The position numbers and the translations under genes were made by a program. The notes under the pieces were generated by a model, which made no database searches, had not been told where the DNA came from, and was given only the letters and a program-made list of their open reading frames with translations. A stretch of 64,000 nucleotides of DNA from Leishmania mexicana MHOM/GT/2001/U1103 (taxonomy: Eukaryota > Euglenozoa > Kinetoplastea > Trypanosomatida > Trypanosomatidae): contig NC_018329.1 in assembly GCF_000234665.1 (NCBI RefSeq), forward strand, positions 432,489 through 496,488. Direction: 5' to 3'. Positions 1 through 64,000 of this stretch are shown one piece after another (the stretch's first letter is position 1; the number at the start of each line of letters is the position of its first letter).

Positions 1-3000
1 CCGCATCCCGAGGCTCGATGACTTGGTGCGTCACCACCACCGTCACCGCGGTCGCTGCAGTGTCCTGTTGTGCCTTCTGCTGTGATGGACACGATGCTGT
101 CGTGATCACGCACCTCCGCCTCCTGCATGCCTTCGGCAACGCCCTCAGACGCGCTCTCCGGGAGCTGAAACACAAGCAGGTCGGACCAGCTGTCGCGCCC
201 GTAGCCGCCTGTCGAAGGGTGTTCGACAATACCACCGCCACCGCATCCCAGGCAACGCCGCAGCGCCTCCAGGTTTGATGGCAGAGAAAAGACGGAGCCA
301 GCCGCCACAAGACGCTCGCCGGCGCTGTCGTGCACGTATATAGCGAGCCGCACGGCCATCCACTTGGGGTCCTCCATGATCGGAGCGCCTGCTTGCGCGT
401 TGCCGCCCCATGCGTCGGGCCACCCCCCTGCTAACATGGCCGCGGCGCCGTTTGCGAAAGCCGCCCTTGGTGCCTGCTGAGGGCAGTGCAGCGCTGAGCA
501 CCAGTGCCGCAGCCCGTGCACCGAAACAAAGAAACACTGTCGAGGTGGGTGCACCATCAGCTCCTGCACCGCCTGGCGGAAAGCCTGCTGCGCCTCCTCC
601 GCAGCTGTGACCGCCTCTTCATTGTACTTGACCTCGAGTCGCTTCGCCTCCCGCTCCTGGTGCAAAAGACCGGGGCTCGCGGCAACAGGCGGCTCCGCGT
701 CCCACGCGCGCAGCCGAGGCAGCTCCGCTGTGGACGCCAAGAGTGTCCACAGCGGATGAGGTGCAGTGGAGGCGGTGGTTACCGCACCCTCCTCCCTCTC
801 CTCCACTCCGCCCCCTCCTCCGGTACAACCAACAGCGCGATTGTAATGGTCGGGAGCCTCGGCGGCGTCTGCGGCTGCGGAGGGAGCTGACCCGTCGCCC
901 TCCGGCACACCGCCATCGCTTCCCAGTACACCCATGCCGCTGGAGTAGTTGGCACCGTCAACCTCAGGCCACCAGTCCGCTGAGGAAGACGCCTTGGTGT
1001 TCACACTCACCGACACATCCAGCCTCGCAAACGACGTCGACGCGGAGCTGCCGAAAGCGGCCTGGCCGACGACGTCAAGTGGAGATGTTCTGTTCTGCTC
1101 AGCAGCAGCAGCAGCAGACTCAGCCCCTTCGCCCTGACTGCGAACGTCGCTGTCCTCCTCCCTCATCTCTTCAGCTCCGTCGTGAGAGGGAGCTAGCGTA
1201 TCGGCCCGGCTTATGAGTGGCGCCTCACCGTCGGCGTAGCTGCTCGTGCTGCCTCTACAACCGGCATACGCTGCAGCCTCGCCCATACCCTTGTTGCCGC
1301 TCTCAGCAGTGCCCGTTTCACTGCTGTGTGGTGTCCCCGTCGCGCTCCCGAGTCCCTGCGGGGGTCCACTGCCTTCGCTGCCAGCGGCACCGCCGCTTCT
1401 CATTCCGCCGAGCCCCGCCTGCCTCACCGCCTTGTCCGCGCTGCGGGTCGCGATGTTCGCTCGCACAGCGCCAGCTGTCGCCACCGGCGACGCCGCACTG
1501 CCTTCGCGCCTTGGCAGGTCCTTGTGCCACCCCGCATGCAAGGCAGAACGGCCTATGGAATGCTCTCTGGGGGTGCACTCTGCTGTGCAGCGCACACGGT
1601 GAACTTCCATGCGGCTCGTGCGCACTCCCTCCGTGGCCCTCTTGCGGCCGCAGCACAGCCAGCCCAGCAGGCCGCCCTTGCCACGGACAACCGGGGTGAC
1701 CTCCTCGTACTCGACTAGCTTGACTACCTCCGTGCCTGAGGCTTCTGCCGTGTCTCCGGTTACTGCCCCTTCTCCTTCATCATGCAGACGCGGCGCGCTA
1801 ACGATGACAGAGGAGCGGAAGCCCCGAATCGTGCTGCCGGTAATGCTCCCAGTGCTGAACGAGGAGCCGTAGCTGTAAGAGTAGAAGCTGCCGCTGCTGT
1901 CGTACCCATGGCGGTAGTTTGCGGCAGCGTGCAACTGCCACGATTCCGTGCCCTCCCGCTCTTCACCGGTGCTGCTGGCGCTGCGGTTGTCCGCGTCGCT
2001 GCCGTGTCGACTCCCATCTTCTGACCATGTGCAGCGATCCGCAAACTGCGCCATGGACAGCGGCGTCTGCCCGAGCACCGCACTGCCGCGCACGCCACCC
2101 AACGAGGGAAGGTTCTGTCCCGTCACGGCGCTCTTTAACGTCGTGCAGCTACCGGCGGTCTCTACAGACCCGCTGCCGCCGACGGCCCGGTCCAGAGAGA
2201 TGGGCCGGTTAACGCAGAGAAGAGATGCCAGATGCGCATCCCTGTGCGGCTCTCCAATGGAGCCGGCGGCTGCAGTAGCGGCCGCGACAGGCACGGGAAG
2301 TGCTGGAAAGATCGATACGGAGTGCAGCGCGGTGGGTACAGCGTCCAGCTCTACGGAAGCTGCAGAGGTAGACGTGGCCACGGCACGGTCGGCATCATGG
2401 CCCCCACGGGCAGCAGCCGCTTCCTTTGCCGTGGCGGACGAGGGTGCCAGTGTGGCTACTGCGGAGGAGGACGGTGGCGGCGGCGGCGGCGGTGGCTGGT
2501 GGTGTGTCGTGGACTGTGCCGGAGGAGACGACACTGCTAGTGCAGAAGGTGATGAACCAAGAGGGGAGGGGTGCGCAGGAGCGGGTAGCACTGCTGTCGA
2601 CAGCGCCGGTGCTCCCGTGGCTGACGCCCCTCCGTCAAGAGACATTGCACCCCTAGTCATCGCAACAACTGGGGTTGGCCGCAAAGGTGGGGCGGACGCG
2701 GATGCAAGCGCCTCTGCGCGCTTGTCTCCCTGGCGTTCCTTGGGGTGCAGAAGCAGCGGTGCAACGGCGACAGCAGCGGCCTCTCGCACGTGCGTCGCAG
2801 GCGGCAATGATGGTGGCGCTGGTGCCTCCTCGGCAGTAATGGCGACCACTGTTGCCTTACCAACCACATCGTCCTCAGTACATGCGCGCTCTTCCTGCCC
2901 CTGCTGCTGTCGCGCCCGCGTGGATGACTGAAACCCCTTGCCTTCAGGGGCAGCAACCTCATCACTCTCGTCCTCGGCGGTCTGGAAGACCATGTCCGGC

Positions 3001-4706
3001 CGGCCACTCGACAGTAGCTCCCTTGAGCTGCGACGGCGCTCGGTTGGCAACAGCCTCGCCTGCGTAGAGGAGATCCCCATAGTGTGGATGCTGGCCAGTG
3101 CATCAGCTGCGGTGAGTGAAGGCGCTGCTGTGCTTGCTTTCACGTTGGGTGTGTGAGCGTGAGTAGACGCGGAGAAAGAACAGCTGGGGTGCTGGGGTGC
3201 CGCTCGCGGCTGGGGCACGTCATTGGCAGCAGCACCCGCCATGGAGGTCAGCCCCGCGTCGAGTGCGGCAGTGGGGGACGGAAACGGGCCCCACGCAGGG
3301 AAACCCTCTTGATGCGACTGGCTCCCGGATGCGTGCAGCGGGGACGTGTGGGAGGCCTCCGTGTCCAGCTCTCGGGTGCGTCGACGATGTCCACTACCGC
3401 GCAGTCGTCCGCATCTCTCAGAGCCCTCGCGTGCATCGCTATCCCCGCTCACGCTCCCATCGTTTTGCGTCTCGTCCCTCTCGGCGATCGCCCCATTTCG
3501 GTGAGCAGAGCTGTGGTGTGGACGGCGTTGGCTGCCCCAGCCACCACCCGCATCACCGCAAGTCGCCGCCCCCTCGATCTTGTCGCTGTTGCTGTCAATA
3601 GTCCCACTCAGGCCCCCACTGTGGCGAAGCTGCTCCTCCGGGGCGATGCGCAACAGACTTGGCGGTTCCTCCGGCGACTCGCGAAGGAAGGATGCCGAGG
3701 CAGAGGGCGGCGCATGGGGAGAGCCGCTGGGGGCATTTGAATGCTCTTCGCTACGCCTCACACCCGCATCTGCAGAGGCATGCGATGGAGGCGGCGGTGG
3801 CTCCGTCCACGTTGCGGGCAAACACTCACCCGAGAGTGCAGAAGGCTGTTCAACGTTTGGTGACGTCTCCGCCCGTCCGTCCATAGGGGCGCCATTGTCA
3901 CAGTGCAGCGAGTGTGATGCGCTGGCACCACTACCTTCACTCTCGTCGCCTTCCGTGACGCACTTCGCACCGCCGGCATCGACAACCCTCTCGTCTACTG
4001 CCGCGGCTGCACTTGCCGGTAGTGTTCCTGGTGCGGCGGGAGGCGCAGAACCCTCTTCGGCGGCATCACCGACCGAAGGCGTAGGCACCTCCTCTGGAGC
4101 CACCAGGGAGGGTGCAGACGACTGTGGAGCAGTGGGCGACGGGGACAACGGGTCCCCGTGCATTGGTACGTCGGTGTTTATGGTACTACCGAGAGGGTCA
4201 GCAGCAGAAGCCGGCACCGCAACCACTTCAGCTAATGCAGCAGTAGAAAGAAGGGGTAGAGCCCCCTCAGGCTGCGTGGGAGCCGGGCTCGCCAATGGTA
4301 CTGCGAATTCACCGGGGCTGTTCTTGCGTGTCGCAGCTGGTGACGACGACAACACACGGGACCGCTTCGTCAGGCTCGGCGCCAGCGATGCTGCGCTGCC
4401 TCTCTCTGCGCACTCTTCTCTTTTCCCCTCCTCGCCCCGTCGAGTCGTCGTGCTCTGCGAGAACATCGAGAAGCTGCTGCTGGCGATGGAGCTGCTCGGC
4501 GACGCGGAGTCTGGCGACAATGCAGCCGAGTTCGGTGCTCTATTGTCATCCTCGCCGTCACTCGACTGAAGCGGGCTCGTGGCTGTGTTGACCGACGCAG
4601 TCGAGGCTTTCGCGACGCTGCTCGCCGTGGGCGGTGTCGCAGACTCGTCCATGCTGGTGTGTGGTCGCAGCTGCGGCTCCCCACCTCTGCTCCCCTTTGC
4701 CTCCAT
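1..4706 (-). CDS. Very large low-complexity protein, N-terminal 1568 residues (partial, runs off left edge)
   Basis: Reading the minus strand from the ATG at 4706 gives an uninterrupted frame to the left edge, so the stop lies outside the window. I do not recognise a family. Residues 1-1000 are mostly Ala/Ser/Pro/Thr/Gly-rich and look disordered, with a polyproline run near residue 730 and a Ser/Tyr/Gly-rich patch near 950. Around 1008-1024 is a short conserved-looking patch with Gly-Leu-Leu-Gly-Trp-Leu-Cys-Cys-Gly followed by Arg-Lys-Arg. A charged, probably coiled-coil helix lies near 1350-1385. After it comes a more ordered, mixed segment (about 1385-1500) with Trp, Tyr and Val strands. 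No signal peptide or obvious membrane span is visible. The start was chosen because it is the first ATG of the frame; Met at residue 19 is an alternative. The absence of stops over 4.7 kb and third-position GC bias make it a real gene. Function unknown. Confidence 0.8.
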   Translation of the reverse strand, partial: MEAKGSRGGEPQLRPHTSMDESATPPTASSVAKASTASVNTATSPLQSSDGEDDNRAPNSAALSPDSASPSSSIASSSFSMFSQSTTTRRGEEGKREECAERGSAASLAPSLTKRSRVLSSSPAATRKNSPGEFAVPLASPAPTQPEGALPLLSTAALAEVVAVPASAADPLGSTINTDVPMHGDPLSPSPTAPQSSAPSLVAPEEVPTPSVGDAAEEGSAPPAAPGTLPASAAAAVDERVVDAGGAKCVTEGDESEGSGASASHSLHCDNGAPMDGRAETSPNVEQPSALSGECLPATWTEPPPPPSHASADAGVRRSEEHSNAPSGSPHAPPSASASFLRESPEEPPSLLRIAPEEQLRHSGGLSGTIDSNSDKIEGAATCGDAGGGWGSQRRPHHSSAHRNGAIAERDETQNDGSVSGDSDAREGSERCGRLRGSGHRRRTRELDTEASHTSPLHASGSQSHQEGFPAWGPFPSPTAALDAGLTSMAGAAANDVPQPRAAPQHPSCSFSASTHAHTPNVKASTAAPSLTAADALASIHTMGISSTQARLLPTERRRSSRELLSSGRPDMVFQTAEDESDEVAAPEGKGFQSSTRARQQQGQEERACTEDDVVGKATVVAITAEEAPAPPSLPPATHVREAAAVAVAPLLLHPKERQGDKRAEALASASAPPLRPTPVVAMTRGAMSLDGGASATGAPALSTAVLPAPAHPSPLGSSPSALAVSSPPAQSTTHHQPPPPPPPPSSSAVATLAPSSATAKEAAAARGGHDADRAVATSTSAASVELDAVPTALHSVSIFPALPVPVAAATAAAGSIGEPHRDAHLASLLCVNRPISLDRAVGGSGSVETAGSCTTLKSAVTGQNLPSLGGVRGSAVLGQTPLSMAQFADRCTWSEDGSRHGSDADNRSASSTGEEREGTESWQLHAAANYRHGYDSSGSFYSYSYGSSFSTGSITGSTIRGFRSSVIVSAPRLHDEGEGAVTGDTAEASGTEVVKLVEYEEVTPVVRGKGGLLGWLCCGRKRATEGVRTSRMEVHRVRCTAECTPREHSIGRSALHAGWHKDLPRREGSAASPVATAGAVRANIATRSADKAVRQAGLGGMRSGGAAGSEGSGPPQGLGSATGTPHSSETGTAESGNKGMGEAAAYAGCRGSTSSYADGEAPLISRADTLAPSHDGAEEMREEDSDVRSQGEGAESAAAAAEQNRTSPLDVVGQAAFGSSASTSFARLDVSVSVNTKASSSADWWPEVDGANYSSGMGVLGSDGGVPEGDGSAPSAAADAAEAPDHYNRAVGCTGGGGGVEEREEGAVTTASTAPHPLWTLLASTAELPRLRAWDAEPPVAASPGLLHQEREAKRLEVKYNEEAVTAAEEAQQAFRQAVQELMVHPPRQCFFVSVHGLRHWCSALHCPQQAPRAAFANGAAAMLAGGWPDAWGGNAQAGAPIMEDPKWMAVRLAIYVHDSAGERLVAAGSVFSLPSNLEALRRCLGCGGGGIVEHPSTGGYGRDSWSDLLVFQLPESASEGVAEGMQEAEVRDHDSIVSITAEGTTGHCSDRGDGGGDAPSHRASGC

Positions 4707-5252
4707 GACGCACGTCGTCTTGGAGCAAAAACGCGCGACGTTCGCACGCTCTTCAATGCAGCAGTTGATCAGTCGCGGGGTTTGGGGAGAGGGAGAGGGA
4801 GAGGGGGGGCTTGCGTGTGCCAGGGAAAGGAGAGGAACATGCCCGTGATGGTGGTGCCCGGATAGACGGAGAACCATACACACACACACAATCGCGCCTC
4901 AGGTCCAAAGGGAAGGCCACCCTTTCTACTCGACGGATAGGCGGCGGTGTTTTTTGCCCTTTTTTCTGGGTGCGTGTGTGCGTGCGTGTGCGTGTGCGGC
5001 TATGCGTGAGTTTGGGGAGAGGGGCGGGTTGAACGGTGTGTTTCCATGCACACATGCGGGTATGTGTGTGTGTGTGTGTATGTGTGGGTGTGGATGTCTT
5101 TCCAGTCTAACGAAAAAAAAGGAAAATAGAAATGTACGAGTCGCTGGCCACCGAATCCGCGCAGATCTCTGAGTACTTCACCACCAGCGCCAACACCAGC
5201 ACTCTCTCTTACAGTGGATTGTCCTCTGCCGTGTCTGCTGTCTGTGACTGTG

Positions 5253-5284
<32 letters not shown>

Positions 5285-8245
5285 CTGCAAGTGATGGATC
5301 GTGTGGGTGTCAGGTGCGACTGGAAACGCAAAGGCAACACACCACCGCAACCACCCAGGCAAGTCTGGCTCTAGACGAATCCGCTTCACCGACGAAAAGA
5401 ATCACACACGCAGCGCTCTAAACTGCAGTCCGCGACAGTGTGCCAGTGTGTTGAGAAGGCCAATGTGCGGCCCACGAAAGTAAGGAGGAGCACCACACCA
5501 CAGCCAAAACCTCGCATAGAACGGGCAAGGTGCAGCTCTGAGAAGGGCAAAAACGCACGACGGGTGTCCGGAACAAGTGCATACACGCATGCGAAGAGCA
5601 ACAAGGTGTGTGGGGGTGAGGGGGAGAGAGGGGGAGCACAAGTTGAAGGAGAGGTTTAATGCAGCTCTGCGATGGGATATCCAAGATAGGTGGGAGGAGA
5701 GAAGCGAAGGTGCACCGCAGAGAGTATGCAGCGCCGCGGCAATGGGAGAATAACTTCAAGTGGCATGGGGAGGGGAAGAAGGGGGAGGGGGGCACCTCCC
5801 CTCTCCCACGCGCACTCCGTGGAAGCCATTGCACACACAACACGAGGACTAGCCGTCATAACTTGTCCGATTGAGGCGTCACCAGCACACGGAGGAAAAA
5901 AAGGACAGCGCACAAGTACGCAAAGTGAACGTACACGCCGACACACATACGCGTATATATATATATATCATGTACATGTATGTGTGTACGTGTATGTGCT
6001 ATCGAGAAAGCGTGTGCGGCAGCATCCAACGTATACCTGCACACACGCGCAACCGAAAGAAAAGAGCACCAAAAGCCACAGAGAGTGAGAGAGCGAGCAA
6101 GATGCTGAAGTGGTCCACACGCCCCACGGCTGCACTCGCGTGCGTGCGTGCGCCTGTGAGTGTGTGTGTCTGTGTCGCCGTATATCAGTGCGGCGTCCGC
6201 CCTGGGCTTGAGGTGCATCCATGACGTTCGCCGAGCGCTCAACTCCACCACGCTCGTCTACTAAAAAGGGGGCAACAAAGATAACACGGAAAGCAGTATC
6301 ACCGCATCCCTGTTGATGGGCAAATACCCGACGCTCACCTTTCCGTGTCTCTCTCACCTCAGCGCGCAACACTTCCTTGGCAAAACAGGCCCGCAACAGC
6401 ACGCACATACGACTTAGCGAGCGTCCACGTCGCGTCTGCGCTCTCTCACGCTGTCACCATTCTTTCTCCGTGCGGCTGTGTTCAAGAAAATGCAAAAAAA
6501 AAGAAAAAATCGTTTTCGTTTTTTTTTCCCCTTTTGTGTTGTGGCAGTGTGTCCATATTCGAACAGGTCAACCAGCATACACACGTCCCTTGCACCACCA
6601 CAGCTCACCCACCTCTGCGGCACGACGGCTACGCCAAGGACATCGGGTCAAACGAACATCCCTTGGTGTCGTTCCTCCGCCACCCCACACACACACTGCG
6701 ATGTCGCTGCGTGCAGCGCAGGCTGGGTCCGGGATTACGCTCAATATCGCCACAACGCACCTAAAGCAGAAGACTGGAGGTGGATGCGAACATTCGTTGA
6801 AGCGTCGACCCAATACGCGGTGAACTGCCCCAAGCGTGGGGGTCATGGGCGCGGGTCTCTTCGGCACAGCACCAGCCCAGACCTGTCCGCCGACACGAAG
6901 CGTGTGGGTGTGCGAGACCCCGATACCATGGCGCGGTGGCCGGCATCCTCAGGGCCGAAACGTCTCGGGTGCGCAAAAAGATGAAAAAAAGGGAAAGCAC
7001 AGAAGACAAGGGGTCGGTACAGGGTAAGACAACACCGCACATCTCAGCGATAACAGAACGCGGCATGACCGCGAAAAGGCGCAGGGAGCGAGAGGAGGAA
7101 GTAGTCCTTGAATACAAAATACGCAGGAAAGGCTGCATGATGAATAATATCGCAAGTGAGTACGCCATCTGGCTGATGTCTGTGTGTGTGTGTGTGTGTG
7201 TGTGCGCATGTCTGTGTGTGTGTGTGTGTGTGCGCATGTCTGTGTGTGTGTGTGTGTGTGTGCTGGTGGTAGACAACGGACTTGAGGAGGATAGTCAACC
7301 GATTCGATACGTTTCACAGCGACACACCATGACGTGGCGTGCAGACAAGCAGCACACGGAACCGTAACCCGGAGTATGACGAGAAAAGGAAGAGGGGGAA
7401 AACATCATAACGGAAAAAAATGACGGCCACGAGCACTCTCTGCATGTCTGCAGACACGTGTGTGCGTGCGCCTAACCAGCCGCATAGTAGGGTGCGTGGG
7501 CAAGAAAGGGGGAGGGGGAGGAGGGGGTGGAGGGGGTGGTGTCAGCGCCGGTTTCAACCACACGAAAGGAGTTTCCGCACCAACACGCCACAGTCACTGG
7601 CGGTTTTAGCCCACGCGCACGATGGAGTGAAGAAAAAAAAGAAGAAAGGGGAAGAGGAGGAAAGGTGCGCCTCCCCCCCCCGTGCAGTCGAGGTGTCACC
7701 GCAAGGGAGGCAGCAAAGGGTAAGGGGAGGAACGAAAAGTCGCAGCGGCGAGCTCTCGCCTACTTCAGAGGGACGAAGGTGTGAAAAGCGCGTGTCGCAC
7801 AACACCCTGCTTCTGTCGTCGCCCTCCCTCTGGGTGCCCGCCAGTGCGCACCGGCTACGTTCTCGGGCTCCTCTCTTCTCCTCCCCGGCGTCATCTCCCC
7901 CCTCCCCCCTGTAGAAAAACAAAAAAACAACAGAAGAGCAAAACGGAGGTGAAGCGCAGCCCGCACTCAAGCACGCACTGGCACGCCCCCATATTGTACG
8001 CTAGCAACAAGGCAGGAGGAGGAGAAAAGGGTAAAGCACAAACCTCTCGCAACAGTCCCACGCAGCAACGCGAGTGGACACACAACAGGCGTGCATGGGT
8101 GTGCGCGAAGGCCGCCGCCGCCGCCCACCCCACCCCCCGCTTCCCACCCTCTCGCACACCACTGAAGGGGCGGGAGCAAAGGTGAATGACCCGTACAGAG
8201 TGCGGTGGAGGGAGGATGGAGGCGCACCCTCTGCTTGCGCACTCC
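4707..8245. other. Gene-free spacer with many simple repeats
   Basis: About 3.5 kb between the large partial gene and ALDH. It holds (GT)n runs near 5063-5079 and 5249-5275, an alternating TA run near 5954-5968, a compound TG array at 7179-7262, A-rich runs near 6490-6530 and polypurine stretches near 7505-7540 and 7635-7660. Short frames on both strands translate to Thr-His, Cys-Val or Arg/Glu low-complexity and do not look coding. It should contain the 3'UTR of ALDH and the 5'UTR and splice acceptor of the partial gene. Confidence 0.6.
7179..7262. repeat. Compound (TG)n array, three blocks
   Basis: Three blocks of TG dinucleotides are separated by the same short spacer (CGCATGTC), so the array is a tandem repeat of a unit of roughly 28-30 bp, itself made of a dinucleotide run. 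It lies in the presumed 3'UTR or spacer downstream of ALDH. Confidence 0.8.
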
Positions 8246-9745
8246 TTATGGCTTGACGATGGGCCCCTTGAGAGCAAAGTGAATCGCCTTCGGCTCCGTG
8301 TACATGTCAACGACTTCCTTGCCGAGCTCTCGGCCAATGCCGCTCTGCTTGAAGCCGCCAAACGGCATCGAGACGCAGAAGTCGTTCCAGGTGTTCACCC
8401 ACACCGTGCCGGCGTCGAGGTACGTCGAATAGCGGAGTGCCGTGTCCATGCTGCGCGTGCAGATGCCAGCAGCGAGCCCGTAGACACTGTTGTTCGCCCG
8501 CTTCACAACCTCATCCATGTCCTTGAACTTCATCACGCACGTTACGGGGCCAAAGATCTCCTCCTTGTAGATCCGCATGTCCTCCTTCACGTCCGCAAAT
8601 ATGGTCGGCTGCACGAAATAGCCCTTGTCGCCGATCCGCTTGCCGCCAGTCACCACCGTCGCGCCAGCCCTCACACCGTCCTCGATGTACGTGAGCACCC
8701 GCTCGTGCTGCTTCTTCGACACCAATGGGCCCATATTGTTCGCCGTGTCGTTGCCCGGTCCCACCCTGCGCGCCTCCGCGTTCTTGCGCAGACGCGACAC
8801 GAACTCGTCGTACACGGACTCGTGCGCGTAAATGCGCGACGACGCTGTGCACACCTGACCCGTGTTGAAGTAGACACCGGTCGTCGCCACCTGCGCCGCC
8901 TCCTCCAAGTCGGCGTCCTCGCACACGATCAGCGCAGACTTGCCGCCAAGCTCCAGAGACACCTTCTTCAGGTTGGTTTCCGCCGCCATCTGCATCACCT
9001 GGTGGCCAACAGCGGTCGAGCCCGTAAAGGCAACCTTGTCCACGTTCATGTGGCGCGCAAGATCCGCACCTGCGGTCGGGCCGAAGCCCGGCAAGATGTT
9101 CAGCACGCCTTCCGGGTAGCCGGCCTCCATCGCCATCTCGCCAAGGCGCAGCGCACTCAGCGGCGTCTGCTCCGCGGGCTTCAGCACAACTGTGTTGCCC
9201 AAGGCAAGCGCCGGGCTGAGCTTGAACGCAGCCATCAGAAGCGGAAAGTTCCACGGGATGATCTGGCCGCACACGCCGATCGGCTGGCGCTTCACAATGC
9301 CGAGGAAGTTGCCGGAGCGCGGCGGCACGGTGCCGTTCACCTTGTCCGCGATTCCGGCGCAGTACCGGAAGCACTCCACCGAAAGTGCCACGTCCACGTT
9401 CAGCGCCACCTCGTACGGCTTGCCATTGTCCAGGCTCTCCAGCGCAGCCATCTCCTTGCTGTTCTTCTCCAGGATGTCCGCCAGGCGCAGCATCAGATTG
9501 CGGCGCCAGTGGCAGTCGGTCAAGCGGAAGGACTCGAAGGCGCGCCGGGCAGCCTTCACGGCAAGGTCCACATCTGCCTTTTCGGCCTCCGCCACGTTCG
9601 CGATCACCTTTTCATCCGCCGGGTTCACAACCTCGAACGTCTTACCGGACACTGCCGACACGAACTTGCCGTTGATCAACAGCTTGTCCTGGATGTGCGT
9701 GACCTTGGGGGCCATCTCCAGGCAGGTGAGGGTGGCGCGCAGCAT
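8246..9745 (-). CDS. ALDH: Aldehyde dehydrogenase, mitochondrial
   Basis: NAD-dependent oxidation of aldehydes to acids, expected in the mitochondrial matrix. The 499-residue protein has the full class 1/2 ALDH plan. The oxyanion-hole Asn is N166 in the PWNF motif, and the nucleotide-binding FTGSTAVG lies at 240-247. The general base is Glu265 in LELGGK, the catalytic Cys299 is in the GQVC motif, and the EEIFGP motif is at 395-400. The C-terminal PFGGFKQSGIGRE is also present. Residues 1-15 (start MLRATLTCL) are short, with Arg and hydroxyl residues, compatible with a mitochondrial presequence. An in-frame ATG 17 codons upstream would add only His/Pro/Ser residues and was rejected, because a splice-acceptor candidate lies just beyond 9745 on that side. 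Length equals the usual size for the family. No missing catalytic residues. Confidence 0.96.
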   Translation of the reverse strand: MLRATLTCLEMAPKVTHIQDKLLINGKFVSAVSGKTFEVVNPADEKVIANVAEAEKADVDLAVKAARRAFESFRLTDCHWRRNLMLRLADILEKNSKEMAALESLDNGKPYEVALNVDVALSVECFRYCAGIADKVNGTVPPRSGNFLGIVKRQPIGVCGQIIPWNFPLLMAAFKLSPALALGNTVVLKPAEQTPLSALRLGEMAMEAGYPEGVLNILPGFGPTAGADLARHMNVDKVAFTGSTAVGHQVMQMAAETNLKKVSLELGGKSALIVCEDADLEEAAQVATTGVYFNTGQVCTASSRIYAHESVYDEFVSRLRKNAEARRVGPGNDTANNMGPLVSKKQHERVLTYIEDGVRAGATVVTGGKRIGDKGYFVQPTIFADVKEDMRIYKEEIFGPVTCVMKFKDMDEVVKRANNSVYGLAAGICTRSMDTALRYSTYLDAGTVWVNTWNDFCVSMPFGGFKQSGIGRELGKEVVDMYTEPKAIHFALKGPIVKP

Positions 9746-12160
9746 TGTTGGAGGCGACGCGTGCCGGTGGGGGGGGGGGGAGTGACGACTGGGCAAGGGG
9801 AAGAGAGAGGGAGAGGGAGAGGGAGAGACGGGAGTAGATGCACGTGTTGTGCGTGTACGTGTGCGTATATGTCTTGCCGATGCTACGCTCTCTTTTGGTG
9901 TTCGTTTTTAAAGGGCCTCGGGTGAGAGACGGACCCGAGATAAGCCGATGCAGAGGCGGCGGTGCGAAGTGCGGTCGATGGAGGCAGCGAAACAGCGTGC
10001 GTAGGCGCCACCATGAGAGAGTGGGGACCACGTGATGTACAGAGGAGGATGGTAGGGAAGCCGGGAGGGAGTGTGTGTGGCGATGTTGAGGAGCGAGCCA
10101 GGTTGTGCGCGCCGAGAAGGAAGAGTTGTGTGCGCATTGGATGCAAGGCATATAACAGATGAAGAGGGATGGCGCGGAGCACGAGGAGGGGGAGGAGGCA
10201 ATGAAAAGGCATGGAGAAACACAACGATGCAGGCATGCATGAGCGGCACGCGTACACATCGCACGCAAGAGGAAAGCCCATCTGTGCATAAGGCGTGGGA
10301 GCGAGCGAGGGATAATGAAGTGATGCGGAGGGAGGGAGGGGGGCGCATGAGGAGAAGGGACATTCCGTGGCCATCACCCTCCTCCCCCGCTTCTGTCCAG
10401 CCCCCACCTTACCGCGCACGTCGGGGCATACCCACCAGACCCCGTCCTTGGGGAGAATGCGCACGAGCCCACCTGCGGGCCAGCATGGATAATGGAGACA
10501 CACACACGCGGGTATTCTGTCTAGCTGCAGACTCGCGCTGCGCACCGCTTCGAAGGGGGAAAAAAAGAAAAAAAAGCCTTGCAGCGGTGGAGTCCAGACA
10601 TCCGTCGCTGGGCGCCAAAGCACTGACAGTGCCGGCTGTCCGCACGCCACGCCGCCGCCCTCCCCCCTTTCCCCGTCCCTCGTTGGGGTAAGGAGGGAGA
10701 GTGGGGGATGGGGCAGCGGTGCCACCTCGGCCTTGACCCTTTTTGCTGGCGCGTGTATTCGCTTGTGCTGTTTTACGTGTCTTGCGTCATACCGTCGCTA
10801 CTCCGTTACGGCTACTACGAGGGATCCACCACACATACACACTCACACACGGAGGGAGACGATGGGGGACGAGGGAGGAGGAGAGGAGGAGGGGCATTGG
10901 ATCAAGGCAAATCCATGTAAGCCCACTTGCCGGGTATCTCTCTCCCTCTGTGCCTCTGTGTGTGTGGTGGCGCATGAAAACGCGAGAAGGAGAGACAGAG
11001 TGGTGGGTCGGTGGGAACGAGAAGTACGTCGCCGGAAGAAAAGCTATATATATATATATATAAAGGTAGACCCTACGAGAAAACACAATTTCCTTTTAAA
11101 GACAGACCAACAGAGAACAGCACCCAACAACAACAGTGACGACGACGACGACGACGGCGACGGCGACACACACATACATACATACAGGGAGAGAAGAGAG
11201 GAGGAGGAGGCAGAGGTGCCTTTCATGTGCGCTGCCTCAGCTACAGCAGCCTCAGCGCACGGATACGCACAGGCACACACACGGGTGCACCCCCCCCCCT
11301 CCCTCCCCCATCCCCTTTTTCCTGCATGGCGAGAGAAGTGAAGCGTGAGGGAGACGGAGAGGCGTGCGGACGCATCGTGGGGGTGGAGGAGGAGGCCTCT
11401 TACACACACGCACACACGCATCTCACCAACGTATTACGTGGCGTGCCGAGGTGAGCGCAGGCGCAAACACAAGGACACAGCTACAACCTCCTCAAGCAAC
11501 CTACCCACATGCGCAAGAGCACGAGTAGGCAAGATTCGTCAGAGAAGGCGCTCCGTGTCCAATGGGAGCCTGTCAGTACATGCATCGCTACAGCAGGCCA
11601 TACGTCAACGTCGTGAAGAACGGTCGTCACGCGCGAGAAATGAAGAGATCCCTACTACAAAAAGCGCAGCAACGAGAAATGTGCGCACAGGACGTGTACA
11701 CAGCCGGCATCGACGCGGACATAAACTCAGCGCGGAGAAAAACGCCAGGAAGAAGCGCACCGCTCTCAGCCTGACGCTCTTCGCCCCTCCCCCCACTCCC
11801 AGAAACCCACACATGCACGCTCGCCGATGACCCGTACACAGACTCCGGCCACGCACAGGAGGGCAGGAGAGGGAAGAGCCTCGGCCACCGATGACTCAGC
11901 ACTGCCTCGTGGCGTATACAGGCAGGCCCACATCATCTTACCAGAGATTGCTCCCACCGGCTGCATCGCGGAGAGAAAACAGCAGCCGCAAGGTGAACGA
12001 TGGGGAGGACGGCTTTAGTGTGATGGAAGCAGAGACCCGGCTGCACGATGCGTGGGTGTGCGCCACACGCACAGGCACCGAAGGACGCGCACGTTTAGCT
12101 GTGTGTGTGTGTGTGTGTGTGCACGCGTGTGCGTCTGCGCTAGCGTGTGGCCAGTGCAGC
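9746..12160. other. Gene-free spacer between COX VII-like gene and ALDH
   Basis: About 2.4 kb. It contains polypurine runs just right of ALDH (9770-9834), further purine-rich sequence at 10180-10350, an alternating TA run at 11043-11061, a GAC/GGC triplet run at 11138-11162, (CA)n tracts and a (GT)n run at 12101-12121. No frame on either strand has recognisable protein similarity. It should hold the 5' leader of ALDH and the 3'UTR of the COX VII-like gene. Confidence 0.6.
9789..9832 (-). promoter_or_regulatory. Predicted spliced-leader acceptor for ALDH
   Basis: On the minus strand a nearly pure C/T tract (9832 down to 9793) is followed by the first AG dinucleotide at 9790-9789. That would leave a 5'UTR of about 43 bases before the ATG at 9745. 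Trypanosomatid trans-splicing normally uses the first AG after a polypyrimidine tract. Predicted from sequence only. Confidence 0.5.
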
Positions 12161-12658
12161 TTAAGCGGGAATGTAGAACTTGCGCTGGCCAGGAGCAGCA
12201 GTATCGCCGAGGGCGGCCGCGTATTGGTCGCTGTATTGCCACACGTGCGACATGTGGTCCCACGGGGAGTTGTTGATGGCCTCCTCCCACTCCTTGTTGA
12301 CTGTCTTGCGCCACGTCGGGTTGTTTGCCGGCATATACGTGCCGTAGTAGTACTTGAGACCGCTGAATATGATGAAGCCGTGCGTGGCGAGCACCACCAA
12401 CATGAGAATGACCGGGTGGCGGGGGAGCTTCTGGCCCTCGCCGAAGATCTTGTCCGACACACGCATCGCGATGACGGTGTCAACTGCGTCCTTAAACTGC
12501 TGGGGGTCCTTGAAGTGCGCCATCGCTTCTGGGGAGTAGAAAACCTCCTTCTTCATGGCGTAGACCCACTTGAAGCTGTATGCGAAAGGGTTCGGGATGC
12601 GTGCGCGATACTCGGCAAGCGTCGTGGCCGGAGCCCAAACACCGAACGGACGCGGCAT
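12161..12658 (-). CDS. COXVII: Cytochrome c oxidase subunit VII-like (kinetoplastid-specific)
   Basis: A 165-residue protein with one strong membrane span at about residues 82-100, flanked by an N-terminal aromatic/basic domain (1-80) and a C-terminal polar tail rich in Trp, Asn and Tyr. This layout fits a nuclear-encoded, single-span inner-membrane subunit of respiratory complex IV with no homologue outside kinetoplastids. The specific name rests on my recollection that the T. brucei COX VII gene is a near neighbour of the ATP synthase beta and tubulin acetyltransferase genes, which matches the order here. The start Met opens MPRPFGVWAP, without a classical cleavable presequence. If the name is wrong, it is still a small single-span mitochondrial-type membrane protein. 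Confidence 0.7.
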   Translation of the reverse strand: MPRPFGVWAPATTLAEYRARIPNPFAYSFKWVYAMKKEVFYSPEAMAHFKDPQQFKDAVDTVIAMRVSDKIFGEGQKLPRHPVILMLVVLATHGFIIFSGLKYYYGTYMPANNPTWRKTVNKEWEEAINNSPWDHMSHVWQYSDQYAAALGDTAAPGQRKFYIPA

Positions 12659-14282
12659 GACGCAGGAAAAAGATACGTGTAGCGAAAATCCGAGGTGGAG
12701 AAAGGCCCTTGTGCGTGTATGGCGCGGAGGAGAGCGAGGAGGAGAGCGGGGCGGTCGCGGTCGCGGTGGCGATGATAATGGGTGCCTTTTTTTATTATTC
12801 CCTTTACTGTGGTGTGCTACCGAGACAGTATCGCGATACTACGACGAGGAGGGCACGCGAGGCAGTGTTGCCACAACAGAAAGCAAGAAGAGGGATAAGC
12901 ACCACAGGAGTTCGGAGTCGGCCAACAGAAAACGTGACGCGCACAAACAACAAGATCCATGAGCATGCGGAGGCGATGTAACGACAACAAAAGAGAGAGG
13001 ATGTGGCGGAGAAGAAGTGGAGGAGAGTCGTGAAGCCACAAGTCCACATGCAACCCTTTGCCATGCACATGCAAACTCAGCATCTCCATGGACATGACCC
13101 ACAAAACAAAAAAGCATACCGCAAGAAGACGAGGAGAGAGAGAGAGAGGGGGGCGGTGGCCACGTGTGTCTCCCTCCTCCTCCTCCCCCCGCCCCGCCCC
13201 GCCCCCTTGGCGAAGAAATCGCGCACCCTGTCACATCGTCCCCCCGAGCACGGGCCACTAACGTCCTTTCTACACGCATAGAGCGGCGAGAGAAGAGTCA
13301 CCTCCGCATCATGGCGGGGGATGGTGAAAAGTATGGGGGGTCGGTGAGGTGTGCGCATGCCTCACCAAACACCACGCGCACGCACACCTCGCCCGATGGC
13401 CCCCCACTCCGTCGTTTGCTTTCTTCCTTATCCCCATCCTCCTTGACCAACCCTCCCTCTCTCGACCCCTTATACCCTCCCCTTCATGCATGCATGCCCC
13501 TATGGTGTGAAGGTGGTGCAACATTACGTAAGTTGTTGCCATGCTGGACTACAGCCGTGTCGCTCTTCGCATCAAGCGGCGCGGAGCGAGGAGGCGGGGA
13601 GGCGGGTGGGATGAGCCGGTGGTAGAGGGGAGAGAGAGGGGGACGACACCGCAGGCACAGCTTCTACCGATATGCTTGTGTGTGTGTGTGTGTATGTTTG
13701 CCGTCCTGTTGCTGTTTGAGCCCCCCCAAACGGTAGGCCGCTGCACGTATGCCCTGTCCGTGTCTCTGGCTGGCTCTGTGCGTGTGCGCTCTCTTCACCT
13801 ATAATCTCTACACACACACACACACACGGAGAGAGGCACACATACACACACGCACGCATGCAGAGAAGAAGTGCCCAAGTAGCATCGAGCGCACACCACC
13901 CGACACAGCACACGGCTGCCAAGCCAAAGATACAGCACGTACACAGACACTACACATGCCACACGCACAAACATATACCTATCCATCAGGCGGAGGGGAG
14001 GGGGGCTCGGAAAGGGGAGCAACGTATGCGCAAAGAACGGAGTCGCACATGCAGCCATACACACTCCCCCCCCTCCTCCCCTCTCAACCACGAGAAGAGA
14101 GAGGCGTGTGTGTGTGTGTGTGTGTGTGCTCTTCTGTATCAGCCAGGTCACGCATGAGCGAGCCGCGTCCAAAGCATCTGACGCTCCTACACAAGCACGC
14201 ACAGGCGCATCCCTCTGGGGCGGCAGCGGCTCTACGCGTCAGCCGCGCCTCCTCCGCGAAGCGCCGCTCCCTCTTCGTCTTG
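12659..14282. other. Gene-free spacer
   Basis: About 1.6 kb between the SUKH gene and the COX VII-like gene. It contains purine-rich stretches (about 12720-12770 and 13130-13152), a C-rich block near 13180-13205, (GT)n at 13678-13693 and 14107-14128, and (CA)n near 13811-13828. No coding signal seen on either strand. Confidence 0.6.
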
Positions 14283-15902
14283 CTACCGCTTCTTCTGCAC
14301 GTCTGCCAACGATGAAGTCGGTGACGTTAGTGGGCGACCGTCAGCGGATGTGATGATGGGTGGGGTTGGCCCCGTCAGAGGCGGCGTGTCGTGGTTTTCT
14401 TCCGGCACAAGGACACCCTCATCATCGTCGTCCTCCTCGAGTTCCTCTGTGAAGCCGTACTCCTCCGTCATAATGTACTTCAAGTACTCCCCGAAGTCGC
14501 TTGCCACGACGGAGAAGCTGTCCGGATTCCCATGCACGAACTGGATCACCTGCCCATACACGCCACCGTGAAGCTCGGCAGGCTTGAAGTCGATGTAGAG
14601 TCGCGAGGTAGCAAAGTGTTTCGGCGGTGACGGCGGCGTACGTGCATGGGACGGGGTCCGCGCAGGAGCGAACCCTGAGCTGTCCGCTGTATTCCTCGTC
14701 GCAGCAGCCGCTGTCATCTTGGCAGGATCAGCATCTGGGATTATCGGGGCTGAGCCCCGCACGTGCGGTTGCACGCTGTCAGCAAACACGAGCCACTGGT
14801 GAAAGCTGGCGTGGATATCGATGCGAGGGTCCACATAGACAACACACGGCTCCTCGCTGAACGGCGTCGGCGTCGTCGCAAAGGATGTCTTTGCATCGCC
14901 AGCAGGGGCGCCATACGATGCTCCTGCGTTCAACGCGCTGCCGGCGTGGAGCGACGATGGCGGCGGCGGCGGAGGAGCGCCGTAAATAATCTTGTACCCC
15001 GAGTACACGGAAGCGATGGAGTGCGCTTTGGGCGTAACACAGCTCGCGGCAGACGGTGGCGCGTCGCCCGCTGCACCGCCCTCGCCACTGCACTGCGCTG
15101 TCACACACGCAGCGTCACGCAACCCCCCGTCTGCGGTGGCGGTGGACGCCGGCGAAGACGGCTTTGGTGTGGAAGAAGGCGGTGGCGACGACGATTGGGT
15201 TGCAGCGGCTGCCGTTGGGGGGGCCCACCCCTCGCTTTCATCGGGCAGCGTAGCAGGAGGCGGCGGGAACTGCTGCTCTGCCACCAGCATCTGCTCCACC
15301 GACTTGAGGTAGTATGGGCAGCTCGTGTATGTGGAGCCGAGGATGGGCAGAGCGACAAAATGCGGGAGCGGGCGACGCTGCCGCGGCCCGGCCATTGTGT
15401 GCACCTTCTTGGCGATCTGTGACTTTATAAAGGCTGCCGCCTCGGAGGCCATCGCAGCAGCAGCCGTCGCCTTGGTGGAGCTCTTCGCGGCCGTCTTGTA
15501 GGTCGGCGCCGTAGGCGACGCGCCGGCTGCCGCCGGCCTTGCTGTCGTGGTGGTGGCGGTAGACGTGGTGGATGCCACACTACCGCTTTCCCCTGCGGAC
15601 ATAGTCACCATCGCACTCGCCGACGTCGAATGCGGCTGCGCCGCAGCAGCCGACGGTGGCACGGAGCCCGGCGGGGCGTGCAGCGTCTCCCAGCACGTTC
15701 CGTTCACACGCTGAAGAAGGTACAGCAGCTCCGCCGGGGTGCCGGGGTAGGACTGGCGTAGACGAGTAAGCTGGCGTTCCTGCGCCCTCGGCAGTTTGTC
15801 GAGCTGACGAATGCAGTACGTTGGGAGGTGCTGGCGTAATGCCGTCACGTAGGCGTCTACGAGGCGCCGCGACACCTCAGCCGTGCGAGGGCCTTTGGGC
15901 AT
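14283..15902 (-). CDS. SMI1/KNR4 (SUKH-superfamily) domain protein
   Basis: A 539-residue protein whose ordered pieces together fit a SUKH-1 fold. Near the N-terminus is a helix with ELLYLLQRVNG (about 58-68), typical of the SMI1 'LP..y..fl...NG' region. A second ordered piece with LPHFVALPILGS lies near 185-195. A C-terminal block at about 434-477 contains LYIDFKPAE, GGxYGQVIQFVHG and a final helix DFGEYLKYI; these correspond to the 'yiDl.p...G..GqVi.f.hd...l.a.sF.eyL' signature. Between the pieces lie long Ala/Ser/Thr/Pro inserts, including a polyproline run near 300. The tail after 478 is acidic (a run of Glu/Asp) and ends in basic residues. In fungi KNR4/SMI1 is a disordered-hub regulator of cell-wall signalling; the role here is unknown. 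Family assignment is from motif reading only. Confidence 0.7.
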   Translation of the reverse strand: MPKGPRTAEVSRRLVDAYVTALRQHLPTYCIRQLDKLPRAQERQLTRLRQSYPGTPAELLYLLQRVNGTCWETLHAPPGSVPPSAAAAQPHSTSASAMVTMSAGESGSVASTTSTATTTTARPAAAGASPTAPTYKTAAKSSTKATAAAAMASEAAAFIKSQIAKKVHTMAGPRQRRPLPHFVALPILGSTYTSCPYYLKSVEQMLVAEQQFPPPPATLPDESEGWAPPTAAAATQSSSPPPSSTPKPSSPASTATADGGLRDAACVTAQCSGEGGAAGDAPPSAASCVTPKAHSIASVYSGYKIIYGAPPPPPPSSLHAGSALNAGASYGAPAGDAKTSFATTPTPFSEEPCVVYVDPRIDIHASFHQWLVFADSVQPHVRGSAPIIPDADPAKMTAAAATRNTADSSGFAPARTPSHARTPPSPPKHFATSRLYIDFKPAELHGGVYGQVIQFVHGNPDSFSVVASDFGEYLKYIMTEEYGFTEELEEDDDDEGVLVPEENHDTPPLTGPTPPIITSADGRPLTSPTSSLADVQKKR

Positions 15903-18085
15903 AGCGGTGCACGACTTGCCGTTGCGAGTATTAGGAACAGAACGGAGAGAAAGGAAGATGTATGCAGCAGCAGCAGCAGTCGACGCGTAAGAGAGCAGCC
16001 GCTAACAGAAGAAAAGAAAAAGGCGAGGGTCAACGAGAGGTGGAGAGTCGCCGGCGCAACAGCAACGGCAACGACGAGTAGACGACTCAGACACGCGGGG
16101 GTAGAGTGCGAGACACTCCTGCTAGTGCACACTGTGTGTGTTTGGGTGTGCACGGGCGTGTGGGTGCTTCACTTCTCTAAGCTGACGGAGCAGCCTGCAC
16201 TCGTGTGCGTATGTGAATACGCCCTTTCCTTCGCCAGCGTGTGGAGGGATGGGGGGAGAGGCGAGAGGGGCGTTGCAGGCAGGCGATCACGCGAGTCGGC
16301 ACATTCGTCCCAGTCGGTCCGACCTCTGGGGTGGTGTGTGCGGCCGGGCCGCTTACACCGAGGGCCACGCCGGCGCGGCATAGAGCGCGTCTGTTTGCAT
16401 ACAAGGGGCGTGCCGGTGCGCTCGTGTTGTGTGCACGGACGAGAAGGTGGCGCCACCCGCCCCTTCCACCCCAGCCTGTCGCACCTCTCCCGTCTCGCCA
16501 GATGTGTCTCTTAGAGCTCGGTATACAGGATCACGGCTCGGCCCGTCGGCGGACGTTTCGCCGCATTGTGTGCAACGAGCCGCGAATCACGTATGGCAGG
16601 GGAGGCGTGCAGTCATGGAGCTGTGCGTTGACTGCAGGAGCGTATGGAGATGAGATGGCCCTTGCGGTCAGAACAGACGGCAGAGGCGCCATCCACATGA
16701 AGGGGAGCCACAGCCCCAGCAGACAAGCAAGAAACGGCGCCTCACATGTGCGGCGCACCTACACGGTCGGCGGGGCCGTGCCCCCATCTCGCGTGCCCGT
16801 GGCGGCACCCCGATTTTTCGCTCTTCTGTGAGCGGGGGCTCTCTTCGTCCCGCCTCACTGTCTCATGCGCCTGCTCTCGGTTGAGCGTCAGGGGCGCACG
16901 GGGTCCACCGTCCGCTCGTGCCGAGGACATGCGCTGTAGAGGATGAGGACGCACGAGAGCCGCGCCGGAGTGAGGAGGCAGTCAAACGCCCTCTTCAAAG
17001 TCAGCGCAGTGTCGCGGTTCTCTCGTGGCGCCATGTCGCGTCCCGTTGAATGCGACGCTGTAGGCCATCGAGAAGACGACGACAACGACGGCCTGCACCG
17101 TTGTACGCACGGATTCTCACGATTTGGGGAGGGTGGGTGACCAGCGAGACACATGCCCTCATCCGCTTGGTCTCCCGGCAGCGGGCGCGGGCGCCTTCCA
17201 CCGATCTGCTGAGAGTCGCTTGAAGGCAGGTGCTGTGAACCAGGCCCTCGAGGCGATGGACGGGCCCATGCGGCGCCTGCAATCTGACCCACAGCAGCAT
17301 GAATGATGGCAGCATTCGTAATCAGAATCCCCACGTGCGCAGTAGGACGTCCGTCCCGTTCCCCAGCCCTCCAAGCTTACCGGGGGAGAGGGGGCAAGAG
17401 CAGGGAGAGAGAGAGAGAGACTGCGGCGGTCAGATGGCTGCTGGTGAGGCGCAGGGCAGTGCCGCGTCCGGGGAGAAGAGGCGGAGGCAGGAGTGGGCGT
17501 GTGTGGATTCCTTTTGCCGTTGCTGCTTTGGCTTGTCGTCGACCTCGACACGAAAACGAGCACCCGCAGTCCAGTCCACGTGTGTCCCACGCCCACACGT
17601 GTGTGGGTAGCCGTGAGCTCGCGCGAGAGAGAGAGAGAGGGAGGGAGGGAGGGAGGGAGGGAGGGGGAAGACAGAGAGCAACAGGTAGGTGAGCGCGCAA
17701 CAGAGGAAGAGGCGCAGGAGGGACGAGGGCACGCATCATCGCCCTGGAAGGGCGAGGGGAGGCGCAGGCGCGCGCACGACGGAAGTGGTCACTGCTTCGC
17801 GCATGCGCCTTCGTGCGAGGACGAGAGGAGCCCCCTGGTGTCCGGCTTTCCCATATGTGCCCGAGACCCGCAAACGCCGGGGAAGAGGAGAGGGTGAGGG
17901 TGGAAGGCATACATACAACACACACACACGCACGCACGCACACATCAGTCATGTATCAGAGCTCATGTTCAACGATTCTCCACCCAGCGCACATGCACAC
18001 GTACACGTACACGTACACACCGCGCATGTTCCTCCCCACTACCACCCACCTTCTGCAGGCATGTGCCCACAGTCTCCGGTTGGCG
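15903..18085. other. Gene-free spacer, partly non-repetitive
   Basis: About 2.2 kb between the tubulin acetyltransferase tail and the SUKH gene. The outer parts contain a CAG run (15967-15980), a GGGA array (about 17640-17667) and a GTACAC run (18000-18018). The middle, about 16240-17340, is unusually free of simple repeats and of polypurine. It has only short open frames (up to about 200 codons) that I could not match to any family. It may be long 3'UTR or an old retroposon-derived element. Confidence 0.5.
17622..17667. repeat. (GA)n followed by (GGGA)n array
   Basis: A GA dinucleotide run passes into about seven GGGA tetranucleotides. On the transcribed strand this is a pure pyrimidine tract, which could act as a splice or polyadenylation signal between the flanking genes. 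Confidence 0.8.
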
Positions 18086-18787
18086 TCAGGGAAGGTTGCT
18101 GATGATGTTGTACAGGGCACCTCGGCGGTACGTTTCCGGCGTCTGAGTAGTCGGTTTCCATGCCGCTTCGCGTGCGCTGGAACCGCTGCTGCGGTCGTCG
18201 CGACAGCCTCCGCCGTCAGAGGCTGCCAACGCTAGCCCGTTCCACCTGGCTCCGCGGCAGCCCGGCGGAACGGCACGAGGCAGCGGTGACGGAGGCAACG
18301 GCGCAGTGCGGGCACCGGCAGGTCCTCGGATAGAGGCACCGTGACTGACGCTGGACGACGGCGACATTACGATGTGCGTGATCCTCTCTTGAGGAGCGGC
18401 CTCGCAGGAAGATGGCAACAGTGGTCGCAGTGGAAGTGGCTCGCGCTGCGTCGACCCAAGGGCTTCTTGGGTAGGAGGCTGCGTCTGAAACATCAGCGGC
18501 TCGTACACGGTGGTGAGACGGCTCGCGAAGCAGCCGGGGGGCAGTAGTGACAACGGCGCAGGTGGGCCGCTGTTCGCCGATGTCGGCACCGACACCCTCA
18601 GAGGCGTGAGCGAGGGCACGCGCGCAGGACATATCGGATATATGTTACGCGGCGCACGGCTTTGTCGCGGCGGCAGAGCCGGTGACGCAGGACCGAGTCC
18701 ATGCAGTGGTGGCGACGCCAACAGTGGAAGCCCGGGTAGACCAGGAGTGCCGAAGGCAGCAGCAGCAGCAGGTGAGGGCGCTGCCAT
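18086..18787 (-). CDS. Probable C-terminal tail of alpha-tubulin acetyltransferase, out of frame with the catalytic part
   Basis: A 233-codon frame begins at an ATG only eight bases past the stop of the acetyltransferase frame. It encodes an Ala/Pro/Ser-rich disordered segment that ends in a short ordered-looking GALYNIISNLP. It has no splice-acceptor-containing spacer of its own. The preceding frame ends just after a run of seven A (minus strand). One extra A there would put the catalytic domain directly in frame with this stretch, so the simplest view is a single protein split by a homopolymer length error or a real indel. A separate gene is less likely given the spacing. Confidence 0.5.
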   Translation of the reverse strand: MAAPSPAAAAAFGTPGLPGLPLLASPPLHGLGPASPALPPRQSRAPRNIYPICPARVPSLTPLRVSVPTSANSGPPAPLSLLPPGCFASRLTTVYEPLMFQTQPPTQEALGSTQREPLPLRPLLPSSCEAAPQERITHIVMSPSSSVSHGASIRGPAGARTAPLPPSPLPRAVPPGCRGARWNGLALAASDGGGCRDDRSSGSSAREAAWKPTTQTPETYRRGALYNIISNLP

Positions 18788-18795
18788 ACCAGTGT

Positions 18796-19533
18796 CTACC
18801 CGGGTGTCCAGTTTTTTTCCTTTGCACCGCCGATGGTGGTGGCAGCACTCGTGGAGGACGGAAACGGCGATGCGCGCGCAGGAGACGCCGCCCGCAGCAG
18901 TTTGCCGCGCTCAGACACGGTGGTGTGGTCGAAAAAGCTATGAAAGACGACAAAGTTGTTCACCTGCGGCGTGTACGCGGCGAGTCCGTAGTGCTTCCTG
19001 AGGAAGCCGAGCAGCTTGTTGCTGGGGCGGTCAATGGCCAGCACCTCGGGCCTGGGCACCTGCTCCGCCTTGAGCATGTGCGAGTACAGCACTTTCCCAT
19101 ACCCTTGCCGCTGGCAGCTCTCGTCCACGTAGAAGTCCAGCACGCAGAGGGGGTCCACCTCCACCAGGCCGCAGGTAACGGGGTGCGTCACGAACAGCTT
19201 CTTCACCCCCACCTTCAGAATGCCGGCACCGCGGTGGTTCTGGGTAAGCAAGTAGAGCCGGAAGGTTCTGTTCTCCCGGAGTCGCGCCACAGAGGTGAGA
19301 ACGGAGTTAATCTCCTGCGCCTGTTGGCTACGGGCGCCGAGGATATCGATGGTGCGGCACAGCTTGCGCTCCAGGTCCTGCTGCGCCGCATCCGCACCGC
19401 CGCGGCGAGCAGCATTGCGCAGGGCATCGAGGTCCGCGCCAGTCCATCGAGAGACGCCGTCTGGCACCAAGGCCAGCTCAGGCACCTCCTCGTCTGCCAG
19501 CCTTGTCTTGGTCGGCTGCGCTGGTCGACGCAT
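18796..19533 (-). CDS. ATAT: Alpha-tubulin N-acetyltransferase (MEC-17/ATAT family), catalytic domain
   Basis: Acetylates Lys40 of alpha-tubulin on stable microtubules, expected on the subpellicular and flagellar cytoskeleton. The 245-residue frame is a GNAT-type domain. Substrate and fold residues include RLYLLTQNH and [11 protein letters not shown] (90-115). The signature [18 protein letters not shown] is at 130-147; Asp133 is the position of the catalytic Asp in the human enzyme, and QRQGYGK is the acetyl-CoA P-loop-like motif. After it come [19 protein letters not shown] (166-184) and [10 protein letters not shown]. The ATG at 19533 was chosen because the 80-codon upstream extension is low-complexity and absent from the fold. 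The frame stops at 18796, right after a seven-base A run; the following 233-codon frame probably belongs to it. From memory the T. brucei homologue sits next to the COX VII and ATP synthase beta genes, as here. Confidence 0.9.
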
Positions 19534-20738
19534 TACGATAGAGGGAGAGGGGTGAATCGGCGAGGAAGCGGTTGGAACGGGCCGCGAAACGAATAGAAAA
19601 GATAGAAAGCCAAGGGCAAGCACGGTGGTGGAGACCCGAAAAGCGTAACGCGCATGGGGATCGCTGTGTGCCGCGGCGGTGACGGTGGGGTGGTGGCGGC
19701 GCGAGGGGCCAGCGACGCTAATCGGCACCCACGATCTCGTCAGAACAGCGAGAGAGGTAGCACACACACACACACAAAGGTGCAGCAGCAGCAGCAGCAG
19801 ACTTCAGAGGCGCCTTCTGTGCGCCAATGTACGTGTGCGCGCTGCGTTGGTTCGCTGTTTGACACGCGTGGGCCTCCTTTTCTGCGCGCACGAGCTGCAC
19901 GCGAAGGGCAGGGGTGACCCGCTCAGCAGCGCACACAAATGCCGGAGGCGGAGGCGAGAGAGAACGCCAGCAAGAAGGTCGTCAGTGGAGTGGCGAAACA
20001 GGGTGGAAAAGTGGGGGAGAAAGTCGGTGTCATGGTGACGGCGTATCGTATGCAGAGGGCCTTGCGCAGCCTCGACGGACAGCAACAGGCAGGGGTGGGA
20101 GTGGGGCATGGAGGAGGAAGAGGGGGTGTGCGTAGATGACGCCTTGGCGAGCGGTGTAGGACCCGCGGCACATAAACGCAGGCGCGGATGGAGGCGGGGC
20201 ATCTCCCTCCTCTGAACCCCAGCAACCAGTGAGAGGGGAGTGACCACTTTCGCCATACACGCACACACATACACCACTGCGTATGCAGGCGTGCGTGGCG
20301 TCCAAAGACTGCGCGGCACTGCGTGGCAATTCTCAGCAAGTTGTGCGGGTAAAAACGCGCCTGCACACACACACACCGACGACGACTCGCGCGGAGCGAG
20401 AGGGCGGAACAGCAAGCACACCAGAAGCGAAGAACAGCGGGAGAGGGAGGAGGGGGGGAGTAGACAGAGAAGGGCTCTGACTGTGGCTGCGTGGATACGA
20501 GCAAGCGATGAAAAACAAAACAAAAAGATCAAGAGAAGCACGCGCAAGTCGGAGGCCAAGCGCCACGCACCCACGCACGAACATGGCGCCCTGTCATTCC
20601 CCCCTTCCCGCTCTGCATCATAGCCCGCAACGGCAGAGCACTCGCGACACACAGAAAGGAGAGAGGATGGGGCGAAGCAGCCGCAGCGGACGAACTAAGA
20701 GGGGGAGAGGAAGGGGTGCTCGGTGTGGACGCTTTGGG
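19534..20738. other. Gene-free spacer
   Basis: About 1.2 kb between the LMBR1-like gene and the tubulin acetyltransferase. It contains a (CA)n run near 19763-19776, a CAG run near 19783-19801 and purine-rich sequence. It should hold the 3'UTR of the LMBR1-like gene and the 5' leader of the acetyltransferase. No convincing frame. Confidence 0.6.
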
Positions 20739-22181
20739 TTAGCTCAAATCATCCAGCCGTAGCTTGGTCGGATCGCGGCTCTTCCTCTTGGGGCACGCCG
20801 CCATCCATATCAGCGTCAGCAACGACATGCCCAAAAAGCAGAACTCCGCCCACCTAATAGCCACGCCGATGCCGCGCAGACGCGTCACGAAGACGTTCAT
20901 CAGACCGTTGATGGCGGTCATAGTGGCATAGTCCTGGAAGGAGTGAACAACAAAGTAGATTACGGCGTAGGAGGTGATCAGGAGAAGGCTCACATTGAAC
21001 AGGAAGGCGTTCACGAGCGTGTCATGCTTCTTCATTGGGTGTATCTGGAAGAAGACAAGGCGCAGCCCCAGCGCAATCTGCCCCTGGAACGTCGACCACG
21101 TGAGGTAGAAGGCAAGGACCCCGTAGGCGCAGACGCCGCACAACGCGAAGGCGTCGTTGAGGCGTAGCAGCAGCGTGTTGAGAAACGGGTCCGCGTCGAA
21201 GGTGTTGTAGACGAAAATCTGCAGGCACCACATGACCGCCGTGACGATGCACACGACCCCTAGCGCCAGCTTGCCATACACAATGAAGGGCGAGCCACCG
21301 GCTTTCGTGTATGCCCAAATGAGCTGCGCCTGTTGTGCCTCCAGAAAGTACACCTCGTTGCGCAGGATATTGATCTTGTTCTTCGTGGAGCGCGAGATGC
21401 TGCCGCGGCTTTCTTGCTGCAGCCCCATGCACAGCTCCAGCATGGCGTCCGCCTTGGCCAGAATGACGGCCATCTCCTCTGCGAACTTGCTCGCGCTAAT
21501 GGCCTTGGGGCGCGACTTGAAGCCCTGGATGAGGCTCATGGGGTAGGCAACGATGCCGGCTCCGCCGTAGAAAAAGAAGAAGATCCACCCAAAGAAGCAG
21601 AGCATGCCAATGCAGTAGGTGTAGATGCTCACGGGGACGGTGACGGTCGACCTCATCGAGTCGCTCACGTAGCTGATGGCAGAGCTCTCCGGCAAGGTCA
21701 TTTGTGGGGTGCCATTGTAGGCCTGGAATGCAATGTCTGCGACGCCCTGAAAGTTGTAGCAGAGGCTCACAATAAGGATGAACAGGGCGGCGATGATAAC
21801 GGTGGAGATGACGCCGTGTGCGACCTGTGTGCCGAAGCTCGGCTTATCTGGGTCATACGCCTCGTAGAAGAACATGAAGAAGGGGCACACCACAACCGCC
21901 ATGGCAGCCATCATCCACAGCACAATTTCCCACATCAGCTGCGTATTGAGTGTTTGGGCGTACTTGTGAGCGACGGTGGGGTCTGGCGAGTTTGCGACAT
22001 CGTACGGGACGAGCAGGATGCTGCCCATAGCCAGAATGAGCCCGACACCGGCGACGGCCTTCGGCACACAGTCCCACTTCGAGTCCTCCTCCGACTGAAA
22101 GTAGATGAACGTGTAGATGGTGAGGCCGACGCAGACGAGCGCCACCAGGATGATCAGGACAATGAGCCACCAGTTGAGCAT
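20739..22181 (-). CDS. LMBR1/LMBD1-like multi-pass membrane protein
   Basis: A 480-residue integral membrane protein with about nine hydrophobic spans: near 5-27, 42-60, 84-104, 122-142, 185-212, 300-320, 340-365, 395-420 and 440-460. The topology, the first span at the extreme N-terminus, the VPYDVANSPDP loop after span 2 and the long central cytosolic loop with charged helices (about 220-285) fit the LMBR1-like family. That family includes lysosomal LMBD1 and lipocalin-receptor-like proteins. LMBD1 acts in lysosomal cobalamin export in animals; the trypanosomatid substrate is unknown. The start MLNWWLIVL was chosen over a 153-codon upstream extension, because that extension is built from the CCCACA hexamer repeat and reads as Pro-Thr low-complexity. 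The tail is basic (CPKRKSRDP). Confidence 0.85.
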   Translation of the reverse strand: MLNWWLIVLIILVALVCVGLTIYTFIYFQSEEDSKWDCVPKAVAGVGLILAMGSILLVPYDVANSPDPTVAHKYAQTLNTQLMWEIVLWMMAAMAVVVCPFFMFFYEAYDPDKPSFGTQVAHGVISTVIIAALFILIVSLCYNFQGVADIAFQAYNGTPQMTLPESSAISYVSDSMRSTVTVPVSIYTYCIGMLCFFGWIFFFFYGGAGIVAYPMSLIQGFKSRPKAISASKFAEEMAVILAKADAMLELCMGLQQESRGSISRSTKNKINILRNEVYFLEAQQAQLIWAYTKAGGSPFIVYGKLALGVVCIVTAVMWCLQIFVYNTFDADPFLNTLLLRLNDAFALCGVCAYGVLAFYLTWSTFQGQIALGLRLVFFQIHPMKKHDTLVNAFLFNVSLLLITSYAVIYFVVHSFQDYATMTAINGLMNVFVTRLRGIGVAIRWAEFCFLGMSLLTLIWMAACPKRKSRDPTKLRLDDLS

Positions 22182-22203
22182 GACTTTATGGGTAGAAGCA
22201 GGG

Positions 22204-22230
22204 CTGTTGGGGTGGGAGGGGAGGGGGGAG
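22204..22230 (-). promoter_or_regulatory. Predicted spliced-leader acceptor for the LMBR1-like gene
   Basis: The minus strand reads a C/T-rich tract (22230 to 22208) followed by CAACAG, with the AG at 22205-22204. This would leave a 22-base 5'UTR before the ATG at 22181. Prediction only. Confidence 0.5.
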
Positions 22231-22404
22231 AATGGCGCGGGAGGATGGCGACGCCGCAGCCGCTCTTTGGCTGAGGTTATACGTACACAAGAACCCACGC
22301 GTGCACGCACGGGCACAAAAACGAAGTTTGACGGAGAGAAATGGGGCAATGGGAAAAAGACGGAGATGACGCCAACGCCAGCGAAGGCGTCCTGTAAATC
22401 AGTC

Positions 22405-22494
22405 GGTGTGTGTGTGGGTGTGGGTGTGGGTGTGGGTGTGGGTGTGGGTGTGGGTGTGGGTGTGGGTGTGGGTGTGGGTGTGGGTGTGGGTGTG
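22405..22494. repeat. (TGTGGG)n hexamer microsatellite, about 13 copies
   Basis: An almost perfect array of TGTGGG, in phase from about 22413 to 22492 and preceded by a short TG run. On the transcribed strand it is CCCACA. It lies about 230 bases upstream of the LMBR1-like start, probably upstream of its splice acceptor, so it would not be in the mature mRNA of that gene. Confidence 0.95.
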
Positions 22495-24446
22495 CGTACG
22501 GCAGCGCGAGACGGCCCAAGCAAGGGCAAGAGAAAATCGAGAGAAGAGGCAGAAAAACACGTAGACACACGTGAGCCCTCCCCCTCCCTCCGAACCGATC
22601 CTCCCTCGAGCAAGCACGCCACAGGAAGGCACACACACACGCGCGCCTAGCGATGCAGCAGCAGCAGCAGCAGCACGCGAGGCCAGAGAAACACGGCAGC
22701 GAAACGAGGCCGCCTAAGCAGGATGAGCCGAGTGGGGTGGGGGAGCAATGGCGACAAGCGGAACGAGAAGAGGTGTAACGTAGCAGCTGAGATGCGTCAG
22801 TGCAGGGGTGACGGGCACGGCAGGCACCGCTCACACGCGCGCACACGCATACAGCCAGAGATGAAGTCCATTGTGAGCAGCACCAGCGGTGGGCGGCGGC
22901 GGGCGGTACAGAACGGGGTTGACGATGGAGGAGAGGGAAAAGGAAGGGACGAGCAGTGGAAAGCAAACCGGGAGAGGGGCCACGTCCACCATCAAGAAGA
23001 GTGCATGAGGGAAGGTTGGATGACTGCGCCAAGGCGGATGAGGAGGGAGCGGGCACCTCGGCACGGAAGCCATGCGGCTGCCTTGCACTCAAGCTCTCCC
23101 GCTCCCTTGGTCACTTCTTGAGCACTACTGCCACGTTCGCCGTCCCGAATCGCCTCACTCTTCCATTTCTTCGCCACGGCACTACTATCGCACAGGTGCT
23201 GAGGCGAGGTGAGGCGGGCAAGGGAGGCGCTCGCAGAGAACAGGGAAGAGGGAAAGGGGCGGCATTTCACTCCCTCCTCCCGCCCGCCCCGCTCAAGCTG
23301 TACACACGCACTCACACACATACACATGCCACATGTTTTCCGCCTGTCCTGTATTGTTGTGCAGCGGTCTTTTGTTCGTTCAGTGTCATGCATGTCCTTC
23401 TCTCCCTTTTCAGGGGGTATTCGCTGCTTACATTACTCTGGCACGTCTACACACACGCCATGACACCCAAAAACAACCCCCCACCGCCACCCCACACCAC
23501 ACACATCAACCACCCACTGACTCGAGCACTCCTTCTCAGAGATGCACAGGCATACCGTGCGCAGCACCGCACGAGCTACTCGCGGGCCACGGCGCAAACG
23601 TCGAATACGTCTTCGTGTGTGTGTGTGCGTGTGCGTGTGTGCGGTCAGAGTGAGATGAGGAGAGGGAGGGGGGCGGGGGGCGGAAGAAAATGGTATGTGT
23701 GTGTGTGTGTATCTTTACCATGGCGTGCACTCGCCTTACTATGGCTACAACTACTCTCCCTCCCTCTCCCTCTGTGTGCGTGTGTCGCTTCGGTATCATC
23801 CCTGTATGCAGAGCGACACACACACACAGAGCGAGAGCGAGAGGGAGGGAGAGAAAATAAACGGAAAGAACATGAGGACCGCATCCACAATGGAATATGA
23901 GAGAGGGAGAGCGAAAGGGACGGGAGCCACTGCCGATGCACGCGCGAACGCGCTCAGAACACCGAACACGCGCACACGTGTTGCGCACCGCCCCCTCCCC
24001 GCATGCACGCGCACGCCCGCTCCCCCGGCTCCCTCGCCATCGTCACACTAGCTCACGTACAGGTCCGCTAGAAAAGGAGAACAAACCAAGAACGGTACCG
24101 CTACCGGCCTGCTCATCAGTCCCAGCGCATCCGCGAGCGAGAGCGCAGGAGGACGAGCATAAACCCACTACAGAGAAACGTCCGACGGTTTCGATGGGAG
24201 TCCCACCACACGAACGACACGCAGCCAGACACGCGGCGACGACACAAAGAAAAACGGGTGTGAAAGCGGCCCGAGGACAAACTCCGCACCCCTCATCTTC
24301 CCTTGTACCACACGTTGCTGCCTGTGGACCAGAAAACATGTAAGAGCACGAGATACACCGCGCTCGCCACGTGGGGCATTCCGTGGCTGTCAGGCACACG
24401 CCGCCAAGCACGCAGTCGCGCACTTGCGTCTCGCGTCGCTGGCGCC

Positions 24447-24823
<377 letters not shown>

Positions 24824-24923
24824 NNNNNNNNNNNNNNNNNNNNNNNNNNNNNNNNNNNNNNNNNNNNNNNNNNNNNNNNNNNNNNNNNNNNNNNNNNNNN
24901 NNNNNNNNNNNNNNNNNNNNNNN
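24824..24923. other. Assembly gap (100 N) inside the ATP synthase beta array
   Basis: Exactly 100 N, a nominal gap size. The left edge is inside codon 401-402 of copy 1. The right edge resumes at the position equivalent to 28330 in the downstream unit. With a 3406-bp unit about 2.4 kb is missing here: 1.2 kb of coding sequence plus about 1.2 kb of spacer. Confidence 0.95.
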
Positions 24924-25537
24924 ACACACACACAACCTCACGCTTACACGTCCGTCCGCGCGCGCGAACATCCGTCATTACTACTGCTAAGTCCCAGGTG
25001 CCCACTATGGCAGTGATGTGTGTGCGTGTGAAGCTGTTTCGTTACCGTCACGTGCGTCTGCGTGCACACGTGGGCGAGCATCAGCCGACACCACCGCAGT
25101 CGCCTCACTCGACTCAGCGGTGACGCCCACACCGACAACCAACACCACCTCCGAGCACCGCTCACGTCCACAACTTCGATATCAGCAACAGCCACACCAC
25201 CTATACCAAACAAAAAAACAAAGAGAGGGTGAGAGGCAACCGCAGCGCGTGCGCCACTCCCGCTTGCGGCGCCCCTGTCTTCAGCCATGCTGGGGCACCC
25301 GCCTCCTCGGCTCGCGCCGCCATCCTCGCTTCCCCTCCCACACGTACGTGCGCGGTACGCCGCGGCCCCTTGCATTCCCTTCTCGGAAACAGACACGCTA
25401 ACACGGCGGCGCGCGCTGACGAGAAAACATGTAAGAGCACGAGATACACCGCGCTCGCCACGTGGGGCATTCCGTGGCTGTCAGGCACACGCCGCCAAGC
25501 ACGCAGTCGCGCACTTGCGTCTCGCGTCGCTGGCGCC

Positions 25538-27202
<1,665 letters not shown>

Positions 27203-27208
27203 CTATAC

Positions 27209-27231
27209 CTGAGAAGCGAGAGGGGGTGGGG
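27209..27231 (-). promoter_or_regulatory. Candidate spliced-leader acceptor for ATP synthase beta copy 2
   Basis: On the minus strand CCCCACCCCCTCTCGCTTCTC runs into AG at 27210-27209, leaving a 93-base leader. A second candidate is the AG within the 23-bp motif at 27792-27814, downstream of the 19-C run, which would give a leader of about 680 bases. Prediction only. Confidence 0.45.
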
Positions 27232-27791
27232 TACTAGGGCAGCGTGTTCCCTTACGGGGTGTGTGTGCGTTAGTGTGCGCGTATGTACAAGTCTGTCTGG
27301 GCGCGAGTCGAAGAAGAAGGGAGCAGTCGAAAGACGGAGAAGACGAGTCGGACGTCACAGACGGGCAGACAGACAGACGCCCGCGCAGAAAGCGTGAGCA
27401 GCCTGTGCACACTCGCACGGCATATTGCGGAGGTGTGACGGACGAAGACCAAGGCCCCATGCCACAACCCTGGCGGTCCGTCCCCCCCCCTCAACTAACG
27501 CTATCACGCCATTCCTTTCTTCAAGGACCTATCTGTGCACAATCGCAGGGATTGGAGGAGATAAGCGGTTAGCTCTGCACTGCTCTGAGGCTGTGGAGGG
27601 GGGAGAGCGGGTCTACGTGGCTGCCTGCCAGCTGCAGCGATGCGTTGCCATGCCTTCGAGTCTTACGGCACGTGCGTGCCTGTCTGCGTGCAGGGGCGTG
27701 CGTGGGGTGCCGTGTGTGTGCTTTGGTGAAAGGCCTTTAAAAAATCGCTTCTCTTTCCATTTTCCGAGGGGAGAGGGTTTCCTACACGCGC

Positions 27792-27814
27792 GTGCTGCAC
27801 GTTGCCATGTGTGT
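27792..27814. repeat. 23-bp sequence shared with the leader of ATP synthase beta copy 3
   Basis: This 23-bp stretch is identical to 30743-30765 although the rest of the two leader regions is unrelated. In both places it is bordered by a G-rich run on the plus strand, which is a pyrimidine tract on the transcribed strand. Read in the sense of transcription it contains GTGCAG, so it could be a conserved splice acceptor. Confidence 0.8.
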
Positions 27815-27824
27815 ATGCGTGTGT

Positions 27825-27843
27825 GGGGGGGGGGGGGGGGGGG
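27825..27843. repeat. G19 homopolymer
   Basis: Nineteen consecutive G on the plus strand, C on the transcribed strand, in the leader region of ATP synthase beta copy 2. The exact length may be unreliable. Confidence 0.9.
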
Positions 27844-28943
27844 CCTCAGTCCCTAAGTACTTTCGTGGCATGGGCCACAGACGCCGCAGTGACCCACCCA
27901 CCTACACACCTGCGCACACGCACACACGCCGCGAGACACAGACACACGGGCTCGACACGCCTACAAGACGCAGATGATGCTGCACATAATCCCAAGTTGA
28001 ATGGGGCAGGGAGTGGAGAGTAGGCGAGACAAAGGGGCCCGCGTTGCCCCACGGATCCTCCGAGAGAGGAGAGCAAAGTGAGAGATGCCACGCTCACACG
28101 ACGAGAGATAGCTGTATCACATCCCGTGCGTTCTCCAGAGAGCGGCGGGCGTCCCTCAGGCTGAGCATGCATGTACGCGTCTGTGGGCCTTGATCCCGCC
28201 AAGTGACTGAGCCAAGAGCGGCGTCGCCCAGCACCCTTCGCCTTTGCTGCTCTCTTCTCTCGCTCGCCCGCACATTGTCCTCCTCCTTTAGTCGTTGGAA
28301 GGGCCGCACACTGGGCTACGCCCCCCCCCACACACACACAACCTCACGCTTACACGTCCGTCCGCGCGCGCGAACATCCGTCATTACTACTGCTAAGTCC
28401 CAGGTGCCCACTATGGCAGTGATGTGTGTGCGTGTGAAGCTGTTTCGTTACCGTCACGTGCGTCTGCGTGCACACGTGGGCGAGCATCAGCCGACACCAC
28501 CGCAGTCGCCTCACTCGACTCAGCGGTGACGCCCACACCGACAACCAACACCACCTCCGAGCACCGCTCACGTCCACAACTTCGATATCAGCAACAGCCA
28601 CACCACCTATACCAAACAAAAAAACAAAGAGAGGGTGAGAGGCAACCGCAGCGCGTGCGCCACTCCCGCTTGCGGCGCCCCTGTCTTCAGCCATGCTGGG
28701 GCACCCGCCTCCTCGGCTCGCGCCGCCATCCTCGCTTCCCCTCCCACACGTACGTGCGCGGTACGCCGCGGCCCCTTGCATTCCCTTCTCGGAAACAGAC
28801 ACGCTAACACGGCGGCGCGCGCTGACGAGAAAACATGTAAGAGCACGAGATACACCGCGCTCGCCACGTGGGGCATTCCGTGGCTGTCAGGCACACGCCG
28901 CCAAGCACGCAGTCGCGCACTTGCGTCTCGCGTCGCTGGCGCC

Positions 28944-30982
<2,039 letters not shown>

Positions 30983-31424
30983 TCAGCCGCTCGGGGAAAG
31001 TGATGTGGAGGGATCCGAGAGCCACATCGGATCTGAGGAGAGCCTATTCGCTTGCACAGAGGGAGACTGATACACCAGCAACACGAAGCAGCGCTGGGCG
31101 GCCTGCAAGTGCGTCGGCGGGCTTGCTCATCCGTGCGCGCGTGAGTGCCGGTGTGCTGCGCAGGATGCAGATGGACGGCAGGTCCCCGGTCCCCACCCAC
31201 CACCCCACCTCCTCGCCGTCCCTCTCCGCGCACCGAAGCGGTCCCACGCGCTGAGTCTAACGTTACTTTTGGTTGGTGCGCGCTGCGGCTGTTCTTGTTG
31301 TTGAAAAAGAGAAATGACAGAAATAAAGCCAAAACAGAGAGCGACGAGAACACGAGAGCGCGCGCCCTGCGCACACGCACCAGCTGAGGCGCCAACGTTC
31401 CCCCTCTCCTCAGGCATGCCCTCT

Positions 31425-31787
31425 TCACTCGGCAGCCGGAGCAGCGGCAGCCGCATCGGTCGGGGCGGCCTGCACGATGCGCGTGTACACGCGGGTCTTG
31501 CTGGAGCACGACACCAGGCGGATAAGCTTTTCGCGGCACAACTGCTTGAGACCAGAAGCGGCGATGGAGACGGCGATCTTGAGGCGGTCGGAGATGATCG
31601 ACGGGGTGATGAGCTTGTACTTGGGCACCTCGCTGCGGAGCTTGTCGTACGTTTCCTTGTCGAACATCACGGCGTTCTGCAGAGCCTCGCGGGACTGGCC
31701 CTTGCTCCACTTCTTCGTGGTCTTCTTCGCGCCCTTGTTGGCGGCCTCCATCTTGGCCTTCTTCGTCTGACCAGCCTTCGGCGGCAT
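31425..31787 (-). CDS. RPS25: 40S ribosomal protein eS25
   Basis: Small-subunit ribosomal protein at the head of the 40S subunit, near the tRNA path. The 120-residue protein shows the family plan. A Lys-rich N-terminal extension (1-28) precedes KKWSKGQSREALQNAVMFDKETYDKL. The winged-helix core follows, with KLITPSIISDRLKIAVSIAASGLKQL (about 58-83) and GLKQLCREKLIRLV leading to TRVYTR. A short Ala/Pro-rich C-terminal tail is present. Length is normal for the family. It lies between the ATP synthase beta array and the methyltransferase gene, and the start is the only sensible ATG. Confidence 0.97.
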   Translation of the reverse strand: MPPKAGQTKKAKMEAANKGAKKTTKKWSKGQSREALQNAVMFDKETYDKLRSEVPKYKLITPSIISDRLKIAVSIAASGLKQLCREKLIRLVSCSSKTRVYTRIVQAAPTDAAAAAPAAE

Positions 31788-32471
31788 GATTACGGCAATG
31801 GGGGGGTGGGGAGGAGGACACGAGTAGGCTTCACCTCTTTAACCGTAGAACCGAAGACGGGCAAGGGCAATGGCGTGCGTTGGTGTGCGGATGGATCGTG
31901 GAGTGCGCCGTCCACACACGTTGTAGAAACAGGACAGGAGCCATGTCCCGAAGATGTGACAGGCGCGTAAAAAGCGTGAAAGGGCAGGGGCAGGGAGGCA
32001 GGTAGAAGGGTGGAAAATAATGTAAGAGGGAAGGGGGAAGTGCTGCGAGCACCAGCAGCATTCCATCGCGCACACGCATGCGCGGGTGCGTTGCACCCCG
32101 TAAGAAGGGCCTCATCCGGCGCACACGAACACCAGGCACGCACACAAGGGTAGGTGATGTGTCGATATCGTTTTCGCACTGCGCACTCGACCAACCTTTG
32201 CGGCTGCTCCGTGGTTCGTCCCCCGCTAGCCGCCGCCGCCCCCCCCCCGCAACCCCTTCCACAGCCGCGTGTGTCTGCGCGGGTGCGGAAAGGCGGGAGA
32301 ACACGATAAAACGTCTGGCGCTGAGACGACGGAGCCGCCAAGTGCGGGAGCTGCCCCCGCGCTGCGCACACACACACACACACGAACGTGAATCTCACCC
32401 CCGGTGCTTCCTGTCGATCGATGCAGCGGACGGCATGTGGAAAGGGAGAAAGGCGTACCTCTCGCTCGGGT
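31788..32471. other. Spacer between methyltransferase gene and eS25
   Basis: About 0.7 kb. A G-rich run immediately right of the eS25 ATG (31799-31815) is a C/T tract on the transcribed strand. A C-rich block is at 32238-32250 and a (CA)n run near 32366-32381. No coding frame supported. Confidence 0.6.
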
Positions 32472-35015
32472 TCAGCGACGTCGCTCTTGCAGGTAGGACG
32501 CGATGGCGCCGCCCAAGCATGCGACTACCCGCGGGTTGACGGCGTTACCAATCAGCTTGTAAACGGCACCGGACGGTATCTGGCGGAGCACTGCAGCAGG
32601 AATGGCAGCAGTGCCTGATGCAGTTACGCCGTCAGCACTTGACGAGGGCTGCGTCGTGTCGTGTGGAAGAAGGAACGTGTCCTCGATCCCTTGCAAGCGC
32701 GCGCACTCGCGCAGCGCAAAGAACCGAAGCGGTGGAGGCCGCGGCGCCGGAATTGCTGGGTTCTCTGAGCCGCCAACGCGTACATCATCGGCGCCGTCCC
32801 CTGGCTCCCGCGGCGTCTTCTCCAGTAGCATCGCCATGACCTCACGCTGCGTCAGCTCTGACGAAAAAGGCACGAACTCGGAGTACAGTTGATAGCTCGT
32901 GCGGTAGCTCCCCAGCAGGGTGCGGGCCCGCCCCTGCACATCGCACAGACGCCACAGCGGGTTCTGCCGGTACGTGCGGCTGCGTCGAACCGCCTCCCAT
33001 TGAGCGGGGGTCAGCTGAAGGTCGCCGTGTGCGGAGCTGTGGGACGCGCTCTTCTCCCCGCGTGATGTGCTCGTCGTCTCCTCCTGCATCGAGCGGCCTC
33101 GCGGTGTTGAGTGCGACGAGACCACAGTTGAGGGGGCCACAAGCAGCTCCCGGACAATGCGGTACGGCGAGTCCAGAGAAGCGGCCTTGATTCGCTGAAG
33201 GGCATCATCGACAACTCGGGCTGCAGCCGCACTTGCCTCCCCATCGTCAGCGCGAGGCAGGGCGAACTGAAAGAGGCCGTGATCAAGGGACACCCCACGT
33301 GCCGGCACCAGAGCTGAGACAGCCCGGAAGCCGAAGAAATACACGCGCCTGCGCGTCTGCGGTGTTAAGGCGCCGCCATCCACAACCACGTGGCGCACCT
33401 CGTACTCCAACGCGACATCCTCGGCGGTTGGCGTGGACAATGCCGACGTCGGGCGGCGGAGCCGAGCAAGGATCACAGCGAGCTGCGCGCCGGCCTCCAC
33501 CTCGACAAGATGCTCCACATTCTCCAGCAAGAATGCTGTCGGTCGAGTCGCAGCCAGCACCCGCACCACCTCATAGAACAACCACCCCTTGTCCGCGTGC
33601 AACCCTGCAGCGTCGCCAGCCTTGGCAAAGCTCTGGCACGGGAAGCCGCCGGTGAGCACGTCGTGCATGGGAAAGAAGGCGCTGGGTATCTCGGTGATGT
33701 CGCCGACTAGGAACGGCACAGAGCACGCTGTGGCGTCGGGGAAGCCTCCCTCCATCGCTGCGTGGTCCTCAGCTGCTGCGGAGGTGGCAGTCGACAAGGC
33801 GGTCTCGCTGCGGCAGCCGCCGCCACATTGAGTGAGGAAGCCTCTGGTGTCTTCTCTGGGATCCTCTCGCTTCGCGTTTGGCAGCTGTAGGACAGCCGGA
33901 CAGTCGTGCAGGCAGCGGTGGTTGAGTGCGTAGACGACCTGCGCAGGAAGCGCGAACTCCACGGCGAAAGAAGCACGACCACCAACGCGCTCCAGACCAC
34001 TGCGGAACATGCCAATGCCGCCAAACAACTCGGAGAACGTGAAAAACGGACTGCAGACGGCGTTGGTATCTCGAGAGAGGCCCACCGGCGGAGCGCGGCT
34101 GCGCTGGAGGGTGGCAGCCGACAGCGATGACGCACCTTCTTGCGATGATAGTGGTGCACATGAGCTGTCTGCCGCCGCCTCATCGCCTTGGGCGAGGCGG
34201 TGGTGACGCTGCAGTAATGCTGTGTGCCGCATCGCTGCGAGCGCATATGGCATCTCCGCTAGCACCGGACAGCACACCCGGTGGAACCGTCGGACGCCCC
34301 GGATGTAAGCCACTGGCGCAGATGACTGCATCAGCTCGTGTCCTTCAACACCGTCACTTTCGGTGCTGGGAGCGCCACTCGATCCATCCGAAGAGAGAAG
34401 CGCGCGAAGCTCCACCTCCGCAAACTCGCCGACTACGTGCGCCGCCATGTACAGTGGCCACCGTGTGCCCGCTCGTTCTGCACACGGGACGCGCAGCAGT
34501 GAGAGAAACTCTTCACCTTTGACGGAGTCGCGCGCTGTGATGAGCGCACACCGTTCACACATCACTGCTGAGCCAGACGCACGCGCACTAGTCGAATGCG
34601 CCTTAGACGTGGAGAGACGCGTGGGCAGAGGTGCGATGGTGCCCCTGTTTCCAGAAAGCCCTACCCTCTTCTCTGTCTGCGTGGTCATCACAAGCTTCGC
34701 TGCCTCGGCCTCGGTCGTCTCACGAAGGTGCACCAGTGTCTCCCTCAGGCCGCACGCTGTGTCCACATTAGCGCCGCCCCCATGCCCTTCAGGCGCGCTC
34801 GCCGGTAGCCTGATCTCCAGCGCATCCGCCACCTCAGCAAAGTGCTCGCCGTCGAACACAGTCACGTTACGCCCTGGCTTCAGGCGTCGGGCCGCGCGCA
34901 GCCGCGCCACGAGAGGCGCCAGCTCATGCTTCGAGCGGACCACAAAAACACCAGCTGGGTACGAAGGCGGGTAGGACCTCGCGGGGGTCACTGTCCATGC
35001 AGTGTCTCTCATCAT
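32472..35015 (-). CDS. DNMT: DNA (cytosine-5)-methyltransferase family protein
   Basis: An 847-residue C5-methyltransferase with all key motifs. Motif I, FSELFGGIGMFRSGLE, lies at about 327-342 and binds S-adenosylmethionine. Motif IV, GGFPCQSF, has catalytic Cys460. Motif VI is LLENVEHL (about 496-503) and motif VIII is QTRRRVYFFGF (553-563). A target-recognition region follows, then a C-terminal motif IX/X block with RECARLQGI and IGNAVNPRV. Residues 1-320 form an N-terminal extension with scattered Cys and no recognised reader domain. The catalytic domain carries a long insert between motifs I and IV (about 380-430). The frame also opens at a GTG one codon upstream; the ATG at 35015 is preferred. 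Trypanosomatids keep a member of this family although genomic 5-methylcytosine is reported as very low or absent, so RNA or other targets remain possible. Confidence 0.93.
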   Translation of the reverse strand: MMRDTAWTVTPARSYPPSYPAGVFVVRSKHELAPLVARLRAARRLKPGRNVTVFDGEHFAEVADALEIRLPASAPEGHGGGANVDTACGLRETLVHLRETTEAEAAKLVMTTQTEKRVGLSGNRGTIAPLPTRLSTSKAHSTSARASGSAVMCERCALITARDSVKGEEFLSLLRVPCAERAGTRWPLYMAAHVVGEFAEVELRALLSSDGSSGAPSTESDGVEGHELMQSSAPVAYIRGVRRFHRVCCPVLAEMPYALAAMRHTALLQRHHRLAQGDEAAADSSCAPLSSQEGASSLSAATLQRSRAPPVGLSRDTNAVCSPFFTFSELFGGIGMFRSGLERVGGRASFAVEFALPAQVVYALNHRCLHDCPAVLQLPNAKREDPREDTRGFLTQCGGGCRSETALSTATSAAAEDHAAMEGGFPDATACSVPFLVGDITEIPSAFFPMHDVLTGGFPCQSFAKAGDAAGLHADKGWLFYEVVRVLAATRPTAFLLENVEHLVEVEAGAQLAVILARLRRPTSALSTPTAEDVALEYEVRHVVVDGGALTPQTRRRVYFFGFRAVSALVPARGVSLDHGLFQFALPRADDGEASAAAARVVDDALQRIKAASLDSPYRIVRELLVAPSTVVSSHSTPRGRSMQEETTSTSRGEKSASHSSAHGDLQLTPAQWEAVRRSRTYRQNPLWRLCDVQGRARTLLGSYRTSYQLYSEFVPFSSELTQREVMAMLLEKTPREPGDGADDVRVGGSENPAIPAPRPPPLRFFALRECARLQGIEDTFLLPHDTTQPSSSADGVTASGTAAIPAAVLRQIPSGAVYKLIGNAVNPRVVACLGGAIASYLQERRR

Positions 35016-35967
35016 CACGCGTGGGCGCCTGCGGGTGTGAGGCGGGCATTGCTGTTCATGGAGGGAGAGAAGATCGGGGTGGGAGCAGAGGGTGCCAACG
35101 GAGGTGTAACGACAACATAAAAGAAAGCAAGACGGGAAGCAACCACAGCATACAGCGGCGTAGAAAGAAGAGGCGTGCTGAGGAGAGGAAGGGGGAGCAC
35201 GACAGAGGGCTGAGCAGACCGTTGTGCCCGCTCCCCTCCCCCCTCCGCCCTGGCCCTACGTACCGCTTCAAGTGCGTGTATGCAAACTCCCTCGAAGGTG
35301 AGCAAGGGGTGTGTGGGGGGGGAGGCATCGCCCCGCATGCACGGCATGCGCATGGCAACAAGGGGAGTGCGGCGCGGCTTTTCTTTGCGTCGTCGTCAGC
35401 TTCGTTTTATAGGGCAAGGGAGGGCGAAACGAAATGCGCCCACGCAGGCGTCACCATCGGCAGCATCGCCATCATCGACGTCCCGCCATCACACACACAC
35501 ACACATCCGCACACTCTGCCGTTTTCTGTTCTTTAGTCGTCGTAAGGTGTTAGCGTGAAACAAAGGGAGAAACAAAGTTAACGTGGAAAGGCCCGGATGA
35601 CGCGAGAGAGGTGTGTGCGTGTGTGGGGGGGGGGGAGAAAGTCCTGCACACGTCAAGGCACAGATGCCCGCCTCCCCCCTCCACCCACTGAGATCCACGC
35701 CATCAGATTATGCGCTGTAGCACGGAACACACCCAGAGAGCGGCCGCCACACACACATACACACACACACTCCCCCACAGCCTCTTTGCACCGCCGTCAC
35801 CGGCTTCCGCTTACGCCGCGAACCCATCAACATGCTCACACAAGCACGGCCGCCGTTCAGCTCCTCTACTGGCAGCTCTCGAGGCCCCCACACACGCCCT
35901 GATACAAGTACGCCCACACACTCGCACACCTGCCTTATTCAGCTCTGCCCACTAGTGGTGCGCGCCC
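35016..35967. other. Gene-free spacer
   Basis: About 0.95 kb between the UTP4-like and methyltransferase genes. It contains (CA)n runs near 35494-35505 and 35751-35770, a G run near 35622-35634 and purine-rich stretches. No coding signal. Confidence 0.6.
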
Positions 35968-38900
35968 TCAGTTGCCGAATCGGCGTACCTTCCAGCAGAG
36001 GGGAAGAGCCTCCAGGGTCTTCTCGAGGTTGCGCTCCAGCACCAACACCTCCGTGCCGCCCTTTATTAGGAAGGCAGCCTCAACGCACATGCGGCGCACC
36101 ATGTGCCAGCTATCACCCGTGGCGACGAGGAGACCACGGCCGAAGTAGCCAAGGTACTTGTATGAGGCGGCGGCTGGGGAGGTGGTCGCAGCACTGTTTC
36201 TCGACGAAAACGTTGCGACGCGGGCAATCCAGCGCACATCATGCGGCAGCGTCGCCGACAGTGGTGTGACGGCTGCCGAGGATGAGTGCAGCGTTGGGCC
36301 TACGAAGTACCGCTGCCGCAGCGTGGACAAGCCGACCAGGGCCTCGCAGGATGTTTCCTTCACCGGCGCTGACGAGGCTGACGCCTCCACTCTTGCCCTC
36401 TTCAGTGAACGCTCCGCGCCACCGTGACTGCCATCATTGGCCTTCTTGTTCAACACATCCTGCAGCAGTGGCAACTCCTGCGCCAGCTCGTACACGTCAT
36501 CCAGATCGGCGACCAGGGAGTCCGCGTCGGGGGTGCCATCTGCCATGAGACGCATGCGGCAGCTGCCACGGTGGCCGTAGATGACAAGCTCTTTGTCCTC
36601 TGCTGCGTCAGGTGCCGGGCCACTACTGCGACTCCCGGTAAGCGAAGCTGCAGCTGTTGGGCGGCACAGTACCCGGTAAGGTCGCAGCGAGTCGTCGGGG
36701 AGCCGCTTCCCGCGCACCTGCACGGGAGTGTGCACCGCCGGATACCCGTCAGCGAGAGTAACACACGTCACGGCGTCGTCGTAGAGGATGTAGAGTCGCT
36801 GCGACGTCGGCAACAAGGCCGATGCGTCAGCGGCCGTTTCTTCACTTGCGCCCGCGCTGGCCTCCTCTGCCGATCCCGCGGCAGCAGCAGTACCCGACCA
36901 GCAGACGTCGACCACACCGCTGCGCGCCGGCAGCTCCAGCACTGCCTCGAGCCTCGACACAGACATCGCCGCATGTGCACGCCACACCACCCTCAGCAGC
37001 CCAATGCGCTCCTCTGTGCTGAAGACAATGTAGTTCAGCTGGCGATCGCACCACAGGCCGGAAAGGTGGAAGCGGCCATCGAGACGGTGGCCGAAGAAGG
37101 GCACCCAGTGACGAGCGGCGCTGTCCATGTGGAAGGCCTCAATGGTGTCGAAGCGGGACTGCAAGAGGAGCTCGCGATCGATCGCGTAGGCAAACTGCTG
37201 CGTCGTGACCACCACGTACATCGCCGGCAACGTGAACAGCTGCGCTGTCGGCGCGTACATGATCGTGCCGTCGCGCGACGCAGACAAGATCAGTCGGCGA
37301 TGCGGCAACAGTGCCAGCTGGCTCGCCTCGTGATAGTGTGTGCGGCGTTTCACCTCAGCCGGATACCAGTCGCCCTGATCGTTGCAGCGGTAGCTCCGAA
37401 GGCTCTCGTGCCAACCGGACGCGTAGACAACAGCGTCGCCCTGCACCGCCAGCGTTGACACCGGTCCCTTGTGCTGCGAGAAGGTTTGGAAGACGTGTCC
37501 GTGCGCGGCATCGAGCAGCACGACATCGCCCATCGACGTCCCTACAACAACACAGGGACGCTGCGTCCCGCCGACCACAGCGCAGCTGAGTGCGACGCCC
37601 TTCGCTAGCTTTGTGGTCCAGAGAGACTCGTGCTCGGCCAAACCGCGTGCACGGCTGGGAGTGGCAGCCTCGTCGTCCTTCTCTGCGGCACTGGCGCCGG
37701 CAGAAGACCCTTGCGAAGACACGCCAGCAGGCAAGCGCCACGCATGTACGTTACCGGCGTCGTCGGAGCCAACCGCCATGCGCAGCGACAGAGACGTCGT
37801 CACAGACAAGGCGCGGTCGGCGCCGCTGATGCCGGGTACGACACGCACCAGCTCCAGCTGCGGGGCGGCGCCGTCTCGCTTACACGCGAGCCGCAGCTGC
37901 TGCCAGCTCCCGTCCGCCATGGCGGCGTAGATGCACGCAGCACTCACCGCGTGCAGAGCCCAAATGGCGCCACCGCTGCGCTGGTGCAGCGCAATGGGAA
38001 CGAGCAGCTCCGCGTCATAGACAACGATCTGACCGGACATCATGGAGGCGAGGAGGACATGGCGGGCCGCCGACGCTGCTTCGGACTTCAACGACGACAT
38101 CGGTTTCGGGACAGTCACGTAGGCCAGTCCTGATATGGTGCGGTGCGTCTGGCCGCCTGTGTGGCGGCGCTGCACAAACTGCGGGATGCCCTGGAAAAAC
38201 GTCACGTCGTAGCGCACGAGCGAACCGTTCTCACGCGCGACAGTGAGCTCCTTCTCCGAAGGATGCACCGCGAGGCAGAGAATGCCGCTCACGTCCGGCG
38301 CGATTACCTTTGACTCACACATGAAGCGCTCAACGAAGTGCGCCTCTGGTGAGGACGTTGCCGATGGGGACGTCGACAGGGCGGCGCGGGCACGGCTGCG
38401 ACGCACACTGCGGCTTCGTGCAGACTTCGAGGACTTGCCCGCCCCCTCAGCTGCAGCGCTAACGCTGGCGCTTACGTTCGCGGTACCCGCGGCGGCAGCC
38501 GATGCGGCTTTTCCTGCCGGCCCCGTAGACGCCAGCGTGGTGTCCGCAGAGGTGCTGCCGTTCGTAACGCCGCTCGCGCCTCGCTTCGCGGGGCTCGCAG
38601 ACTGCGGTGGCCGCAAGGACGTCGTCCTCTCGTGCCGGGCGGGCGATGGCGGCGGCGAAGGTGGGCACACTGGAGATGCGGAAGTGGTCGGCGCCGCCGC
38701 CGCCGTACCGGTGCTGTTCGCCTTCACCTTCGCAGCCTTCTCGCTGGGGCTCTGCTGGTTTAGGGAAGCTGAGGAGCGTTGTTGAGAGGCCCTGCTGGAG
38801 ACCGGTGCAGGGCTGTTGGCGGGGGCGGGTGGTATCGCCTGAGGCGAGGAGGCGAATGAGCTCTCACGCGCCTGCTTGACAGTTCTCTGGCTACGCTGCG

Positions 38901-39159
38901 CTTCAGGAGTGCAGAGCTGCGGCTGAGATACTTGCTGCTGCTGTTTCCACTGCGGAGTAGAGGAAGAGGAGGGCGCCGGGCTTGCGTTGCCAGCCACGGA
39001 GCTCTTCCTGATTGGGGTCGTCACCGACTGCGGCGGCGGAGACTGGTTAGTCGGCGGCTTTGCTGAGGAGGCAGCGGCACGTTTGGTGGGCGTCTGTTCC
39101 GCCGCTGGCGGTGCACCTGCTGCTGCTGCAGCGGAGCGCTTCGTCTTTCTTGGAGGCAT
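35968..39159 (-). CDS. UTP4: UTP4/cirhin-like WD40 protein (probable t-UTP/UTP-A component)
   Basis: A 1063-residue protein. Residues 1-275 are Ala/Ser/Pro/Lys-rich and basic, probably disordered. From about 285 a beta-propeller region follows with repeats such as GILCLAVHPSEKELTVARENGSLVRYDV, a GGAIWALHAV motif and a KGPVSTLAVQGDAVVYASGWHESLRSYR repeat. Further strands run to the C-terminus (two propellers plausible). The best clue is the extreme C-terminus: VLVLERNLEKTLEALP followed by a basic RRFGN end. It matches in layout the end of human UTP4/cirhin (a VAVERP...QLPPP...KKFGT ending, recalled from memory). UTP4 is part of the UTP-A complex, which starts small-subunit processome assembly on pre-rRNA in the nucleolus. 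The basic N-terminal extension would be lineage-specific. WD40 assignment is firm; the UTP4 identity is an inference. Confidence 0.75.
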   Translation of the reverse strand: MPPRKTKRSAAAAAGAPPAAEQTPTKRAAASSAKPPTNQSPPPQSVTTPIRKSSVAGNASPAPSSSSTPQWKQQQQVSQPQLCTPEAQRSQRTVKQARESSFASSPQAIPPAPANSPAPVSSRASQQRSSASLNQQSPSEKAAKVKANSTGTAAAAPTTSASPVCPPSPPPSPARHERTTSLRPPQSASPAKRGASGVTNGSTSADTTLASTGPAGKAASAAAAGTANVSASVSAAAEGAGKSSKSARSRSVRRSRARAALSTSPSATSSPEAHFVERFMCESKVIAPDVSGILCLAVHPSEKELTVARENGSLVRYDVTFFQGIPQFVQRRHTGGQTHRTISGLAYVTVPKPMSSLKSEAASAARHVLLASMMSGQIVVYDAELLVPIALHQRSGGAIWALHAVSAACIYAAMADGSWQQLRLACKRDGAAPQLELVRVVPGISGADRALSVTTSLSLRMAVGSDDAGNVHAWRLPAGVSSQGSSAGASAAEKDDEAATPSRARGLAEHESLWTTKLAKGVALSCAVVGGTQRPCVVVGTSMGDVVLLDAAHGHVFQTFSQHKGPVSTLAVQGDAVVYASGWHESLRSYRCNDQGDWYPAEVKRRTHYHEASQLALLPHRRLILSASRDGTIMYAPTAQLFTLPAMYVVVTTQQFAYAIDRELLLQSRFDTIEAFHMDSAARHWVPFFGHRLDGRFHLSGLWCDRQLNYIVFSTEERIGLLRVVWRAHAAMSVSRLEAVLELPARSGVVDVCWSGTAAAAGSAEEASAGASEETAADASALLPTSQRLYILYDDAVTCVTLADGYPAVHTPVQVRGKRLPDDSLRPYRVLCRPTAAASLTGSRSSGPAPDAAEDKELVIYGHRGSCRMRLMADGTPDADSLVADLDDVYELAQELPLLQDVLNKKANDGSHGGAERSLKRARVEASASSAPVKETSCEALVGLSTLRQRYFVGPTLHSSSAAVTPLSATLPHDVRWIARVATFSSRNSAATTSPAAASYKYLGYFGRGLLVATGDSWHMVRRMCVEAAFLIKGGTEVLVLERNLEKTLEALPLCWKVRRFGN

Positions 39160-39753
39160 ACGTTACTCTCAGAGACGCACCGGCAAGGGTACTTCGAGTG
39201 TGTAGATCTGTGTGTATATCGGTGGGAAGACAGAGGAGGACCACTGGAGACACGGGCATCGACAGTGCAGTGTTGCGGAGAGGGAGAGTGGCGAGATGGA
39301 TATTAAAAAGGGCGGTGGGCGATGGCGGAGGAGAAGGCTCAAGTAGAATATGTGCGCGTGCAGCGGAGGAAGGAAGGGGAGGGGTCATTCAATGCGGATG
39401 CATATGAGAGCCTGGGGGGCACGTGCGTGTATGCGCGTGCACGCCTAGGTGGGGTATGTGCGCTGACACACACGGTGCCGTTTTACGTTCGCCCAGTTGA
39501 CCGTGGGCGTCTCTGTGCATGCGCTATACGGGCAGGGAACGCGAAAGACGTGCAGAGGGACACTGATATAGAGGAGGAGGAGGGGAGAGGGGCAGTGGAA
39601 GCCGCAAGAGAGCGAGGAGTACAGTTCACAGGCACACAGACATGCGCGCGCCTCCCTTCGCGTCAGCACCATCTCACCCCTCCCCTGCCCCCTAAACGCT
39701 TGGAGAACCGTAGCCTGCTGAGACCCCCCCCACCGGGTCCTACTCAGGCCTTT
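39160..39753. other. Gene-free spacer
   Basis: About 0.6 kb between the RRM/CCCH gene and the UTP4-like gene. It contains purine-rich stretches near 39300-39390 and 39565-39625. No coding frame supported. Confidence 0.6.
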
Positions 39754-41586
39754 TCACGCTGCGTCGGCGCGCAGCTTCTCCAAGACACTGCGGCTGAAGA
39801 GCGGGATGTACGGGTGCCGCTGAGTGTTCCACGTCACGTCCACCATAGCAGGCGTTGTCGCTGCCAAGGCGGCCGTATCGTCCCCTCTGATCGGCGGGGC
39901 CAAAGACGAGTACATTGAACACTCCTCGAGGGCGCGCTGATACGGACTGGCGGAGAGCAGCGCCACGGGGGGCGGTGGCCCTGTTGCCGGAGCCACGCTC
40001 GGCGTCAGCACCACGGCCAGATGCACGCACCACGCGGCCCCGTCACCACCAATGCTAGCGGAATGCGTCTGCAGGTGGAGTGCAATATCGCCCACGGCGC
40101 TGGCAAAGCTACGCTGGAGTGCGCGCAGCTCCCTGGCGAGGTCCTCCTCGGCGGCTGCATCGGTCGCCGACTCGAGGACGGCGTACCGAGCGAGCAGCGC
40201 ATCCATGTTGGCGGCATCTCCCACAACAGCAGACGCCGAAGCCAAAAGTGTGGCCGACGTCATCAGACGCACCTGACCGTAGCGCTGCACAACGCCTCGA
40301 ACCCGACGCCCACCGCGCTCAAGATACGCCGTCACCTCACAGCCCACGGTAGGGAGGTACAGCCACGGCTGCAGGCAAATCGTCAGCCCCGCAGCTTTCG
40401 TGGACGGCGACGACGACGGCAAAGACGAGGATGACGCGTGTGTTTGGGCCTCGCCACCGTCGATCGCTTCACTACGTCGACGCAGCGCCTCCCGCACGCG
40501 GTGACTGCCGCACAACATCCGCAGCACGTCTCGCGCGCTGTGGCATCTGTTCAACTGATTCATGTGGTACCACAGGCGCTGCGTGTACACATCGCGCTCC
40601 AGCGGCGTGGGTGCACCGTTAGCCGGGAGCGGGCACCGCTCACGGAGAAGCCGCCGGCCGTCCTCGGACTCGACACTCCAGTCCCACGGTGCACCGCCAG
40701 GGCAGCTCAGCCGTGGAAAGAACGCCATCGACTCGCCGGTGACGGCGGCAACAGTAGCCGCCCGCTGCGCCTGAAGGGCATCGTCGATGCGCTGAAGAAC
40801 CGCCTGGTAGGTGGGGTGCGCCTCCAGAGCTTCGAGCACTGGCAAAGACGCGCACAACGGCGCTTCGCACGCGAGCTGGCTCAGCAGCGCCATCTCTTCT
40901 GCCGACACCGTCACGTACGTGCAGTCTTTCATGCCCATGGAAGCCGGCGTTAGGGCTGCCCTCGCGGCCTCCGCAGAGGAGAGCAGATGCCTCACGACCG
41001 CCTGCTGCTTGCGCGTCAGGCGAGCGCCGGCTTCATCGTCCTCGATGCGTGGCCGCTTGCGCACTGTCCTCTGCACCGCTGCCTTGTGCAACTTCAAGCA
41101 CGAGACCCCGAAGAAGCAGTCCTCGCCCGCGAGCGTTCGCGCACACCACCTGGCAACCGCGCGACCGCGATACACAAGCTCCAGGCCGCGCGTATCGGCA
41201 AGCTCTTCCTTGCGCACCTCCTCACCCTCCACCATCAGGAACGGCTTGTAGACGGGCTCCGGTGGGCAGGGCTTCTCCTTCTCTATGATGCGCAGGCGCA
41301 GAGGCGGGTACTTGCGCCCCGGCTGCTCTGGAGTGATATCCGCCTTACACGCCGCCAGTGCCTCGCCCTCAGAGGCGTACAAGGCCAGCGCGTATCCCTT
41401 CGACTCGAGATGCATGACCAGCATCACGCCAGACGAGTGCTCCACGAGCAGGCGGCGCAGGCGTTCATAGCGAAGGTCGAACTTCGAGGCCGCCACCGCG
41501 GCGGCGCCATTGCTGCCCTTGTCACCTTTAAGTATGGGCTCCAGCAGGAAGGCTGGGATGTTGTTGATGAAGACGAAGGTCCGCAT
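39754..41586 (-). CDS. RRM and CCCH zinc-finger RNA-binding protein
   Basis: A 610-residue protein. The N-terminus (about 1-105) looks like an RNA-recognition motif: RNP2-like TFVFINNIP at 3-11, and RNP1-like KGYALALYASEGEALAA at 63-79. Between them is an insert containing a Gly/Ala loop. It is followed by a perfect CCCH zinc finger, C148-x8-C157-x5-C163-x3-H167. Directly after this is a basic nuclear-localisation-like RKRPRIEDDE (about 176-185). The rest (190-610) is a mixed helical region with no family I recognise, ending VLEKLRADAA. RRM plus CCCH architecture suggests binding of mRNA or snRNA; such proteins carry much of the post-transcriptional control in trypanosomatids. A splicing-factor role (as in U2AF small subunit or RBM22-type proteins) is possible but not shown. 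Confidence 0.8.
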   Translation of the reverse strand: MRTFVFINNIPAFLLEPILKGDKGSNGAAAVAASKFDLRYERLRRLLVEHSSGVMLVMHLESKGYALALYASEGEALAACKADITPEQPGRKYPPLRLRIIEKEKPCPPEPVYKPFLMVEGEEVRKEELADTRGLELVYRGRAVARWCARTLAGEDCFFGVSCLKLHKAAVQRTVRKRPRIEDDEAGARLTRKQQAVVRHLLSSAEAARAALTPASMGMKDCTYVTVSAEEMALLSQLACEAPLCASLPVLEALEAHPTYQAVLQRIDDALQAQRAATVAAVTGESMAFFPRLSCPGGAPWDWSVESEDGRRLLRERCPLPANGAPTPLERDVYTQRLWYHMNQLNRCHSARDVLRMLCGSHRVREALRRRSEAIDGGEAQTHASSSSLPSSSPSTKAAGLTICLQPWLYLPTVGCEVTAYLERGGRRVRGVVQRYGQVRLMTSATLLASASAVVGDAANMDALLARYAVLESATDAAAEEDLARELRALQRSFASAVGDIALHLQTHSASIGGDGAAWCVHLAVVLTPSVAPATGPPPPVALLSASPYQRALEECSMYSSLAPPIRGDDTAALAATTPAMVDVTWNTQRHPYIPLFSRSVLEKLRADAA

Positions 41587-42521
41587 CCTGTGCGCGTGCC
41601 TGTGCGCGTTTGGGGAGGGGGCCAGATGGGAGGTGCGGTGACCGGCAACTCACTTGCATTACACCGGCAAGCGCTATGTCGCTTCCCGTTCCTAGCCCGC
41701 CACTGTCTGCCACGTGTGTACCTGGTGAGCACAGAGGCGTGTGAGTGTGTGGGTGCGTGTTGAAGAGGGAGAAGGGCGCAGTGATACCGTGCTAGAGGGA
41801 GACGTGGACAGAAGAATGACGCGGAGGATGGCAGTGTCATAAGCGACACACACACACACAGAGCGAGAGGCGGCGGCGGTCGAAGGAGACACAGAAAAAA
41901 AAAAAAACAAAGAAAGGAGCGGAGCGGGGGAAGCTGAGCGCACGTGCCTCACGGCCGGGAACTGTCGCTCCTCGAGCATCACCAGCACCCGCCACGAGTG
42001 CAGCCGTAGGGAGGGAGGACAACACACAACGCAGCCGTCTTGTGTTGATGTCGGAACTGGCGTTGGTCGGCTCCGTGTCTCCTGGATGCTGCTGGGTCTT
42101 CTCTATCTTTGGTCCTCCACAAGTTCATCATCGTTTCGTGCGCGCAACGCACACGCGGAGGGATCAGCGCACACGCATGCAGGGACCAAATAACGCGAGA
42201 CGCGGCACTCGCGTCTATGCCTTTGTGTGTCTGGGGCGCGTCCCACCACACATTCGTGATGGGGAAGGGAGGAGGGGGGCAACGCGCATCGCCGCGTCGT
42301 GGTGCACAGGATGCCCATGGAGCACCTCAGCAGCAAAAACGAGAAGACGCACCGAAATGCCTCTTTGGGACGCAGACGTGCACGCACACGCACACACATG
42401 CGTAGCGGAGTAGACAGCAGCATCAAAGCAGATGACCGAGTCCTTCTAGCTCTTCCCGTCTCTCACCGTCGCTGTGGACGGGAGGGAGGAGGGGCAATGG
42501 AAGAGGAAGGAGAAGTTGTGC
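41587..42521. other. Gene-free spacer
   Basis: About 0.9 kb between the PPR-like and RRM/CCCH genes. It contains a (CA)n run at 41849-41861, an A run near 41894-41906 and scattered CA-rich sequence at 42380-42400. No supported frame. Confidence 0.6.
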
Positions 42522-45500
42522 TCAACCGTTATCACCGTCGTGACCGTTGTCGGCGTCGTGGTCCTCCTCCCTCGGCAAATAGAATGCTGGCTGGGGAAGA
42601 ACAAAGTCGCCGCTGTCATCCATGTCTGCACCGCCATCGAAAGCCGACCTCGGTGCGCCGCACAACGAGTCCGACGCTGTCTGCCACTCCGCCGCGCTGC
42701 CTTGTGCGTGCCGCTGCACGAAGATGATGTGCTTCAAAACGACGCCGCTCATGCGGTAGAGGTCCTCCAGCGCGGATGCGATTGCCCCGACCATGAGCGC
42801 CGTCTTGCGACACTCATCGCTGGCAGCCTCGCTCGCGATGATGGCCAGTTCTAACGATGCATCCAGCGGCCGCAGCCCACGGCGAGTGCAGTCGTAGAAG
42901 TACTCCACCGCGTCGTCCCAGTGTTGGGTGCACACGTACGTGAACAACACCGTGTACGCAAGCTGCGAGTTGTTGGTGCGCCGATATTGGTGAGCTGCAG
43001 CCAAGGCGCGACTCCAGACACCGCATTGCAGCGCTATCTTCACGGTCAGCATCACCAGTCGAGGAACCGGGGCCGCCTGCGTCAGCACACTCTGTCGCAG
43101 CACACGAAAGGCCGTCTCCCACTGTCCGCCCGCCGCGCAGGCCTGCAATGCCGCCGCTGTCGCGTTCACGTCGGGGCGCTGCCGCTGCGCCATGCGGAAG
43201 AAGTACGAGAGCGTCACCTGCCACGGTGCACCGCCCTTCAGAGCTGTCTCGAGGACCGTCGACGAGGAGGCGTACGGCATGCAGTGCGACTCCACGGCCT
43301 TGTCGTAGAGCAGCGTGGCCTGCATCCAAGCGCCGGCGCGGCGCAGCACCCGCAGCGCATTCGCCACGGCAACCTGCTGCCCCTTCGCGACTTCGTTGAA
43401 GTGCTGCGGGCGGTGTACGCGGCGCGCGGCCTCGACGAGCGAAAGTGCTGCCTCTGTCGTGGAAGCCGCCAGCGCCACGGTGCCGTTTTCAGTCTGCGTC
43501 ACTACAGCTTGCTGTGCCGATATGTCCCCCTCATCAGCACGCGCCCCAGTCTGCCTCGGCGGCGGCGGCGGCAACAACGCCTGCAGCTTTGCCGTGTTGT
43601 CTGCACACAAGGAGCGCCACGCCTGCTCGTGATGGAACGGCAGTGGCAGGGCTGTCGTGGGAATCCATCGAAGCGCCTGCATCCACAATGCCGGCGTGTG
43701 CAGCATGGCATACCGCGCCGTCTGCACCACGTGCGCTAGCTCGGGCAAAACAGAAGCGCTGTCTCCGTGAAAGAGCAGGTGGAGGGGTGACGATGACGCG
43801 GCTGCACAGACCGCGGTGGACCGCGGTGAGTCTCCCGACTTGGCTGACTCGAGAAGCGCGGCGAGCGACTCAAGCTCCTCGGTGGTGGTCGGAGGCACTG
43901 CCGCTGTGCGGGCGGAGCGTGGTGGCGTCGTACTCTCACCAGCCTCAGGAGCGGCAGCGGCAGCAAGAGTAGCAGCATTATCCGACTCTGCATCTGCAGG
44001 TGATCCACCCGAGGACGACGCTGGAGTCGAGGAGGTGTTGGCGACGGCAGTTTCGTCGCGCCGCTGGGTCGCGTAACGAAGGAAGCACGCGGCTGCCTCG
44101 GCCCACTGGCTGCGCCGCGCCGCCTTCGTCAGCTGGGCAACCGTCTTTGCCATCGACGTCTGCTCCAGCAGGCCACAGCACAGCTGGGCAGCGTAGCCCT
44201 GGGCGCGCCGGCACTGCCACACCAGCTCTGGCCGCTCCGCCGTGACGCTTCGATGGAAGTAAAGACCTGTGTGCCACAGTCCTTGCTCAAGCGTCGTCTG
44301 CAGCATCTCCTCCAGAAGACGAGCGGCGCCGCCGCGAGAGTACGCGGAGCACTGCACGGCCAGGCGTACGAGCGGTCGCCGCTGCGCATCACCCAAGTCA
44401 CGCCACACATCCGCCTCCACCAGGAGACGCACCACATGCGGCGCGCCGCCAACCTGCACCCGGGACGGCGCCTCCGCAAACGCCTGCAAGGCACGGCTCC
44501 AGTTGCCTTCGAGGAGCAGCGCGAGAAGAACGCTATCCGCGTGTGCGGTTGCGTCGGCCGACACTGACGCCGCCGCCTTTTTCCCAAACAAAGGGGCCGC
44601 GAAGCTTCGCGAGAGAGCCGCCTTGGCTTCATCGTGTGTCGCGCTCGGGCTTGTGGTCGCTGGGCTGCGCTGGTGGTGTTGACGGCGCCGCGGTACGTCC
44701 CGGACGGTCACCATCCTCACTGCTGTCTGAAGTGCTGTTATGGATACGGCGGAAAGCGTCGAGGGCGTGTGCGGCGCGGGCACGGGGGGCAGGTCGGCCG
44801 CCTGTACAGTGAGGGCGCCTGGAAAGGCATGACGTCGTCCCGCGCTGTCTTGTGCGATGCGCTGAACCAGCCACAACTGACTTCGTGAGCCTAAGGGGGT
44901 GTATGGCAGTAGCGCCAGGCACTGCTTCCAGGTGAAGGCGCGACGGAACGGCCGCTGCACGAGCGCGGCAACGGTGTACGCGGACAGATACGGAGCCAAC
45001 ATAGGAAGTGGTGCGACGAGACGGCGGGTGGCAACAAGACTCTCCCCCACGGAGGCCTCTGCCTGGAGGGCGAGAGCGTACGCCACCTCTTCTCGGACGC
45101 GATCTGCCTCCTCCTGCTGCGACCGGTCTCCCGTTTTTCTGGTGGCTGATGAAGCGCACGCATCGTGTTCGGAGAGCCCGCCGCCTCCGCGGACCGGGTC
45201 CGCAGCATAGGCGCCAAGGTCATGCCCGTGCAGCTGCTGAGTAGCCAACGTGCTGAGCGCGGAGTCCCAGAAGAGTGCAATGTTGCGTGTGTAGCGAACC
45301 GCCCGCAGCACGGAGAGCATCTCCTGCGACACAAGGGACAAGAGCACCGCACTGCCGGCAACCGTCCTGGACGTCGTGCTGCGGCTGGCAGTCGCCACTC
45401 GAGGCGACAGTTGTGCCGTCGCTGTGGCCTGCTGCGCGGCAAAGCCACTCGCAGTGCACGCTGAGGAGGATAGCAGCAGCGCACGGCGAAGAGCAGCCTG

Positions 45501-48500
45501 GGAGGTGGCGCAGATTTGTTGAATGTAGTGCGTGCTTCCAGGACTCGCTGCGTGCCGCCGTGCCGGCAGCAAGTGCAGGAGCATCTCTTGTGCGCACTGC
45601 AGCGGCGGTGGCGACAGCGACCGTGTTACACGCGAGGATGCGAGGAGCGGGCTCGATTGAGGGCTCTCAGACACAACACCCCAGCCTGTCCACTGCCTGC
45701 GCTGGTGCACCGACGAGCCGCTGCCTGCATCGCCCCCACCGTCGTCGCTGACGTCCATTGGGTTCACCTGTTTGTCCCGCAGCTGGCGCAGCTCGACTTC
45801 GTGCCGGCGCACCAGCTGTCGCGAGATGGTGAGCACCACGTAAAGGTCCTCCAAGCTCAGTAAATCTGTCTGCCCATGGCGCACGTTTACTTGAAAGCCT
45901 ATCAGGCACAGCGCGGTGCGTATGCGGTGCGCCAGGCCTGCGCTGAGGCACCAGACCTGCGAAGGGGACAGCCACCACCCGACACCGTTACAAGGGCCGG
46001 CGCTTGGCGTTGTCGTAGCAGCAGAAGCGGCAGCAGCATGGCGCCTGGCGTCACCGCGGATGCGGTCGCCCATCAGGCGACGCAGCAACACGGCGTACTC
46101 TGTTACGCTCAGTACCCGCTGCGGCACTACTCCAGCGCGCACGACACGCTCAACGCAGTGCATCCGATCCGACACAACACCGTTCAGTGACGCCTTTGAG
46201 CCACCACTCTCAACCGCCGCGGAAGCGGCCGGGTCGGCGTTTGCGGCCGCCAGGTGCGCCATCAACACGAGAGCGTCGTCTGCATCCGCATTGCGCTCGC
46301 CGGTGGCCGAGCAGCCACGAAGGAGGTGGGAAGCGTGGACGCCGCAAGCGACCTCGCACAGCCGCAGCACCTCAGCGAGGCGCCCGTGCTGCGCCAACAC
46401 GTAGAAAAGCATGTGGACCGTGTCGGTGCCCAAGATTCGCAGGCTCGCCGCGTGTGCCGGAGAAGTCTCACCCGATGGAGTCGGGCCGCCGCCATCTAGT
46501 GCCGCCGATGGAGAGGGAGAAAGTGTATCCAGCTGGACGGATGTCGACGAGGCGGTGGTGGCAAGAGGGATCACGCCAAGCGACTCACCGAGGATGATGT
46601 TCCATCCTGCCATGCGCTCCGTCAGCCGCAGCGCATGTGGCCAGGACTCGCGCTCGCAGCAGAGCACCGACTGGAGAACAGGCGGCGAGAAGCACAGGCG
46701 GCGGTGGAGGGTACGGCGATCCCGCCTCTGCTGATCCTGTGCCGCTGCATGGGCCAGTGTTCGTTCCTCGGGGCCTGAACGGGTACGACGGCCAGGGTCG
46801 TTGTTGAGCCTTCCAAGGTGGCTTGCGACGTACGCACCCAGCAACCCGGAATCCTGCACCGCGTGCAGCGCGTCGCAGACGGCCAAAACCACATCGCTCA
46901 CGACACGACCCAGCAGCGCCTCGCCGACTGAGACAGCGTCGTCCCCATCACAGAAACCGCCTACGCCGCGGAGCTTCGCGGACTTTGGTGGTTGCGCATG
47001 CCGGGTAGTCTCCTCAGGAGTATGACTCGCAAATGCATCCGCCATGGGCAAAGCGGATTCAGCCGCCATGCGAGCAAAAACGGCGGTGAGCTCAATGAGC
47101 GCTTTCGCACTGGACCCCACCGCCTCCGCCGCCGGCTCGCTCTCGAGGAGACCGAGAGATGGAGCCGAAGTGCGGTCGCTGCCATCGGCGCCTCTCCTGG
47201 TGCGGCCGCGCGGCAGGCGCCTCACCATCGAAAGTGTCGATGGTCGGCGCGTGGCAGAGGCCGACCATCGTGGACGTCCGCTGCTGGCCGTCATGTGTGA
47301 CGTCGTCCTCTGACAACCCTTTATCTTCCTCTCCCCTTCGCCTCCATCCAGCGCGCCGCCACTGCTGAACACCATCGCAGAGACGCTGTTCCGTAACCCT
47401 CCTTGATCAGCCGCATCGACACAGGGCGCTGTACATGCAGGGGTCGCCCCAAGACCAACGACAGCACTGCGGAACTCGGGGTCGTCCTTTCGGTTGGCGG
47501 CAGCGGTGACGGCATTCGCGTACGTGCGCAGCTGATCAGCACACCACGTGAGCAGTGCGTACGCCTCCGCTGGCGTGAGTTCGACGGGCTGTGCTACACT
47601 GCGGTAGACGAAGGGGCAGTGGCCCGGCCGGTCAGGCTGCAGAAATCGCAGCAGGGAAGATGATGACTCGTCGGTGGCGCTTGAAGCGGAGTCCGCGCGG
47701 CCAGACTGCGTGAGCCGATGCCGCACAAACGTCCATGGGCGTCGCACATCATCGTGCGCGACTCCGGTGACAGCCTCATCGGCGCTGTTCGGCGCCTCTG
47801 ACATGCACGCGTTAGCAGCGCAAACCTTGAAGATGCTGTGTGTCAGCGACAGCGCCAGGGCCGTACGGCGCCCAACGCTATGTAGTGGCTCCACCTCTAT
47901 CCTCGCCAAGTCCCCTGCGCCGGCACACTCGCTGGCGAGCAAGTAAGCGAGGCGACGACGCAGGTTAAACAAGGCCTGCTGCTGACGGAACAAGGGTGAC
48001 GCTGTCCTGCTGCAGCAGTTGCCTTCACCATCCCTATGCTCGGCCACCGATGCGTGCCAGCTGCTCGCAGAAGTGTCCTCGCGTGAAGGTGGCCGGGCCT
48101 CGCGGCGCCGGCTCGCAGTGGAGGGCGTGGCTAAACGTACGTCAAGGTCTGCCCACGAGATAGAGGAGTCAAGGGCGTGCGCACCAGGGTGCTTTTCACG
48201 CCGCGGCGGGGCCTGCGCCACGGCGAGCAAGCCGCCACGCGTGCTGTCGTCCTCTGGCGCCTTCAGTGGCGACGGTGAAAACGGAGCACTCCTCGCGGAA
48301 ACGCGGCGGTGCCTCGCGCGCCTCTCTGCGCCCATAAAGTAGAGGAGATCGGCGGCGCAGCGCTCCTGCCGAAGTACGCTCTCACGTGCGCGCCTAGCCA
48401 GCACCGCAGCAGCAGCAGGAGCAAGCCGCGGCGACTCCTCCGCCGCTGCCCATGGCAAGCAGGAGCGGCTGGCTGACGAGAGGTTGCTAGTGTGATAAGG

Positions 48501-48668
48501 AGGCTCGTCAGACGCTAGCAGCGCCTGTGAGGGGCCTCGCGCTCTCTGTGATGGGACAGATCTGCGAGTCGACGCTGATGCCTTTCGGGTGGCGGAGACG
48601 GAGAAGGCGACAGACGACACCGCGCAGCGGCGTCTCAAGAGGTGATGGCGCAGTGCATGGTGCTGCAT
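42522..48668 (-). CDS. Large helical-repeat (PPR-like) protein, probably mitochondrial
   Basis: A 2048-residue protein starting MQHHALRHHLLRRRCAVS. The first 45 residues are rich in Arg, Ser, Ala and His and lack acidic residues, a good mitochondrial presequence. The upstream in-frame extension (171 codons) includes the (GT)n run read as Thr-His and was rejected. The body is alternating helices and Ala/Ser/Pro linkers. The clearest repeats are near the C-terminus (about 1760-1940). Units such as GGQWETAFRVLRQ, GVWSRALAAAHQYRR and QHWDDAVEYFYDCTRRGLRPLDASL have the paired-helix spacing and end motif of pentatricopeptide repeats. Similar units (GNWSRALQAF, SQWAEAAACFLRYA) occur around 1380-1500. 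PPR proteins bind organellar RNA and are numerous in trypanosomatid mitochondria, where they act in RNA editing, stability and translation. The specific target is unknown. Very large for the family. Confidence 0.75.
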   Translation of the reverse strand: MQHHALRHHLLRRRCAVSSVAFSVSATRKASASTRRSVPSQRARGPSQALLASDEPPYHTSNLSSASRSCLPWAAAEESPRLAPAAAAVLARRARESVLRQERCAADLLYFMGAERRARHRRVSARSAPFSPSPLKAPEDDSTRGGLLAVAQAPPRREKHPGAHALDSSISWADLDVRLATPSTASRRREARPPSREDTSASSWHASVAEHRDGEGNCCSRTASPLFRQQQALFNLRRRLAYLLASECAGAGDLARIEVEPLHSVGRRTALALSLTHSIFKVCAANACMSEAPNSADEAVTGVAHDDVRRPWTFVRHRLTQSGRADSASSATDESSSSLLRFLQPDRPGHCPFVYRSVAQPVELTPAEAYALLTWCADQLRTYANAVTAAANRKDDPEFRSAVVGLGATPACTAPCVDAADQGGLRNSVSAMVFSSGGALDGGEGERKIKGCQRTTSHMTASSGRPRWSASATRRPSTLSMVRRLPRGRTRRGADGSDRTSAPSLGLLESEPAAEAVGSSAKALIELTAVFARMAAESALPMADAFASHTPEETTRHAQPPKSAKLRGVGGFCDGDDAVSVGEALLGRVVSDVVLAVCDALHAVQDSGLLGAYVASHLGRLNNDPGRRTRSGPEERTLAHAAAQDQQRRDRRTLHRRLCFSPPVLQSVLCCERESWPHALRLTERMAGWNIILGESLGVIPLATTASSTSVQLDTLSPSPSAALDGGGPTPSGETSPAHAASLRILGTDTVHMLFYVLAQHGRLAEVLRLCEVACGVHASHLLRGCSATGERNADADDALVLMAHLAAANADPAASAAVESGGSKASLNGVVSDRMHCVERVVRAGVVPQRVLSVTEYAVLLRRLMGDRIRGDARRHAAAASAATTTPSAGPCNGVGWWLSPSQVWCLSAGLAHRIRTALCLIGFQVNVRHGQTDLLSLEDLYVVLTISRQLVRRHEVELRQLRDKQVNPMDVSDDGGGDAGSGSSVHQRRQWTGWGVVSESPQSSPLLASSRVTRSLSPPPLQCAQEMLLHLLPARRHAASPGSTHYIQQICATSQAALRRALLLSSSACTASGFAAQQATATAQLSPRVATASRSTTSRTVAGSAVLLSLVSQEMLSVLRAVRYTRNIALFWDSALSTLATQQLHGHDLGAYAADPVRGGGGLSEHDACASSATRKTGDRSQQEEADRVREEVAYALALQAEASVGESLVATRRLVAPLPMLAPYLSAYTVAALVQRPFRRAFTWKQCLALLPYTPLGSRSQLWLVQRIAQDSAGRRHAFPGALTVQAADLPPVPAPHTPSTLSAVSITALQTAVRMVTVRDVPRRRQHHQRSPATTSPSATHDEAKAALSRSFAAPLFGKKAAASVSADATAHADSVLLALLLEGNWSRALQAFAEAPSRVQVGGAPHVVRLLVEADVWRDLGDAQRRPLVRLAVQCSAYSRGGAARLLEEMLQTTLEQGLWHTGLYFHRSVTAERPELVWQCRRAQGYAAQLCCGLLEQTSMAKTVAQLTKAARRSQWAEAAACFLRYATQRRDETAVANTSSTPASSSGGSPADAESDNAATLAAAAAPEAGESTTPPRSARTAAVPPTTTEELESLAALLESAKSGDSPRSTAVCAAASSSPLHLLFHGDSASVLPELAHVVQTARYAMLHTPALWMQALRWIPTTALPLPFHHEQAWRSLCADNTAKLQALLPPPPPRQTGARADEGDISAQQAVVTQTENGTVALAASTTEAALSLVEAARRVHRPQHFNEVAKGQQVAVANALRVLRRAGAWMQATLLYDKAVESHCMPYASSSTVLETALKGGAPWQVTLSYFFRMAQRQRPDVNATAAALQACAAGGQWETAFRVLRQSVLTQAAPVPRLVMLTVKIALQCGVWSRALAAAHQYRRTNNSQLAYTVLFTYVCTQHWDDAVEYFYDCTRRGLRPLDASLELAIIASEAASDECRKTALMVGAIASALEDLYRMSGVVLKHIIFVQRHAQGSAAEWQTASDSLCGAPRSAFDGGADMDDSGDFVLPQPAFYLPREEDHDADNGHDGDNG

Positions 48669-48864
48669 GGAGAGAGCCGAGTGGGCGGAAGGACATGGAG
48701 AAGGGGAGGGGACCGAAGACAACACCAGACGTGGCGAGCCGCTGTGATGCACACAAACGCACGCGAGCCTGCCGAAGAAAGATACAACAAGAGAGGCGAT
48801 AATAGAATGAGGGCGTGGATGGGTTTGGGTGCTGACGGTGGCGCGACTGCACCCAAACGTCTGT

Positions 48865-48897
<33 letters not shown>

Positions 48898-49372
48898 GAC
48901 GCACCCAGAGACTCTCCGACGTCTGCAGTGCGTAGTAGTGGGGAGGAGAGAGGAGAGAGAAAGAAAGTCGAGGGCGGAGGTGCTGTACCCGCCTGCGAGT
49001 CCGTTGAGCGCGCTTCGCAGAGTAAGGATGCGGGTGGGGTGAAGATAAGTGAGAGCAAGACGTCTTGTCGCCCACCAAGCACCACCACTGCCGTCGGCCT
49101 CTCACACATCTGTATCATCGCACGTTCGCCAGCTCCTTGCCTTCTTTCGTTGCTTCTTCTTCCTGGCATGGCCACCCACACCTGGTGACGGCGACGACGA
49201 TGCCAGCGAAACCGAAGACGCAGAAAGGTTCATCACCCGAGCGCGGTCTCTCTCTCCCACCCCATACACACACACACCTACCTACCTCCTCCCCCTCCTC
49301 CTCCTCCACCTCGCTTGCTGGTGCTGTTGCTGCTGCTGCTTGCTTCGCGCATGTGCACGCGGACGATGGAAA
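48669..49372. other. Spacer between Mio-type gene B and the PPR-like gene
   Basis: About 0.7 kb. It contains a (GT)n run at 48873-48897, GA-rich sequence at 48938-48970 (a pyrimidine tract on the transcribed strand, candidate splice signal for the PPR-like gene) and a TCC-rich block near 49285-49312. No gene seen. Confidence 0.6.
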
Positions 49373-52300
49373 TCAGTATAAGTTCGAGTCCTCATCGCAA
49401 TGGCAGTCGCATCCGTTCACGGGGCAGCGCCGGTGTGTACGGAACCAGCTTTGCAGGTGGTACGCATGCCCGCCGTGGTCACATGATGTGCACCACGCAA
49501 AGGCGGTGTCCACATCCTTGGAACCTAGCCGTACGGTCTCGAGGCAGACACAGCACCGCGTCGTCGTCGTGCTGCAGATGCTCAGCAGTGACCGGATAAG
49601 CTGCGTGCCAGTATGCTGCTCCCCGCACACGCAGGGTTTCGACTCTGGTGATCGCATGAAGGCTGATGCATACGGGGGTGTAACGGAGGTGACGTGTGTC
49701 GCGCCACCGCCGTAGGGACCTGCGAAGACCGACGGTGCAGACGGAGAGGACCAGGATGCTGCTGCTGAAAGACTGCGGCCAACACAGATACCACCACCAC
49801 CACTCGTCGTCCCGTCGCCAGCCCTAGTCACATGACGAGTCACGCACTGCTCAACTGACCTCGATACGAGATCCGCTGGAGAGGGAGAGGGAGAGGGAGA
49901 GGGAGAGGAGCAGCGCAGTCCCACCGCCTCCGTATCTTGCGGCGGGGTACGGTGAAGGGAACGACACCCTCTGCCGTAACGACCAGCACGTGCGTCTCCA
50001 GCCACTGAGGCGACGGCAGCAGCGGACGAAGAAGAAGCGGCGTCTGCGGTGCAGACGTTCATGGCTGCGGCGGCGGCGTCACGGGCCAGGAACGCGCCAC
50101 CGCGCAGCTGACGACACTCCACATCAAACGTCGTGCGGCGCACAAACGCCTGCTCGTCGTCAAGGAAAGAGCGGTACGCCGCGGCCCACCACACCCACGG
50201 CACATCCGCGTCTGCGTCGTCACTGTCGATGTCTGCGGCGTTGCCGAAGCCGTCACCGCTCCCATGACCGTTGCCCGCGGCTGCGTCGTTCGGTGAGACA
50301 CCATAGCGCAGCATGTGTCCAGGAGGAAGGCTATTGCTGACGCGAACAGCGTCCACAGAGTGGGGCAGCATACGGACGCCACTTATCGCCTCCCTTGGCG
50401 CCCGTGCTGGCGGCGGCAGAGCGCTGTTGAGCACGAGCCGTGCCGTGTGCGTCACACCCTCCTCCAGGGAGCCCCGCTCATCACGGGCTGAAGAGGAAGG
50501 CAGCTGACCAGAACTGCGCCTCCTGTGGCTAGACCGCAGGTACGAGAACGGGGAGCAGCCGTACACGCTGTCGCGTCCTTGGCCCTCGTTGTTGCCGTCA
50601 CCGTAGCCTCCAAAGCCGCCGTCCGCGCGGTAACTGTACAGCTGGTAGTCGGTAGAAATGGCAGAGAGCTTGTGGCTGCGCGCAGTTGGCGAGGTAACCG
50701 CCGTCCGCTCCGTCGCTGCCGCGGTGGCCGCCGCGGCGCTCACCTCGGCGTCCAGCAAGAAAGGAAAAGCGAGCGCCGCCGCCGTCGTAAGCACACCGAC
50801 ACGAGCGAACAGGCACGCGCCGAGCTGGAAGTCCCCGGTGCAGTCGACAATCTCCTGCATGGCGGCATAGGTGCGGAGGTGAATGCCATACTGGAGCAGC
50901 AACGCCTGAACCGGGTTGCACTCTCGTAGGAGGATGTCCTGCATGACATGAGTGAAGGCAGCTGTCGTGCCCGCCTCCATGACCACTGCCAAGGCGACGC
51001 GATCCCAGAAGGGCAAAGCCGAATGCCGGTAGAGGTGCGGGGGCAGTACCGTCCGTACGGAGGCCGCATCGTCGTGTAGCCCCTTCTCAGTCGCCGCCGC
51101 GACCTGTGACTGGTTGCGCGACGCTCCATCGCAGGGGCTGCACACGCAGTGGAAGACGACGAGCAACCACGGGGTGAGGGAGGCACGAAACGACGCACAC
51201 ACGCGGGGGTCGCTGTTACACACCATGGACTGGGCCTCCTCGGGGCGGCGAAGAAGGGTAGCCATGGCACCATAGCTCGGAGAGCGGCCGGCAAACCGGA
51301 GAAGCAGCTCCGCTGCCTCGGTGTGGCGCCCGTGCGTCACCTCCACCGCGACGGCGCGCTCGATGTCCACGTTGGTGCTATTCTCCCCAAGCACGGGTGT
51401 CGTGTCCGAAAGGGGGGGCGGCTGCACTATGCCTTGCCACGGCTGCCCGGCCTCTTCTGTCAGTGATGACGGCAGCCAACGCAGCACCTGCAACACCAAA
51501 AGGCAGCACAGGTCCTCATGGCACACGCACGCCTCCATCTTCGCTCGCCACACAGGCCCCAAACGCGCCTGCACCCTCGCCGCCGCCTCTCTCTGTAGAG
51601 CGCCACGCCCGGTAACAGGAGAGCTGTGCAGCAGCTCCATCAGCGATGGCACAGGTCCGGACAAAGCCACGAGCGAGACCGCCTCCAGCGTAACCACGTA
51701 CAAGAGCAGCATGGCCACATCCTCGCTGCCAAAACCGCCCACCTCCTTTACCGCGGCGAGGTTGGCCACGGACGAGAGGCCAAAGCCGGCAGCGTACCGC
51801 CGCCGCATGAGTCGCTCGATTCCCTGGATGGAGACAAGGTCGGCGGCGTACAGTGTGGGGCCGAGGCCGACGAACACGCTGCCGGCCTCGTGCCACGCGG
51901 ACACAGCCCGTACCTCGATCGGCACCGACGCCACCTCGCCCGCCGCGTTCATTACCGCGACACATGACACATTGCCGGGTCCTATTCGAAGGGCGTCGTG
52001 GAGGTCAACACGTTGATCAGCGGCGATGAGCGCCGCGCTTGCGATTTCGTTCTTGGTGCTCATCGCCGCGTAGCTGGGGACTGTGATGGCGGGTGCCCGC
52101 GGGTCGCGGCGGAGCCGTCGCCGCTCTCGCCGGCGCTGCTGATGCGACTGCTGCGTGGAGACGGAGGTTATCGCTAATGAGTAAAACCAGCGACTCAACG
52201 TGGCATCGGTGCCGCTGCTGTTGCCCGTCTCTCCAGTGTGTCGCCGATGGTAGCGCGTGCCGCCAATAGCGCCGGCATCCCCGCAAAACGGCTGCCGCAT

Positions 52301-55033
52301 CGCCGCCGCCAGCGCGTTCTCCTTCAGCAGCGGGCCGCCGTCGTCTGCGGCACAGCCACTCGCGCTCGCACATCCAATCACACCTGCTGCGCCATCGCCG
52401 GCCCTCATGCTCGCAGGGGAGTACAAGACGCCAAAGGCGCCACCGTGGCCTCTGCTAGCGCCAAACAGGTCCAGCTCGCCAACGTAGCGGTGGGCATCGC
52501 CACTGTGGCCGCGCTCGTGTTGTCGGCCACCACGCGGCATCGACACCACAGCCAGGCCAGCCCAGAGTGGATTCGCGGGCCGGCACAACACCCCCGCAAC
52601 GGCGCTTGCCTGAGATGGGGAGACGGAAGAGAAGCCGAGGCGACATCTCGGGTCCACAGCGGCGCCGAGCAGCGCCGTCTGCCGCTGACACCGCTCTGCA
52701 TCCCGCTGAAAGAGCGACTGCTCCGCTGTGGTGCTACCCATGCCGCTGCACCCGGCGATCGGCTCCGCTTTTGTGACGGCGGCTGCATTGTCTAGCGCGC
52801 TGAGGGACGACGTGGCGGCGGACACGTACTCGACGTTCACAAGGGAGTGCAACGGCAGACGAACGTTGTAGTCTTGCACCACCTGGTACGAGCTCGGGTG
52901 GGCGGCGGAGGCGGTGCTAGCGGCTGATGCCGGCACGCCCCGCTCACCGTCCGCTGCGCTGCCCTCTCTGTCCTCCTCTTCAGCCGCGTCGCCCACGTCA
53001 GAGCCTGCATCCCTGTCCATAATGCGAGCCGCGCGGACGATGTGCAGCGCCCCTTCCTCGAGGTTGCCAACGGCGAGCTCCAAATCAAAGCTGAACTTCC
53101 AGGAGAAGGTGTAGTACGCGCCGTACCGTGCCGCCGCGCCATCCATTCGGTGCTGCAGCACCTGTGTCAGCCGATGTGACGGCGTTGGGGGTTGGGCCCC
53201 GGTCCAGGTACGCGACAGCAGCCGCGGCGGGGGGTCCTTTCGGTACTCAGCAAACGTCAGCAAGCAGCCGGAGTGCAACGCCGAAGCAGCACCGACCTCT
53301 GGAATGGCGCCACCGCCGCCGTAGAGCCCCAAAGGTGACGTTGCACCGATGCCGCTCGAGAAGGCCTCAGCGACGTTCCCCCCGCTCATCAACGCTGCGG
53401 GACTCGCGTCATGCCACCCGACGTGCCGCTCCGGCTTCGGCGCCCCCTGGGCTGCTGCCGAGGGCGTGGCTCCGGAAGGAGAAGAGAGCTGATGCGGGCC
53501 GCTCCTCGGGTCATCTCGTGAGCCCTGCAGCGGCACGAGTGGAAAAGTCGTCGGGCCGCGCTTGCCACTCGTGACGCCACGCTGTGGACTTCCCACACAA
53601 GTGCCGATAGCGCCGTCCACCTGGCCTACCGATGGCCTCACCACGCCACTGTTGTGGCTGTCCGTAAGGTGCAAGGTCGGGCTGTTGTCCCGTCGCCTCC
53701 GCGCCGCCGCCGCTGCCGTCGAGGTCGTCTGCTCCTCGGCTCCGGTCCAGACGGATTGCGACAGCACACCTACAATGGGCAGGAAAGGGTGACAATATAG
53801 GAAGGCCGCGCTCGGCGTGCTCAGTTGCAGCTCGCACAGCGGCGCCTCCAGCTGGTCGGCGTCAAAGAGAAAGATGCTGCCGCGCTCGCTCCCAACGGCG
53901 ACCGTGCCGTTGGCGGCGAAGTAGTCGCTGCACACAAGTGCGCCAGCCTCCGCAAGAACGCACGAGGCGACCAGCTCAGCCCGCAGGCCGGCTATCTGGC
54001 CTCCGACAGCGACGCGAGCGACGTGGCTGGTGAGGGAGTCGCGGTTCAGGGCCTGGTAGGCAAAGGCGCCAGGTGTCACTGACGCACCGTATGGGATCTC
54101 CTCCGCCGGGTCCAGCAGCTCCTTCCGGTATGCGGCAGAGATAGATACCTCGTACCACTCCACCCACCCTGAGGTGTAGCCCACCAGCACGAGAGGCTTG
54201 TTGCGCATCCATGTAATCGTGGAAGGAGCGTCTCTGCGATACAGCCCACGGACGACGCCTCTGCCTCTGTGCGGCGACATTGACGCGGGGGCGGCTGCGT
54301 TGGAGGAGGGATCCCTACCCTGGAACGACGAGGTTGACCCGCTCGTCTTCGCCGCAGCGGCGGCACCGCCAGTGAAGGAAGGGAAAGAGAAAAGACCGCC
54401 CCCGCCGCCTCCGCCCCTCGATGGGGATGGCAGCGTCAGAGAGATGGCGGGCGGCGAGGGAGGCCGACGGGCGACCACGCCGCTGTCCGAGGTGGAGCAA
54501 CGCCTCAGGATCGAGGACGACTCCGCATGCTGACGCTGCAGCTGCTCACGCAGACTCTGCGGGTCCTTTCCTCGCACGTAAAGCAGCAGATCCTCCTGAA
54601 GCACGGCGAGGGCCAATAAGCCGTTGGCGGCACCGATAAACGCCATATCGGTGCCAAAGACGGTACGATTTGCCATGCTGAAGAAGCACTGAGTTCCTTG
54701 GAAGGGGCTTGGCAGGGTCAGCGTGCGCTGGATGTGCATGCGTGTTTCGGTGGTGAAGTGCACGTCGTGCTGGGTAACACCATGTCCCGCGCTGTGGCTG
54801 GTGGAAGAGGAGGAAGCCGTGAAGGGCTGCTGGCCGGACCACTGCGATGGCGCACTGCCTCCCACAGCCGCGTCTCCTCCTGTGACAGGGGTGTGCAGTT
54901 CTGCCGCGTCCCCAATGCCGTTCGCCGCCACGCGCCGGTAGCGCGCGCAGTCCACCGTGAAGTACGTTAGAACGCCGTTCGTCAACGACCCGAACGCGTT
55001 GTGGGAGTCCGGCTGACACGAGAAGTACTTCAT
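49373..55033 (-). CDS. Mio-type SEACAT/GATOR2-like protein B (beta-propeller, alpha-solenoid, C-terminal zinc finger)
   Basis: An 1886-residue protein. The N-terminal half (about 1-830) has WD40-like strands such as TWMRNKPLVLVGYTSGWVEWYEV and NGTVAVGSERGSIFLFDADQL, broken by long Gly/Ser inserts. The solenoid contains AAELLLRF (about 1233), LPFWDRVALAVV (about 1339) and MQEIVDCTGDFQLGACLF (1392-1409). A conserved helix follows with WAAAYRSFLDD and FVRRTTFDV (about 1612-1645). These line up in order with the VRDRVAFAC, YVDRTGDVQT, YRNLLDAW and FDI motifs I recall from human MIOS. The C-terminus has CxxC (1827-1830), WCTSCDHGGHAYHLQSWF (1847-1864) and CPVNGCDCHC (1870-1879), the HGGH zinc finger of SEACAT subunits with Mio spacing. 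The upstream zinc ribbon is reduced to CVCGE. Start 55033 replaces an upstream ATG because MKYFSC opens the first propeller strand. Vps8/Vps41-type proteins were considered and fit less well. Confidence 0.75.
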   Translation of the reverse strand: MKYFSCQPDSHNAFGSLTNGVLTYFTVDCARYRRVAANGIGDAAELHTPVTGGDAAVGGSAPSQWSGQQPFTASSSSTSHSAGHGVTQHDVHFTTETRMHIQRTLTLPSPFQGTQCFFSMANRTVFGTDMAFIGAANGLLALAVLQEDLLLYVRGKDPQSLREQLQRQHAESSSILRRCSTSDSGVVARRPPSPPAISLTLPSPSRGGGGGGGLFSFPSFTGGAAAAAKTSGSTSSFQGRDPSSNAAAPASMSPHRGRGVVRGLYRRDAPSTITWMRNKPLVLVGYTSGWVEWYEVSISAAYRKELLDPAEEIPYGASVTPGAFAYQALNRDSLTSHVARVAVGGQIAGLRAELVASCVLAEAGALVCSDYFAANGTVAVGSERGSIFLFDADQLEAPLCELQLSTPSAAFLYCHPFLPIVGVLSQSVWTGAEEQTTSTAAAAARRRRDNSPTLHLTDSHNSGVVRPSVGQVDGAIGTCVGSPQRGVTSGKRGPTTFPLVPLQGSRDDPRSGPHQLSSPSGATPSAAAQGAPKPERHVGWHDASPAALMSGGNVAEAFSSGIGATSPLGLYGGGGAIPEVGAASALHSGCLLTFAEYRKDPPPRLLSRTWTGAQPPTPSHRLTQVLQHRMDGAAARYGAYYTFSWKFSFDLELAVGNLEEGALHIVRAARIMDRDAGSDVGDAAEEEDREGSAADGERGVPASAASTASAAHPSSYQVVQDYNVRLPLHSLVNVEYVSAATSSLSALDNAAAVTKAEPIAGCSGMGSTTAEQSLFQRDAERCQRQTALLGAAVDPRCRLGFSSVSPSQASAVAGVLCRPANPLWAGLAVVSMPRGGRQHERGHSGDAHRYVGELDLFGASRGHGGAFGVLYSPASMRAGDGAAGVIGCASASGCAADDGGPLLKENALAAAMRQPFCGDAGAIGGTRYHRRHTGETGNSSGTDATLSRWFYSLAITSVSTQQSHQQRRRERRRLRRDPRAPAITVPSYAAMSTKNEIASAALIAADQRVDLHDALRIGPGNVSCVAVMNAAGEVASVPIEVRAVSAWHEAGSVFVGLGPTLYAADLVSIQGIERLMRRRYAAGFGLSSVANLAAVKEVGGFGSEDVAMLLLYVVTLEAVSLVALSGPVPSLMELLHSSPVTGRGALQREAAARVQARLGPVWRAKMEACVCHEDLCCLLVLQVLRWLPSSLTEEAGQPWQGIVQPPPLSDTTPVLGENSTNVDIERAVAVEVTHGRHTEAAELLLRFAGRSPSYGAMATLLRRPEEAQSMVCNSDPRVCASFRASLTPWLLVVFHCVCSPCDGASRNQSQVAAATEKGLHDDAASVRTVLPPHLYRHSALPFWDRVALAVVMEAGTTAAFTHVMQDILLRECNPVQALLLQYGIHLRTYAAMQEIVDCTGDFQLGACLFARVGVLTTAAALAFPFLLDAEVSAAAATAAATERTAVTSPTARSHKLSAISTDYQLYSYRADGGFGGYGDGNNEGQGRDSVYGCSPFSYLRSSHRRRSSGQLPSSSARDERGSLEEGVTHTARLVLNSALPPPARAPREAISGVRMLPHSVDAVRVSNSLPPGHMLRYGVSPNDAAAGNGHGSGDGFGNAADIDSDDADADVPWVWWAAAYRSFLDDEQAFVRRTTFDVECRQLRGGAFLARDAAAAAMNVCTADAASSSSAAAVASVAGDARAGRYGRGCRSLHRTPPQDTEAVGLRCSSPSPSPSPSPADLVSRSVEQCVTRHVTRAGDGTTSGGGGICVGRSLSAAASWSSPSAPSVFAGPYGGGATHVTSVTPPYASAFMRSPESKPCVCGEQHTGTQLIRSLLSICSTTTTRCCVCLETVRLGSKDVDTAFAWCTSCDHGGHAYHLQSWFRTHRRCPVNGCDCHCDEDSNLY
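49877..49909. repeat. In-frame (GGAGAG)n hexamer run inside Mio-type gene B
   Basis: About five copies of GGAGAG on the plus strand encode alternating Ser-Pro residues in the linker before the zinc finger. It is in phase with the codons, so length change keeps the frame. Confidence 0.85.
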
Positions 55034-55998
55034 GGGAGGAAGGGAAGAGGTGGGGGAGAGGGGGGAGGCGTTGATGATGATCGCCACAAACAGGGAGATA
55101 CGACGCAAAGGGAGGAGGCGTGATGAGATGAAGGCGGCAATGTGAATGGGCCGCTTCTGGAGGGAAGGGCGAGGGGGGAGGGGGGGGCGGTTGCACTGTG
55201 GTCGAGTCCCCTCTCCGTCCTCCCCTTTTTATCGATACACAAGCCGAGGCGTATGTGCTGCGTGTAGATGATGCATGCCGGCAGAAGGTAAAAGGCGGGT
55301 GCGAGCGCGTGCAGAAAGGGATCTGTGTGAGGAAGTTGCGTGGGTCACATGCTTGAAGCAGTTTGGCGCGCGGCGAAAGCGAAGAGCCACATGCACGCGC
55401 TGGCACCCATTACAAGTGTCGAGGGGGAGAGGAGAGCATGATACACACACACGCGCGCGCGCAGAAGAGGAGGAGAGAGAGAGACGTCAGGTGCCGGGGC
55501 CGTGTGTGAATGCCAACGCTGCAGCCCATCTTCCGTGCGTGCCTGTCTCTATATGTGTGTGTGTGTGCACTGCGCCTTGGAGGCGCCAAGGGAAGGGGGA
55601 GAAGGGAGTGCAGAAGCCGCCAGATCCGTTACAAGGCGTATCACGGCAGCCTGACCTTCTCTTCACTGCCTCTCCCCTCGTTCTGCGGTGCGCAACACTG
55701 CCACACCACCTGCTGCCACAGCGCGTTGATTGCCCTCTTGCCGCTTCCATCGACCATCGTTTTCCTTCTTGACGTCGATAGTTGTGCGGAAAGCTGCCGT
55801 GATGATATAGGGGAGGGGGGAATGGGGTGGTGAAGCGGGGCGGCGCTCGGGGACGGTTCGAAGCACAAGCACGCACGCGCACGCGCTCTCACACACGGGG
55901 GGAGAGGGGGGAGGTTCTTAGACGAAAGGGGACGTCAACAGAATGAAAGTCGTGAGAGAGAGGGAGGGGGGCAAGAAGACGATCAGCGGCGGCCTGTG
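55034..55998. other. Spacer between the two Mio-type genes
   Basis: About 0.97 kb. A G/A-rich block immediately right of 55033 (to about 55070) and another at 55155-55190 are pyrimidine tracts on the transcribed strand and candidate splice signals for gene B. A short (GT)n run is at 55554-55566. No gene seen. The spacer includes the 3'UTR of gene A. Confidence 0.6.
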
Positions 55999-58900
55999 CT
56001 ACGAGAGATGGACGCTGTCGCAGCAGTGGCAGGGGCAGTTCTCGACGGGGCATTTTGTGTGCTTGCTGAACCACTCCCGCAGGTGGCACCAGTGGCCCCC
56101 GTGCAGACACACGCTGCACCATGCGAAGAAGCGCTCCGGCGGCAGCTCCGTCGCGCGGTGCTCCATACGCTCACCGCACACGGTGCACATCGGCGACTGC
56201 CACTGTCGGCACTCCGGGTTGCCGCACGGAATGAGTTGTTTGCGGGTCATGTTCGTCGAGGTCATGGACGAGATGGAGCTCTTGCTCGGCGCCGTCGCGT
56301 GCATCGCCTGACCGCAGTTGCACCGCAGCTCCACCGCTCGGTAGAGCGCTTCATTAGCTCCTGGACTGGCCCCACCAGCAGTCCCGGCCGCCTCGCGCAA
56401 CGAGCGGTCGCGGTCGGTTGTCGCGGTTGCGGTGGTCTGGGCAAATCGGTTCAGCGTGCGCTCCATCATCATGGCTGTTTGGGTCGACATCATCGCCGCA
56501 GCGGAGGCGGCACCAGGCCCCACGCCGATGTCACTTCCGAGTGCCCCCAGCGCGCCAGGGAAACCACTTGGTCGAGGCACGTCAGCACTCGAGAGAGGCC
56601 CCGCAGGGCCTCCTGGAGGGGCGCCGGTGGCGGCTCCAACAACACCGCCGCCACGTGTGGTGCCTGCGCCAACCATGCCCGGGGAAGAGCCACCGCCTCC
56701 GCCAATGATGGAGCCTCCCGGGATGCCCGCCACACCGCCACCGGCACCGGCGCTATGCGAGTTGCTGCTGCCGGAGATGGCGCTGCCACCCCCGTGCTTG
56801 TCCGCCTCTTCACGTGCTTTGAGAAGTTTCACGATATGCAGATCGTGAAGACTGCGCCACATGGCGAGTCCCTGGTCGTTAAGCAAGCGCCGGTACGCGT
56901 CACGCCACATGCGGACAGTTGGCGAGAGCACATTGCTGAACGCCGCTGCGTAACTCAGGGGCGTTTGCACGTCGCCGCTCTCGTCCACGTAGCGCTGAAG
57001 TGCGCCGCAGTCGGTGCTGACGCCCTCCACCACCGTCACGAGCAGCAGCGAGCACCGGTAGATGGGGGCGAAGCGATCCACAGAGGCGGTGGATGCGGCG
57101 GCAGCGAGCACGAAGGTGTCACTAGGATCACTGTAGTGGGAATCGACGCTGCCGTGGGCAGGGAGGGAGGCGCCGGACGAGCTTGGGAAGCGGCCGCTGA
57201 GAGCCGCCGGCGACACGGCAACGTCTACGGAAGAGCTCTGCGCAGGCGATCGAGGTAGGCCGGACAGCGATGCGCGCTTTGAATCCACGCGTCTCTGCTG
57301 CCGCGCGCGGATCCCGAGTGGCGACAACGTTGAGGACGGCGACCCGTACATGCTGTCGGCGACCGCCTGTTGAGCTGCTGTGCTGGCGGTGGCGGTGGTA
57401 GAGTAATCACGGTACTGCTGCTGCACCAGAGCCTGCAAAACCTCCATCACGTTGGCGATATGGCCGCTGTGGTACCGCGAGGGCAAGAGCAGCGCCGTGG
57501 AAAGGGCCACCTTGTCAGAGAGGACCAGGCGCGGATACCTCTCCAGCAGGCGTAGCACCACTGCCTTCTGCTGCGGTAACGTAAAGAGGTCATCGAAGCG
57601 GCTGACTGGCTCCGTCGCCTCAGCGGTGCACGTGGCCGTGCTCGATGTGGCCTCGTCGCTGCCCCTGCCCGCGCTCCCAGCATCCGCCGGCAGAATCCTA
57701 TCCCCTGCTGCCGCCGCTCCGCACGACTGCTGATGCATCACAAGCTCCATGTATGTGAGCATCAAATGAATCCAGAAAGTTACCCCAGGACAGTCGTCTG
57801 CTGCCAGGCTCATCACAGCTGTCTGCCGGCCGCGCGCTGCAGACAGGGTCAAGGCGATACTGGGGTACTGCGCGTTGTGCGTGCCGTACAGCGCCAGCAA
57901 CTCCGCAGCCTCCTCGAGACGGTCCAGCAACACGAGCACGGCCACGCGCCGCTCCAGCGCTTCCTGCAGGCTGCGTTGGCCTATGCCGTCTCCCTGCACG
58001 AAAAATCTCTCCGCCGGGTGCCGGGGGTGGTGGTCGCCGCGTGGAGGAGGAGACCGGGTCGCCTGCGCCCCACCGGCTCTCGCCGCGGCAGCGCTGGCAC
58101 CCGTCCCCTCACGCTCGATAGTGTGCTCAGATGGTGGATCAACGAGAAACACTGCAGGTGGCGTCGTCCAACCCATGGACTCCAGCACGAGCTGCCGCAA
58201 CATCCCAATCGCCACGGGGTACGTCGGAAGGTATGCGGCGCTGTCCCCTGCAGCACCACCGGCCGCCCCAGGGGAGCCTGCTCCACCCCTGAGAACTGAT
58301 GAAGCCGCACGGCTCACGCCAGCGTTGATCGCGGGCCCGGGAAGGTGCGCTGGTGATGGTGGGCGGCCCGCACGAATGCCTGCCGCGGCGGCGCTGAACG
58401 GGTGCAGTGAAAACCCCGAAGGCCCCTTGTGCCGCTCCATGGCGCTCGACAAACCCGCCAGCAGAGGGGCCGGCAGTCCGCGTGCCCCTATGGGGCTCAT
58501 GATGGCGTAACCGCTCGGAGGCGCAAAACCCGCCGCCTCGCCAGCGGCGGTTGCATTGGTCAAAGCGAGCTGGTGGTGGTGGTGACTGAGCGGAAACTGC
58601 GAGGAGAGCCGAGTGTCACTCAGCCCCAGCTGTTGCCGCAACTCACACTCCGACACCAGCAGCTCCAGCAGCCCTGGCACGGCTCGCTTCAGGCCCACAA
58701 CTAGAGAGGGGGCCGACGCTGCCAGCCCCGCCGCCTGGTCGGTGCCACGAGACTTTGGCGCCACCATCACAGCAGTGGGGAATAGCAGCTGTGCAGCACA
58801 GCAGCCATAGAGGAAGGTGGCGTACGCCTCCCGATCTAGGCCTTCGCGCAGGAGCACGGTCAAGTTGCGCACCGGGTCATATGAAAAGCCGCTGCGCAGC

Positions 58901-61900
58901 CGTCTCCATAGATGCCGCGTACGATCAAGGCGGTGGAATTCGCAGAAGCTCATTTCCTGTGGAATGGACGTTGCTGCTGGTGTTGCTGCTGTTGGTGCGG
59001 ACTGAGCGGCACCTCGGCCAGCCGCGGATGTGGTGCCTGTGTATGGCTGCTGCATCGGTTCTGCAGGGGTGGACCGGCTGTGAGGCGACGCAGCGACAGG
59101 TTCGCGCAAGGACGATCGACGACCGAGTAGCTCCTTCTCCTGGAGGGCGCCGCTGATGCCGCTGCCATGCAAACCTTTAGGACCTTTAGGAGCAGCTGCA
59201 CCGCCACTGCCCACCACAGAAGACGCAGCCTCCCTCGAAAGTCCGGCGCGCGGGCTGCCTGAGCTTGGCGAGCCCTCGTTGTCACCCACTCCGGCGGTCC
59301 CTGCAGCCCCCATTCTCAGCAGGCCATGAGCTGTAGAGGAAGCAGCGCCGAAGCCAGACTGCTGCTCGTTCGCGTTGGCGCCGGCGAGAACGCAGTGCTC
59401 GTAGTCACCGGTGGAGGCAGCGCCAGCACGGGCCCGCGGCGTGTCCCGTTCACCCTCTTCTTCGTCGTCTTCGTCCTCCACCTCGTCCAAGAGCCCCAGA
59501 CCGATCAAATCCATAGGTCGCCCCTTTTGTCTGGCCGCCGCCGCCGCAACGCCACCACGACCGCCCCCGCCACCGCGGGCAGCTGCAGCACAAGCCCTGC
59601 CGCCGCCAGTGGCAGAGCTGCCAGTACTTGACAGCTGAGCTCCACCAGTGGTGCTGTCGCCTGATACGTGAGGTTTGTTTGTAGAGGTAACGGTTGCCGC
59701 GCCGGCGACACCTGCGCGCCCGCCCAGCAAGCCCATTCCGGCTTTGGATGCGGATCCAAAAGAGGTGGGAGTGGGGCAAGAGGGCACCGCCATACCAGGA
59801 GCTGCGCTGGCGGCGGCGGCTTGACACTCCAGCCGGTCGAGCACAGCCTCCTCGTAAGCATAGATCGTTGTATTGTACGCCGTGGAGGTGTGTGTGAGGA
59901 AAGCGTTGGGACCGGCGCCGACCAGTGCCGTGCTGCTGCTGAGGCTGGTGACCGTGCTGCCACCTGGGTTGTACACCTGCGTATATAGCTCCCCATTCTT
60001 TGCATTGAGTAGCAGCAGCTGTGGCAAGTCTGTTCGGCAGCCACGCGCCATTGCGTTGTCGTCCACCTCGCCGTCACAGTCGTCTGTGGGACGAAGGCCG
60101 CTAGTAGCACCGTGAGAGGCGTGCAAGAGCTCAGAGTGGTGAGGTCCGGCAGCGGACATTCCGCCTCCGGTGCTGCGGTGCACCGACGCGAGGCCCGGGA
60201 TGCTGCCGGAGGCGACCGCCCTCATCGACTCCGAGAGCGGGTGGCACACACACCCCACCGCTGCGGCAGGCACGCGGGACGGCAACCGGCACTTAAGCGC
60301 GGACTGCGCCTTCACACTGACATGCACCAAAGCGTTGCTCCCGTCAGTGATGGAGGGCATGGTTGTGCCAGTGCCGTCGCCGGAGAAGCCGGAGCGAGTG
60401 CTGCAGGAGCCGTCCGAGAAGTCCTCCTCGGCCTCGGCCTCCGTCCCACTGCAGCCACTGTTCACAGGGTTGCTGTTAATCACACCCCAACGATCCGCCT
60501 CCAGTTCTCCGCCGCTCGGCGAGCGGTGGTGCGGAAGGCCGCCACTTGGGGCGCGACGTTGGCGACTGCGGCCAGCCCCGAAACCTCCCCCGGCACCACC
60601 GGAGCCAAAGCCGCTCGGGCTCAGGTGGGGGTTAGCTGCGCTGCCATAGTGGTGTGACGTCACGACGACAGGGCCGCTTGGAGCAGCGCGCGATGGTGCA
60701 AGCGCCTTGAAGGTATGCGCGCGCAGACCGCCGTCGCGCGTCGTGCCAAGCACCACCCCCGCCTCTGTCGCACTCCAGCACAGGGAGGTATATCCCGCGC
60801 GCGCGTATACCTGACACGAAACCGGCCGCGTCGCCATGCGCACATCCCAGAGCTGCACAATGTCCCGCATCTGTGACGCACCTACCGTGGCGACGTACCG
60901 CTGCGAGGGGTGGCACGCCACCTGCTCGGCACTGCAAAGGACACATGGGGCAGCGTTGTCTCTGGTGCGCGCGTAGACAGGGACGCCGAACACCTCGGGC
61001 GGTGCGCCGAGGTACGTGACGCCGTCGTGAGAGGCGCGCAGATCGAGCAGCTCTGCGTAGAAGCCGAGCCCATCGAGACGCCGCGCGGCCACAACAGTCA
61101 GGTGGGACTGTGGCATCCAATCCAGCGCTGTCACGGGGCCCAGCAGTTGCTTCTGCTGAACTACACTGTAGCTGAGGTGGTCCGCGCCCGCGTATGGCAC
61201 CAGACGGGTGCCACCGACACTGCTGCCGCCGAGCGCGCTGGCCCCTGCGGCGATGCCGCCTACCGCGGGCACAAAAAACCGCTCGTTGGTGTCGGCGTTA
61301 CTCGTGCTGACGCTCGTGGTAGTGGAGCTACAGCACCTGCCCTCCACCGAGCCCAGCACGTACTCGACATCCAGTAGCTGCACCGCGCCGCTCTGCCGGC
61401 CCAGGGCGAGTATGGCCGAGTTGCGCGGATCCCATCCGGACGCGGTGACAACGCGGTCATGACGAGATACTGGCCTACGCGTCGGGAGCCCCACCACAGC
61501 CGCCGGGGCCGCCCCTCCGTACACGTCAAGTCCGTCGGTGACGCATGGACCGGCAGCGCCGGTTAAACTAGGGCGGCGGCGGCTGTTTGCCACACCACCG
61601 CCTCCGGTGCCAGCAGCCACCGCCTCGCCTGCTCTGTTCTCATCGCCGCCTTCGTCTCCGTACCCATCTGACACCATTAACGGGGCGTTCTGCAGTGAGC
61701 AGTCCCCTGCCGTGTTCGGCGGTGTGGAAGTCTGCTCACTACTGGCAAAGCTGTTCGCGGGGAAGGTAGCGTTCACCGGCGCGCCAAAGCCTTCGGAAAA
61801 CGGCCGCGGCGGGTGCCGTGCCGATGACACTACAGTGCCACCGCCACTTCCACCACCGGGCGGCCCGCCGTATCCGTCGGTGCCGCGCCGTCGCATCGGC

Positions 61901-62883
61901 AGCGACATGGACACCCGAAGAGGGGACAGTGTCGTGGCATCGCTGCGGCCAATCCAGCTAAGCCCCTCCGCATTCGCCACGAAGAACAGCACGCAATCTG
62001 TGGCGCAGCTGAGAGAGAGAGCAGTGGGAGCAGGGGGAACGGCCGCGGCCGAGGCGGTACTGCTGGTGCGAGCACCACCACCGCCGCCACCACCAGCGCG
62101 CCCGGCTAGTGCTTGCAGGCTGCCGGCGTGGTATCCACTATACCCCGCTGCACTGTTCCCGCTCACGCGACCTGACGACTGCCCCGGGCCGTACTCCTCT
62201 GCAAAGGTCGAGGTAGCCCCGGCGGTGGCTACCGTTGGCGTCGCCCATTCCTGCGGCGACGCGTTTGCTCCACCATGCGAGCTGAAGAGTCGCCCCTCTC
62301 CAGCGCTGACACCGCCGCCACAGGGGACTGTATGAAAAGGGACAAGCGGGGCGCCCCAGTGGTACGCGGAGTTGACGTCCTGCTTCTGCTGCTCTTGTTG
62401 CAGCCAGTCGTCAGAAGCCGCAGAAGTCGCCGACGCGTACCCCACGCTGGTGCGAGGGGGTGGTGGAAAGCGCACGCGTGATGCTGACATCGCGAACGGA
62501 GCGGGCAGCCCATAAGCGTCATACCCGCCCGCCCGCACATCTATGCCGCTAGCCGTCGCAGCTGCCACAGAGCCGGTGCCTCTGCCAACAGCGGAGAGGC
62601 GGCACAGCATGCGCAGGTATTCACGAGGCACACATGCCGGTGCACCAGCAAAGTACGGCATTAGGTCCGGCGGCACGGGCTTGACAGACCTGGTAGTCGT
62701 GGAGGCGCCAACGTCATCGAAACCGTCACACACGACGCTGCCCAGCATACCAGACCCTCCCGCTGCCACCGCACCACTAGAAGCGAACGGGAAGACACGA
62801 TCGAGAACATAGTACAGCCGCACCTGGCTCGACGTGGCGGTGGCGTAGATGCCGGTATCACCAGGCTGCTTGCTCAGCAGCAT
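55999..62883 (-). CDS. MIOS: Mio (MIOS/SEA4) homologue, SEACAT/GATOR2 subunit A
   Basis: A 2294-residue protein. The N-terminal third carries WD40 strands: SAILALGRQSGAVQLLDVE, ARRLDGLGFYAELLDLR and VATVGASQMRDIVQLWDVR followed by GYTSLCWS (about 590-700). Very long Gly/Ser/Ala inserts separate domains (about 720-1300). The solenoid (about 1310-2020) contains LDREAYATFLYGC, LDRLEEAAELLALYG and LQRYVDESGDVQTPL (about 1962-1976), then MWRDAYRRLLNDQ (1991-2003). YVDxxGDVQT is an almost exact match to human MIOS (YVDRTGDVQT, from memory). The C-terminus has CNCG (2188), CGNPECRQWQSPMCTVCG, then WCSVCLHGGHWCHLREWF and CPVENCPCHC, the full zinc-ribbon plus HGGH finger. In animals and fungi Mio is part of GATOR2/SEACAT, which relieves GATOR1 inhibition of TORC1 at lysosome or vacuole. 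The start MLLSKQPG was preferred to a Cys/Leu-rich upstream extension. It is three times the length of human MIOS because of the inserts. Confidence 0.88.
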   Translation of the reverse strand: MLLSKQPGDTGIYATATSSQVRLYYVLDRVFPFASSGAVAAGGSGMLGSVVCDGFDDVGASTTTRSVKPVPPDLMPYFAGAPACVPREYLRMLCRLSAVGRGTGSVAAATASGIDVRAGGYDAYGLPAPFAMSASRVRFPPPPRTSVGYASATSAASDDWLQQEQQKQDVNSAYHWGAPLVPFHTVPCGGGVSAGEGRLFSSHGGANASPQEWATPTVATAGATSTFAEEYGPGQSSGRVSGNSAAGYSGYHAGSLQALAGRAGGGGGGGARTSSTASAAAVPPAPTALSLSCATDCVLFFVANAEGLSWIGRSDATTLSPLRVSMSLPMRRRGTDGYGGPPGGGSGGGTVVSSARHPPRPFSEGFGAPVNATFPANSFASSEQTSTPPNTAGDCSLQNAPLMVSDGYGDEGGDENRAGEAVAAGTGGGGVANSRRRPSLTGAAGPCVTDGLDVYGGAAPAAVVGLPTRRPVSRHDRVVTASGWDPRNSAILALGRQSGAVQLLDVEYVLGSVEGRCCSSTTTSVSTSNADTNERFFVPAVGGIAAGASALGGSSVGGTRLVPYAGADHLSYSVVQQKQLLGPVTALDWMPQSHLTVVAARRLDGLGFYAELLDLRASHDGVTYLGAPPEVFGVPVYARTRDNAAPCVLCSAEQVACHPSQRYVATVGASQMRDIVQLWDVRMATRPVSCQVYARAGYTSLCWSATEAGVVLGTTRDGGLRAHTFKALAPSRAAPSGPVVVTSHHYGSAANPHLSPSGFGSGGAGGGFGAGRSRQRRAPSGGLPHHRSPSGGELEADRWGVINSNPVNSGCSGTEAEAEEDFSDGSCSTRSGFSGDGTGTTMPSITDGSNALVHVSVKAQSALKCRLPSRVPAAAVGCVCHPLSESMRAVASGSIPGLASVHRSTGGGMSAAGPHHSELLHASHGATSGLRPTDDCDGEVDDNAMARGCRTDLPQLLLLNAKNGELYTQVYNPGGSTVTSLSSSTALVGAGPNAFLTHTSTAYNTTIYAYEEAVLDRLECQAAAASAAPGMAVPSCPTPTSFGSASKAGMGLLGGRAGVAGAATVTSTNKPHVSGDSTTGGAQLSSTGSSATGGGRACAAAARGGGGGRGGVAAAAARQKGRPMDLIGLGLLDEVEDEDDEEEGERDTPRARAGAASTGDYEHCVLAGANANEQQSGFGAASSTAHGLLRMGAAGTAGVGDNEGSPSSGSPRAGLSREAASSVVGSGGAAAPKGPKGLHGSGISGALQEKELLGRRSSLREPVAASPHSRSTPAEPMQQPYTGTTSAAGRGAAQSAPTAATPAATSIPQEMSFCEFHRLDRTRHLWRRLRSGFSYDPVRNLTVLLREGLDREAYATFLYGCCAAQLLFPTAVMVAPKSRGTDQAAGLAASAPSLVVGLKRAVPGLLELLVSECELRQQLGLSDTRLSSQFPLSHHHHQLALTNATAAGEAAGFAPPSGYAIMSPIGARGLPAPLLAGLSSAMERHKGPSGFSLHPFSAAAAGIRAGRPPSPAHLPGPAINAGVSRAASSVLRGGAGSPGAAGGAAGDSAAYLPTYPVAIGMLRQLVLESMGWTTPPAVFLVDPPSEHTIEREGTGASAAAARAGGAQATRSPPPRGDHHPRHPAERFFVQGDGIGQRSLQEALERRVAVLVLLDRLEEAAELLALYGTHNAQYPSIALTLSAARGRQTAVMSLAADDCPGVTFWIHLMLTYMELVMHQQSCGAAAAGDRILPADAGSAGRGSDEATSSTATCTAEATEPVSRFDDLFTLPQQKAVVLRLLERYPRLVLSDKVALSTALLLPSRYHSGHIANVMEVLQALVQQQYRDYSTTATASTAAQQAVADSMYGSPSSTLSPLGIRARQQRRVDSKRASLSGLPRSPAQSSSVDVAVSPAALSGRFPSSSGASLPAHGSVDSHYSDPSDTFVLAAAASTASVDRFAPIYRCSLLLVTVVEGVSTDCGALQRYVDESGDVQTPLSYAAAFSNVLSPTVRMWRDAYRRLLNDQGLAMWRSLHDLHIVKLLKAREEADKHGGGSAISGSSNSHSAGAGGGVAGIPGGSIIGGGGGSSPGMVGAGTTRGGGVVGAATGAPPGGPAGPLSSADVPRPSGFPGALGALGSDIGVGPGAASAAAMMSTQTAMMMERTLNRFAQTTATATTDRDRSLREAAGTAGGASPGANEALYRAVELRCNCGQAMHATAPSKSSISSMTSTNMTRKQLIPCGNPECRQWQSPMCTVCGERMEHRATELPPERFFAWCSVCLHGGHWCHLREWFSKHTKCPVENCPCHCCDSVHLS

Positions 62884-64000
62884 GTCGCTTGGCGCAGCGA
62901 GTGGATGGATGGGTGAGAGAAAAGACGAGAGGGAGGAGCGAGGCACGTACACAGCAGTCGACCACCGCGCTCGAGAAGCGGTTGAAAAGGGCAAGGCAAC
63001 TGCACAGGCAAGGCAATACAGCGAGCAGGAGCGATGCGCGAGGGAGGGGAGGGAGGGAGATGCCACACACACAAACACACACGCACCCAAGCCCGCTCAA
63101 AAGGAAAGACGTGTGCGCGCGTGGGCTTATCTCGGCGCTTGGGTCGTTCAAGATGTATGGTATACCGCCTCTCTCTCTGTGCGTCTGGCTGACGATGATG
63201 ATGATGGTGTTTGGTGGCGGTGATGGGAACGGTGGTGGTTTAGGGCGGGAGACGGAAAGATGTGCGGGGAAAGGGAAGGGCATAGTAAGGCGTGTAGAGA
63301 GAGTAGTACTGCAGGGAAGCAGTGCGCTCTCAGCCTTGTGGAGTAATGGCACGCAGAAAAGTGGAGACCGGAGGGAGGGGGGAGGGGGTGGCCGCGCGGT
63401 TCAGCACGCCCTCAGGCCGTGTTGACAAAGTCGCGGTAACTGCGCTCGCAAGCTGCATTGGTCCCTTACCATTACGAGGAGAGTAGCGCTACACTCCACC
63501 AGCACAGACACGGCCTGCGCAGCAACCAGTAAAGATGCATGCACGCCCCATGCGGGCCCCTTTGTTTTCCATCCCGTTTCTCTGTTCAACCGAAATGGTG
63601 GCGCGCTGTGTACGTAAGCAACCTGCTGCCCTCCCGCCTCCCCTCTGTCTGTCTCTCAGATCCCACCCTCCCCCCACCCCGCCATCCGCTCTTCTCCGTT
63701 CGCGCAGGGTGGTACTGCACCTTCCCCACACAGTGAACATACATATCAACGACAGCAGCAAGCAGCAAGCAACACGACGAGCACCACAGTTGGGGCGCGC
63801 AGAGATGGCGAAGAGGGTGATGGGAGGGGCAGCCTTGGGGGGGGGGGGCGAGGAGCCAAAATAAAAAGAAAGGGCTCACAGGCGATAGAAGGGCATGCAG
63901 CAATAGGAGAAAGCCAGGGGCGTTCACACCAGCACGTATACATCCAATACACGGACAGCAACCAGGAACGCCGTAGAGGAGGCGCGGGGCGACGACGACG
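62884..64000. other. Spacer upstream of the Mio gene, to right edge
   Basis: About 1.1 kb with GA-rich tracts (62910-62945 and 63030-63062), a GATGATGATGATG run near 63193-63208 and a G run at 63838-63848. Only short frames; none is recognised. It should hold the leader and splice acceptor of the Mio gene and the 3'UTR of the next gene to the right. Confidence 0.6.

Follow-up and report, generated by a model that had tools for sequence, protein, structure and literature searches.

A pair of adjacent genes in Leishmania mexicana best explained as anciently diverged Mios subunits of GATOR2

The yeast complex contains four copies of Sea4 (Mios), two of Sea2 (WDR24) and two of Sea3 (WDR59) (PMC9646525). 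Sea2 and Sea3 are RING-paired, each with one copy of Sea4, the solenoids join neighbouring Sea4 copies and a lobe of Npr3 sits in the Sea4 propeller (PMC9646525). As half of the Sea4 RINGs pair with Sea2 and half with Sea3, a single Sea4 gene serves two non-equivalent places. For Leishmania donovani, Table 1 of PMC7901767 names a single MIOS entry obtained by BLASTP (LdCL_250018400), a WDR24 entry with 69 residues matched (LdCL_200015700) and a WDR59 entry (LdCL_300009300). The same source reports RagA to be essential in promastigotes of L. donovani and RagC to be required for surviving in mouse liver (PMC7901767). An earlier, sequence-only reading of the locus described here called nutrient sensing in these parasites poorly described. 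Broadly this stands, amino-acid sensing upstream of TOR in Leishmania and trypanosomes being largely unmapped, with the qualification that a paper of 2021 gives one homologue each of MIOS and WDR24 for L. donovani (PMC7901767).

The window, i.e. the whole stretch of 64,000 nucleotides that was analysed, corresponds to C25:432489-496488 on chromosome 25 of L. mexicana. Two genes, A and B, are adjacent in this window, both on the minus strand, and each frame is open from ATG to stop (Table 1). The solenoid region of A carries the motifs DKVAL, YVDESGDVQT and AYRRLLN, and that of B the motifs DRVAL, IVDCTGDFQL and AYRSFLD. An antisense ORF of 416 codons in the 3' part of A (56008-57258, plus strand) was rejected as a gene by judgement, as it looks like a by-product of the G+C-rich coding sequence. 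Elsewhere in the window, all on the minus strand, are two gene copies of the ATP synthase alpha/beta family (25538-27115 and 29204-30547, the second without a match to the C-terminal domain), an ORF of the C-5 cytosine DNA methylase family (PF00145; 32472-35015) and, as the third long ORF downstream of B, a WD40-repeat protein (35968-39159).

Table 1. Coordinates of genes A and B and their predicted parts in the window, and of genes C and D elsewhere in the genome
Feature	Position	Strand	Extent	Reading and basis
Gene A, whole	55999..62883	-	2294 aa	Probable Mios-type GATOR2 subunit; long low-complexity linkers
Gene A, best-conserved stretch of the propeller	60703..61458	-	aa 476-727	Conserved blocks and weak profile matches
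Gene A, alpha-solenoid region with linkers	56806..58953	-	aa 1311-2026	Conserved blocks, profile comparisons
Gene A, C-terminal zinc finger (C4) and RING	56020..56334	-	aa 2184-2288	Pfam, PDB, patterns
Gene B, whole	49373..55033	-	1886 aa	Probable Mios-type GATOR2 subunit
Gene B, N-terminal beta-propeller region with inserts	52799..55024	-	aa 4-745	Conserved blocks, fold of the T. cruzi ortholog
Gene B, three-strand segment between propeller and solenoid	51836..51970	-	about aa 1022-1066	Predicted, putative position of the domain-invasion motif
Gene B, alpha-solenoid region with long insert	50102..51835	-	aa 1067-1644	Profiles and ortholog model
Gene B, C-terminal RING	49388..49561	-	aa 1825-1882	Complete first zinc finger (C4) missing
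Gene C	C25:694468-697509 (L026:1469-4510)	-	1013 aa	WDR59-type finger
Gene D	L040:939-8867, on C20		2642 aa	C-terminus matches WDR24

Judged from sequence and profile comparisons, A and B are very probably both Mios proteins. In the protein scan, B is over the curated cut-off of PF17034 (zinc_ribbon_16) and A under it, while in the genome search both are over; general RING profiles stay under cut-off on both proteins. Searched against the PDB as single sequences, A and B match MIOS first and Sea4 next, with WDR24 and WDR59 chains weaker. The best MIOS alignment of A consists of three ordered stretches, a WD repeat (2.0 bits), the YVDxxGDVQT region (4.8 bits) and the finger (18.8 bits), of which the finger alone is strong. 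With a family profile of 16 rows, A matches MIOS at 2e-15, 9dx1_F (labelled WDR24) at 0.051 and 7uhy_D (WDR59) at 0.12. The family profile of B, with 18 rows, matches MIOS at 2e-11, 9dx1_F at 1.3e-4, 7uhy_D at 3.6e-4 and 7uhy_C (WDR24) at 0.89. The entries 7uhy and 9lvj were preferred because some chain labels of 9dx0-9dx2 do not fit the matched segment, e.g., a 9dx chain named 'SEC13 homolog' that matches the WDR59-type finger.

Profile-profile comparison links A and B over 445 columns of solenoid and finger (99.9%, E 1.3e-32), A and MIOS over 175 columns (99.1%, E 4e-19) and B and MIOS over 220 columns (99.5%, E 5e-23), the MIOS profile holding two sequences only (human pieces and P0031) and P0004 being excluded from alignment A1 and from the A profile. 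This bears out the claim of the sequence-only reading that both genes are Mios-type, as the profile of each matches that of the other and that of MIOS in solenoid and zinc finger. With gene D (one sequence) and gene C (15 rows), the similarity of A and B is confined to the RING (34-52 columns, E 8e-5 to 1.5e-8). Reversed decoys, six in all, reached E 0.09-0.33. BLASTP connects A and B at 7e-15 in the finger and 5e-4 in the solenoid. The RING pattern C..C.HGGH...C....C.C.C is found in all family proteins (A 17/17, B 18/18), with the P or V of CPV substituted in a few members. The C4 pattern before the RING is present in 17/17 proteins of the A family and in 0/18 of the B family, where a CxCG remnant occurs in Leishmania. 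By the PDB searches with family profiles and the decoy-controlled profile comparison, in which WDR24 was represented by gene D alone, the solenoid of both genes resembles that of MIOS more than that of WDR24 or WDR59. Neither protein has the CPxGC spacing of WDR24, to which their matches are confined to the RING, nor the CPxGCxCxC spacing of WDR59, and RWD is not among the Pfam families found on them at E <= 1. The best explanation is that A and B are two Mios subunits, long diverged, of a GATOR2 (SEACAT) that acts in trypanosomatids upstream of the Rag GTPases and TOR.

For the N-terminal WD40 propeller, the model of the Trypanosoma cruzi ortholog of B gives a good predicted fold match, while the evidence for A is weaker. 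The A propeller weakly matches the MIOS propeller (E 8.5e-5, probability 60%), the B propeller has no significant match to the MIOS propeller profile (E 0.02), and the propellers of A and B show no likeness to each other in profile comparison (E 0.4). The model of the T. cruzi B ortholog has a mean pLDDT of 48.7, with the RING below 41. In Foldseek, its top 19 PDB matches are chains of GATOR2/SEA entries, led by 7uhy_B and 7uhy_A. The TM-scores by query of the GATOR2 matches are just 0.17-0.19 and the rmsd is large, so the matches depend on local similarity. VIA gives propeller matches for residues 1-523 of the same ortholog; no GATOR chain is among the 50 matches listed, which is uninformative. 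In the ortholog model, the strands at residues 626-667 (pLDDT about 25-36) form a candidate for the domain-invasion motif, the blade by which Mios/Sea4 closes Seh1 or Sec13. When compared with the corresponding segment of MIOS, the three-strand segment of B is the best placed, without reaching significance (E 0.51 and 0.12), and no such blade was seen in A.

Seven named species have both genes: L. mexicana, L. major, L. braziliensis, L. martiniquensis, Porcisia hertigi, Leptomonas seymouri and L. pyrrhocoris. The locus tags of A and B follow each other directly in L. martiniquensis (05329/05328) and Porcisia (04626/04625) and differ by two in L. pyrrhocoris (05392/05390); in L. seymouri the genes lie on separate contigs, from which adjacency is not readable. 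In Phytomonas, A was found in isolate Hart1 and B in isolate EM1. Orthologs of B were found in T. cruzi, T. conorhini and T. grayi, which agrees with the earlier suggestion that the duplication is old. A was not found in Trypanosoma in a weak search, the query being only about 300 residues of A. In a tree of 34 of the 37 rows over 100 columns (P0010, P0014 and P0028 lack conserved blocks and were omitted), A and B form separate groups with support of 86 and 83, respectively, and the two MIOS sequences stand apart with 100; with two outgroup rows, the root is uninformative. Since the B group (support 83) includes the Trypanosoma sequences, the A/B split should be older than the parting of Trypanosoma and Leishmania.

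Searching the DNA for CxxCxHGGH gave four sites genome-wide, namely A, B, gene C and one chance site. The last, C33:840882, was rejected as a fourth HGGH gene, its frame being 72 codons. A looser pattern gave 15 sites, and the 11 beyond A, B, gene C and C33 were rejected as having no RING-like C-terminus in the stretch inspected; one of these 11 is a zinc-knuckle protein. Gene D was found through the PF17120 genome search, as the fifth row and under cut-off (E 0.05). Its C-terminus matches human WDR24 (7uhy_C) at E 4e-10 over 69 residues of C4 finger and RING, and on this sequence evidence gene D is the WDR24 of the L. mexicana genome. The proposal that one of the two Mios copies had taken the place of a missing WDR24 was rejected in view of this gene. 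In the mexicana group, chromosome 20 belongs to C20, and LdCL_200015700 is probably the gene D ortholog, given the equal match length and the chromosome.

Gene C ends in CARCGHGGH...CPKGCDCRC, spaced as in WDR59. Its PDB match to WDR59 (7uhy_D) is weak at 0.017, with MIOS at 0.18, and the family profile places WDR59 (0.013) close to an unrelated chain, 4gyc_B (0.02). The Mio ribbon PF17034 scores 1.3e-5 on gene C, under cut-off and better than PF17120, and in the family alignment PF17034 is found in 16/17 rows and PF17120 in 7/17, one row probably being foreign. This is P0054 (L. tarentolae, 18% to the first row), which is in alignment A3 and out of A6 and is probably no relative of gene C. 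The better score of PF17034 counts against a WDR59 identity. By eye and set beside WDR59, an FPxxYP stretch after a helix and strands, in a helix-strands-helix order, looks RWD-like (model pLDDT 38); Pfam RWD has no match on gene C or its family, and none of its seven genome-wide matches is at gene C. For a relative of gene C, the AlphaFold model is poor, with a mean pLDDT of 38. No propeller is recognised in the gene C frame, nor by eye in the upstream ORFs of 282 and 852 aa. Relatives occur in Leishmania, Porcisia, Novymonas and Leptomonas, and in L. martiniquensis, Porcisia and L. pyrrhocoris they stand 62-70 locus numbers away from A and B. LdCL_300009300, being on chromosome 30, is not gene C. 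The best reading, not a settled one, is that gene C is 'WDR59-like', its membership being weak. The companion proposal, replacement of WDR59 by one Mios copy, is made unlikely by the WDR59-type finger of gene C and is less firmly ruled out than that for WDR24, as the match is weak.

A Sec13 gene is present at C31:18679, with SEC13 as best PDB match (1e-57). A second WD40 gene near C31:210101 (L042:1393-2586, plus strand) scores higher against SEH1 (9e-19) than against CIAO1 (2e-15) or SEC13 (2e-10), with five repeat-rich WD40 constructs outscoring SEH1 in the same PDB search. Conversely, the human SEH1 piece finds the Sec13 gene first (2e-20) and the C31:210101 gene second (2e-9), and the latter is considered a candidate Seh1. 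Excavates lack Seh1 according to a review (PMC8421043), and the table of 2021 assigns SEC13 and SEH1L to one and the same L. donovani gene (PMC7901767). IML1/DEPDC5 was found on C7 (3e-18). Two strong Rag matches are located on C13 and C20 (4e-79 and 2e-75) and were named RagA and RagC because their chromosomes agree with that table (PMC7901767). Profiles of NPRL2 and NPRL3 gave nothing over cut-off in the genome; as the control genomes were prokaryotic, this is no proof of absence. Both are likewise missing from the L. donovani table (PMC7901767). A 1938-codon frame on C22 has a weak NPR2-profile match at C22:384370-384627 (plus strand, L048; 19.9 bits vs a cut-off of 27.5) and is possibly a divergent NPRL2. 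A 2017 survey credits GATOR1 to Trypanosoma species (PMC5745459), and a Sestrin with motifs resembling those that bind GATOR2 is reported for T. brucei (PMC11429811).

As the usual partner genes are apparently present, A and B may fill two seats of one complex, a division of places to which, from the analysis as a whole, we give a little less than an even chance. Each would take one kind of Mios place in one GATOR2, one Mios probably with WDR24 and the other with WDR59; which goes with which is not readable from the sequence. The Sea4-Sea4 solenoid contact of yeast may then be an A-B contact in trypanosomatids, the two RING pairings would be partner-specific, and just one of the two propellers, A or B, would be needed for docking GATOR1. 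A and B differ at the expected partner sites, the C4 finger being in A and not in B and the propellers being unalike, and specialisation of the two is plausible. A bolder version, in which A and B occupy the two Mios places of a re-engineered cage as obligate partners, one of WDR24 and the other of a propeller-less WDR59, alongside a remodelled GATOR1 whose NPRL2 and NPRL3 have disappeared or become difficult to recognise, is regarded as somewhat unlikely. In that version, an asymmetry that yeast builds from one gene would be hard-wired in two.

Alternatively, A and B might each occupy all four places of a GATOR2 of its own, used, e.g., according to life stage or condition. Both have retained the solenoid and RING of Mios, and mRNA stability can differ between adjoining trypanosomatid genes; the long divergence, the asymmetric C4 finger and the unalike propellers suit different places better, which makes separate complexes unlikely. 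It is a degree less probable that only A, with its complete C-terminal domain, is the Mios of GATOR2 and that B has moved to another membrane-coat or ubiquitin-ligase task. Duplicates commonly evolve asymmetrically and the C4 finger is missing in B; however, GATOR2/SEA chains are the best fold matches of the B ortholog, and B is retained in Trypanosoma. That one copy took over from a lost WDR24 or WDR59 appears very improbable with both gene D (WDR24) and gene C (WDR59-type finger) present, and with A and B resembling these in the RING only. The weakness of gene C, which is weakly WDR59-related, propeller-less in its frame and better matched by PF17034 than by PF17120, leaves some room for WDR59, or part of its task, having been lost or shifted to A or B. 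HOPS/CORVET subunits share the same broad layout of propeller, solenoid and RING. An identity of A and B as such subunits (Vps8, Vps41), or as ordinary RING ubiquitin ligases, is nevertheless barely credible: general RING profiles remain under cut-off, and Vps chains are neither in the PDB lists for A and B nor among the best 50 of 446 Foldseek matches.

In UniRef, some B orthologs are named 'GATOR2 complex protein MIO zinc-...', while A orthologs are hypothetical or uncharacterised. LdCL_250018400 is probably the ortholog of B or A, based on its chromosome (25) and an 82-residue match. Among the literature matches listed, in which subscription journals are thinly covered, no title or abstract opening mentions two Mios genes in trypanosomatids. 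For L. donovani, the 2021 table has a single homologue each of MIOS and WDR24 (PMC7901767) and no second Mios gene. A gene set of two Mios, a WDR24, a candidate with a WDR59-type finger, Sec13 and a candidate Seh1 makes the complex directly testable. The A/B pair also lends itself naturally to testing whether Mios places of the two kinds differ in task, a question that is hard to approach where one Mios gene serves both.

Compared to known systems, A and B resemble human MIOS (7uhy_A, 9lvj_A) in having a propeller, a solenoid with DRVA, YVDxTGDVQT and W..xYR.LL motifs and a RING with CPVxxCxCxC, while the C4 finger is common to MIOS and A. Unlike human MIOS, they are two genes, encoding proteins 2 to 2.6 times as long as the 875-residue human chain through their linkers, B is without the C4 finger, and the propellers of both are barely detectable by sequence. 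WDR24/Sea2 shares the general layout and the RING, with the match to A and B restricted to the RING. WDR59/Sea3 also shares the layout and the RING, its finger reading CPxGCxCxC vs CPVxxCxCxC in A and B. Sea4 of the yeast SEACAT (8adl) has the same layout as A and B and is matched by both genes, but there one gene fills the four places (PMC9646525), which in trypanosomatids two genes could share.
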